From assembly GCF_949628265.1 (NCBI RefSeq), contig NC_088787.1:16110501-16174500 (forward strand): a DNA stretch of 64,000 nt. Reading direction: 5' to 3'. The notes under the pieces are model-generated. The model was not told the DNA's origin. It saw nothing but the letters and a program-made list of their open reading frames with translations, and did not search any database. Made by a program: the position numbers and the translations under genes. Every line of letters begins with the position of its first letter. Within the stretch, counting starts at the first letter, position 1. Positions 1 through 64,000 of the stretch are shown in pieces. This DNA is from Cloeon dipterum (taxonomy: Eukaryota; Arthropoda; Insecta; Ephemeroptera; Baetidae).

Positions 1-2343
1 CGTGATAATTGTTTCTTGGATGCGTTTTGGATTTCTTTTGACATTTGAACGGCGTAGGAATTCAACTATCAACAAATTTATGCCATTCATTTTTTATAAA
101 TGCTGAGAGTTTATATTTTAAGATGTGACACGAGTTTAGCTTAGGCCTAAGGATTTGTATATATTTATTTTGTTTCTCAATTGCTGCGTTTTCATGATCA
201 TTTAATCTCAATTAATGATTTCAAGAAACAAAACTAAAGGAATTTAGGATCTTTAAAGGCTACTAATTAATACAGCTAACATTTCTCTACTGGAAATATT
301 TAAAAACGAGGTTATCGATAATTGCGAGTCCCGTGAAAATGTAAGTGCAATTTACAACTAACTATTACCTAGCAGCTTCTCCTCCTGGGCTAAAGTAGCT
401 GCTGTGTTTTTAGGGGGCGACTTTTTGGTGAAGGACAGTCTATTGTAGGCATTTTGTTGAAAGCGTTGAAAAGAGTTAGGCATGTTTGCGAACACTTATA
501 TTTTGCTTTCTCAGCTTCGAATTCAGCGCAACGAACGTTGACAGGCGATTTTCTCGTATTAATATAGTCACTTTAACACTGTCGAACTTATCAAAAGTGC
601 GTGTGTGTGAGCCAGGCCGTGATCACAGTTTCAAATTTAGATATGCTTGGGCATGGTATGCTTTCATCATCTAAACTGTAAGAGGAAGGACGTCTTCAGC
701 GGGTGTCAGTCCCCTGGTTCAGGCTTGCACCTCTGCCATAGCATGTGCCCAACCGGTGTTCCGTGCCCAAAACCGCCGCTGCCGCCGATCAATCTTTGCT
801 GGACAATCATTGCAGACATGATTGGCGCTTCCGTTGCTCGATTAAATCATGGATAAAAACATAAATCGTTTGTATTTCATGCCCAAACCAGGTCGCACTT
901 GGAGCACCCTCTATGAAACGGATGCAGGCGTTTCTATTATGGTTGTCCTCTTCAGGAAAAGCCGAGAACTGACTGAAGGAGCAGTTGGAGTAGACGGACT
1001 GGTTGCTCTACCCCTTGGAGCAGTGCACACTGGAACCTGAAGCAGACAAGGACGCTGAGTTCTTGAGGAATCCACTTCCCGTCACCAGCAAATTTGATTC
1101 ACACCACCACGTTCTCCGTTTCGCATATGGCACGATTAAAATCGAAGAGGGTTGGACGCACCGGTTGAAATAATTTGACTCACGTCTCACCTTGAAATAT
1201 TTTAGAGGCGTAATTTAAATTAAAAATCCACTTCAGACAGTTCAGACTGTTCACAAGTAGAACGACGTTTCACGTGCTATGTGCTACGCAGATAGTTGTA
1301 TTCTTTAAATTAAAAGTTTTCTCAAGGCGTTATCACTTGCAACCGGTTCTCATCCCTCTCTTTGTTGCTGGTTGAGCACTGCATTGCACATGCGCCTGAC
1401 AGTGAGGGAACGGAGCACGGGGATGAGGGGTTTGAAAGCAAGAGCGCGCGTTGAGTCCCTGAACAATGCGCAGAAACACTAACAACAAAATTCATGTTTT
1501 TTTATCTTAATTTTCTAACAAAAACCTACCCAAATTCCAGTTGAAAATACGTTGCAAAAATATTCACGAATGAAAATTAAAATTTTATATAATTTTTCTC
1601 ACTTTATAAGCTATAATTTTAAGGCGGATTGCATAAAGAGACAAGTGCAGTGTAAGTTTGCAAGGCAGTGTAGCAATAGAGGCGTAGAAGCCTTTTACTA
1701 GACTGCCGAGTATATTCCTCATACCACAAAACGTATATAGACAGCAAAATATGAAGAGTAGTTAATGGAACTTATTGTTAATATACATATATATGTACTG
1801 GCGTCAATTCACATGTAAAAAATATTTCATATTTATCTTAATTATAACTATTATTGCGCTAAGGAGGAGTATAGCTCGATGAGTTGAAGCACATTTTATA
1901 TTTTATGCGCCAGAGTGAAGATCAGGGTATAATTATGGAGCATGCTTGCTATGTTTGCATAAATTGTTTGCGTATATGTAGTATATGCGCTAGAGCTATG
2001 ATGTCACCAGATAAGCGTCTTTCTGTATTTTGTTTGTTTGGTGGGAGCTGTCTCGAATATATAGCAAAAAGAGAAAAATAAATCAAAACGCAAAGTTCAG
2101 CAATTTAATGTTGCGATGATAATTGCGAATACTCTATATTTACTGGCCATACTTAAAAGTTTTAGTTTCTCGTAAATAATACAATGATATTTTGAACTGA
2201 AATCGCATTGTTAAATAAAAATATTCTACGCAGAATCAAGGAAATGGAAGATATTTGAGCATTTTGGGAATCTATTATTTCTGGCCACCCAATGTCTATG
2301 GCAAATGGTGCGGTTAGTTGAGTGACTCTAAATGCTCAAAATT
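1..2343. other. Left-edge stretch with no supported gene
   Basis: No ORF here has a recognisable domain or joins to neighbours by good splice sites. Bases about 690-1160 are clearly GC-richer than their surroundings and contain a stretch open in one + frame from about 991 to 1171, but the frame is broken upstream by stops and I do not recognise the peptide. Bases 1320-1480 contain GCGC/CATGCGC motifs that could belong to a promoter. The rest is AT-rich. Confidence 0.4.
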
Positions 2344-2637
2344 TTTTTTAGAACCCCTGCACAGCACTTCCCGTGGGCTATGAGCTTCAAACGGGCTGGG
2401 AGGCGCACCGGCGCCAACTCACCATTAGATGATTTTCGCACCTTAAGCCTTTATGGACAATTATTTATCTGGCGTTGAATTAAAAAACCTCGGTGCGGGA
2501 AAGCAAAAAGATGGTCATATTTGGCCCAAGCTCTTTTGCGGCCACTCAGACCCCCTGTCATCCGCTCGGCGGTGTTATTGGGATTTTGATTGGGAGTTCA
2601 TAGTCCACAGGAAGTGCTGAGCAGAGGTTAAAAAACC
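2344..2637. repeat. Fold-back (inverted-repeat) element of about 294 bp
   Basis: A left arm (2344-2388) pairs with a right arm (2593-2637) in inverted orientation over about 45 bp. Both contain CAGCACTTCC and G(G/A)CTATGA with only scattered differences. The arms enclose about 200 bp without an ORF. This is the shape of a MITE or other non-autonomous fold-back element. Target-site duplications are not obvious, so it is probably old or its true ends lie slightly outside. Confidence 0.55.
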
Positions 2638-4302
2638 AAAGCAGCTAATTCAAATTATTGGTAAAGCAATATATGAGTGGTGATTATCTCAGCAGTTGCA
2701 TCATCTACCTACCCAACCTATCCATTCGATGTAATTGTGTATATTACGGCCTTGTGATGCATTCACGCAACTCTCGGGTCCCTTTATAAAAAGCGCCATA
2801 CCCTATAACATGTCGGCTCTTTAAGAATTTTGGAACACACTGCAGTTATCTTAAAATATAATTAAAGTTCCACATTTTTTTCTTTATAAAACTTGGAAAT
2901 TACAGAAAAAAAACTGCCGAGACTTCCTTTATTTAAGAAATTCAAAGACTCTCGCTCTTCGTAAGAAGCACAAAGCCAGAGAAACTGATAAGATAAATTA
3001 AACTGAGAACAAACAATACCTTCTGTTGAACTACCCACTTAAGATATATTAATGACTGCATTTACAGCAAATAGAGACATCACCTTCATAGTAAATATAT
3101 TTGTCAACATGTCTTGCGCAAAACCCATATAGAAATGTTCTAAAATGGCCAAATTGTATGAAACGATAATATCAATATCGTCCTACCTTTCTTTGTTTCG
3201 TGCAGTTGTAGAAGTCCTTTCATGTGGGCCTCTGCTGGATCTGCTTCCGAGCCCAAATTTGATAAAATATGCGCTCCACGTGCGTAAAATTATCACATCA
3301 CAATGCTTCTTCTTGAAGGGACAAAGTTATCGCTGTTTATCATGCAAAGATATCTAAGATTAGAGAGCGTGTACATCATAACAATTCATCAACTTGTCAG
3401 TTTTGGGAACATATTTCCTTCAAGAGCCCCTAAATTACGAAAGACAAAAAAATTAAAGTACTGTGTGCAATATGTCCTGTAAATTGAAACCAAATTTCAG
3501 AGAAGTGTGAAGGAAGTCAAATACCTACGATTTCTTTTCCAGGAAGCATTTACCAGCAGCTTTGGCACAGTTTACCGGCAGAACTGACACGAATTCTATG
3601 AGCCTTTCAAGTCAAAGAAGTAAAAACATGTTTTCATTTTAAACCGGTCACACATTAAAAAACATCAGAACAAGATAATAATCCATTATGAAAATGATAA
3701 TACTTCCTTGCATGCAAATTACCTTGAGCATTAGTGGTAGGGTCAACCTTAAAACAAACACGCAACTCTATTCAATATCAGATACAAAAAGAGTTTATTC
3801 GAGAAATTACACTGTTGTATCAAAATTCGTGTGGCACTTGGAAAAAAATAGTAGTGAAAAAAGAGTTCAGTCTTGTGGTTACTATTGCATTTTGTGTTCA
3901 TGTTTGATTTATGTTGAAGGAGGTAGAAATTACCCGAGGAGAGTCAGCTTATTGTAAAGTAAATAATACTGCCTAGCCACTAGCTTAATTATCATCATAA
4001 GCAAAAGTACAGTCTTATTCAGCATGGGTAAGCTTCCATGGCTATCAATTAACAGATAAGCAATATTTGTATATGTTTATGTTGATAAAACTGGAACATG
4101 TTCATAGGATGAAACAAATAATGATTGCTGCAACAGTTGAGTGTAAATGATTATTGTAATAAATGCAACCTGAAAGCTTTTAACTGACCTCGGGTTCCTG
4201 TCTGCATACTAAGAACTAGTGTGTGAAGGTAACAAAGTCTGTTTATCAGAGGTAATTATGTGTGAGAGACCTGAGTAGAGTTAATGGCAGAAAGAATTAA
4301 AA
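2638..4302. other. Gene-free stretch downstream of the zinc-finger gene
   Basis: AT-rich sequence. It probably contains the 3' UTR of the minus-strand zinc-finger gene whose stop codon is at 4303-4305. I see no convincing canonical poly(A) signal on the minus strand close to that stop, and no other gene. Confidence 0.4.
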
Positions 4303-7300
4303 TTAACCTGTCGAAGATCCACTAGCTTCCCCATCAGTTTCTTGTCTGTGCACCATTCTAGTGTTGAGGTTTATCACTAATGGAGCGATTTTTGTTGATT
4401 GTTGCGACGATGACAGCGAGTTCTGCAGATTTTGTACAATTTGCTCGACTCGACGCCTTTTCTTCCCAGATGTGGACTCACTGGGCATTCCTGTTTCGCT
4501 ATCAATGACTTGAAGCCCGGCTTCTTCTGGAGACATAGTGTAAAAGCTTTGCTTGTATTGAGGGTTTTCTGGTCCTATCTGGAAATTATTTCTAGGCGTA
4601 ACTTCAATGGATGATTTACAAGATGTTAATTACCTGGTGCTTTTCAAACAGATGCCGTCTTAGCGACTTTCTAACAGAGTACGCTTTACTGCATAGAAGA
4701 CACTTCATGTGCTTCACTCCACTGTGTGTCATGACATGAGCCCTAAGCCTCGCCTGTTGAGAAAATTTCTTAGGGCAACTGCAAAAGTCAAAAAGTAGAA
4801 TGAAAATTAAACTTTGGGTGTTTGCCACGGAAATGTCTCACATTGAACATTGAAAGGACTTGTTGGTGGGTTCGTGTACAATAGACACATGGCGCTGCAA
4901 ATATTTTTCAGAGTTGAAGCCCTTTCCACATTGAGGACACACTACCTGGGTTTGACGGTTGTGTATGATGCGGTGCTCTTTAAGAGCAAAACTGTTGGTG
5001 AACATCTAAATTTGTGCGACATTCCAGATTAGAAATAGGCTATTAGATATATTTAGTGGCATTTAGTGGCATACCTTGTTGCATATTTCACACTCAATCA
5101 AACCTTCCCCTGTGTGTTTCCTAATGTGGTATTTAAGTTTCTGAAAGGATGTGAATTTCAATGAGCATAATATTAAATATAATATAAAAAAACTCCCTAC
5201 CTGTTTCTTTGAGAAAGTTTGTCCACAGTATGGACAACTGCAGGTTTCTTCCTTTGTGTGAACTCTGATGTGGGAATTGCATGCGCCTTTGTCAGAGAAC
5301 TTTTTGTCACAGAAGGTACACTGATAGGGCTTTTCTCCCGTGTGGATCCGGATATGACGGATGAGGTTTGACCTCTGTACAAACTCCTTTGGGCAGTGTG
5401 GGCATTTGTGGCGCGGACCATTGTGAATCAAAAGGTGCTCATTGTAGCTGTCTTTGCGCTGTTAAAATGCAAAAATTACGAAATGAACGTAAGGTACATT
5501 AAATTCTTTGACTAGCAGCAGTTAGCTGTGTCTACGGCTAGCTGCCGCCAGCCGGAGCTAGCTCATTTAGCTAGCTGACGCTAGCAGTAGCTTGTATTCA
5601 GCCAGCCAATACTTAGTCAGAGCATTTAATGTAGAATAACCTGACACAAATATTTTATATATACCGTAAATTCCTTCCCGCAGTGTTCACATTTGCTGAT
5701 GCCAGTTCCTGTGTGCAACTGTCTGTGTCCATACATCCCTGATTTACTGGCAAACCCCTTTCCGCATTCTTCACAGTGGTAAGGACTTTCTCCTTCATGA
5801 TCTAATGTGTAATGCAGTTTCCTTCCATGAAACCATTTAGTAAGTTGAATGATCCACCATAGTTTAAAGTAATTCACCTGTCCTCTTTTGTGTCAAACTT
5901 ATTTTGGCACAAACGACAGCAAAATCCAACTTTTGAGCTTTTGTTGTGCTTCATCCTGAAATGGATGGTGTAAGCTCTCTTAGTTAGGAATTCCTTGTTG
6001 CAAATGGAACAGTCTCGTTTCCTGAACTTGGAATGAACAGCCTGGAGGAACAGAATAAAATATTTTTACAATTTATTTTTATTTTTAAAACTTCATAAAT
6101 ACTTTCACGTGGTGGTTCAGAGTCTTCTTTGTCTTTAAAGTTGCGGAGCACAATCTGCATCTGTAGATCATAGCTCCAAGGTGCCAGGAACTAAAGTGAG
6201 TTCTCAACATCAAAATTGATGGCATTAGCTGGTGACAAATTTTGCACTTATACATAACTTTTGACTCCATTTTTTCTGAGGGATGACTTGAAGTTAAGTG
6301 CTTCTGAGAAATGGCCTGAAATTTTTGTGTTTATCCATAACAACATAGTTCAGGACAAGGTAACTTACAGTGCTTGTGCAAACAAACTGGCAAATAGGGC
6401 ACTGGTAAAAATTTTGTTGATCTGGGTGCTGCTCTAATTGATGTTTATCTCTGTCTTGATGTTCCTTGAATCTCACAGGGCAAAAGCGGCATTTGTTTCC
6501 CAGATGTGTGTGATCATTCTTCAAATGAGTCTTCAGCTGTCTTTTACTCTTGCATATGAATGTGCAAAGGTAGCATCCATATTCAGCTGTCTTGCAATCT
6601 GATTCGCTCTTTTTGTCCCACCCTAGTTTGTGTTCCTCGTTCAGGTGAAAGCATAGCTCCCGAGGGGAGACAAAACTCTTTTCCTCGCACAGCTCACACT
6701 CAATAATAGGATCGACTTCATCTGCATCATCGAAACTTGACTCAGATACACAGTCTACATCTTCAGGGTCCACGTCAAGGAGATCAATACCAAAATGGTC
6801 ATCAGGCTGCTCAAAGTCATCTTCTTCGGAGCTGGACTCGGAACTTGCAAAGAGATTCACCATGGGCACTAGGATCTCGTTGGTAAGTTCGTCATCGTCT
6901 GAATCAACATGCAGCTTGCTCAGGAAATAAAGGATTTTTTCATCCTTAACATTGTGCTCAGACATGAAGTGGTTAACAATAGAAGAGATCTCTTGAGTGT
7001 TGAATTTTTCTACGCACATGCGGCATGTGTACTCAGGTCTTACTAAAAAAGGATGTCTCATAGCACAGCTTTTGTGAAATGAAGTCAGATGTTCTTCGAG
7101 GTTCTCAGATACCTGAAAATAGTCATAGAGATTCTAGTTAAAAATTATATTGCTATTTTACCATTTGATCACAGCAAGGGCAGCGGTATAAGGAGTGCTC
7201 CCTTGCAAGGTGGTTGCCCAATTTTACTTCAGATGAGTATAACTCGCCACAGGCAACGCAAGGCAGAGAACTGTGTTCCCGTACCATGTGCAGATCTTTT

Positions 7301-7662
7301 GCTAAGCCAGAGGGAAATGTAATGCAGCATTGACAGCAAAATGACATCGATGCACATATAATCTCATGCGCCATCCGCAATGTAGGCTGATTTGTAATTC
7401 CATTGCAGACTTGACAAGAAGTGCTGGCAGAGGAAGTGGATGGTCTCTGAGAATCATAGGTGGATGCAGCACAGACACATGAAGTTGCGCACATGCACGA
7501 GCAGCACAGTCTGTCAGGAATGTCATCCTTAATTAAAGAACCCGTTTCTCTAAGCAGAAAGTCAGCGGCATCGTAAATTGAAGGTGAGAGCGTACTGTCC
7601 AGTTGCAAGCTGTGGTCATGGTCATCGTGAAGGGAGCTGCCGTCTCCTCCCGGCTGGAACAT
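4303..7662 (-). CDS. C2H2 zinc-finger protein, about 21 fingers, 895 aa
   Basis: Ten coding exons on the minus strand join in frame: 7662-7162, 7112-6369, 6315-6103, 6041-5878, 5821-5665, 5458-5201, 5140-5075, 5005-4842, 4778-4634 and 4578-4303. An in-frame TGA lies just upstream of the ATG at 7662 if the 5' UTR exon ending at 7993 is spliced on, which supports this start. I count about 21 C2H2 fingers. The first three are near residues 105-190, then comes a long acidic Ser/Asp/Glu linker (roughly residues 230-305), then fingers run almost continuously to about residue 800. Only a few have the classic HTGEKP-type linker. The tail is basic then Ser-rich (KKRRRVEQ). It is probably a nuclear DNA-binding regulator; target and orthologue are unknown. 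Several splice sites were chosen because they restore perfect C-x2-C-x12-H-x3-5-H spacing, for example 6315, 5005 and 4778. Confidence 0.88.
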
Positions 7663-7670
7663 GTCATTCC

Positions 7671-8698
7671 CTGTGGAAAAACCTCAATGTTATCTTTGTT
7701 ACAATGTACCACCGTATTTTGGAAGGAAAAAATAAATTTTCAATCATTATTATGCTCCGCATCATGAATCAAGCCGAGTACATAATTTGTATGTACATAT
7801 ATCTATGTAACAGCGTTGAGTAAAATTTAAATATCATACATATCATATGATACGAATTTTATTGATAGATACATACATACATATTATGAGTTAGAAATTG
7901 AATGCAAAAAGTTTTCTCAGTGACTAAGGAACTATTTGTTAAATAGAAATGAATGACCATGCTAGAAAATGAAATGAAATTACTAAAATTACCTCAATTT
8001 CACCCCAAGCATAATTATTTCAGCGCTCCCTCCTCCCAGCAACCACAACAAAAACAAAACAGCGGAGCGCAGAGCAAGACTGCGCAAGGACAGCAACTTG
8101 CTTGGCATTATGGCAATGCTGCCAACCTAGATTTGTCCTGTGTTAGAAAAATAATGTAAGTTTTCCTCACTGCTGGCTGTCAAGCCATGCCTTTCAAGTT
8201 GATTCCTGGCTCGTTTCTCGATCGAATATTATTAGGTTGGATAACCAGGTGGTGACGTACATGACGTGATGGTTTGGAGAAAAGGATAGCACTGAATTGA
8301 TTGGAGTGAAAATACATTGCAATGACTATTCGTTTCTCAAGTTTTGAACGCATTTCAAACGGTACATATAGATCATAAGTACGCCATGAGTTTACCCGAG
8401 TCGTACTAATTTACTCGTGACCGAAGAATTTGCACGTTCGGCTGGTTGGTCCACTGTAAAAGGTAATTTTTCGAGGGCAATGCGAGGTGAACACATATTT
8501 TCACATCTGGGAAATAGCTTGTTGTACAGCGTGTTTTACTTTAACACATGAAAACCATTGATTGCAACAACCTCTAACTAATACTTTCAGTCTTATGATA
8601 GGCTTCGTTCTTAAGTCTTTGCTATGGCTGGCTTGGTCTTGATCAATAAAACTGCATGCATTTTAAGGTGACGGCATTTCTGAAGCCCATCGCAGACC
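7671..8698. promoter_or_regulatory. Head-to-head intergenic region and 5' UTR of the zinc-finger gene
   Basis: This stretch separates the divergent zinc-finger (-) and VMP1 (+) genes. On the minus strand a donor at 7993/7992 (TTGAG then GTAATT) and an acceptor at 7671-7673 (CCACAG before GG) suggest a 5' UTR exon and a 5' UTR intron of about 320 bp. The zinc-finger promoter would then lie around 8.0-8.3 kb and the VMP1 promoter around 8.3-8.6 kb. A plus-strand reading frame at 7953-8159 is not credible as a gene. Confidence 0.45.
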
Positions 8699-11069
8699 AT
8701 GGGTGCCTCTAGTGTCAAGAAAAAAACCAAAAGTAGTAGGGTGAAGCACGAGGAACCAGTGACACAAACGAAAGAGCAAATCAAGGCTGAGCTTAAGCGA
8801 AGAGGGCTGAAGACTTCAGGCAATAAGATCGAACTGGTAATCAATGTGCCAAAATGCTTACCGCGCTCTCAAAATCTCAGACCTGCATTTTCACTTCTTG
8901 ATCATTGTACATAACACGCTCATATTTCAAATATTTGTTAAAGAAAGCTATGTTATTTATTTAATTTCAATATTATCAACATTTAACTTTTCATATTTTC
9001 CTGGTCTGCTATTAGCTGCGTGCTGCGTTTATCATAAAATCATAGCATTATTGAATAATATTGGTCAACTACTAAAATAAAACTGTTAGCACATGATTGT
9101 ATCACAATTGCTTTCAATTACGCTTTGGATTTTATTTCCTAAACGTAAGTTACTCTGTAACATCGCAAAATCGTGACAGATGCGTCAAACCATTTAAAGC
9201 ATTCCAACCAAACCTTGAGTCTGAAAAGCACACTTCATCAATTATGTATGTTGGTTTGTCGATTGATTTTTATTTTGTTTGCATGCCTGCATGTTTGCCC
9301 CTTGCCCCAATGCCCTTTATTTATCATAATATCATATTAAAAATGGCCTATACTGTTATTTCCATTGATCCACCTTTCGTAATATTATTGTTGAGGGGTA
9401 ATTGATTTCAATTTATACCTGTCTTATTTTCAGCTACAACGTTTGGAAAGTTGTTCGTCACCTTCAATGTCGGGAGTGTCTCGTCGTTCCAAATCTGACC
9501 CTCAGGTCAACGGGTCCACTAAACACAAGATGGCAATGGACCGAGAGGAGCTAAAAAAAGAGCGTGCCAGTCTTGTATTATGGCGTCACCCTCTCCGCAC
9601 TTTGTATTACGCCACTTTGGAGATGGCTCACTTTTTAAAGTCGTCCCTTCAAAGGTATGCATGAGTCACTGCTTCTTGTTTTCTTGCCTGGCTAACATTG
9701 ATCATTTTCAGGATGCTGCATCATAGAGTATTGATGACAATGGTTTTTCTCCTAACAGCGGCCATTGCTTTTGTAATTAACGTTCAAGGACCACACCAAA
9801 AGGTCAGCTTAAAATCGTAATATAAAACTCAACTCATTTTAAGATGAATGGAGTTTTCTGCTGATTTTAATTATTCAACCATCACAACAATTTAGATGTT
9901 CCACGAAGGCCCCTAACTCAAGGTTCTCAAATTTTAGGTCATAGAGCCATTCCTCAAGAATATTTGGTGGTGCGTGTACTGGCTTGGCCTGGGGGTCCTT
10001 TCTTCAGTTGGCCTTGGCACTGGACTACATACCTTCCTTTTGTATCTTGGGCCTTATATTGCCTCGGTGACTTTGGCCGCGTACGAGTGCCAAAGCTTAG
10101 ACTTCCCACAACCCCCATATCCTGATGAGATTATTTGTCCGGATCAGCCAAATCTCCATTGGGATGCCTCTGCATCTGTTTGGTCAGCTGTGCTGGCTAT
10201 AATGGCGAAAGTGCGTCTCGAGGCCTTTATGTGGGGCGCTGGTACAGCGCTAGGAGAGCTTCCACCCTATTTCATGGCCAGAGCCGCCAGGCTGTCAGGT
10301 GGAGCTGATGATGATGATGATGAAGACGACGAATTGAGAAACCTTGAAGAATTGCAACGGAAGCAGCTCAATCACGAAGACATGGTAAGCCAGAAGTAGG
10401 TAACAAAATATCTGTCAACATAACATTTTGTTACTTTCAGACCCTCTATGAGAGAGCCAAACTTGGAGTTGAAAAGATCATAGAGAGAGTTGGGTTCTTC
10501 GGCATTCTTGCCTGTGCCTCGGTGTGTTAATTTGTTTAATCCACTTATAAACATAATAAATTAAATCTTTCTGGCCACAGATTCCAAATCCACTCTTCGA
10601 CCTAGCTGGAATAACATGTGGCCATTTCCTAGTTCCATTCTGGACTTTCTTTGGTGCGACCTTGATTGGAAAAGCGGTTATCAAGATGCATATTCAAAAG
10701 CTTTTTGTTATTATTGCGTTCAATGAACCGTTGATTGAGGCTGCTGTGGCGATGCTAGCTAAAGTCCCTTATATTGGGCCGAAAGTTCAAGAGCCTTTCA
10801 AAGAATTTCTTGCCAGACAAAAGAGCAAGCTCCATAGGAAGGTTGGATCTTCGTCATCTAGTGACGGTCATTCAGTAAGTTCTGTTTACTGCTTCTGAAC
10901 TTTGTGCTAACTGTAACTTTATTTACAGCAAAGCTTCCTTGCATCTGTTTTTGAGAAGCTCGTTATTTCCATGGTGGTGTACTTTATCATCTCAATTGTT
11001 AACTCACTGGCTCAGGCGTATCACAAGAGAATTCATAAACAAGAAAATGCAAAGGTGGCCACAGACTAG
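8699..11069 (+). CDS. VMP1: Vacuole membrane protein 1 (VMP1/Tango5) with N-terminal SAP-like motif
   Basis: Seven exons give 470 aa: 8699-8836, 9434-9654, 9712-9802, 9938-10384, 10441-10521, 10581-10874 and 10929-11069. VMP1 is an ER multispanning lipid scramblase of the VTT/DedA class, needed for autophagosome formation, lipid-droplet and lipoprotein release and ER contact-site control. The family core is unmistakable: [15 protein letters not shown] (about residue 175), [16 protein letters not shown] (about 265), [19 protein letters not shown] (about 318-336) and [11 protein letters not shown] (about 360). Hydrophobic segments lie at about 122-144, 158-190, 342-378 and 430-450. An acidic Asp/Glu run near residue 282 follows the ARLSG motif. 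Odd feature: residues 22-52 match the SAP motif ([13 protein letters not shown] then KIELLQRL), split by intron 1. That part is not in the vertebrate proteins as I know them. A poly(A) signal AATAAA is at 11141-11146. Confidence 0.95.
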
Positions 11070-11140
11070 TCAAGTGAGCTGTGCTTTAGTCATTCCCCTT
11101 GTGAAGCAAAGTGAAATCAACGTACATTCCCTGTGCCCTG

Positions 11141-11146
11141 AATAAA
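11141..11146 (+). terminator. Poly(A) signal of the VMP1 gene
   Basis: AATAAA lies 72 bp after the VMP1 stop codon. It precedes the convergent NDUFS8 3' end, so the two transcripts end within about 150 bp of each other. Confidence 0.6.
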
Positions 11147-11289
11147 TTTTGTGTTGTTGAAATAATTCTCTCGCATAAATTTCCCAGTGTTAGTGCTGAT
11201 CATAAATTTACTTTTATTTCATTTTTTCCTCATGATTATAATTTGGTTAAAAAAAACTGGTGCGTTTGTTTTTGGTTGCTGTCAATAGT

Positions 11290-11295
11290 TTTATT
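11290..11295 (-). terminator. Poly(A) signal of the NDUFS8 gene
   Basis: The minus strand reads AATAAA here (plus TTTATT), 43 bp after the NDUFS8 stop codon, a normal distance for a very short 3' UTR. Confidence 0.55.
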
Positions 11296-11337
11296 TACAT
11301 AACAAGTTGTTCAACATCTAATCCACTAATGACCTAT

Positions 11338-12329
<992 letters not shown>

Positions 12330-12641
12330 GATGAACCTTCACATGAACTGAACGAGCGGGAAATTTAAAACTCTGTCAATAAATTATTTTTTAACATTTT
12401 ATGTGCATCATCGGTAGTTATATTAACTGGATTGAATATCAAAGGGAAGGGAACAAGATTTTTAACAATTGTTAACCAACTTGGTGTAATTTGACTCGTG
12501 AAATTGATCATTTTTATGTAATTTTTAAGATTTAAATTTTATTGCTGATTTAAGAGCCAGGCTGGAGCTTTGCACCGGCTCACGCATTTCTCTCAGTGGC
12601 GCCGCAATCGATACACACATTTTGGGTTTGGGTCTTGAAAA
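12330..12641. promoter_or_regulatory. Shared bidirectional promoter of NDUFS8 and NMT
   Basis: Only 312 bp separate the two divergent start codons. An initiator-like TCAGTG is at 12593-12598, 44 bp before the NMT start codon. An ATCGATA motif (DRE/DREF core, a known insect housekeeping-promoter element) is at 12607-12613. No TATA box is placed suitably. Start sites are inferred, not shown. Confidence 0.5.
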
Positions 12642-14918
12642 ATGGCTGACAACGAGGATGATACGGTGACCGGAGATCCACAAAATTATGATTTAAATCA
12701 AAAAGCAGATGGGCCTGCAAAAGCTCCTCTGTCTAAGAGGTGAGACCCAATACAACCGGGCTGATTTTTGTTAAATTTGTTTGCTCAAATCATTTGTAAA
12801 GACTTCCAAACTGAGCGCAATATTATGTATGCAACCCATGTGACTGACTTCTGAGGACTGTTTTGCATGTCATGTTTTAACAAATGTTAATGAAAATCTT
12901 GAAAAACACTGGAATCTTAATCTTAATTTTCCACAACGAATTTCAGCGCAAAGAAGAGGAGAAGGAAAAATGAAGCAGCGCAAGCCATTGAAGAAGCTAA
13001 GCAGGAGGAGGGCCGTGGCAGTATATCCATTGAAGGAATCAAAGCAGCAATGGAGATGCTAACTATGCAACACAAACCGGCAAAAACTCAAGAAGAGGCC
13101 CTACAAAAGCAATACCAATTTTGGAACACACAACCGGTTCCCAAGATGGGTAAGCCTTACACTTTCAACGTGTTTAGCTTTTGCTGATACTTAAAATGCT
13201 CGTAACTTGCATATACAGACGAGAAAATAACAAGCAATGAACCGATTGAAGACGATAAAAGTCTGAAGGAGATCAGACAAGAGTCATACTCGCTGCCAGA
13301 CGGATTCCAATGGGATACCTTAGACCTCAACGACCCCCTTGTTGTAAGTTTCAAAACAGTAATCATAATTTCTTTGTGAATTTACAAGTATAAATATATG
13401 TTCAGCTGACTGAGCTGTACACGTTGCTGAATGAAAATTATGTAGAAGATGATGACAGCCTGTTCAGATTTGATTACCCACAAGATTTCTTGAAATGGTA
13501 ATTGATTAGACAAATCTCGATAGACTATAAAGTTTGCATCACAATCCTTGACTTCATTGTGACGCTATTTTAGGGCCCTTCAACCTCCTGGTTGGCTGCC
13601 TCAGTGGCATTGTGGAGTAAGGGTGACAAAAAATAATCGCCTGGTTGGATTCATATCGGCCGTTCCAGCGTCCATCCGCATCTATGAAAAGTAAGGTTTC
13701 AGCAGCTTTAGTTACATTTTATTTGGAAATAGTCAGAATATTTAAATTTAAATTAAATAAATCTCTCTCTAAATCACTTATAACTATTTAAACTGGTTCT
13801 AATTGTTGCGTTGCATAAATTTAAGGCAGGAGCAGTTCTTAACTTAAACATATTTACAAAGTTGTACGCAAAGTTGAAACATGCATTAGTGTCAGATTAT
13901 TCATCCCTGATTTTATTGTAATTTCCAGAGTTCAGCGTATGGTGGAGATCAACTTCTTGTGTGTGCACAAGAAACTGAGGTCAAAGCGGGTGGCGCCTGT
14001 GCTGATCAGAGAAATCACCCGCCGTGTCAATCAGCAAGGCATTTTCCAAGCAGTGTACACGGCAGGAGTGGTTTTGCCAAAGCCGGTGGGTGCTTGCCGC
14101 TACTATCACCGCTCACTCAACCCGAAGAAACTGATAGAAGTCAAGTTCTCGCATCTTGCCAGAAATATGACTCTGCAGCGCACACTCAAGCTCAACAAAC
14201 TGCCCGACATGCCAAAGACCGAGGGTTTCCGTATTCTCACTCTCCAAGACTTGGACAAAACCCACGCCATTTTGGATAAGGTTTGTGTTTTGTAATTATT
14301 TAATACATGGCTTAATTGCGTAATTTTAGTATTTGGAGAGTTTTGATTTGGCTCCAGTGTTCTCGAAAGAAGACTTCAAACATTGGTTTCTGCCCAGAGC
14401 AGGAATTGTGGATGCCTATGTGGTTGAAAAGAACGGAAAAATCACAGGTGCCTATTATAATAATAATGCAACTCTTCTTTAAAACTTATTTATTTTGTAG
14501 ACTTTGTGAGCTACTACACTCTCCCTTCCACCGTTATGAACCACCCCATACACAAATCTCTAAAAGCGGCCTACTCATTCTACAATGTGAGCACCACCAC
14601 TCCTCTAATTGATTTGATGAATGATGCCCTTGTCTCAGCCAAAAACGTAAGATTCCTTTTAATGGAAGTAAGGTTTTCATTTTATTAATATGTCTCTCTT
14701 AGAATGGATTTGACGTTTTCAACGCCCTCGACCTGATGGAGAACAAAGAGTTTCTCAAGGAGTTGAAGTTTGGGAAAGGAGACGGTAATTTACAATACTA
14801 CCTGTACAACTGGCGATGCCCTGCCATCCTACCCCACAAGGTAAACTGCATTAACTAAGCAGAAATGAGTTTGTGAAATCAAATCTCTTTCTTTCAGATT
14901 GGTCTTGTACTGCAGTGA
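12642..14918 (+). CDS. NMT: Glycylpeptide N-tetradecanoyltransferase (N-myristoyltransferase)
   Basis: Ten exons encode 469 aa: 12642-12739, 12947-13149, 13219-13343, 13406-13497, 13574-13690, 13929-14280, 14330-14447, 14501-14646, 14703-14840 and 14898-14918. NMT moves myristate from myristoyl-CoA to N-terminal glycines of target proteins in the cytosol and at ribosomes. Both family signatures are present: [15 protein letters not shown] (about residue 218) and [16 protein letters not shown] (about residue 440). The chain ends IGLVLQ; in this family the C-terminal carboxylate acts in catalysis, so the tiny last exon of six codons is functionally essential. A polybasic segment ([10 protein letters not shown], residues 33-42) resembles the ribosome-targeting region of animal NMT. 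Single copy here, no defect seen. Confidence 0.97.
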
Positions 14919-16018
14919 AAGGTCTCCGCATAGTAATGAGAAAGCTGTGATTTCAGTTTCCACACCAGTTGCAAATTACAAAATTTTTGAGCACCACTGT
15001 TTGTATTGTAGTCCTTCTTTTTTACTTGATTGCTATTATTAAATGGGACTCAACATTGATAATATAACATTGAAGATGTTCATCTCAAATATTGTTTCCT
15101 TGCTCTCAATTCCATTTTAGTTTTCAACGTTTGCTGGGGTTTAACGTCTCTAGTATAGAATATCTAGTTTGAAAGAAGCCTATAAATTATTTTGTTTGTG
15201 AAATGATTATTGAATTAGGAAGAAAAGTAAAGGCCATACGGACTGTTGTTATTTAATACTAAATAGAATTTTGAAACAGATTTCGAATTTCACAAGATGG
15301 AAGAGGGAATTTTCCTTCTGCTTGTGGTCAGGATGGAAAATTTCTAAAATTTTAAAAATTGTGCAAGATCAACTACAGAATAACACATAATGTTGGAGAA
15401 ATAATTATTGATCAAGCATTATTTGTATGCCTTGTATCCTGATTATTCCATTAATATCGCATAGTTTAACAAAGCGCACTTAACTACACAATTTCCTTTT
15501 ATGATGTCAATAAGATAAAAATAATTATACTTAAAAAGTTCAGATTCTAAGTCTTGAAAGATATATACACACATTTTCACACTATTTTTTTCGGAACTTT
15601 CTTAACTTGATGTTTATCTATATTTTTATCACATTATATTTCGATTACACAGTGTTAACTAATTAACACTTTGAAAATATATTAAAATTACTTTCTCATC
15701 TCATCAAACCAATTCTGTTATCCCTCAGGTGCCTTTAAAATCTCATTCTCCTTTTTATATGCCCCTCCTCGCATACGTCACATGGCAGTGTTGTTGTTTT
15801 CATCATTCGCTGCTAGTGCTAGTTTCTTTGCTACTCCTGGCTGCTGCTCACTGCTGCTCTCTGATCGTGTTGTTACCCGAGACAATTTCAAGGCAGGCTT
15901 CTGCAATTTTAAGTTCCTCCGATAGTCTAGTTCCTTGCGGGTTCACAATAATTAGACACAGGTCAGCGGCTACGTAAAAAGCAAGAAGCAAAGACTTCCT
16001 AGAGACAAAAACGTCTCA
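14919..16018. other. NMT 3' UTR and AT-rich intergenic stretch
   Basis: An ATTAAA variant poly(A) signal at 15038-15043 could end the NMT transcript. The rest is AT-rich without coding signs. A GC-richer patch at about 15,720-15,960 lies just upstream of the next gene and may be its promoter or 5' leader. Confidence 0.4.
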
Positions 16019-18931
16019 ATGGTTCTCAAAATACGAAATCGTGATGTTGCGACCGAGGAGGATAGCGTCAATGCAGCTTTGCGAAGTATGTAGAACTGGT
16101 AGAACTTAAGTTACTCGATTTGGTCGAGTGGTACTACACTCATTGTCATTTATTAACTTCACACTCACATCATATTACTCTGTTGTAATGCAGTATGTAA
16201 TCATCTATATTTATGTAATAAAATTTATGATAATTGAAGGCGAAGGAGTCCAGGATATGCAAGACTTGAGCCTGGAAGAAAAGCGGCAAATCCTACAGGC
16301 AATTGAAAATTCCAAAGAAGATAATCAGCAAAAAGATGATTTTCTAGAGGCAACGGAAGATGTACCTGATGTTTCATCTACCACTATCGAGAAGAAAAGT
16401 GACGCCAACATTATTGTTCAGGTTGGAATGCCCCGAAAAATGAGGAAATCATAGAAAAATCATATACATAATCGAGGAAACCAGAGATAACGTTAAGATT
16501 AAAATTTGTTTGTTAAGCATAAATTAAAATGTAAAGTATGTATTACATTTATTAAATTGTGTAACAATGACATTACAAAAATCAAGCTGGTATTTCGTTG
16601 TCTTCATAATCAGTGACAGTAAAACATCTGATCTTATGCGCTTGTTACAAATAATTATGACGATAGAAAGGTGGTAATTATGTGTCAGAGTTGGGTAAAT
16701 GTTAAGAATTGTATAATCACATTGACACGTCGCGGTTTGCTGGGCTATAGTGAAATTGATTTCTTATTCTTGCAGATAGATGATAGCACAGATGATTTGA
16801 TCATCTTCAATGCTGAAGATGGAACTGATAGTAGCTCCGGAACAAATGAAATACAAACTTCCAACACATTTGAAGAGAAGCAGGCTTTCCTTGCAAATGA
16901 TTCACGATGCATACTTCAAATGACCAACCACTATGATCCAAACGTGAATGTCAAACAGAAGCGGCTGATGGACTTTAACGTATTAGACCATCCTACAGAG
17001 GATCAAGTGATCTCATTTTATGAAGAAAGACTGAACCAACTAAGAGAGAAACGTCGCAATATTTCTTTGAGGTAATAAAACTGTTTGGTTTTTATTTTGA
17101 TAAACATGTTCCTAATACGTTTTAGAAGTACATGGCATTTCTGCAAAGGAAGTAGCCACACTAGAGAAGAGCATTTCAATCTCGTAAAAAAAGAAATGGA
17201 CGATCTAGCTACCATGTCAGCAATGCAACACCTCATTGATTTGCGTTCTGACATCATTTCCTGTGACAACTTTCATTTCCAAAACAACGACACACCAATT
17301 TACAAAGTGCTTCCATATGGAATTGTCCCAAAGGAGATACCATACAGTCAGCTTTCTGCTGCTAATAAAGAAACTGCCTCAGCAAAAGAGGAAAATCAAG
17401 ACTTGAATAAATCTCAACCTCCGACTAGATCCTCCCTTGCCAAAATAGCAATCAAACCTCGCGTTGTAGAACTGCATGACAAAGTTGAAGATCAATTCAA
17501 ACCAGGACCAAGCAGCAGGGGAAATTTTTCTCCTATTCGTGACAATGATGAAAATTTGAACACAGAGAAAAATTCAGCTACTGGCGTGCTATGCAAGGAA
17601 ACCAAAACCGAATGTGACAAATCAACTGACTTAGTTGATTGCCCCCTGTGCACATCATATTTTTCCAAATCAAGCATACAAGTAAGACATTATTTCCTGA
17701 CAAGACCAATGATTACTTAAAATGTGAATATTTTAGGAACACTTTGACTTGTGCGAGCAAAGCAGAAACACTGAACTAGTGGATGGATGGTAATGTGTCA
17801 AGTATATGAAACTCGTTTACAATTTTAATAAAAATATTGGTTTTAGCTGTCCATTTTGCAATATAGAGCTACCAATAGAATCCTTGAGAGAGAAGCACAT
17901 GACTAAATGTTTGAGTAAACATAAATCAGGAAAGCTGGCTGTACCTGTTTTTTATGGTGAGATTTTATCAAAACAGTTTGAATTAATTTGTGGAGTGTTC
18001 CATTAGTTAATTGAAGTAGCTTACAAGCACATTTCTAGAATTGGGATTTGGAGACAATTCACGATGTATTTTTCTATGCTTGCTTAACTTCTTTGTATCT
18101 AATGGACGTGAATCACACACGCGCAAATCCAAGACTCCGGAGTCACACTTCAAACTGTCTGTTTGTCTAGCCCGCAATATATTCCACACACCTTCTAAAC
18201 GGTTTAATTGGTATAAATTCTTGGGGCGTATATTATTTTCAGAATCCTATTTTACTAGACGACTTGTTGAATATTTAAGGCCATTATACATGCTAAAGTA
18301 TTAATACAAAGATTTTAAGCTAAATGTTGGGCGGAAATCATTATTTTTGCAGAAGTAATATCTGTTACGATGTATATAATATAGTACAATCTTTTAGTGT
18401 CTTAGAATTTCGTGGGAGCATTTTTTAAAAGAAAAAATTAACGAGCAACAAATTTTTTATTAATTCAAGTATAATGAGGAAAATATTTCACTGTTTTAGC
18501 AAATCAAACTTTTGATGTATTCATATAATTCAACTCTTGGCATCTAAGACCTGAAGAATTTCTAGAGAAGTATTAATTGTACTTAACTGAATATATGAAG
18601 GGCTCAAATTATTAAGTCACACCCATGCTATTTTACAAACCTGACAGTACAATGTTCAATTCAATTTTTTTATTTTATAGCATGGTCAATACAGAGAACA
18701 GGAGTAGGTTACTCTTCCGTATAATAAAATCGCCATCTAAATTAGAACTTAGAAGATTTAATACAGCATTAAGTGACACTAAACCAGTTGACTTAGTGTG
18801 TTCCACGTGTTCCAGGTGCCAAAAGACAAGCAGATCAAGGGAATGAAATAATTAGCGACTCTGAAGGGAGTGAGCAAGGTGAAGAACCTCCAGTAAAAAG
18901 ATTGTTCACCACAAGCGCATTTAACAAGTAA
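16019..18931 (+). CDS. UIMC1-like: RAP80/UIMC1-like ubiquitin-binding protein, copy A
   Basis: Seven exons give 459 aa: 16019-16085, 16240-16421, 16776-17071, 17126-17681, 17737-17789, 17847-17956 and 18816-18931. RAP80 recruits the BRCA1-A deubiquitinase complex to K63-linked ubiquitin at DNA breaks. Evidence here: a UIM at residues 35-50 (EEKRQILQAIENSKED, with the Ala-x3-Ser core); SIM-like hydrophobic-acidic stretches DDLIIFNAEDG (89-99) and EIISDSEG (432-439); a segment from W185 (WHFCKGSS then REEHFNLVKKEMDD) that resembles the Abraxas-interacting region; and two C2HC fingers (C354, C357, H369, C373 and C386, C389, H402, C406). The order UIM, AIR, paired C-terminal fingers matches RAP80. 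The last intron (17957-18815) is the weakest join: phase fits, but reading on from exon 6 into the intron meets a stop at about 18,004, so a shorter isoform is possible. The acceptor at 16240 has a weak pyrimidine tract. Confidence 0.75.
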
Positions 18932-19291
18932 CAGATAGCATACATGTAAGAATATATTCTTTGAATGCAATTTCTAAGTTGGCTTATCATTTATCAGATT
19001 CCCTGGATACATTGAACTCATAAGATATTTTGCCATTTAAATTAAGAACAGCAAATTAATTCAGAAAAAATTAATGAAAACTTATCAAATCAGAATAGAT
19101 AACCTTCCCTGGTGCTTCAACATCTCTGTTGTAACAATCAATTTCGACCACATAATCCTGCTTAACTTTGAAATGTATCTAATTATTAGACTTGCTCCTC
19201 TTGGTTGGCGGCATGTAACATTTCTTGCTGTGAATATCTTCTGTGCAAGGAGAAACATGTGCAATTTTTTCATGGTTAGATATATGATTTC

Positions 19292-21625
19292 TCAGTTACC
19301 ATTTTTAGAAGATTTCCCTTGCTTCAATCGTTTGCAGTATGCAGCCAATTCAACGCCATCTTCTCCTTCACTCTCCCACTCGAACACTAAAGATTTCCTG
19401 ATTTCTATATTGTTTCAAAAATACATTAATAAAAACAAAGACCCGAGATACATTTTCATACCTTCTTTTGAGAGCATATTTGGCTTATCATTCTTCTCTT
19501 GACATTTCTTCAATTGAGACTGATGCAGTCTCTTTGGAATGGCCCCTAGCTTGAATTCTTTCTCTTTGCTGTGTTCAGCTGAGAGAACGCCATCTTCCTC
19601 ATCACTCCCCCACTCCAGTGCCAAAGATTTTATGATAGCTGTTGTTTCGCAAATTCAGTAATAAGAACTAAAACTGAAGATAAAAATTTCTACCTCCTTT
19701 TGAGGGATTGCCGGATCCACCATTCTTCTCACGACACCTCTTCGAGTGAGACTCGTGCATACTTTCTGGAATGGACACACCACAGATGCACCTAAGGGTA
19801 GATCACAATGCAAATATTTAGTTTAAAAAGTTTACAACAGTAAAGCTTGTTGTGGACAAATTTGTTTGAATACAAAATCACTTTCTACTATATCAGCAAA
19901 AACATGCGGAATTAACATTGTAAGATGGAACAAGATTAGGAGACACACCACATTGCAGGTTCAGTTGCACACAAATATTTGCTCACCTTAAATACTGCTC
20001 CTCCGAGTCTTCAGACTTGTCATCTTCAGCAGAGACTTGGCACTCAAGTGAATGCTCCTAAATAGAGATAAAATCAATTATTTTCACCATGTCTGCAGAC
20101 GTATATAAGTTTATTAAATCTGTATCATTTCACCTCTAGTTGTATAGGGTTGATCTTCGCATTGCACTTTGGGCATTCAATTGGTTCCATTGTTTCACGG
20201 CGTGCTGGCAGAGATTGAACTTTACCAACCATGGAAAGTCCTGATGGGCCAGCCAAATTTTGTCTTAGGTCTCTGCCTCTGGGAGATGTCTGTGGATGTC
20301 TGCGGTAGTTGGAATTTTTGTCCAAATCCACACCATCTTTCAAGCTTAAGAGGCCCACGTTTTTTACGATGGCCCTTTGAGTGATATCCATACAAGCTTG
20401 CAATGAGTTCCTGGAATTCGATCAGTTTACACTACTTTGCATAGCTCATTTTAACAGCTAAAATACTTTGTAGCTGGAGTGAAGCACTTGGCAGAAGTTG
20501 TGTGAGTATTGTTGAAGCGCAAAACATCTTGATAAGGAATTTCAACGGCATCAGCAAGGATATCATCATGATTGTACGCTAGAGATGAAATGCCTTCTTG
20601 CCTAGCAACTTGGAACGAGTAGTCCATTTCTGTGAGCACAGCATCAAAGTGCTCTTCTCTACTCAGCCCAGTTGCTGAATCATATTGCCAATTCAACCTG
20701 AAAAAGAAGACACCCATGACATCATCAGCTGTTAACATATGATCTAACCAGGAAATAACCTTCTACTTTCATCCTTCCTGTTTCTAATCAACAGAAGGTC
20801 CTGATCAGACTTCGCATAGGACACAAAATTCGTAATTTTGCAATCCATTGACGCTTTGAAAGTTCTGAGTTCATCCGTGCTTTGATATTTGCAATCACGC
20901 GACTGTTCATCTTTGGCCTTCTTGCTCTCCAAATAGAACTGACTGGGACCTCCATCCTAAGACATTTTCAGATTTTACCATGTTAGAATGACAATTTATG
21001 ACCAATATATACGCAAAACAATTTGACAATCGCATAATATGTCTGATTGCTGTATATTATAATGGTTGTTTTTCAGGATTCCATTTCTTATTAAAATTGC
21101 TTGTCAGCCTGAGAGGGACGCAAGGAAGGTTTTTAGAAGAATTGAAAATATTTCCTCGAACCAGGATTAGCTAATGCAAGGGTAAGAAGAATATAAGTGA
21201 TTTTATTAAGGATGATAATATGTTAAGGAAATCTTAATAAACAAAAAACATTGACCTTTTTTGGAGATAAGCCTTCTGCATTTCTTCTCTTCTTGGACTT
21301 CTGCAGGTCATTTTCAGATTCCTTCAAGGCTTTCAGCAATTGCTTTTTTTCGTGAATAGTGCAACCCGATACGTCTTGTCCCATGGCTTTGCAAGTCAAA
21401 TAGAAAAACACTTTTAAGATTAAAGAAATTTAATATATTTTTACCTGCAAGTTCCGTATCAGTAGCATTTTCATCATCACTGGCCCATGCTGGATGGGTT
21501 GCATTGGTGATTCTAGACGATTTGCTTCGAAGAACACGAAGTGGTGCAACACTGACGTCAACATCTAACTTCTTCTTTGCGGCCCTTCTTTGAAACGATG
21601 GCAGGTATTCTTCATCAACGTTCAT
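19292..21625 (-). CDS. UIMC1-like: RAP80/UIMC1-like ubiquitin-binding protein, copy B
   Basis: Nine minus-strand exons give 491 aa: 21625-21445, 21386-21256, 20956-20760, 20697-20467, 20410-20134, 20057-19987, 19791-19694, 19638-19462 and 19404-19292. It is a paralogue of the gene at 16019-18931. It shares a UIM (residues 72-87, EKKQLLKALKESEND), the block WQYDSATGLSREEHF (from W173), a C2HC finger (C326, C329, H341, C345) and a second finger (C364, C366, H378, C382). Splice phases follow copy A, with one extra intron splitting the large AIR exon. The second finger has CxC instead of CxxC. Exons 7, 8 and 9 look like diverged repeats of each other, ending with Cys/Lys-rich and then acidic segments. 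A splice-acceptor-like TTTGTCACAG sits 6 bp upstream of the chosen ATG, so a 5' UTR or additional coding exon may exist upstream. The last codons also look like a donor (AATG then GTAACT), so more exons could follow. Confidence 0.7.
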
Positions 21626-23249
21626 AATCTTCTGTGACAAATGTGCAAACCCCGAAATTTATTATATAATATACGAGTACAATATTCCATGATGGTATCA
21701 TGGTTCAAATTTTAAAAACTACCTAATATTATCCATTCTTTAAATTAACGAGTGGCGTGTGGCACATTTTTTGGGGTAGACCAAATACTGTAGTATATAA
21801 ATGTGCCCTTATACTAACAGTGTAGAAGACTTCCCAAAATAATGTTTTTTTTTACTATCCAATTTTTTTGGCTTTTCATTAAGTGGCACAATAAATTGGG
21901 AAAAGTTAGGTGTGTATACATTAGAGGGGAATAAAATGGAACGATTGCTCGTCGATTTAGCTTTTTGACATTCATACGTGTGTCATTTTGTCTCGGCGGG
22001 GAGGAAATTTTAAATAATGTGTTTTTATTAAACAGGACAATTCTATAATACACCTTGAGGCCAAATAAAATATAGCCTCAAGTTGCATTTTTTACCAGCT
22101 TCAAGCCATTTTTTGATGAAAATGCTTATGCAAAAGACAGATCATACCATTTTAAACAATTTGTGAGATTTAACTGACATAAATTATGTATTTAAAACAA
22201 CGTTAGCATGCATGTATGTAATATACATAAAATTAGATACATACATAGATTATGTACTCGCTATGTTTAATTGTTCATGTTTCTCGGGGCACATAATATA
22301 ATTCTTAAACTAATATAATAATGATAAAAATAAATATACATAATGATAAATATGTATTCATAATAATGATACATAATGATAAATATAATAACTAATATAA
22401 TTACATATGTACAGTCGTGTATGCATCTATAAAATAAATACATACATATGTAAATACTAAATACATACATACATTAATGTAATTTAATAAAGGAAACTCC
22501 AAAAAATCGTGTAGATTTATGTATGTACATAGAATTTTATTAATATGGAATTGCATTAATTCTAATAATATATTTCTACTAATTGTACATACATACTCAC
22601 AGACCTCCAACTGAATGATGTTTTAGTACATAGTCTTTCTTCTTTGACTAAAATAGCTTTCTCTATATGGTTCGTTTGTGCAGGGCTGCTGAAAGTGAGT
22701 GAGAATAATGATTGTGTATGTAATTATTGGCGTAAATGTAGTCGCGTCGATTATGAAAGATTAAGATAGGGAACAGCTCAAAGCTGCAAGTTTCAGGCTC
22801 CATAAATATTATGAATGAGCAAAAATATGTATGTAGTTAATGAGAAATAAAGAGATTGTTAACCAGCGTACCGACGTACAAGTTCAGGTTGTCAAGCAGA
22901 CGGGCAGAGCAGAGCAGACAAGCAAACAAACACAAGGATAAACTTTCAAGGCACTGAACGTTTGACCGCTGATATGTAAAGCATAATAGATCAGAAGCCT
23001 TAACACCGTAATCAGCAATAGAGCTAATGGCTAGGCATAGGCACAGGCAGGCACAGCCGGCCGTAGTCGCGTTGCAAGCGAAGAGTCGATGACAAGGAGC
23101 AGAATTCACACGTTCCATTCCAGATTCCGTTCCAAGATTCCGACGCATCGCATCGCATACCATGCATGTTCTGTTATTGTCGATGAATTTTTAGGATTTT
23201 ATAAGTTAAACCATTCAGCAAAACTCATCATTATTGTATGCTTCTGATC
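21626..23249. other. Upstream region of copy B and AT-rich simple sequence
   Basis: This holds the likely promoter of the minus-strand RAP80-like gene. A small hairpin CTTGAGGC...GCCTCAAG lies at 22054-22082. A very AT-rich stretch follows (about 22,190-22,620), dominated by ATACAT, TAATGATA and ACATACAT runs. I see no gene. Confidence 0.45.
22190..22620. repeat. AT-rich cryptic simple repeat (ATACAT / TAATGATA)
   Basis: Overlapping short motifs such as CATACATA, ATAATGATA and TATGTA recur many times without a strict period. This is low-complexity sequence; reading frames inside it are Tyr/Ile-rich artefacts. Confidence 0.6.
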
Positions 23250-23251
23250 TA

Positions 23252-23400
23252 TGGAAAAGCTACAGTTCTCGCCGACTTTACCGTTTACACGCATCAAATC
23301 TGTTGTCCCTATACTAAAGTGTATAAATTTATACACTTTACCTATACTAATAACATTGAAAGGTGAAAACTGTAACTCGGCGAGAACTGTAACTTTTCCG
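23252..23400. mobile_element. Small MITE-like element, 149 bp, TA flanks
   Basis: Terminal inverted repeats of about 24 bp (left GGAAAAGCTACAGTTCTCGC, right end its near-perfect complement) flank a core with no ORF. TA dinucleotides at 23250-23251 and 23401-23402 fit a Tc1/mariner-type target duplication. The centre contains a perfect 26-bp palindrome at 23315-23340. It is probably a non-autonomous DNA transposon; no transposase is nearby. Confidence 0.65.
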
Positions 23401-23402
23401 TA

Positions 23403-26400
23403 TTTGCAAAAATGAAAGACTATCGGCTTTTGGCTGCCAATTTTTGTAATAGCAAAGGTGGGAAGTAGAGCCACAATAAGAGAGCTGTCGTGAAATGCCA
23501 AAATTGTGTGCAGAAGGGTGAGAGGCGCAAAAGCGGGCGCCGGGCGCCGTTTGGAGTTCCAGAGAGGGGGCGCATCGCAGCTTTTAAGAATTTGTTTTGT
23601 AGAAAAGGCGACGCATCGCCCGCTGTTCGCCCCGTCTTGCGCCCTGCCCTGAGTGATGGAGGAAATAATCAAAGTGCTGACTGAGGCCCACAAGGATTAT
23701 ACCAGAGCATGAGTTTTATGAAACCTGAGGTGGGATTAGCCTGAAATGCAGAGCAGAGTATAATTTAATGAGTTCTCCAATCCGTTGCTCATGCGAGAGG
23801 ACAAACGAAAATCAACCATTTGCTCTCCAGCCGCTCATTGACCTTCTGCGATTTTGGTTACAATAAATTAAAAATAATGCAATTTTATTGCTTACGCTCC
23901 CGCCAGTAACATTTCTATTGAAACTAGATAAATGTCAATAAGCTTAGCGTCTTATTGGATTGTGGGTTTCTGGGGCAGCGCGGGCTCTTATTATCTATTA
24001 TTTTTATTCGATGAGGGCCTCGCCGAAGGCCGTTGGATCGGAAATCAACATTTGTAAGCGCAGAGGGTGCCTCCGGCTGTTGATTGCATTTGGTATGGAT
24101 TCAGTGACCTCAGTCCAAGCATATCACACGCAGTGGGAGCCACTCTTTGATTACAAAGTGTGATTGGAATATTCACACCTTCATTATATGGGCGAACGCA
24201 GTCAGATCGGTATTCGAAATCGAACGGAAAATTCCATTCAAATCGCTTACTTTTTTCATCTAGCAAATAATCCAACTATTTTAAAAGCTTATTATACTAA
24301 CAAGAAAAATATTTTTAAATCGATTGATTACGAAATTATTAGTAGATCAAAGCCGACGAAACTGTGCTTTTGATTTTGTAATTTTCGAAGTTTCATCATT
24401 ATAAGGAGATATATCGGCTAGTAACTTTCATCATTTAATCGCAATAAATCTTTTTAATTTTAATGATAACTATTACGAATAAAACTGCATGCGATTAAAG
24501 AAAATAGAGCCTTCATGACAATATTTTTATTACATATAGGAACTAGGAACTCATGTGCGTGAGATTGAGAGAAAAATTACACGTAGATAACAATATTTAA
24601 GTTTTTTTTTTCGAGCTTTATGCTTTATTAAGTGACCTCATTCATTCTTAAGCGATTTTTCGCTAAAAGCTGTAATATTAAAAACTACTGATATATATGC
24701 AGCTCATCATACACTTTCCAAAATTTATTTAACTTGTTGCCGGATACTTTTTGAGTTGTAATAGCGTCATAATTACTATCAATTTATCAAGAGGTTGGGC
24801 GTCATTTTCATAAAGCAGTCACTTAGTCGTAAGCACCTAACATCTTGTTTGGTGAATTGCGCCTGGCACCTCCGCAGCTGCTGTCAAAATTTGTCTTTGC
24901 CCAGAGAGATGAGGGACCACACAGGGAGGATAAACTTAATAAAGAAGAGTGAAGCAGCATTTTATGGCGTGTTACGTGCCTGCCAGGCCCATAAAATTTG
25001 TGATAAACAGGCGGTATTGAGACATATTGCAGCCGGGCGCTGTTTGATCAGGACACAAGATGCCTCACGTGCCGAAGGGACCCGACACGCTAATACACCT
25101 ACATATTGCCTTCGCTGCCTGCAGATTTGGCCGAATGCAGCGTCATTCCTCGAGGGATCGCGCGCATCAATTGATCGCATACTTTTGCACCTGAATATAC
25201 GTATGCGCTTCTTTTGTGGAGGAGTGTGAAATTATAAGTAGGCAATCTGCTGGACGTTGCGGTCACGCAGGCTGCATACATTTTTACAATCTTATTGAAT
25301 AAATCTCGCATTTATTTTCTCGCAGGAGTTTTCCAATGCTGTAGCCGAATCTAACTCATTAGCATAAAATTAAAAATGGAATGAAAAATTGAAAAATTCC
25401 AAAAATATATTCATCTGTCTTAAAATAAAAAACTAAAACTAAAATAGTTAATATGTATTTAAATGGCCCTCAATCATTTCATTAATTTTAGTACCAGTTT
25501 TACGTTTCTATAGCGAGTAACTAATGTTTGAGTCGGTTGATAGAGTTATTATTGCGCTGCGTTGAATTTTTATCAGTGTCTGTGTGATTGTGAGTTTAAG
25601 CTTGAATGACAAATTCATATCTAGAACGCTAAACTGCAACATATTATATATATAAAGTTCACTCCGCTACTTTTTAATCGTTTTAATTAAGCTATTCAAT
25701 TATTCGGTGCATATAACGTAGAGTGGTTCATTTAAACAAAATGCTCAGAAAAATATTAGGAAAATTGGATAGTAGAGGGATTTAAATAAATAATTACCTC
25801 AATGTTTAGTTATTGCTGTTCACACCTTTAGTCGTTCCAACTGGAGGTAAATGTCTGCAGTTATAAATCCCACCTGTCTTGGGAAATAAAGCAAACGGCT
25901 GCCGAAAGAAACAGCAAAACCCTAGTAGCTTGCTGCAACTCCACTCTTTATTTTAATTTGCTCTGTTGACCCATTAATAATGGACTGGGATGCAGCAGAG
26001 TGTAGTCTCTATTGCACCGTTTCCAACACGTACGTCCCGCAGAGCGAGCGAGAAAACTTACTTGTGTTCTGCCCTTTCTCGGGGTCGTTTTACTTCTAGA
26101 TGCTGTTTGTTTCTTCGGTTGCACATGCTGCCTTTCCCCTGCTCTTTAACCCAAATGAATAGGGTGCGCCCCGCCGTATCAAAATAATGAGTGCATTTTC
26201 TCGCAGCCTCTCAATCATTGGAAAGCGCCACAATATCAATTAGAAAGTGTCGTCATCTAGAGCCTGCTTTGATTTTAACACTCGTTAGGCATGCAATGCA
26301 GAGTGATCCAAAGAGAAGTTAGTTGTTCTCATTGCACCTTTCTTCTAACTGTGAGTGGCAGTTTGAAGCAGATAAAACCACGTTTGACCTACATCATTGC

Positions 26401-26698
26401 CGCTTCCAAAGTTCATCACTTGAATAGATTGAAGTTGCGTAATTGTTCTCTTGCTTAGCGAAGGGAGTAGGAAGGGTTATTTCCAAATCCACGAGCTGTC
26501 ATTAAAGCAAATTCCCTGAATTTTGAAGTTGCTTTCAACTCAACTCTATTTAACTTGTGGTATTTCACTACAAAATAGATCATGTGGAATTCATCACTAC
26601 ACAAAACTCAATCTTTATCAATAAAAGATTCGTTTGTGACTTATTAATTAAGCCATGATTATTTTTAAGTTGCAGCTGAAATTATAAATATGCTGAAA
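23403..26698. other. Gene-free stretch
   Basis: No coding exon, RNA gene or transposon could be supported. Bases 23,520-23,640 are GC-rich (many CGC/GCG), the remainder AT-rich with homeodomain-like TAAT sites. Reading frames of 60-160 codons here lack domains and credible splice context. Confidence 0.4.
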
Positions 26699-26700
26699 TA

Positions 26701-27154
26701 GTGTGTATACTGTCAGAGTTATAACTAACGACATTACGATCAATAATAATTGTTGTGTACCGATATATAGCAACGTAAATTTTTGGGCACCCACAGGGGA
26801 AAGCGGAGGGAGAAACTCAGGTATAAATAAAAGCAACTCAAGAGCCTCTGTGTTTTGGCCGGGTGGAGGGGTGGATTGATACTTAAACATCACGCCTACC
26901 AAATTTTAAAAACAAATTTAAAACCCACAAGCAAAAGTATAAGCGCTGGTATTCTTATTATATTCGCTAGCAAATAAGTACACAAACACAGGTCGCGCGT
27001 TCGAGAGAGGGAGGCTCTTGCGGTGCCATTATTTATACCTGATTTTCTCTCTCCGCTCTCCCCTGTGGGCGCCCGAAAATTGACGTCGCTACATACTAGT
27101 ACACAGCAATTATTATTGATCGTAATATCGTCAGGCAAATACCTGACATACACT
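26701..27154. mobile_element. MITE with long inverted arms, about 454 bp
   Basis: The left arm (about 26701-26856) and right arm (about 26986-27154) are inverted copies of each other over roughly 150 bp, broken by small gaps. Shared blocks include TCAATAATAATTG, CCACAGGGGA and CAGGTATAAATA. Ends read GTGT(GT)AT and its complement, and TA dinucleotides border both sides (26699-26700 and 27155-27156). The central loop of about 130 bp has no ORF. Transcribed RNA would fold into a long hairpin. It is a non-autonomous DNA transposon by structure; family unknown. Confidence 0.7.
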
Positions 27155-27156
27155 TA

Positions 27157-30100
27157 ACTAGAGTAAAATACAGTAGAGCAGCGGGCATGCCCATGAAACT
27201 GTTAGCAAATGGAATCTGAAAGTTGTAATAAAAGCAAATTATATCTTCCAGGAAAGGAATCGAGGTCGCGGTTGATTCCGACTCTCAATTTCAAAACTGA
27301 ATTATTGGGAAAGACAAGCTGAGCGTGAAACGCATTAATGGAATGACTTGGCCTGAGAGCAGCACTCAAATCTGTGTGATTTCTACACATTCATCCCGTT
27401 CCCTGAATCGACAATGAAAGGACGGCGTGCGCGAATGGAGAGTCAGCCAGTCAGTCAGTTCATCAGTTTGATTTTCTCAAGTTGGGAATAAGACTTTTCT
27501 CTCCCGCAGCGAGTGTTATTCTCTCAGGGGCATTAATTCACGATGTAGTCAGCTGAAATTCAATTTACATTTGTAATTGGATTAATAATTGATTCGGCAA
27601 GACGGCGCGGCACCGCAAGGCTCTTTCTGTTGTTTAAAACGCGCTCTGATACGTTGCTGAGTGAGCGTTGGCTGCTTTGCTACCGATCACCCATCATCAT
27701 TTCGCCCCAGCAGTTTATTATTATTATTATTGATCAGGCTCGCATTGAATGCGAGTGTTTTGCAAGCAAAATGGGCTCTTTTTCAAACGGTGGTTAGGCC
27801 AACAATGCGCCCACTAATGCCCCCAGATGACTGACTGACTGGCTCTCTCACTGAATATGCAATTGAACGCGCGCGCACTCATATCCATCTCGCACAATGT
27901 CATCTGCACCGCACTCTGATGCGTATTGTTCTCCCCCCCGAGATCATTTCAAATCGCAGCCGAGAGCGGTGTTATTAAAAAAGCACTCAAGCCCCCAATC
28001 TGCCAGGTAAGCACACGGCCAAAACAAAGAAAGACATTCCAATAAGTGAACCGCTCGCTTCGAATCGGCCCCCAGCTACCATTTGCTCCGTGGCAGATCG
28101 GATTGGATTTTTTTTGCCTTTATTCTCTGGCATATCAACGTGAAACAAATGCGTGCAATTTAGTGACACGAGCTTTTTAGCATTAATAGGCTCCACAACG
28201 CAACATTGCTTTCGACATTTTTGTCCTACACAAAAGGCTGGATTTTTTTAGCCTTGGAATCCGTCTGTTTCAATTTTAACCTACGTGACTCTTTCTAAAC
28301 TTTGAGCTAAATTCTGAAATATTATTATGTTCACGTGCAAATTTAATTTGGCAGAAAAAATAGATCCAACTGTCATTTAAAGACGCTTATTCCTTTACTT
28401 TCTGCATCTGTTTTTGAATGGCAAAGAAGTGCCAAGGTTGGCGCCCATGTCAATATCTAATTAAACCTTGACAGGCAATTCTGGAACTTGTTTATTAAAC
28501 AGCACCTGCAAACTTAAATAAAAAAAAAACCGAAGAAACTTTCTTACGGATGCAAAATCACAAATACTACTATTAAAACTTAAAAAAATACATATATCCT
28601 CAAATTATCCTAGACTGCAAATAAGTTTCATCTGATTGTCCGTGGACATTAACCTTTCACACATATCTTTCAATTTTCTATTTGGAAATAAAAAAATGTT
28701 ATGATGCCCGTAAAACCTCTTTCGTGAGAAAGTGTTTGTGCAACAAAGTAGAAAAGAGTTGCAAATAGCGAAACATGCTGTGTCAGCGGGCCTTGCTTTT
28801 TAAACGAGTCGGCCCTGAGGTGCCATGGCTGGCGCAATAACGACGCTTTCTGGACAATGACCGGCGGCCCTAGGCGAGATGACCAGGGTGATCAAAAGTG
28901 GCGAACGTCCCGCGGGGCCGTCGCACACAATAGGCCTATCTGAGGCGGCGGCGGCGTTATTGCACGGCCCTCGGCCATGAGAATTAACCACCCGCTGCAA
29001 AAAGAGAGCATGGAAACTCCATTATAGTGACTCGTAAATCTGCGATCTCGCCTTCTTACGCCTACGCCGCTCCTCCAGCTGCTGAGTTGCCTTTCTCGCA
29101 GGCTGTTTTTTAAGGCGCTGTAAACAAGGAGCTGCTGAATTATTATTGCATTAGACGAGCTCTTAGCATGCTAATTGAATCAGCCCCACTGCGCTGATGT
29201 TAAGTTATTGAGACGTGCTCAGCTCTTGTGTCTACTCACTCGCATTCATGTGCACCCGTTACATATATGCATCCTTAACTTCTGCAAGCAAAAACTTTCC
29301 CTTCTTATAGCCTTACTTAACGCTTAACGTTCTACGCAAAACTTGTAGTGTTTGTGGATCGTCCACGAGCCGTGATATAGAGGTACACGTAATTAGCTTC
29401 AATTTCATTTTTTTTCTCTTTCTCATAAAAGTATAGTTTAAATGTACAATCGTTGGGTTTGAGCACAGAATTTGTATTTTAAGATTATTTTGTGAATTTT
29501 ACCAGATAAAAACCAAATTCGTTCCTTATGGGAACTTTCAAATAGATACTTATGTAAATTCTTGCTGTTCATAACATGCAATTTCTACTAAAACAGCACC
29601 CTTAATTTGGGTAGTTTGTAACAAAATCCATTTAAATATTAAAACTTGATTTTCTCAGTTGATAATATTTTATGTTTTCCAATTTTTTAAAAGCTACTTT
29701 AAGTGTATGATACATAAGCGGTTAAAAATATCTTCAATATAAATTTCAGAATAAATCCCTTCATGCTAGTAAATTATATAAATATTACCGATTCATTATC
29801 GTGATAGCTGGTCAAGTTAGTGTTTGAATGCCATTCAAATTTGTTGTTGATGTAGATTTTGGAAATATATTTTTAACAAACAAAACGGTGTTTATTCATT
29901 AGATTTTTCAAACGAATGTAGTTTTATTTTAATTTCCCAAATATTCTTGTCATCATCACAACGGAATAAGTTTCCCAAGCAAAACTCCCAATCGCTGCAG
30001 AAGCAAAGGGCATTTGAAGCATCTCGACGTAATCCACCAGATAATCTCCAACAAATCACTGCTATAATCCGGAACGTTAGAGAGCACGCAGCAACTTTTG

Positions 30101-33100
30101 CTGACTAAACCGTTAACAGACGTGGGGATTTTAAAATTGAATCCGCGATACCCTTTATTCCTGAAAATGAGGTCAACGTGAAATGAATATGTCCTGTGTG
30201 CAATGGAAGCGAAGCTGCACATATTGAAAATTTAAACGGCCCTTATGCTTTTGTTCAGCTAGCTAGGAATTTATGGGTGAATGCAGTTTTAACTGCTAAT
30301 GGAGCGTGGAGAACGCATCTATAGATTAACTGCACACAGCCAAGTGGCGCTTTGTGCGCTGGCCAACGAGACAAATGCTGAAATGAATCTGCGCGTGGCA
30401 TTTATATTTCACGGATAATCGATCACCACATCATGCGAAATATGGTCAAAACTTAGATCCACCAGGTCTCTATCAAAAATAAAATATGGCAATAACGAAC
30501 TGACATCTTAAGGAAGGAAAATGGTTAGCGACTCGATAGAGCAAGTAAGCAGTGAGGGAAATTAATGAAGCAATGTGAAAAGTCAACTGTCAAAGGACAC
30601 ATTCAAACTTCCAAAGGCGATGAAACTTTGGCAGCAACAATTAAGGACTACAATAATTACTATCTTCTTGGAAAATTTTGCTAAAATTGAGTGTGAATTT
30701 GATTTGCATACCACTCAATGTCTACGAGATGCGCGGAAATTCCGCTTTTGGCACGAACTCTGCAAGAGAGACAAGTTTCCTAGAAGAAGCGGCAGCCGCT
30801 CTTCCCCCAACAACTTTTGTTTAAATTGGCAAAACGTGTAGGAAATGTATTCATACCCTATATTGATTGGAATCATGCGTGTGCTCTGAATGCAGTCAGC
30901 CAAGAGAACGATTTACAAGTGAACGAGAAAAGTGTTGACTGATGGAAAAGAAAAAAGAAGGTGCGAAATTTCCCTGCTGCGCCGAGTCTGGTTCAGAGCC
31001 ACATGCTGCTGCTGCCGCCGCCGCCGCCGTCGCCTTTTTATTTCTGGCTAAAATACAGGCAGCACTTTATGCCTTGTTGCTCGCCATCATCATTTCTGCT
31101 GACAACTCGTCAAAGTAACACAAAAACTTTTATTACAAAAAGTGACAGTGGATTTGGGGTGCAATGCAAAAAGTCAATACTGAGGTCAGCAATAAAATTT
31201 TACAGCGCAATAACGCGCACTTCCTCGCGCCTAATCCCACAACAACGGAAAAACAGAAGATGCGCGGAACACCTTCCACCTTGTTGTTGTTTTTCAAAGC
31301 CACTGGGGCCTTGTCTGAGCAACTTTGCAACGCATCACAGTACAGTACGAAAAGATCAAGAGCAATCAAGAGGAAAAACTTTTTCGTCAGACACTCAGCT
31401 ACGCGTAAGACAATAGTAAATCACAATTAATGAAACAATTGTTCCCCAATTAAATAAAATAGAATGTTTTATTTCCCACCACATTATCACTAATTAGTCA
31501 TTGAGTTTAGCATTTATTATGTAAAATCCGAAACTGACTGCTAAGTGCAAACAAATATGTAAAAAAAATCATTTTGTGCCAGCCTTACGTATGTCTGCAG
31601 GAGCACAAGAAACATTATCTCGATGTTGGTGCCAAAAGTTGGGAATAACTGATCCACTCTATCGCGAGAGAAGTTTTGTTTGCTTGCTCCGCAATCTAAT
31701 TTTTTTATGTTCGGAACACGCAAAAGTATTCATGCGTGAGGGTTTAGCACGATTACGAGGGGAAACTGTCCAGGGCACCCCAGAGCACGGTATTCAAATG
31801 GTCGCATCTGTTCCGTGGGAATTGAGTAAGCGACTCGCCAGCGCTGCACCTTTTCCACCTCTCTACCTGGCCAAGCAAATTGGCTACGAAGGAGGCTGTG
31901 AAATAGCATCATACACACACTCACTCTCTCGCACCGTTTGTTGTCTCTCCTGGGTATTTCTTCGTGACCTAATCTAGCGCGAGGTGATTGGCTGCTCCCT
32001 AACATTCTCACACGCACTCGTACACAAACTCTCTTCCCTTTTTTACAAACCGTTTTTTACAGCCAAATATGAAGAGTATTGACTTTTTGCCCTTAAACGC
32101 CCCCCTCTGACTACTCGGCCTTCTTCGCGGAGAGGGCAAAAGAGATAAAAAGCAGCTCGGCAGCGGATATCTTAAGAGAGCCATTATGCCGCCTTCTTCA
32201 AATTTTATCGAGACACCTCATAGAGAAACAACAAAACAGACCTTGCCACGCTTCTGCATAACAATGGATGATGGAAATGCTGCGAGAGCCTCTCGCTTTC
32301 GTCAGCAACGCAAAACGAGCTGTGAGAGAAAAGGAGAGAGCGAGAGAGACAGCGCGCCTGCCGCTCTCTCGCTTTTCATGCATAATTCCAATAAACACGG
32401 AGAAATAATGCAAATTAAGTGTGCGCCGCGCCCGACAGATTCGCTAGATGCCTTTTGGAATAATAAAACTGAAAAGTTTGTGGCCTTTGCTTGCTCCCGA
32501 AATGAAAAATGCCAGTTTAGAGGGATGTAGTGGAGTGGAGATTGAATTAATGTCGGACGGCCCTTGCCTGGCAATGAAAATGGGAAATGGGTGTCGCATT
32601 TTACGACTTTTTATTAAATCAAGGGCTAAAATGTTCCCCCGGGCTTGAGCGTATGACGAACGCAATTTTATTTAACTTTGAAAAAGATGAATGTTACGGG
32701 GGAGAAATGTTAATTTAATTTTCAGCAAAAGTGTCATTTCCAGCACTACTTTTACCTCGTTGTCTAACGTTCCTATAATACCAATTATAAAGTGCACTTA
32801 AGTTTTGCAACCATGAATTTGAATAAATGCACACTCACCAACTACTTTAAAACACAACAAAAGAAAGGTTCTATATGTTTTGTGCAAAAATTAGAAATAC
32901 CACAGCCAAGAAAAAGCAGACTGCATTTTTCAATATTGAATGTATAAATAATCAGCTAGTCGTATTAAAGTCCGGTGCTCAGTGGCAGGAGAAAAGGTTT
33001 TTACCATATTTTGAAATGTGATAAGAACATTATTAGCCAAGCATGTCTCATTTTAAAAAAAGTACTTACATATTAATTGTTTGTATTTAAATAGTTTCAG

Positions 33101-33700
33101 TGCGCGCCCTTCCCGGTCCTCGGACAGGGATAAAAAGCAAAAAAAGGCCAAGAAAAAACCGTAAACGAAATAAATTTAAAAATGGGTTGGTTGAAAGTAA
33201 ATATTTTGTAAGGAAGGTTTTAAACGATTTTGTCGCTTGTTTTGCTCTATGATTGTGCTCAGCAATGAGTGTAGTCGATCGTGCCCAGATCGTGCCCAAC
33301 GGCCAGTGATTGAAAAAATCCCTGCTGCGCTGGACTTTAGTTTGGCTGGTAAAGAAATGTTAAAACTGTACCTGCCTACTACGGTAACGTGTGATATAAT
33401 TTTTCCCTCAAAATTCACGCACAGCCACCCATCCTAAAATTGTTGTTTCACTGTTTCAAATAATTTCTATGCACTTGTATTTACATAATATTTATTTCTT
33501 TCAAAAGAATCAATCTTAGAGTTTTAGGCATATTTTGTCTTTGAACGTCAGAAATTAAATTCGATCAATAAAAAGTCTGTCTGGTTAGTGCATGAAACAA
33601 AAATCGCTTGTTGATGACTTCACGCTTTCATAACTTTCAAACTCGTTCTCCTGGTCAATCAATTACCATTTTTTGAGTGGAGAGAATTTTTTTCCACTGA
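27157..33700. other. Gene-free stretch with alternating AT-rich and CpG-rich blocks
   Basis: I see no supported gene. CpG-rich patches occur near 28,800-29,000 and 32,280-32,440. Short triplet runs occur at 27,717-27,731 (TTA) and 30,990-31,020 (CTG then CCG). The texture suggests intergenic or intronic regulatory DNA. Confidence 0.4.
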
Positions 33701-34036
33701 CTGAGCCCCATCGAGCGTCATGAAATGCTCTTTATGAAGCAGTCAGTCGACATGTGAGTTGAGTTAGCGCAAGCACACCTTGGCAGGAAGAATCGCCTGG
33801 AGAGAGGTGAAAAATGCGGCGAGGCTGACAGTCCGGCTGGCAGATCTCGTTGACCGCAGCAGCGGCTCGTTCTTTGAGTGGCAGCCGTTGGCGGCTGAAT
33901 TATTTATTTGGCAAATTAGGGGCGCCGATAATTTGCGGCGAGCCAACCTCGTGGTGCGCGGCTATGCGAGGGCCGTGCATGGAATCGCGACGCGCGCACC
34001 TCGCCGGCCGCGTGCTCCGCGCGCCCAGCATCACTC

Positions 34037-34100
34037 AGTCTCCTGCATCTGTGGCAGACGAGCGGCTCGCCGTCGCACCCTCTTGCCTTCACCACGTGCT
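34037..34100 (+). promoter_or_regulatory. Candidate transcription start and non-coding first exon
   Basis: Within a GC/CpG-rich block (33,780-34,110) an initiator-like TCAGTC is at 34035-34040, and 60 bp later a strong splice donor appears (GTGCT then GTGAGT at 34101). This could be a 5' UTR exon of a plus-strand gene with a very long first intron, for example one reaching the signal-peptide exon at 52330. This is inference only; no transcript evidence is available. Confidence 0.3.
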
Positions 34101-37100
34101 GTGAGTATTATAATACATTCGCCTTTCATTGGTGTATATAGATTTGCCTTGCAAATCGAGTCCAATTTTAGCGGCTTTATTGCGGTCACCGTGAGCTGTT
34201 TTTCTTGTGTTTGGCGCGATTCCAATCAAAATTAAATGAATGGTGGCCGATGCATTCGATATGGTTTCTCATTACTTGCCAGCCAACACAGAATGAAACG
34301 AAACACATGTTAGTTGCTTTAGGGATTCAGCAGTTGAATTTTGCGGAGGAAATATGATAATGTGGTTTTCCAAAACAGAAATTGATTCCATTCTCTCTGT
34401 TGCGATCTGTTTTAGAGCACGCCTTTGTAAAGCATACAAATGACAATTAACACGTACTGCAGATTCAGCCGTTTCATGTGCCCTTTGATGTTTAAAGTAT
34501 AATTTAGTAGCAAAATGGGGGTTTAAACTAACTGATACTTTGATACTTTTTACTATTCTTTGATACTTCATTCACCATATTTTTACTTGAAATATAGTGC
34601 ATTTTTCTAAATTAGCAAAACAAATTAATGTCCTATGCAAATGTTGTAGAGGGCAGTGACGATTTTTGGTATATATTATATTCTTCGTGGTGTTCTTTTT
34701 ATTTACTATTTATTCATCTGGTTAAATCAGTTCTTTCAAGTTTACTTTTGATGAAATAAAGAAGTAAAGGGGGAAACTTGATGCGGATAAAAAAACTGAG
34801 AGAGATAACACGCTGCAAGTGATAAATTAGAGAAATAAATGCTTTGGTTTGGGTGATTGGAACAGTTTTGGAGTGATATTTTTCTATTTTATCAAATCAG
34901 CTAAGATATTTTTGATAGTAAATTGCAGGGATATAATAAGTTTGCAAGTATAGGTATAAAACCGCTTCAACGTAAGAATTTTAATCAGAAATAAAATAAA
35001 TGCAAAATACCTAGCAATATGTAGAAGGTCGGGTCTTTTGTGGTAGTATAAAATATAAAAGCAATTTTCTTTCTCTTCCCGGGAAAATCCAAACACAAAA
35101 TCATAAACGAAAATCAAGCTAAGCTCGGGATTAACACTTGATTTAACTGAATTCGGTTCTTCCGTTTCATTAGAAACTTGCATGCAACTGAAACAAGCTA
35201 AAATCGCGGACGTCTTTACAAAGTTAAACGCATTCATCTCATCAAAAGAGCGCGCAGGGCATTGAATTATGTAGAGCTCTGCTCATTTTCAGAGCAGGCT
35301 CAGCTCCTTTTATAATTATCAAACAAACCAAGCTGAAGGGAAACAGCGGAAAGCGTCGGCTGGCTGACTATTCGGGGGCATAGAGTCAAAAGTGTGCGCG
35401 GTGATTTTAATTAAGTTTACATTTCAATTAGTAAAGCCGGGGATGGGGTGAAATATCGGCGTTGGTGCCATTGCAGACAGCTTTGTGATAAAACTTTTTG
35501 TGTTGTTCACCCGAGAGAAGAAGTTTGTTGTGGTTGTTGTTGTTGTTGGGAGCCGGAATTATTGTGTATGATACACAAACCTCGGCGGCGGTAGACGGGG
35601 GAAGTATTCGGCAAAATTATCTCGAGAGTTGCTTGCTGAAGCGACGACACTCAAAGGAAAACGTGAATTTCAATTAATGAACGCGCGGCTAGCTGTAATC
35701 TTCTTCAGTTCACTCTCATTAGGCGCACTAAGGGAAAATTGAAGGCCGCTGTCTCCGCTCAAGTTCTTGAAATTGATAGCGGTTCTGTTTGATTAGGAGA
35801 ATACTGCTTTCTGCCTTCGAACAAGTACGACGTCTTTAGAGAAGAAGATGAATACAATTTAATTTCAAATCTATCTTTCTAGTAAGATTATCACTGCTTG
35901 ATATCTAGATTCTCTGACTAAGTTGAATGTTAGACGCATAACACTTTTGAAAGCTCAAATATAAGATTCGATATTATGTTTAGTGCGGATCAGCAGGGTA
36001 AGTATGCCCCATACAAAAAGCAAATGAAATTATAAATTGGACACAGAGAGAAAGTTAGTCAGCATTCCGAGAGAAATATTTTGCTAACAAAGTTTCTATT
36101 CTCGTTCATACAGATTGTTCCACATATAACGTTGTATTGGATTTATTGGCTTTTGATGAAATAGACACGTAAATTATTAAAACAGACGGTTAATCAATTT
36201 TTATATTTTTTGTAATTTTTTTCTGTTCTGCTATCGCTTCTACTATCTCCTTTTTTTCAAAAAGCACTTATCGAAATAAAATGTGAATCGAACGATGAGT
36301 TTAAAGTGATCAATAAATCCTACAAATATTTATTGCTATCAAAAATAGTTGCCAATGTTATTTTCTTTTCGCCTTTTCGAAGTGAACAACCGAAGGTCTG
36401 CAGCGAACGCATTTCATTTTAATTAGGATTTACTAGATAAGAATCTAGTGCTCTTCCTCTGCTATTCAATAGCTGGCATTCCTAAAATTGTTACAGTTAG
36501 TAATTAATTACCATTTTATAAACATAAAAGTTTGGTGATTTCATGACTGTTCAGCGGCCGTTTATTATTTTTTACATTTTTTTCTAAGACTGGAATCTGG
36601 CAAAACTTTCGTGTTAAATGCTTCCATGCAATTTTAGGACCTTGCGGAGGATTGATGATAAGCATTTTAATCAGTGAAGCATTATTTGATCAAGACATGG
36701 GCGTATTGCGTTGTAGTATTGTTGTTGCAGACATGTCTTCGATCCGTATATCCATGTGATGCACAAAATGAGAAGCAGCACCAACCTTTTAAACTGCATA
36801 AATACACCATATTGAGGATTGCGCAGGACCCATGCACAAAGGGGATTATGAAAAGTGAAAATTCATAAAGCGAGTCTTGCTGGTCATGAAATCTGCTGAG
36901 CAAACCGAGACAATGGCGGTGCCCGCCTGCTCAAAGTCAAAAGGCTCATCTGCATTTTCTCGAGATGGAATAATTCGCGATTGATTGCAGAGAGGGGACG
37001 CTCTTTGAAGTCGCTCCCACTTGACCCTAGCGATCATCTCGTCCGCCGAGGGGGTGGGCTGTCTCCTTTTGTCACATTCAAGCCCATAATCTGGACCACA

Positions 37101-39560
37101 ATGGGCGATACTGCTGATATAATCGGCTTACACAAAGGATTTTTTAATATTTGAAGAAATAAAATGGGGCTGGTAGCATCTTCGTGGCATAAAAACGGCC
37201 CATAATGTGATGTGGGTGCCACAAAAGGCGCCCGCCGACCAACGCTGAGCTTTTTGCCGCTCAGAATAACGCTATCGCCGGCGAAACTCGCCCCCTGAGC
37301 CTACTCGCTGTTGCTATTTTTTTAACTCGGGGTAGCCTTAAAAGGCGGTGGCAGCAAAAATGACTTTATCGTCGCGCTTGGAACTCTTTTCCTCGCCCTT
37401 GATGCCAAATAGAATCTGTCCGCTTTGCTCCGTCGTCGTAGTAAAGACCCGATTATTATTTTTTTTTTCACGGAGAATCGAGTTCGTTTTTCTGTTTCCA
37501 CTAGTGTCATTTGCAAAAATCGTGCACCGCGCCACTCTCCCGCGAGCAGCAGAGTGCTCGTCGCCACCGCTGTAATTAATGCAAATCCTAAGAATTGGGT
37601 TTTATGAAGGCAGATTTTTCATTTTCATCGCGCTCCAATTTGCATGCACTGCTCTCGGTTTGGAGTTAATGGAAAAATAGCAAAAAAACGCAAGCTCGAG
37701 AAAAAGTTGGCTTTGCTGCCACCACAAGCATCATTATCGCGCTCAGCGATTTTTATGTTTTATTTATGGCCGTTCGCTCGAATCAGAATATTAATAACTT
37801 CGAGACAGGTTCAGCTGCTTCAGCACCAGATAGCTTTCTTCTTATTGAAAAAGGTATGCATTCGATTTTTTATGCACAAACACTTGACGGGCACTTTTTG
37901 AACCCGTTTTTAGCGTAGATAAGTTGCAACGGCATAATATTTTGCTATCAAGTAACATTCTAATACGTCCCGGTTTGGAATAGCTGTAATTTTTATTTAT
38001 TCCGTTCTCATGGGCAATAAATAAACTTTACTACCGAGTTGGGAAAGAAGAATTGTATCTAAACCACAGATTAGGGAATCGTGGAGGGAAGCAAAAATTT
38101 TGCAGCAGTTTCATGGGTGCAAAATCGAACCAGCGCTGGTTTGGGTTAAGTCCTATTTGGAAATACAAAAGCATCTCTTGCAAAATGAAAATATTTTCTC
38201 GCTTTTAGAAATTTTCCTACAACGCGAAGTGCATTGAAAAATGATAACGTAAGGAGAGCTCATTTGAAAGTTAAAGACTGAGATATTTCACTGAAGGAAG
38301 GCGCGGAAGGCAGAAAGCGCCCTAGACAGACAGGTTGCATTTACACTCTTGATACACTTCTGCGGCGGCGAATATTAATGAATGGCCTCGCAGCTAGCGC
38401 TGCTCTTTTGAGTACGTTTCCCGCCCTATTGAATGCATTTTTCCTCCGCTAATTAAGTCAGGCCAACGGCAGCGAGGCATTAAAGCTGCATGATGCTCAC
38501 TGTAATTCACTAATTTTAAGCCATATTAATGGAAATGACATGCAAATTGACTGCTCAAAGCGAAAATTTACTCGCACAAACAGCGGCAGCAGCAACTAGG
38601 AGCAAGCAAGCAAGCGAGCGCGACGATGGCGGCAGCAGCAGCAGCAACGTCACTCGTATTGGTGTGTAGCTAATTAATTCCCATTTGCTCGCGCCACGAC
38701 TGGAGTACGCGAGTGAGAGAGAAGCAGCGTGTGTGTAATTATTTAAGGGCCAGAATAATATACACGAGACGCGAGCGATTTGATTGTTCCTGGAGAAGGA
38801 GCCCCGCGCTCACGTGCCACAATACAGCCAAGGTGAATCGGTAATGATTCCGGCTAATAACACATTCAACACTCCTCCGGCATTGTGCAAACAGACCTCT
38901 CTGGTAATTATAATGCGCAGGGAGGCCGAAAAAGGATGCAGACGATTTGGCATTGAGGCTGGCTGACTGGAGCTCGCGGCGGCGTCGCCACCGGCTTCTT
39001 TCCCTCGCAGCTCTGCTCATTCACACGGCGGCTTCGGCGAAATGAATTATTAATTCCCGCCTCTGTACGCCAGTTGATTCCTCTTTTACTGGCGTGAAGT
39101 GTCCTCTCTGCGAGGCTTCTGATGCCATAATGCATGAAAGAGATCAAAAGTGCCCTTTGACACTCGTAAACAGCGTTCAAAGCGCACGCGGCTACAAGCC
39201 TACATTTATTTCCCGGCCATTTCAAGCGCCTTCCGACGTTAAGAAATGCCAATAAAATAGTTAAGCTTTGATCTGCGAGAGAAACTCTGAGGGAAATATG
39301 CAAGAAATTTAAAATGAGCACTCATATTTTTCATGTTGTTGATTTTGTTATAGCTCAATGCCCTCAGCTGTTGGTTTGTTTCCATTAAATTGATTTTAAA
39401 TATTAATGCGAATTCCTCTTGTTTGATCTGGCACTCTAAACACTGCAATGTATGTTATTTTTTCCTCAAATTAATCAGCAAAACAATCATCATCAGTAAA
39501 TTCGAGTTTCGAAACTCTCATGTAAATAATGCGTCAATGAAAAGCAGTGTGGCACGATAC
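34101..39560. other. Gene-free stretch
   Basis: No supported coding exon. It contains a GTT/TTG run at about 35,520-35,550, a CAG run at about 38,628-38,645, and CpG-rich patches around 37,190-37,300 and 38,940-39,000. Possibly part of a long intron or an enhancer field. Confidence 0.4.
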
Positions 39561-39571
39561 TTTCGAGGATG

Positions 39572-39990
39572 ATTTATTATCTTATTTATTCTCACACTTT
39601 GTCATAATACATTAATGTTATCACAAGTCAAATACAAGTATAATCATGTATATCAAAAATATCATGTGAGAAAGGGCGACACTTCAGGATAACACGTTAC
39701 TTGCGGACAAAGCCGAAGTGAGCCTAGACTAGTAATCGTAACATATCACAAAAAATCACACATTAAAATCTTGCAATCACATACGCCTTGCAGATGGTAG
39801 GAAACTGTGCCGCAGAGCAGTCCTTCAATACTGGTGGCACATCATTCCACTCTTTTACGACGCGAAAGTCAAACACATTTTTGCCTAGGTCGGTATTGTG
39901 TCATCTGTTCTGGAATATCACACAATCTAAGGAAAAATATTCACTAGGGCAGCTTTGACCGTCGTTGATCTGTCACCATCTAGCCGCACT
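39572..39990 (-). mobile_element. Degenerate 3' end of a non-LTR retrotransposon (LINE)
   Basis: On the minus strand the stretch from about 39,985 down to 39,765 reads as the C-terminal end of a LINE ORF2. The recognisable block is NTDLGKNVFDFRVVKEWN then DVPP, the R-x-V-x-x-W-N-x-[LV]-P motif that closes many Jockey/CR1-type ORFs. There is an in-frame TGA just before this block, where a Trp codon is likely, and a frame change further upstream. The ORF ends at VIARF-stop, followed by about 190 bp of 3' UTR and an A-rich tail (AATAAATAAGATAATAAA, at about 39,572-39,590). It is old and inactive. Confidence 0.65.
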
Positions 39991-40320
39991 TGTACTTGTT
40001 AAACAAAAATTAGTTATGCTCTTGTAGCAAAGTACTTAAACAGCACTCAACAGCAAAAGTGTCCCGAGATTAATTTAAATTATTCAAGTCGTAAAAACCG
40101 AAAGCAAATGTTAAAACTATTTATGCAGTTGGAGAGGAAGAATAAAGTTTGTATGCGAGCTAGTGGGAGCGGGACAGTTGTCGGCAAAGACATTTTCAAG
40201 AGCTGCCGCGCTTCAAATTAATGGCATCCAATGCCACGCTGCTCCTTGTAACCTACATTAGGGAAGAAGCCAGCGCGTGGCGAAAAGTTTTTCACTTGAG
40301 ACTTGACTTGCTGCATGTTT

Positions 40321-40385
40321 AATCACATTCATAGCATTATCATGTGTGTGTGTGTGCGCGCGCGCGCGCGACTGACTGACTGTAT
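40321..40385. repeat. Compound microsatellite (GT)n(GC)n(GACT)n
   Basis: Runs of GTGTGTGT, then GCGCGCGC, then GACTGACTGACTG follow one another at about 40,341-40,382. The alternating purine-pyrimidine part can adopt Z-DNA. Confidence 0.7.
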
Positions 40386-43300
40386 GGCTGCGTGTGTATG
40401 TCTTACACAAGCACTTTGCATGATTAAAGTGGCAAGTCGGCAGTTCGATATTGCACCATTAGGAATTCATTTCCATAATTTGCATAAGCGTTTGATTCGC
40501 TGTGATGGTATATATAGGTTTCCTTTGTGTTACGAATTTGAATCAAGCTGCAAATCTTCAGAGAAGTTGTGCGCCATTGGTAGACGGAAAAATATGCTGA
40601 TTCCTTTCAAATACACAAGTGGGATTGAAGTTTTGATTTTTAACTCATCTAATGTTCTCTAGTGAATTGATGTAACTGCATTTTATTCCAACTTAAGAGG
40701 GCATGTATATTAAACAGCAAAGAAGATTACAATAGCAGCTGTCGTGTTTCAAAGAACACACCATGAAGACTTTCTTTTTACTATTTTTTATGTTTATGGG
40801 TTTGGATAATTGATAATAGCATAAAATTATAAATATAAAGGGAATCAACGTCGAAAACTCAAATTTTTAGAAGTTCGTCAGGAAACTCTGAATATCAAAG
40901 AATTTTTTTAAATCGGCTGCGCGTTAGCTGCGGTCCAGTACATTTTGACGTCATCTCTGCTTGAGTCTTGTAATGAAGAGACTGCAGTGGGAATGTTAGG
41001 TTGGTTCTTGAATTTTCCTTCTCTGTCCATGACAATTTTATGTCTAACATATTCGGCAAGGACCAACAATCAGGAGAGGTGTTTTCCTAATCTTCATCAT
41101 ATGTAGCTCTGTGACTGATGACGGATCACTATCTTTGATCAGCGGCCGATTCCAAAAATTCCAATTGGCATTCTTATTTCCAGGTTTTTTGGCCAATCAA
41201 ATGAATTTATTTTTTCGCTTATATATATCCTATAATGCCTGGTTTTCGATTTGCTTTGGTTTCAATTTTATTTTGCAGGGGCGTGCAGAAAAAAAATGAA
41301 ATTAGGATGTCACATTTTTCTAATCCATTATCAAAGCGAAAAGATTTCTCCACAGAGCCATTAAAGAGCAAGTTATTAAGTAAAGAAATTTTCCCCTGGG
41401 CGTGCATTTTCGAGCAATTTTCTCCCCTCGTTCTCGCCGTGAAAGTGCATATCCGCGACGGAGTGAGAGTGCAACTCGTTTGCATCCCCCGGCCGAGACT
41501 AAGAGCTGCGAGAGGGCCGGAAAAAGACTCTAATGTAGCGCAAAAGGTGTCATCTCGGCTGATGCGTTCGCGACAAATGAATGATCCGCGCGCGACGGTG
41601 GCGGCGGCATGACGAGGCCAAATTGGCCGGTGAAAAATGAGCGAGAAGGGCAGAGAGATGACTAGTTAGGTCGGTGGCTGGCGAGCGGCTCATCAGAGCA
41701 AAGAGCCTTTCTGTGTCGCCGTCGCGCGATCATCGCCAAATCCCCCGCCAAAGAATACACTCGAACAATATCCATTAAACAGACAGACTACCCCAAGGCG
41801 TCTCATCTGCACTTTTACCACGCGCGCATAATTCCATTTCCGATGCCCTCAACTTTACTCTCAAAAACGTCGCCCAACTTGGAGGAAAGCGACCGAGGCG
41901 AGCAGAGAACTCTGCTTTTGCTGGATAACACACACCCCATATATTTATAGGCGAGAGCGGCCTACACTTATTGCTTTCGGCCCGCACTTTGTTTCTGGAT
42001 ATTTTGGGGCGCGCACAATATTACCCTTTCCCATCGTGCAAAAATACAATCTCTCGCTGTTCCTACGTTCTTACGCGTATTTACTTATTTCTCGCCAACT
42101 TCCAAAAATGCCCCCAGTCAATATCGAGCTGTAAATCCATTGAGGCCGAACCTCCAAGTTTCCCAAGAGCGCACGGATTTGCAATTTGCCGCAGAGCAAA
42201 TAGAGTAGGAGGATTTACCACAGCTAGTTTCTCTTCACCGGATGGCGGGAGCGAGATTCAAAGTTTTGGCAAAATTTTCCAGCGTGTTCCTTAACTAATT
42301 TGAATACATGTTTAGAAATTAAACGCTCAAAATTTTTGAAACGCACTCTTTTGCTATGATTTAAACTTTTACTTTCAATTTGCAATGTAGGCAGATAATT
42401 TTTAGAGGGTAAACATTTTATTTTTTACACTATTTATATATTAAATTAACAGTTCAAAGTGAAATAAAAAAGTTGTGCACACGAAAAATACAGTTGTTTA
42501 TTCGTTTATTTTGTTAACACATGTTTTGAAGTTTTGATGTTTTTCTTCCTTGTATATTTTAGCTTTTGATTTAGCCTAAAATTTCACAATTCTTAAACAA
42601 ACTTTAAGTATACTTAAATCAGCCCAGCAAAATTAGGTTAATTGGTCATTATGTAAAAATATTTCATCTGTGTCATTCCTACTGAAGATTCTTGAAAATA
42701 ATACATTTTCATAATTACTTTCATTCCATATTTAGACTTGATTGAAGCAGAAGTTTTCGATCGTGAAACAAAAAGCTCCTCGCCTCCCCTCAATACAGAT
42801 GCTGAATAATTAGACACTCGCCCCAGGAGGAAAATTCTTGCGGCATGAATTCCTCTACAATGTTCAAAACCACCCTTTGTTTTCATCTTCGCCCCCCGCC
42901 CCTTCCCCTGGCGACCGTTGCCTACGCGATCAGATTCCTAACTTCGCGCCTAATTAAATGTCGTGCGCACAAAAGAACAGAGACATGAAATCTGAGCCGA
43001 GCATTGATTTTGTGATCCATTACGCGCGGCTCGGAGAAAAAGCAAAGGGGCACAAGGAATTTGCTCTCTCGTCGGGTAATCCTCTCGGTGGTGATCCTGT
43101 CAGTCAGATAACCCCTGCGGGGTTAACTTAACCCTGCTCTCTCATATCACTTACCCCCTAACTAACCGCATCCGCCACCGAGCTGCTAAAAGCTAATCAG
43201 AAAAATGAATGCCCGCTCATTGGCTGCCGAGCGGCCAGTTTGAGTGCCGCAGTCTCAATTCAAAATCAATCACGGTCACTGCAGCGGCACCATCCACGGA

Positions 43301-45338
43301 TAATAAATCGCGGCCCGCGTGTCTCTATCCGCTGATCTGTGTCCTCCATCATCAGCAGACCGCACCAGCTGGACCGCTGCATCAAGATTTATCGCCCGGC
43401 TTTTTCACGCGCTGGGCCTCGTTTGTTCCGTTCGTTTTTCCCTCGATGACGACAGGCGACGCGTCCGCTGCTATCGGGCACCCTGTATGAGCAGGGGTGC
43501 ATTTTCCGATGCACCCCGCTTGCACCGGCTGGACTGATAGCGAAATCCGTGCGCCGACGACGCCAAGACGCCATTTGATCATGCTGCCAAGCTACTCAAA
43601 TCGAGTGGAAAAAAATTTATGCTCCTAGTCCTAGACGTTAACCAAAGCTGAATGAGCTATTTATTTTGATAGCTGCTATAAATTTAAATGTTTGGAGAAG
43701 AAATTTTTATCACCTATGTTATGAAAACCGATTATCTGTCTCTAAAATGAATGATTTTTTTTCATGGTAATCCTTAAAAATGTATTTTTGACTGTTTTTT
43801 AACTTCATGATTTATTCTGTAAAGGGGTTTCATATACCACATGTGTCCCGCAGGTTTGATTTAAATATATACTGAGTAAAAATAAACAAATATTGGCAGT
43901 AAAATATTTCTAGATTAGAAAGTGCATGAACAATTAGAAGATAAAATGCAAAAAATAAACTACAAAGGAAATTTAACTCCCCAATGCAGATCAAAGGAAA
44001 ATAATAACTCCGGAATAGAAATATATCGATTACTGATCAATGAAACTGCTACCTTAATGTGTTTCATGCATAGTGATGGGAATTCGGCGAATGCCTTCAA
44101 CTTAAATTGTTTATTTTATTGTTCAAATTTGCAATTCAAATTTAGCAACCAAATTTACACGTTGCTAAAGCAAATGAGCTCCCAAGTATGGTGGTATAAT
44201 ATTTAACTTCCGAGTAAATATTTATAATACCGAGGGGTACATGAGCAAGGGAATAGTGGAATCAGGCTAGAACTCTGCAGCCACTTGTGGGCCCATGGAA
44301 ATGCATAAGGACGTGTTGGACACACAAGCTGATTCGATTGGCAAGGCTCTTTGAGTCAATCAATGGTCCTCAAATAATTATAACGGCCGCCTTATTCCAG
44401 TCAGTTTATCGAAAAAAGATTATTCCTTTTGCCACTGCGTTCAATTTTTGTATTCCAAATTTTGGTAGTGCCCCTTAGGAAATTCAAACTTAGCTGTCGG
44501 TATGTATGGTATTTTAAACTCAAGCATATCTTTATCGTGAATTCAGATTTTTCCAAATTTCCCAAAAAGTAAACGTTTTCGCTTGATTTTGATCCCTTTC
44601 ATCGCGATCTATCCAATGGTGTACGAATTATGAGCTAAATTTCCCTTCTGGTTGAATAAATTGTAATTTCCGAAAAGGAAACACTGCTCGCCGCTTGATT
44701 AGCATGCATACTTTTGAGCCCATTTTCCCAAAAATGTAGATGGCAACCAGGGAAATATTTAGCTTTTCCGGCTTTTCCTAATTTTGAGATATTATTCAAG
44801 TAAAGGTAAAAGGATTTTCATTTACATATTCCTACAATGGTGTGCAAAATCAATCAATCCCAATCCTTCATGAAAAATAAGGTATATCCACTCTGATTAA
44901 TACCTGTATACTGGTTTCCCAGATCTTCTTTTGTAAACCATGAATAGCTTTTTAGTTTTTTTACTCGTTTAAGGAAAGGATCAAATAACAACACTTCGCT
45001 ATAAACCTCATCCCCATCACATTCAATGCGAATTCTATAGGGAGCCTGGCTTTGTCACTCACTATACACTATAGTACCGAACCCGAGGACAGCAGCCGAG
45101 CGACTGCATGTCTATTCAAACTGATGAGCGGGCTGAGCGGCAACAAAAACACGAAATTAGCGCCCACGACAGCAGCAAGTACATAATATTCTGCCGGAGG
45201 CTGCTGCGAAATCAAGAGCCGAGCACGTGCCCGTCATATTTGCAAGCATTAATAGCCGCGGCATGCTTTTTTAGTGCCGTCGTGAGTTTTTATGGGTGGG
45301 ACGGGGGAGCATAAAGAGCAAGCAGATAGCAGCAGCAC

Positions 45339-45340
<2 letters not shown>

Positions 45341-45384
<44 letters not shown>

Positions 45385-45404
45385 GGTCGGTGTGTGTGTG
45401 TGTG
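45341..45404. repeat. Microsatellite (CT)20 followed by (GT)7
   Basis: An uninterrupted CT run from 45341 to 45381 is followed by CGTCGGTCG and a GT run to 45404. It is a long polypyrimidine tract able to form triplex DNA and a GAGA-factor type site on the other strand. Arg/Glu-rich and Ser/Leu-rich reading frames over it are artefacts. Confidence 0.85.
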
Positions 45405-46405
45405 ATAGAAAAAGAGTCGCAGCTTTGTGGCTGACTGAGGATATAAAGAAGCAGTGGCTTTGAGCCTGCGGCGAGATACACATAAGGAGGCGGCTGTGGA
45501 GGCGGCGGCAACCCGGCCTATCGGGCTGTGAATGAGAGCGAGCCGTCAGAGTTACGACCACGCGTGTTTTGATTTGACTTTGCCGGTGTCGAGAGGTGTT
45601 TATTCGCCAGGCATCTCATCCCCGAGGATGCGGTGTGACAGTGGGAGCAGCAGATCCGCGGGGACCGCACATAAATCTCAATATAATCAAACAGGAAGAG
45701 AAACAAAATACAGCCAGCCACGCCTGCTTTCTTTTCCATTTTTCTCTGTGTTTTTTGCCTGCTTGTTTTCTTCCTCACCTGCTTCTCTCCTTTTTGCGCT
45801 CCGTCGGCTGTGTGTACTTTTGCTCTTTCTCTCGCTCTCTCGGCGCCCGCGAATTTATTACTGTGATGATAATAAATATTAAAGAAGAGCGGTAAGATAG
45901 CTGTGGAGTTTATTGTAATAAAAAGCGGCCTGCCGGCATTAGTGCGGCGGGCGAACTTGCGCTTTTTGCGCATATTATTTCGCATTTTAGGGCGCACGCT
46001 CTCAAACCGTGTGTTTTTCACTCTTAAGGAAAGACGCCGAAGAGCTGGCCAAATGCTATTAGCATTTTCGGTGTGCTGTAGCCGCGTCAGACGGAAATAA
46101 AACAATTTGGCTGCTTACAAAGTCGCTGTAATTACAAGCGCCGCAGTTTTTGCATATTCTCTGTGCTGCGTTTTGTCCGGTTTCCTTTGAATGCTAATGA
46201 TTATTTTTGCCCTCGTTTAAAGTGGGAATTAATGTTAATCTTTCTTGACAACAGCGTGTAAACATAATATATGATGATAAATAAGTGTAACATAGTTGCT
46301 CTACTTGTTGCATCAAGAGAAATAACATAATATATCGAATGGTTGGTCTAGAAGCACCTAATTAAGTAATGTTCATTGCAATGAAAATGGAGTGAAATTT
46401 AATTT

Positions 46406-47271
46406 TATTTTATTTATTTAAAGAAACACCAATGGTGTACAACAGATATAGACATGCATAAATATTAAAGTACACTAGCACGCATGAGAGTCAATGGGAT
46501 CTTCTTGCATTCCAAAAAGTGGTAGAACTTCACATATTCATCACAGTATACACATTTGCAATCGAAACCGGCCTTACAATGATATTTCTTGTTAGTACAG
46601 TAAACATAATGATAATCGTGACAGGCGTGCCTGGTGAAAACATGTCTATTTAGAAAACAGGCATTTTTCCAGCCCGGATCGCCCATTGCAGGGGTGCCAT
46701 AGAAATCCCCATCGATCTGGGAGAGCTTGAAAAGTCTATTAATAATAAAGTTATTGTAAGCAGCAGTTTCTGAGAGTGAGAATTTCTTAAGAAGATCATC
46801 AACAAAAAAGTCAGTGTCAGCAAGCTCATATGCTAGTCTAGATTTCATAAATTTTGACAGTGCTAAGGCTTTTTTGAGAAAACGAGATTTTGCAGATTCT
46901 AACTTATTTAAGTCTGTTAAGGTAAGATATGGCCAGATTGCCTGTATGCCGTAACTAGCGATTGGTGCTATGGCTAAATTAAAAAGCTTTAATGCTGTAC
47001 TGACAGATGATTTGGTGAGAGATTTTAATTTTGATGTAGCGAAAATAGCGGCTCTTACTTTCCTATCCACATGTTTAGAGAAAGAGAGACCTGAGGATTG
47101 AAATGTGACACCCAAATATGTAAACTCTGTAACAAAATCAATTTTTTCATCATTTATAGAAAAAGTGTCACTCTTCTTTAGTCTGCCTTTGCCCTTGTTC
47201 CTGAATTTTAAAATTTTACATTTGGCCAGATTTAATTTTAAGTTACGTTTGCCGAGGTAATTTGTCAAACT
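46406..47271 (-). mobile_element. 5'-truncated LINE insertion with 14-bp target-site duplication
   Basis: A minus-strand insertion of about 866 bp is flanked by the identical 14-mer GTGAAATTTAATTT at 46392-46405 and 47272-47285. The reading frame is open from the truncation point (about 47268) to a stop at 46465 (267 codons, no internal stop). It encodes the part of an ORF2 that follows the reverse-transcriptase catalytic motif: NLKLNLAKCKILKF, then YLGVTFQSSGLSFSKHVDRK, and at the end a Cys/His motif C-x2-C-x7-H-x3-C (CVYCDEYVKFYHFLEC). The endonuclease and catalytic core are missing. The 3' end carries a short UTR and a TAAA-type A-rich tail. An intact frame and a perfect duplication indicate a recent, dead-on-arrival insertion. 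Confidence 0.88.
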
Positions 47272-47285
47272 GTGAAATTTAATTT

Positions 47286-50200
47286 GAATATGAATAATTT
47301 GAGATTCACACTGAATCTAATTTTTCGTTTTTTATATTGCATTAAATTGTGGTTAAATAAGGTCTACCGGGAAGAACCAGCCAACTATTCTATGACATTT
47401 GCTCCTCTTGTAATGTTTTCAATAATTTTGTATCTCTAAAATGAAATACTGCATATATGCGTTTCTCGCAAAATCAAAGCAAATATTTATTCGATGATGC
47501 GATTGATGAACAGTTAAAATGGTCTCTACTCTAGTTTCCAAAACCTGTTTTTGAGTTAAAAACACATTAATTATTAATCCTTTGTGTTGTGATTGTATTA
47601 GAGGCCGCTGTAATTTAACAAAACCAATTTTCGAAAGGATTTTCCACCTCATTACATTTTACATCCCTCAGGTAATGCAGTAACGATTTCTTGGGTAAAC
47701 AAACGTGCGCACCCAACGGTATCAATATCACTGGCGGCCTCATCTTCAGCATACAAAACAGACTGACCGGCTGGAAGAAAGGGAGCGGTCGGACGAATTT
47801 TCTCTGCTGACGCCAGTTTTATACTTTCTCGCTATTCTGTATTGGCCGGCGGCCCGTGTTTCAGGCCTCGTCAGCTCAAAGGCGCAGGAAGTCTGGACGG
47901 AAGCGACCATATTCGGCGCGTTTTGGATTTATATTTTCTGAGAGCAACGGCATCAGTTACAGTTGAACGCTCGCAGCGTCATAAATTCCAACATCAAAGA
48001 GGAGAGAGAAAGACACACACACATTTCGCTGCCTCTTGTGTTCGGAGCGCAAATTTTTAGGCATCCTTTAACGGCGAGTGATTTTTAATATTGCGCACAC
48101 GTCGCGCCCGTGCCGGACCTTTGCTCTTTCTTTTTCCGCATTTTCACATTTCGCACCCTTGATTGCCTTGTGGAATTTATGTACTCTCGGCTCGTCCGTG
48201 TGCGACGCGTATGTGCGTTAAACTACATCATTAATGGGGGAAATAACAAAAAGAATTCGCCCCGAGGAGAATCATTATGACGGACACTAAATCTCTTCAA
48301 ACTCTTGCGTCGAGCGTGCCGGAGAATATTGGCAAAGTTTTCGGCCCATCAAGCGTTATTTAATAACCACACATCGCGAAAAGCAGGCGAAACTCCGCTT
48401 CCGTTTATGTAATAATATTGTTATTAACACACGGCTTTAATGTTGGTAGCAATATGCTTTCCAAGCAAGATTAAATCGAACTAATCTGCGATAAATCTCG
48501 TTGCCACCTGACGTCTGTTTATATTTTCTCAGGCAGATGGGGTGGAGTTTAATCAAATTAATCGAGTGTTGAAAGGGAATTCCGTGAAAGGTAGTTCCTT
48601 TCGTATCGCTCTAACTTTGTTTGACCTTTACGCTCGAGATACGTTTCTCGTCAGGGAATATGCGAAAAAAGTGACGTCCAAGCTGCATATCACGCAGGGT
48701 GAAAACAAAAATATATTCCATTCTCGAGATCCCATTTTCCGACGCATGAATAAACAGAGCACGCATGATAACCTTTAAAATTGAGGCTGTGAAATATTTA
48801 AACGACAGCGCAGCATTTCTTCGTCGGGCAGACAGCGCCAGCTAGACTACAACGCCCATTTCCGTGCAGTTTTTGTATGTGTCTGTCCGTGAAAAATTAA
48901 TCTCGCAAGTGGAAGAATCCCCGAGATGCGTGTTATCTTGAATGATGGGCTGAAACGTGTGCAATCCTCATCACCTCGCAAGGAGATGGGGCCGTGCGCG
49001 CGTTACATTTCTGACACATTTCCACCCAAAATCACCTTGTGCTCAGGGAGCAAGTCTCAAGTCGAGCGGAAAAAAGCTGTCCGGCCCATTTTTACTCGCG
49101 CGGATAGAAATTAAGCCGCGGGGACGCCGGCGGATGGGGGGGGGGGCGAACAAAGCATGCGAAAAAGTCTTTGAGCACGGCGGGCGTGAGCGATTTGATT
49201 AATGTGCAAATGAGCTGCCGCTGCCGAGGTTGGCCGTCGAGCAAAAATTTCGCAGGTACTCAATCTGTTAAGAAACTTTTGTGCCTGCCAAGACGAGAGT
49301 TAGATGAAAGAGTGCGGCGGGCGCAATTAAAAAGAAAATCCCCATCAGCGTAAAATGATTTTCCTGCAGCGGCGGCGACGACGGCGGCGGCTACAGGGCG
49401 ATTCGTTTAAAAATCGCTCTGCCAGACTTTTGGCCCTTTGTAAGCGAGCTTTTTCTCGAAAATAATTATCCGCCATCACAGAGCGACGCGGTGAATAATA
49501 ATAAGGAGGGCTGTCTAATTAAGTGCAGCGAGTGCGATGGGAATTGTCCGCCGCCTACCGAATAAAAGCCTCGACTAGACTTATGGTGTGTGTATTGTGT
49601 GTGTGTTTGTTCAAATGCTAAATTAAATAAGATTCATGCGTGTGCACGGCAGCATTGTCGGTTGCCAGCCTAATAAATTATAATCTCTAGGCGCGGTGTC
49701 GCCTTGCAAGTTCGTGAAGTGAAATTTATTTGCTCGTCAGCGGCCTACGCGCTTACATGTTCCACCCCGATGTGCCAGCTTTCGGGGATGGGATTTGCCC
49801 CGTTTGAAAGCGTTCGATGTGGGCGGGCGGAGGGCTTCTTCGTGATATTAAATCAAAGACTAAACCAGGTTTTGTGGTAATGTCTGTCGCCCTAAAATGC
49901 TCAAAGAAAGTTTCTTGAGAAAATTCATCTGATTGGTGGCTATTTTTGAGAATATTGTGAGCGCCATGGCAGTCTTTGATGACTATCATCGTTTATGGAA
50001 TTTTTATAATTCTTTCAAATATATTAAGGGATTGTAAATATCATTTTCTACACTACCCTATAATTTTCATTATAAACAATAAACAGATATTTAACATGAA
50101 AATCAAAGATGTTGTTCCAAGTACAATATGTAAGAAAGTTTTTTAGTGCTCGAAATAACTTTTAAAATCAGGCGATTAATTCTAATCCAGTAATCCAATG

Positions 50201-52329
50201 TACGCAGCAATGGAAATGAAACTAAACGTTTTTTTTTCAAAAATTTAAAACATGGTTGATATCAGTTTCGCTCTCAAACTAATCTAATCGTGAATGGCAA
50301 AAACGTGAATTTATCGTGGTAGCGAAATAAATTCTCGTTTTTAAAAGGCAGACAATTATTGATATCTGAATTGAAAAGCGCGCAAACTTTTGAGCCGATT
50401 TTTATGAAAAAAATGTGAGTACAGCCATGGCTTTGGAATTCACGATATCCATATTTTTATCATTTTACAGTACTATCATGCAGTACGTTTCCTCTTCATC
50501 TCAGAAAGACTTTAGAGATATAGTTAATAATAATTATTTTTCAGGCTATTGACATATTTCAAGCGCAAGCACATTTTTCCTGATTTTGCATGTTGAAAAT
50601 GCAACGAAAGCGAATAGTTCTAGCTAGTTCAAAAACAGCATTTACTTTTGAATGATTGCGCGTCCTCATCTATAGCGAAGCGAAAACTGCCGAGAGCACT
50701 TCTCCATGAATTATTAACAGCAATTTTATCTGTTACGCTGTTGCTTCTGAATTATGAGATACGTATAGTAAAAATAACCACGTGAGCTGTACATATATAT
50801 CATTTTTTATGTCCTCAGCCACTGAATATAAAGGTACGGCCAAGAAGTGGAAAAATCGAACGCGCAGCTTCTCATTCTCTCTCGTGCGAAAATCACGTGC
50901 GCTTTATTTTGCCGCCGCATTAGCAGAAGTGGGACTCATCTATCATACGCGCGCAAACACTTTACAGTTAAATGAATACATTTATAATGGCTTCTCCACT
51001 TAATCAAAACACTTCAAAACCAATGCATCCCAGATGATTCCTCGCGTCTAGAGTCACTTTTCAGGCGTCCGCCTTTGCAGAAAATTACAAAGCAGAATCA
51101 ACTGTATATGCATACAGTGTACATATAAAGTCGGAACGTCGCGCGCGAGGAGGAAAACAGCGACAAAGGAAGCGGAATGTTTGGCGTATCAAGTGCTGTA
51201 GCGAGCAGTGTGTGGTCCCAAATAAAATTAAACACTGTATCTTTAACGCCGCTTTAATTCGCAGGAAAAACAAGACAAACTGTTTCGTTGTGCTTTGTAA
51301 TTACTTAACCACGCGTGATGATTTAGGTGGCTCACAACACGTCGCCCCATCCTTTCTTTCCTCGCACGCAGCGTCGCCACCCTCTTTTTGCTCCGCTCTT
51401 TCCTTGGCAGCCTCTCTCGCCAATGCGGGGTTTACAGAGAACAAAAAGAAACTGCTGTTGGCGTACAATAAAAGCGCCTAAATGAGAATGCATTCCAGAT
51501 GAAATGGCTCAATGAGCCACAAAGTAAATCGAAGGATTTGCCGGCGGAAAAGGAGGAAGGAAATCAAGGGCGTTCTCTTGTCAGTCAGTCAATCGCTCTG
51601 AAGAGTTTCAGCTGTGCAGTGCTGGGATAGAAGTATGCGCGGCGATTAGTCTGAAAAGCTCTTGGGTGTATACAAAGAACGGAAACGGCTAAATTGATTC
51701 TAACCATTTCATAAAATTTCAAAGCCAAAAAACTATATTTAAATTAATTGCTTTTTAGGGAGAAAAGGTTTCTAGTACCATAATTTAAACTTTGCCACTC
51801 AGTAAAACTGCATTTATAAAGTATAAAATGCTATATGTACTTTGTCATTATTTGAAGTTTAAGATTCAAACTCGTGGAGCATGGTTTGTTTTCCTTTCCA
51901 GGAATTTACTCTTATCAGTTAAGCGGTCGGCCAACTTTTCAAATTCAGTGTTGGGAATTTTCACGTTAACAAATTCCTGTTTGGAAGAGCGTCTGCGAGT
52001 TGAGCAAACCCCTTAGAAGCGGTGGAGGCGGTTTGAATTATGCGAGGGTTTGGGCGGCACAACATCAAAAACAACTATGCGGTTACAGCGTGGGACTGCG
52101 GAATAAATTTTAATTCCTTTAAGGAGACAGTTATTCTCCCTCATGGTAGATTTATTCCTCTAACGAGCACCAAGAAGAATTAGTGCTGCTGCCGGCGGTG
52201 CCGAAAACTAACTCTCTTTCCCTCGTTGTTTACATTGCCCGACAACGAGTTGCCGCCGTCTCCGCCGAGTTGCCTCGGAATTTATTCCTGGAGACAGGGA
52301 ACAGTAATTTTGAGCCCGTCTGTTTGCAG
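47286..52329. other. Gene-free stretch
   Basis: I found no supported gene. It has several CpG-rich patches (48,080-48,220, 49,090-49,230, 49,360-49,420) and an 11-base G run at 49,136-49,146. If the exon at 52330 belongs to a gene on the plus strand, much of this would be its first intron or promoter region. Confidence 0.4.
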
Positions 52330-52432
52330 GTGGTGGGTGATGCTACCGAGCCCTTGATGACCTGCAGCCTCATGACGCGCACCCTGATTATCTGCTTCCT
52401 GCTGCTGTTCGCCCTGCCTGGCAATCACGTCG
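52330..52432 (+). CDS. Candidate signal-peptide exon of an unidentified secreted or membrane protein
   Basis: An acceptor (TCTGTTTGCAG, ending at 52329) and a strong donor (CG then GTGAGT at 52433) bracket 103 bp. Translation from the ATG at 52357 gives 25 residues, beginning MTCSLMTRTLIICFLLLFAL and then PGNHV, a textbook signal peptide with a basic n-region and a leucine-rich core. The exon ends in phase 1, the phase common after signal peptides in Ig-domain cell-surface proteins. Upstream in the same exon is 27 bp of 5' UTR. The following exons are not in the window as far as I can see, so introns on both sides would be long. The product cannot be named. Confidence 0.55.
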
Positions 52433-55400
52433 GTGAGTACTCGGTTCAATCCATTTTCCGCAATATCTGCCGGATGTCAGTGCCTGCGCTAGGTGGGGAG
52501 CGAAATTGCGCCCTTATACAAGATGAAGAAAAAAAGTACTTATCGCGTAACCCACGCCAACTATTTCAGTTATGCTGCTTCTATCTACAAGCAGCAAAAG
52601 CTCTATTCAAACCACCCACTGTCGAAACGCGCAAACTATTTCCTCAATTTCACAGTGTATGAACGCACGTTTCCTGATGAACTGACCAAAGGTTGTTGAT
52701 TATAGCAGAACAATACCATCCATTAGATGATTTTCCGAGAGGCTGAGTATTAACAAGAAATAATCTGCCCTGCGAACGTTCGTTTTCGAGTGGGTAGGTT
52801 CGTCGAAATCGAATCAGAGAGCCGATCTGCGCGGTAATTAGCCCTAAACAAGGTCTAACAAGCTAGTTAGGCTTACCGTCGGACGCGCCGGTGGTGCCGG
52901 CTGCATAACCACTCACCGCCAACTAATGTCATTCGAAATGACAGGCAGGCGGATTCCAGCGGCATAACAGGATCATTCAAGATAATGCAGGACCGCCTCG
53001 GTTAATTAATGAATGAATGAATAGCAAAGAAGCAGCGGGGGTGGCGTTAATTGGATTCGTCAAATATGCGGCGGGATTTCAATTAAACAAGGCCGCCTTC
53101 ATTAAAAGTTGGCCGCCGTCAGCTCGCGCGCTGCCTGATTTATGCTTCTCCGATTGTTAGGCTAACGAACTGGCATGCTCGCGAGCGCGCCAGCAACAGG
53201 TAAAGCGGCCGAAACAACAGCCGAAATAGTCCAGCCTGCGATACCAGCTCCATTAATGGCGTGCGTGTTTTTGCATGTCTGCAGAAGTGGAGATTTGCTG
53301 GCGAAAAAAGCAAAAGCTAATCCAGCCACAACAATTAGAGTGTCGCCCGAGCGGGCGAACGAGCGAGCGAGCGAGTGACATCGAGCTGCGCTGCACCAGA
53401 TCCGGGATTAGCACGTTGTTTCATCCTCATCCAGCCTGCAAGCACGTTTTAAAGAGGATTCTCTTGCTAGTCCGACTGCTGCAATTGCCAAAGGAAACAA
53501 CCGCAAATTTGCGAATGCTTGCTCGTCAAGTTTTCCCTCTGCTTTGCCTTACGAGTGGTTGGCTCGTGTGATGCAAACGTCGCTTAGATCCACTTCGGGG
53601 ACGAATCTCCGTGTCTCGGATTGAAGTGTAAATTACTATTCTTGTCGCTAATTAATTTTACAATAAAATAGGTCAAGTGCCACTGGCGAGCTGGGAACTC
53701 TCGAAACGGTTAATGCAAAAGTATTAAAAACCACCAAGCGCACTAGGCAATCCTCTTTTACATCAGTGAGAGAAGAATGAACACATAATATAATACGGGA
53801 GATAGCAAATCGAATTTCTTCAAAGGGATAACTCTGAGAAAAAAGAGAACTTTTGTGCAATTTCAAAGGCAAACTTGAATTCGGATATTGATCAATTCAG
53901 CGGAAACGTCAAGAGCAGGCGCCTTCTACCCGCCCGCACTCGCTTTGCCAACGAATCTGCTCTACTAAACTGTTTTGGGGCACATAATTGGCACAATTAC
54001 CAAAGGAGGAGGCAGTGAACAGAGCAGGCTTTTATTTATTAATTTATAGCTAGTGAGCAGCTTGTTTTCCTTTTGTTTGCCATCAAACGGAGCGCATACT
54101 TCTGCTCTCACTTCAAAGCCTTTGTTCCGCAGCACAGATTTCGCACGCACGCATAATTGTTAATAAAGGAAACCCTTGATGATGAAAAGCAGAACTGACT
54201 TGTGACGTGAAAGCCAATAATTAACCCCCCAGCATCTTTGCAGCTTCTTTGCTCGCTGTCAGATGATTGAAACGCGCGTTTCTCTCGGCTCTTGTCACTG
54301 CGTCTCATTCCTGGCAGGCAAGGTAAATTGCGCCTTACTTTTATTTGCAAATGAGCCTGCCGAGTGATTAATAGATAATAAGTGACATGCATTGTCAAGA
54401 TCAAAATAGATTTCCTATACGTCGGTGGGGGCGCTTTTAAGCAGATTGAATCCGGCGGCAGCTGCTCTATTCTTCTACCCGCTTATTGGCCGGGGGCGGG
54501 CGGTGGTTGGGTGGTTGGGTGGCTGGATGGATAGACCGAGAAGTCTCCTCAATAATAACTCTCAATTATCATCCTCTGGCGAAGCAAGCGATCCCGAGAA
54601 ATAATTTCCAATCGGGCCTGCTAGGGTAGCTGGAGTGTTAATCAGGTTAATTGCCTTCGGAGGCGCGCACACCCTTTGTTTCGTCTTATCTGCGGGAAGA
54701 AAGAGGCCTCATGCTTGACCACTCCCTGATGAGACTGGCCAAAGACATCAGCTGCAGATAGGACCGCAGCAGCACTTAAAATCGAATCACCTGCCATAAG
54801 TTACCGCAAACGAGACTTTAATTGAATTACCTCTGAGTGAATGTGCCGGCAGCGACGCGACCCGCTAGAGAACCTGCACAGTTGGCACCACTATGGCCAG
54901 GCGAAATTCGTTCCGGTGCACTTTGAGAGTGACCACGCTGACGTCATTAGCCGGCGAAACGCTGAAAAAGTATAGACCGGTTCTAAAGTTGCTCGCTAAA
55001 GTTCAATGGTGCAAGCGATTTGGTTACTTTTTTCTCAACCAAAAGTTTCAACGTACCTTTCCCCGGTGGTTACAATTTGAAGCAGCACGAGAAAAGCAAA
55101 CATTTATGTACCTATTACCGACTTTTTTGGCGCTAGCCAAATTACTAGAATCGTCATGAGACCAGTTTTCGATTTGTATAAGCCCGGAAATATCAAAAAT
55201 AGTAAAGAAAATTAAAAATTCAACACCCAAATTAAAAAGTTATCTTCTTGGATGGAAAAAACGAAATAGGTTTCACAGTTGTGAAATTACTAATGTAAAA
55301 AATAACGTTAAAAAATAAAAATAATTTTATCGTTTTACAAGTGAAAACTTCACCTTGTATGAATTTATCTGATTTAATTGAAGAACGTACGTTATGTTTA

Positions 55401-58400
55401 ATTTACTGCCTTTGGTTCTTTACAAACTCTCTTGGAGCGTCAACTAAATCAGATTACCTTTACACCATTGCAAGACGATCTCACCTTCCTTTTTGCCCCG
55501 ATAATAGCATTCAGCGAGGAAACCACTTTTACCTAGTGAAGTCATCATCATGCAGCGCTGAAATTTGTAAGGGCCCACCAAGTTATTCATCATAATGCCG
55601 AGCAAACGTACAATTCCGGGCAAATTATTAAGGAAATAAAGCAGCAGCAGCAGCTCGCGCACACCGGTGTGCTGTTGTGCTCTGGCTGCTCTGCTGTTGT
55701 TAAAACACGGGCTGAAATGATATTAATGAACACGGCACCTTTACGACCTACATTCCAGATTTAATAAAGCGATTAAGAAGCTCGTGTAAGGGAAGCTGCT
55801 GCTGCTGGCGGCGCCTCTTGTTTTATGAAACGGCGGCGCATTTCAGCAGCAGTACAAACAAGCGTTATGGCTCCAGACGCATAATTTTTTATTAAAAGCA
55901 GAGAGCACCTCCTTTTTATTACGGCAGCAGTCAAAATTTTCGCGCCAGTGTGCAGGCAGATAAATAAATAAATACTGCGCGCCCAAGGTTATTGCTAATT
56001 AAACGGTGATTTACTGGCGGCGTAAAAACAGCCGGGGCCCTGATTCTAATTGAAAATAAGACAAGTTACTTTATCGTCTGGCGCGAAATGGCTGCTTTGG
56101 CTCGCCAGCCGGAGATAATCCGTATGATATCCGAGAGTGGCTGGTGAAAGTGTCTTGGCAAAATTAATTAGCTATTGTGCGATTGTTGTCGAAACACAAA
56201 GAAGCCCTGCTGCCACCACTCCTGCCTGCACGCCGCTCGCACGTTAATTAGGGCTTCTGGAATTTACATAAATTCTGCCACGGATCAAAATACAACGCTC
56301 GCCGAGTGGCTGTGTGCCAAAACAGCAGCCTGAGAGCTTTTCCTGTCAGGTGCTGGCACCCCCCTTCCCACTCGTTAATGCACAGGTTTTCTTTATGGAT
56401 TAGATCAAAGCGCGATGTGATACCGGGCGTATCATCAAGGGGAGCTGAAGGAAGTGAAACATGTTTACATAATGTGGTAAGCATTATCTAAACACGTCCC
56501 CATAAACATGGAGATTTTTCTGGCAAGGCGTTCACTTTGTCCGTTAAAAGTAATGAAACGTTGATAAGGATTAGCTTAAACCTGTTTCATTTTAGTTTAC
56601 GAGTAACCTTTAAAATTATCTGTTTCTCAATTTATTTAGCAATGCGTTCTTGATCAAAGTTTTCTTTTAATTATTTCTTTCCCCAAAAAGTTTTGGCGTA
56701 GCTTGGTGGAAAAATAAGTTTTGGAGAAATGTAGGATGAAGTTCATTTTAATTAGAAGAAGCAATATCTTAACTTACAGTACATACTTTTTAAAGAGTTA
56801 ATTTTGAAGAGCATTTTTGTCTGATGTAAGCTGCTGGCTTTAAATCATATTGAGTTAGTGATAGAAATCAAAGTACCATGCTCCTATTTGGTTTTATACC
56901 TGAAGCAGACCGTCCAAGTCAGCTTGGAAGATAAATTCATATTTTTTCCATTTCCTATCCGCTTTTGCTGGAAAGTATCAGAAAAGAATTGATTGAATTT
57001 TTGCTTGATAGTTTGTCCTACTTAGGATGCCTTCTCCTAAATATAACTATATACGAATTACAAATTACAGATGAGTAAAATGCAACAAAGCTGAAGGTGT
57101 TTGATTAAGTGTCAAATATCAGAAAAAGCTCATGAAAGGGACATACCTCAAAAGATAGAATCCGTTTGTGGACAAGGGTCAATAGTTTTCATCAAATCCT
57201 TTACCAGAGTGGTGACAAAAAGAGTCGATTTAGATCTACGAATCCCGGTCGACGGGCTATTTGGTGTCTGAAAGCCGGGATTGAGTCTTGCAAGTCAACC
57301 ACTTCCTTCCTTTTCGCTAGGAAGCTGTTTGTCTCGCATCATTTTAACGACGAGCTTCTGCGTGAGCCGGGATGATCGGGTTTAGAGTAAACTTTTATTT
57401 TAATAAAGACGCGCGACACTGCCTCTCGGCACCTGGGCTGACTTAAAAACGCGCGCGCTTAACTAATATGAATTGATTAAGACGCGCTCGTGTCAGCGCG
57501 GATTAAGCGCTAAAATATTTCATGATTAGCGCGCGTGTCAACGTGAGGAGAGAAAGAGTGGGCGGGTGGGCTTCGCTTTCGCATAATTAATCTCTTTAGC
57601 ATCGCCTTGGATAATTATCGTCGCGAGCATGAAATTTGCGGCTGAGTTTCGATGCAGGCCTGTACTCACGCCAGCCGGCTTTTTCTTGCCCGGGTGAAAC
57701 AGATGGCTGGAAATGGCGAGAGATTAGCCCCCTCGCAGTATGGAAATTAAAACTCGCTGCCGAAAGATTTTTCCTCGCCAGTAATAAACTTCTTCTTCTT
57801 GCTGCTGCTGCTTAAAGGGGAGCAGAAGGAGGCCTGAATCTTCAATAGACCATCTGGCGCTGACCATAAAAACAGTTTCAGGGCGACTGCTGCTGTTCTC
57901 GTGCGGTTGAAATTTTAAAAGCGCTTTTAATTTGCCTCGCGCTCTCTCCTCGCTCTGCTGCGCTCGCGACCATATACATATACTTACAAGTTACTTACAT
58001 ACAGGGGCGGAACGCGCCCTTTTCCATTTTCGCCGACCTCTTCGTGAGAAACATGTCATTTTTATCAATTCAAACCATGTGTCGCGGTCGTTTTATGGGC
58101 GCCAATAAAGTTTGAAAAATGTCCAACACAATGGGAATATTATTTCCTGCGGTGTTTCATTGATTTTGTCCCCCTGCTACGCGTAGGTTCAGCCTGCAAG
58201 TTACATGAGATAAAAATACGCTAAAATCCAGGGATTTTTTCATTGAAATGCCTCTTTGATGATAAATTAAAAAAGCCAGGCAAAAAAATTGTCAACGACC
58301 AACAATACGAAAATTGCAGAATGCTGATACTTACTCGATAATGATTATTATTAAAAGATTATATTGAACATAAATAGCGGTCACCTATTAAAATCTCGGA

Positions 58401-61400
58401 ATGCTCCCTAACCATAAACTTGGAATCATAAAATGCATTACCCTTTCAAAATTAAAAAAAAAATAACAAAAATCTCGTTTACCCCGAATCCATAAAGACA
58501 AAAAAAAACAAGTGAAACAGCTTCCGGCGTCAGAATTTCCCGTTTGGCAATATTAATTTTATTCTGCAACAACAAAAGTTCTGGCCACGCCACTAGGAGA
58601 AATTGCAGGGCGACCTTGGTGAGCATCTGCTGTGAATAGCGTGAAGCGGGCCGAAATCATCGCGCTTTATTGGATTCATCAGGCCACAGAGAAAGAGAGC
58701 GTCGAGTTTCGGGATTAATGCGCCCTTTGGGTGGGTCCGCCGAGGAGCCGAGCGTTGCTGTGCGGTTATTGGAATCGCCAGAGTGAAGAGATGATAAGCC
58801 GCATGCAGCAGTACATCTTTATGGGACGTGTTGTTTGGCGAGTGCGTCACTGATACGTGTGGATTTACAGCTTCCGACCACACCAGCCGTTTCCGTTTGT
58901 TTGTCACTGGCGGCTTTATTAGATTTGCCAGACATTAGCAGGAGAGCAGGAGGAGGCGTGTTCGCCGCGGCAGGCCGTTTTTCCGCCCGCCTTGTTCTTA
59001 TTCAACTGGTGGCATGGCAAATCCTCCCAGATATTGTTTCTTTTGTTCCCGTGTAGTGAAATTGCTAAGCAGCAGACAAGTTGGCCCTGTCGGCCGCCTG
59101 CTCGACCCTCGCTCTGCTCGTCTCTCCCTTTTGTTTTAATCCTCGCCGACAAAGCGCAGGCACGAATTTGTCGCATGCATCTTTCAACAGCGATGCACGG
59201 CTCGCAAAAAGGGAAGATCACAAGGACCAGAGCGGAAAAGTCGTGCTCAACCAGATGTAACAGTGCTTCATTTTCTTCTTAAAGGTCTGTAATTAAATGA
59301 TAAGAGGACTATAAGGTTATTAACTTCTAGGGTTGTCTACGTTTCCGTCCTGATAGCAATGCGAACAAATAAAAAAGAACGAAGCGTAAAAATTATATCC
59401 GATTTAGCACGCAGAACAATTTTGCAATTTTAAAAAATCAGGCACCATGAAATCATCCAAGTTATACCAGAAAAACATTTAAACATAACTCATAATTTAC
59501 TTTTTCATAGTAAAAATCGTCCAAAATGAATTAATTATAAAAAGTTGGACACGACTAAATATATCTTTCAGCAACTGATCCGTCTGAAACTGATTGATTT
59601 TGCATAAAATCCAACACAAGTAAAAATATAGTCTAATTGTCGTAACAATTTTAAAATCCAACAGATGATTTTTACATCGTACCTACATTTTAATTTCTCT
59701 CGTACTTTAAAAAGTTTCGAGCGTCACTATTTCTCAGCAAATATTCGTAAAGTTATTTAAAGAACATTTCCAGGTCTTTCCCCATCCATTCGAAGTCAAT
59801 ATTCAAATTTGCCTTTTCACGGATGAAGTGTGTGTCGTTCGTTCGTTCGCCAATCAAGGCAGCATTTGCAGCGAAATCAAGCGTAAAAATTTTTGGAACT
59901 AAGTCAATAACTGGGTGGCGAGAAACAGCAGCGCTGGAGGAATTTTCCTGCACGACCGCATAAAAACAGAGGAGAGAGCTAGTGATCACGAATCGTTCTC
60001 GCGTGTTCCTCCCGCGCACAAAAGGCGAATGAATAATCTGCGGCTCATTCTGCCTCAATGGCCATGCGAGTTTCCACCGGTTTTCACACATTTTTTTCAT
60101 ATTCCTCATCTGCACCCGGCGTCGGCTACGCAGATTTCGATGCCACTTCTGGCCGAAGAGCTGAAGAGATCTTTTGCTTCGTTCGGACGGGAGGTAGCGG
60201 GGCCGATCGCTATCAGCGCAATCCATTCGGTTGGAAATGATGACGAGTGTGGCTGTTGGTTAAATAAAACACACACCCAGTGCGCAGCAATATCAATTAA
60301 AGCCACTTCCATTTCAGACCGAGTTTGTGTTTGTTAAATTAGCTGGTTAATGCGGTGGTAATTGAGCAGTCCATTATTTAATTAAGCGTGTGTAATGCTA
60401 GAAGTATAGTGTGTTTATCATTTTGCGCATTTATTGACCATCCATTTTATCGGAGGAAGGTGGGGGTGTATCGATATGTGGGCATCATGCAAAAACAAAG
60501 AGAGTGAAGGGGTGTGCAAACAGTGTGCAGTGGCATTTTGTGAACTCTGCCAATAATTGGAAAAATGGTGGACCGACCGCCCGACAACTTTTCATTTCGT
60601 TAATAAAACCGCACAAAAAGGGGTTAAACCATTGGGTATACCTTTCCTCTTTTCCAAGTGATTTGATTTATCAACCAGGGAAATCTTGCGATAGCTACCC
60701 ACTGACCTGCGGAAGAGTGGATATATATTGTTCTAGTTCTACATAACAATGCTAAGTGCATTCCAAACACTCAGATAATTCACTTGGATGTAAAATAAAT
60801 TTATATTCCCAGCACATAAAAAAATCTGCAAGTTTTCGTTGGAATTTTAAAATGGATTTTTAAAAAAAAAATAAAGGAAAAATCCAACCTGCAATCCAAC
60901 AACCACTGTAACAGTTGACGCATCTTGATCCCTTCGTCCAACACTTGTACGATAACTCCTCACCGATTACAAAAACTCAAACGGAGCTCTGAATTACAGA
61001 TTTTTTATGAATATGTTCTTTAATCGTTATCTTTTCTTTACCAGTCGCAATTAAAAAACAAGGAAATAGTTACTGGATGAGGTTTATGTTTGAAAGAAAA
61101 CACTTGGTTAGAGTTTTTCTATGTGCAAAGGAATAAACTCATCCTGGACTAATTTAGACTGGCTCAATTTTTTAAAGTTCGCATTTAACACGTCAAAGAA
61201 AACAAACATTTCGGCAACTTGATTACTCAACGTTACATTTACACATTAACTGCATAAAAGGGAATTTTGAAGCTTTTTCCGCTATGCTAAAATAAACTTA
61301 ATTGGACTTACTAAAACACGCACGATTTTCATGTTCAATTTTAACTAACTGGTGATTTTTAGTGGCCACTAAAGTGAACCGCTTATTTCAAGGATCTGTT

Positions 61401-63361
61401 TTTCACACTTTCACTGCCGCGCGCGGAAGCTGAGCAATCGAGCAAAGCCTTTTTCAGTTAGAGCCCACAAAGGGTGTGCTGCGATTATATAAAGCGTTAC
61501 CGTGACCGTTAAGGGCGTGCATAAAAGTTCTGTCGCATTCAGCGCTCAATATTTCGCGCCTCCGACGCCCCCTTTCATAATAAAGCGATCATCGTCGTTA
61601 GTCGCGGTCGGCCGAGGATAACGCGAGTTGGGGGCCGGTTTGCGGTGAGCACATTTAAGCAGGCATGGCGACCATAAATGATATTAGGAAGCAGCGGCGG
61701 CGCGTGTACGACACGGAGGCGCATTAAGGTGCAGTCATAAAAGGCGGGCGGCCATCACTCGGTGAATGGGGATCAAGCTGGAGAGGGCAAGAAGGCGACC
61801 AGGGCTATTAATCCATCTGGCATTGTCAGAAAAAGATTAGGCCCCCCAGTAGAAGAAATTCTTGCAGAGAAAAAGAGAGACGTTTTCTTCTCTCTTCTTG
61901 AAGCGCGCGCGGAGGCGGCCGACACACAATGCAGGACAGAGATGCGAGGGAAATGATGAACAGCCTCGGCCCCTTTGTGATGTAAATTTTGATGAATGTT
62001 TTCCTGCATTGCTTATATGATTACAAATGAGGTGTCATCGCGTGTCAAGCCAATAATCAGTAGACTCGAGTCCTCTCGGCTGCGTCGCTAAACGCCGCCG
62101 CCGCCGTCGACGCGTCCGCTTTGTTCCCTCTCGAGGACTATGTGTGAAAAATGGCCGCATTTTCCTTTTTGCACTCGCGGATATTATGCGCCCGCTGTTT
62201 ATTCCCAATACGCGCCGTGTGCTCTCACTTTTATTACTCGGGGCAACTACGTTATTTTTATGCCACCTCTGCCACTCGCTTGCTTGCTCGCGCGCTCACC
62301 CGCTCGCACGCCGGCAAAAACTGTAAACAAGACGTGCACAGAGCGCAGGTAGCAGTAGATCCGCCCGCAATCTTTGTGCCCCAGAGGCAGGTACCCGGAG
62401 CTGAAATTCATTCCGCCCGGCGCCGCCCGCCAATTAGCTTTAATTCGCATTACTTCCGCCCTTATAAAGTTGCCGAAAAACGTGCCAAAACGCCATACAC
62501 AACAAGCCGAGATTTACGAGTGCGTGAGCGGGAATGCAACCCGTGCAGCACTTCCACTCAACGGGTTGCATAATTTCAAAATTTGAAGGCGCTCTTTGGA
62601 ACAGACTTAAACTCCAGCAGCGTTGAATTCTGCTTGTCATTTTTGCATTTAAGCTGTGCCTTCTGCGGGGTTCGCCAATTTTTTAATGCGCAACAATTCA
62701 CAGTTGTTTTTTGCGCAAAAAAAGATGGAAAACCACTGGTTTAGGTTTTTCAGCATTTTCCCAAATTTAACCCCGAGAAGGTCACATTTCGCGCTTCAAA
62801 TGTCAGAAATTATGGAAAATTACGATAATTATTGTTAAAATTTTTGGACTTTTGGTGAAACTAGTGGCTCACCCATCCATTATGAGAATATTTTAATAAA
62901 AATGCACGTGTTTTGAAAAAATGCGCCAAATTGCAGAAAAACACGAAAACAGTTTTTCGCAATGTAGTGGGTTTCCCGGAAAAAATACGGGTTTTGGCCA
63001 ACCCTGGCCTCCTGGCTAGATCGGCTTTGAAAGACCTCCACAGGTATCTAAAGGTTATATCCAGATCCTCGACATTTACAAATTAAAGAGATCCGCTCAC
63101 TTTCTAATTTAAATTTTACGACCGCAAAGTGCGTTGGTTGCAAATCTTATTTTACCTGCTGGACGAGCAGTCTAGGCTGCCGAAAATCGGGTGCCCGCCA
63201 TCCGAGTCCCTGAGGTCGTCGGCCGTTTTTTATTGCTCGGCCGGAGCTGAAGGCGCGGCCCTCCAAATTACCCTTGCTGGATGACTTGTCAGCACATTAG
63301 CCGGCTGACCCACCGGTGATAAAATCGCAGATTCAACACTCACAGAAATTTTTCTCTATTA
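52433..63361. other. Gene-free stretch, right part
   Basis: I found no exon that continues the signal-peptide exon. Notable content: a GAGC/GCGA run at about 53,355-53,377, a G-quadruplex candidate at 54,492-54,519, CAG/CTG clusters at 55,639-55,655 and 55,794-55,806, and CpG-rich patches at about 57,420-57,560 and 61,560-61,770. Many TAATTA sites occur throughout. Confidence 0.4.
54492..54519 (+). other. G-quadruplex candidate
   Basis: Four runs of three or more G occur with loops of 1, 8 and 5 bases (GGGGG, GGG, GGG, GGG), followed by further GG pairs. The pattern fits the usual G4 definition with a slightly long second loop. Confidence 0.45.
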
Positions 63362-63543
63362 GAGACACTTTTTAGGCATCTCAAGCTGATTCAGTAAATA
63401 AAGTGTCTCAAAAAGACTCACCTTTGCGAAATGTGTCTCTAACTGATGCGTTTTAGCGATTCCGTCTCAAACTGAGACGGCGCGGCGCGGATCAGTGTCT
63501 CTGAGTGAGACACTTTTTTGAAAAGCGTCTCCCTCTGAGACGC
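63362..63543. repeat. Array of about 30-bp units forming GTCTC/GAGAC hairpins
   Basis: GTCTC occurs at 63405, 63435, 63464, 63497 and 63527 (spacing 30, 29, 33 and 30 bp). In the last three units GAGAC follows exactly 10 bp later (63474, 63507, 63537). This makes three consecutive 19-bp hairpins: CCGTCTCAAACTGAGACGG (63462-63480), GTGTCTCTGAGTGAGACAC (63495-63513) and GCGTCTCCCTCTGAGACGC (63525-63543). The first two units keep the spacing with a damaged second half-site (GACTC at 63415, GATGC at 63445). An extra inverted copy, AGAGACACTTT, is at 63361-63371. The hairpin stems vary in sequence together, so pairing is kept while bases change. Confidence 0.75.
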
Positions 63544-64000
63544 TGCGCTACCGCGCTAGCTCCCGGCCGCCGTTTCTTCGCCGTATTTGAAGACATTTCT
63601 TCGTTTTCGGGACTTTGGACATCATGTGAATCACGTGTTATTGTTTTTACAAGCTGTGAAACATGATAGGCAACAAAACAGGATAAATTTGCAGCTGGAT
63701 TGTGTAGTTCTGCGCGGAGGATTTAAAAAAAAACGAGGTGGTAAAGTATAATAATATGCCTTTTCAACTCGGACACAATATATTTATTCTTCTCGTTTAA
63801 AATTGAAATGATTTATTAGAAGGATTTGGACCAAATTTTACATTTCCTCGCTGAAGTTCAGAGTCTAAAATTTCAGCTCCCTTTCTTCCAACTATCCGCT
63901 CCTGTTGGCCAAACTTCTTTTGTCTTTTAAAACAAATCAGCTGGAACCAACTATAAAGTGTTGACATGAGACAGTCATGATTTATTTCAGATTTAAATCT
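63544..64000. other. Right-edge stretch with no supported gene
   Basis: A short GC-rich patch follows the hairpin array (to about 63,585), then AT-rich sequence to the window end. No coding exon or RNA gene was recognised. Confidence 0.4.

Follow-up and report, generated by a model that had tools for sequence, protein, structure and literature searches.

Convergent paralogous genes encoding putative RAP80-like, UIM- and UBZ4-bearing proteins in the insect Cloeon dipterum

RAP80/UIMC1, a human subunit of the BRCA1-A complex (PDB 9sqy chain I), has its origin placed at or just before vertebrates in two publications (PMC6849265, PMC3969565), and section 7 of a review (PMC7692841) gives the insect BRCC36 complex as BRCC36, KIAA0157, BRE and MERIT40, with RAP80 unnamed in that section. 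A pair of neighboring genes in Cloeon dipterum, here designated A and B and described in an initial annotation as RAP80/UIMC1-like, raises the question of whether an insect carries two readers of this kind where RAP80 is encoded by one gene. We analyzed them within a window of 64,000 nucleotides (contig NC_088787.1, positions 16,110,501 to 16,174,500), to which all coordinates below refer unless prefixed C1.

Both genes are multi-exon and, as annotated, point at each other in a convergent, tail-to-tail arrangement. Gene A (16019-18931, forward strand) has 7 exons (16019-16085, 16240-16421, 16776-17071, 17126-17681, 17737-17789, 17847-17956 and 18816-18931) and encodes 459 aa, and gene B (21625-19179, reverse strand) has 10 exons (21625-21445, 21386-21256, 20956-20760, 20697-20467, 20410-20134, 20057-19987, 19791-19694, 19638-19462, 19404-19300 and 19240-19179) and encodes 509 aa. 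These models were built by hand from the sequence; all introns (15/15) are GT-AG, and the frame is continuous and open from ATG to stop in both. The stop codons are separated by 247 bp (18932-19178), a figure that replaces the 360 bp originally given, and AATAAA was found neither on the forward strand (18932-19400) nor on the reverse strand (19178-18701).

A and B are paralogues, and the duplicate pair is real: their Smith-Waterman alignment scored 128, compared with a mean of 45.4 (SD 6.7, maximum 81) in 1000 shuffles. Together with the shared introns, this upholds the proposal of a local inverted duplication, which is old. The intron phases are 1,0,2,0,2,1 in A and 1,0,2,[2],0,2,1,[1,1] in B (extra introns in brackets), so the reported common phase series stands, with a same-phase B partner for 6/6 A introns. 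Four of the six shared introns fall in an identical alignment column in all four MAFFT runs; a fifth pair is displaced by 2 columns, and the offset of the last pair varies among the runs (0, 6 or 67 columns). Compared with A, B carries three additional introns rather than the single one first reported, two of them attributable to the internal duplication of its last finger and tail described below. The order common to both proteins comprises a UIM-like helix, a W/REEHF block, two Cys/His fingers and a PP[VT]KR tail, thus the shared domain order noted earlier is kept for these elements, with the exceptions that a SIM consensus occurs only in A and that the second finger of B is degenerate. In an exon-by-exon search of the genome, query A missed B and query B missed A; therefore, a third copy of equal divergence could be missed by this approach.

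The UIM-like helix corresponds to LSLEEKRQILQAIENSKED in A (residues 32-50; 16266..16322, forward strand) and to CTIHEKKQLLKALKESEND in B (residues 69-87; 21307..21363, reverse strand), and it is well conserved between copies that are otherwise diverged. The UIM consensus pattern matched once in each protein, where 0.2 (A) and 0.25-0.33 (B) matches are expected by chance, and four times in human RAP80, where it picked up both genuine UIMs along with two further sites. When placed without gaps on human RAP80, the core block shared by A and B landed best on UIM1 (P 0.03), and the placement of a longer block was not significant (P 0.13 on UIM2, 0.27 on UIM1). Pfam reported neither UIM nor RAP80_UIM in A or B; in the control with human RAP80, RAP80_UIM was recovered (E 1.7e-33), but the general UIM family remained below its cut-off (16.7 vs 21 bits), so that the UIM miss in the insect proteins is not strong evidence. 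Each of these proteins bears one UIM-like helix where RAP80 bears two UIMs, and the tandem UIMs with a rigid linker associated with K63 selection in RAP80 were found in neither. Regarding SUMO-interaction motifs, A contains at residues 81-86 a SIM-like stretch, IVQIDD (interrupted by intron 2; 16413..16784, forward strand), that matches the consensus, with 0.04 or 0.24 matches expected according to the pattern, and that follows the UIM, whereas the SIM of human RAP80 precedes its UIMs. None of four patterns matched in B; as they also miss the known human SIM, this result is weak, and of the SIM-like acid stretches attributed to both copies we retain that of A.

Two C2HC fingers lie near the C terminus of each protein, as in RAP80. 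In A, finger 1 (C-x2-C-x11-H-x3-C, residues 354-373, interrupted by intron 4; 17640..17754, forward strand) shows the UBZ4 spacing, with approximately 0 matches expected by chance, and finger 2 (C-x2-C-x12-H-x3-C, residues 386-406; 17848..17910, forward strand) is the site of a RAD18 UBZ4 match of the A/B profile (E 1e-4). In B, finger 1 (C-x2-C-x11-H-x3-C, residues 326-345, interrupted by intron 5; 20040..20175, reverse strand) gave as a fragment a weak zf_UBZ match (E 0.0025) below the curated cut-off, and finger 2 (C-x1-C-x11-H-x3-C, residues 364-382; 19734..19790, reverse strand) is probably degenerate and not intact, given its C-x1-C in place of C-x2-C, which qualifies the paired fingers of the initial annotation. 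The C-x2-C-x11-H-x3-C spacing is shared exactly by the two human RAP80 fingers, finger 1 of A, finger 1 of B and RAD18; the fingers are separated by 12 residues in A, 18 in B and 38 in RAP80. The finger-1 block was placed best on human RAP80 finger 1, with 0/2000 shuffles as good, and the ungapped finger-2 block missed RAP80 finger 2 (rank 4, P 0.95). Compared as pairs with the human RAP80 fingers, A and B were equaled by 1/1000 and 0/1000 shuffles, respectively, in a test where any UBZ4 pair would score well because shuffling destroys the Cys/His spacing.

By both spacing and similarity to known UBZ4 domains, the fingers are of the UBZ4 type. The profile search returned no unrelated family as the best match, although the nearest finger was the ubiquitin-binding UBZ4 of RAD18 (E 1e-4 and 3e-4; PDB 2mre, 5vf0), ahead of RAP80 (E 0.14). 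RAD18 UBZ4 and finger 2 of B also share an IPES motif, and finger 1 of A/B aligns with the UBZ4 of WRNIP1 (PDB 3vhs, E 0.27). In WRNIP1, a helix Asp contacts ubiquitin Arg42 (PMC4370504); finger 1 of A presents an Asp two positions after its His, likely the counterpart of that residue as judged from its position. A different reading takes the UIM for a helix that fits by chance and the fingers for ordinary structural or nucleic-acid-binding C2HC modules, in an insect-specific nuclear family devoid of ubiquitin binding. The 0.2-0.3 UIM matches expected by chance per protein, the silence of Pfam on a UIM and the mixed, sub-cut-off character of all Pfam finger matches (CEP104, Di19, UBZ and others) speak for it; nevertheless, conservation of the helix between diverged copies, placement of its core on RAP80 UIM1 and the RAD18 UBZ4 match make it improbable. 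Individually, CEP104_ZnF, Di19, DUF6980, aRib and the other Pfam candidates were set aside as generic finger or helix likeness, and the finger fragment of A alone produced sub-threshold IBR and Prok-RING matches.

The C-terminal part of B contains an internal duplication of two 44-residue units, each formed by a finger-2 half and an acidic tail (19775-19589 and 19543-19355, reverse strand, exons 7-9). The repeat scored 105, compared with a shuffle maximum of 48 (n=2000), and its units are identical at 93/132 bases; the finger copy of the second unit lacks the first two cysteines. This loss and the Cys pair of finger 2, one residue short, would suit a decaying copy or a wrong gene model, leaving A as the only functional gene. 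We regard this as very improbable, considering that ten exons with GT-AG introns sustain a 509-codon open frame, that intron positions agree with those of A, and that pS (0.45) exceeds pN (0.26) within the repeat.

The central block, W-x-F...REEHF...EMD in A (residues 185-207; 17133..17201, forward strand) and W-x-Y...REEHF...EMD in B (residues 173-195; 20622..20690, reverse strand), is identical between the copies in REEHF and EMD. It had been proposed to act as an Abraxas-docking region, and three kinds of comparison with the RAP80 AIR revealed no similarity: 797 and 824 of 1000 shuffles aligned to the human AIR as well, i.e., chance level; the best ungapped site on RAP80 was UIM1 instead of the AIR (P 0.08); and in a profile comparison over 82 RAP80 windows, those of the AIR reached 9.0-10.5 and were outscored by others, the best of which stood at 14.5. 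We thus do not assign the block as an AIR, noting that the comparisons involved human or human and mouse, i.e., two mammalian sequences, so a diverged AIR could escape detection. A search of PDB with the block returned 8 matches (best E 0.4), mostly RAF kinases, which we attribute to chance, and Pfam yielded no relatives.

At full length, A and B were not significantly similar to human RAP80 (equaled by 67 and 48 of 1000 shuffles, respectively), and RAP80 was absent from the 7 matches of the whole-protein A/B profile against PDB; hhalign of A plus B against human RAP80 selected the finger region (E 0.0025), at a probability of just 11.7%. The lack of full-length similarity, the RAD18 UBZ4 as best sequence match of the fingers and the dissimilarity of the central block to the AIR would be expected if A and B were UIM and UBZ4 readers of another DNA-damage or signaling pathway (RAD18, WRNIP1, SLX4 or Fanconi style) that do not bind the BRCC36 complex and resemble RAP80 by convergence, an explanation that we hold to be quite possible. 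Against it, A and B follow RAP80 in the order of their parts, with a UIM, a conserved middle block and then two UBZ4 fingers. Further, no Pfam family reached its curated cut-off in A or B, and an NCBIfam search with E allowed up to 10 came back empty, so the proteins show no RING, SAP, ATPase or nuclease domain that would link them to a different UBZ4 family. RAD18 has a single UBZ4, and A and B have two fingers each; whole-protein Pfam searches at E up to 10 reported neither RING nor SAP in them, unlike RAD18, nor was an AAA ATPase domain reported, unlike WRNIP1.

Kinship with RAP80 is therefore plausible but unproven: the domain order, from a UIM-type helix near the N terminus to a C-terminal pair of UBZ4-spaced fingers, the UIM core block and finger 1 fit; the second UIM is absent, and the middle block shows no similarity to the human AIR. 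The genome contains components of the BRCC36 complex, namely BRE (4 exon matches), BRCC36 (an exon with the HSHPH motif, Pfam JAB E 1.8e-8) and MERIT40 (2 matches). Abraxas/ABRO1 was not found with Pfam PF21125, human ABRO1 residues 1-267 or the pattern GWYxFRR, nor was BRCA1 with human BRCT, in exon-by-exon searches that are insensitive; the GWYxFRR pattern occurred at 4 places, none gene-like, as often as its backwards control (also 4), and a single BRCT match (E 0.26) was not accepted as BRCA1. Paralogy and the finger architecture are established, as is the occurrence of BRE, BRCC36 and MERIT40 in this genome. We tentatively favor, at a little less than even confidence, the view that A and B are ancient insect paralogues that would serve the BRCC36 complex as RAP80-like readers, each with a single UIM.

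As RAP80-like readers, A and B would each be an adaptor with no recognizable enzymatic domain, composed of an N-terminal UIM helix, a central block and a C-terminal pair of UBZ4-type fingers. As targeting subunits, they may carry the BRCC36 deubiquitinase to ubiquitylated chromatin; docking on the BRE/MERIT40/scaffold arm would fall to the central block, and the UIM and the UBZ4 fingers would hold ubiquitin. Since each has one UIM, a K63 preference would have to arise through the pairing of two subunits in a dimeric complex, or through the UIM and UBZ4 acting together within a single chain, and not through a tandem UIM. The copies differ in that A has the SIM-like stretch and the finger-1 Asp, and B a degenerate finger 2 and an acidic tail that is duplicated. 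These sequence differences suggest split roles: A could be the main ubiquitin/SUMO reader, bearing an Asp at the WRNIP1-type UBZ position, and B a drifting or specialized partner.

If this is correct, the insect pair would date the ubiquitin-targeting arm to early animals and provide a natural experiment on whether K63 reading requires two UIMs per chain; should the link to the BRCC36 complex fail, A and B would represent an unnamed insect UIM-UBZ4 family. A bolder proposal, which we consider unlikely, is that a BRCC36-complex targeting subunit older than vertebrates persists here as two single-UIM paralogues that rebuild the double-UIM ruler in trans within one dimeric complex, where ubiquitin/SUMO would be read by A, with B as a tuning or competing partner.

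The genome contains 7tm_6 odorant-receptor exons: of 25 candidates scored, 5 matched at E<=0.001. In line with the arthropod origin given in the initial annotation, the distribution of that family points to an insect. Human RAP80 used as genome query retrieved neither A nor B, and no better RAP80 candidate than these was seen in the genome; its sole match (C1:14811461, E 1.24) consisted by eye of C2H2-like finger frames and was rejected as a copy, as was a weak match of A (C1:41906915, E 0.79), by eye a zinc-finger reading frame. Further weak matches were obtained for A at C1:42276107 (E 2.28) and for B at C1:34195105 (E 0.77).

The gene pair at 16019-21625 consists of gene A (+ strand, 16019-18931) and gene B (- strand, 21625-19179), which converge. 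In our hand-built models, A has 7 exons and a product of 459 aa, and B has 10 exons and a product of 509 aa; the frame is open from ATG to stop in both, and all introns (15 of 15) are GT-AG. Furthermore, the similar tails of the two predicted proteins (PPVKR and PPTKR) lend support to the last exons of both models. The stop codons are separated by 247 bp (18932-19178). Neither strand of this gap contains an AATAAA, so the transcripts may rely on variant signals or share sequence at their 3' ends.

A and B are duplicates of each other. Their Smith-Waterman score is 128, against a mean of 45.4 (SD 6.7, maximum 81) for shuffled sequences (n=1000), and four MAFFT runs gave 100-106 identities over 368-374 aligned positions; from this low identity, the duplication appears to be old. 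Each of the 6 introns of A has a same-phase partner in B: four lie in identical alignment columns in all four runs, one is 2 columns off, and the last is offset by 0, 6 or 67 columns depending on the run. Three introns of B have no counterpart in A, namely one mid-gene phase-2 intron and two phase-1 introns. The converging duplicate pair proposed in the initial annotation is thus upheld, with the stop-to-stop gap corrected to 247 bp and B carrying these three further introns. No third copy was found in an exon-by-exon search of the genome (190 Mb, 10 contigs), a search in which A and B also miss each other.

The two additional phase-1 introns of B accompany an internal duplication of a symmetric phase 1-1 exon unit (19355-19775, - strand). 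The duplicated unit of 44 residues comprises the second half of finger 2, the latter of the two C-terminal Cys/His fingers, and the acidic tail, and the copied finger half lacks the first two cysteines. The repeat scores 105 (shuffle maximum 48, n=2000), and its units share 93 of 132 bases (pS 0.45, pN 0.26); this duplication looks younger than the A-B split.

RAP80 orthology, rather than the duplication, is the point that would matter. Both products follow a RAP80-like order, with a UIM-like helix, a shared middle block and two fingers of UBZ4 type. Compared with the human RAP80 finger pair, 1 of 1000 shuffles of A and 0 of 1000 of B scored as well, and none of 2000 matched the placement of the A/B finger-1 block on RAP80 finger 1; since shuffling destroys the Cys/His spacing, some of this signal is generic to any UBZ4 finger. 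Conversely, full-length A and B gave no signal against human RAP80 (67/1000 and 48/1000 shuffles as good), the finger-2 block failed to land on RAP80 finger 2 (P 0.95), and a human RAP80 query against the genome recovered neither gene. The middle block (W-x-[FY], REEHF, EMD), which contains the longest identical A/B run (five residues), is without relatives in Pfam, matches PDB entries at chance level only, and displays no similarity to the Abraxas-interacting region (AIR) of human RAP80. The earlier RAP80 reading therefore remains plausible from domain order and finger similarity, but its AIR part is unsupported. Given this evidence for and against (the latter including a UIM count of one rather than two), we call A and B RAP80-like and do not file them as RAP80 members. 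Two reports place the origin of RAP80/UIMC1 at or just before vertebrates (PMC6849265, PMC3969565), and according to another, C. elegans lacks an obvious orthologue of RAP80 (PMC9910797); among the matches listed in the open-licence PMC literature, no publication on an arthropod RAP80 was found.

One UIM-like helix is present in each of A and B, unlike the two UIMs of human RAP80. By chance, a shuffled protein would match the UIM consensus 0.2-0.3 times, and two non-UIM places in human RAP80 fit it as well; Pfam reported no UIM in A or B, and on human RAP80 itself it returned RAP80_UIM strongly and the general UIM below cut-off. Since consensus and Pfam are weak, the case rests on conservation between A and B and on the two-row core block, whose best place on human RAP80 is UIM1 (P 0.03). 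Lengthening the block puts UIM2 first and UIM1 second, but at P 0.13 and P 0.27, respectively.

The spacing C-x2-C-x11-H-x3-C is common to finger 1 of A, finger 1 of B and both human RAP80 fingers, and is also that of the RAD18 UBZ4. When the A/B finger pair was searched as a profile, 25 PDB matches were obtained up to E 10; RAD18 headed the list (E 9.9e-5 and 2.6e-4), a lysine-biosynthesis protein came in third place (E 0.0076), RAP80 in fourth (E 0.14) and WRNIP1 in seventh (E 0.27). Judged by simple scores, B finger 1 is closer to RAP80 finger 1 than to RAD18, A finger 1 lies at about the same distance from both, and finger 2 of either protein is closer to RAD18. The cysteine pair of B finger 2 is C-x1-C, so this finger may not bind zinc in the normal way. 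An Asp of the WRNIP1 UBZ4 contacts ubiquitin Arg42, according to PMC4370504; an Asp in A finger 1, with no counterpart in the fingers of B, probably occupies the corresponding position.

BRE, MERIT40 and BRCC36 are all encoded in the genome. BRE is represented by 4 exon matches (the best at E 3.4e-14) and MERIT40 by 2 matches (the best at E 4.2e-13); for BRCC36, two exons matched at E 0.007 and E 0.85, their combined 42.2 bits exceeding the cut-off of 23.1, and a neighbouring exon contains HSHPH. Exon-by-exon search with human queries detected neither the Abraxas/ABRO1 scaffold nor BRCA1, but such a search is weak and this is no evidence of absence. Judged from sequence, A and B are paralogous proteins with probable ubiquitin-binding modules in a genome encoding the BRCC36 core, and on the favoured reading they would bring the BRCC36 deubiquitinase to ubiquitylated chromatin. 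Human RAP80 selects K63 chains through two UIMs on a rigid helix, as described in PMC7692841, and BRCA1-A is described as a dimer of pentamers; a single-UIM subunit would need the second UIM of its dimer mate or help from the UBZ4 fingers. As for split roles of A and B, the main hints are the Asp of A finger 1 and a SIM-like stretch in A.

Elsewhere in the genome, odorant-receptor-type exons gave 5 matches at E<=0.001, which suggests an insect, given how that family is distributed. The MERIT40 gene (264-683, +, local positions on its stretch) has a C2H2-like zinc-finger frame nearby on the opposite strand (1144-1938, -). In the window, an N-myristoyltransferase gene lies upstream of A (13843-14295, +; Pfam NMT, E 8.4e-29), as does a 4Fe-4S ferredoxin-type exon (11702-12247, -; Pfam Fer4 matches below cut-off), which resembles NDUFS8. 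For two frames, Pfam gave nothing at E up to 0.01: one at 9938-10399 (+), which we take to resemble VMP1/TMEM49, and one of 283 aa at 46465-47316 (-), which resembles the final part of a LINE-type reverse transcriptase protein. Finally, two open frames at 6294-7683 (-) are rich in Cys/His fingers and acidic stretches, with a sub-threshold C2H2 match as their only Pfam hit.
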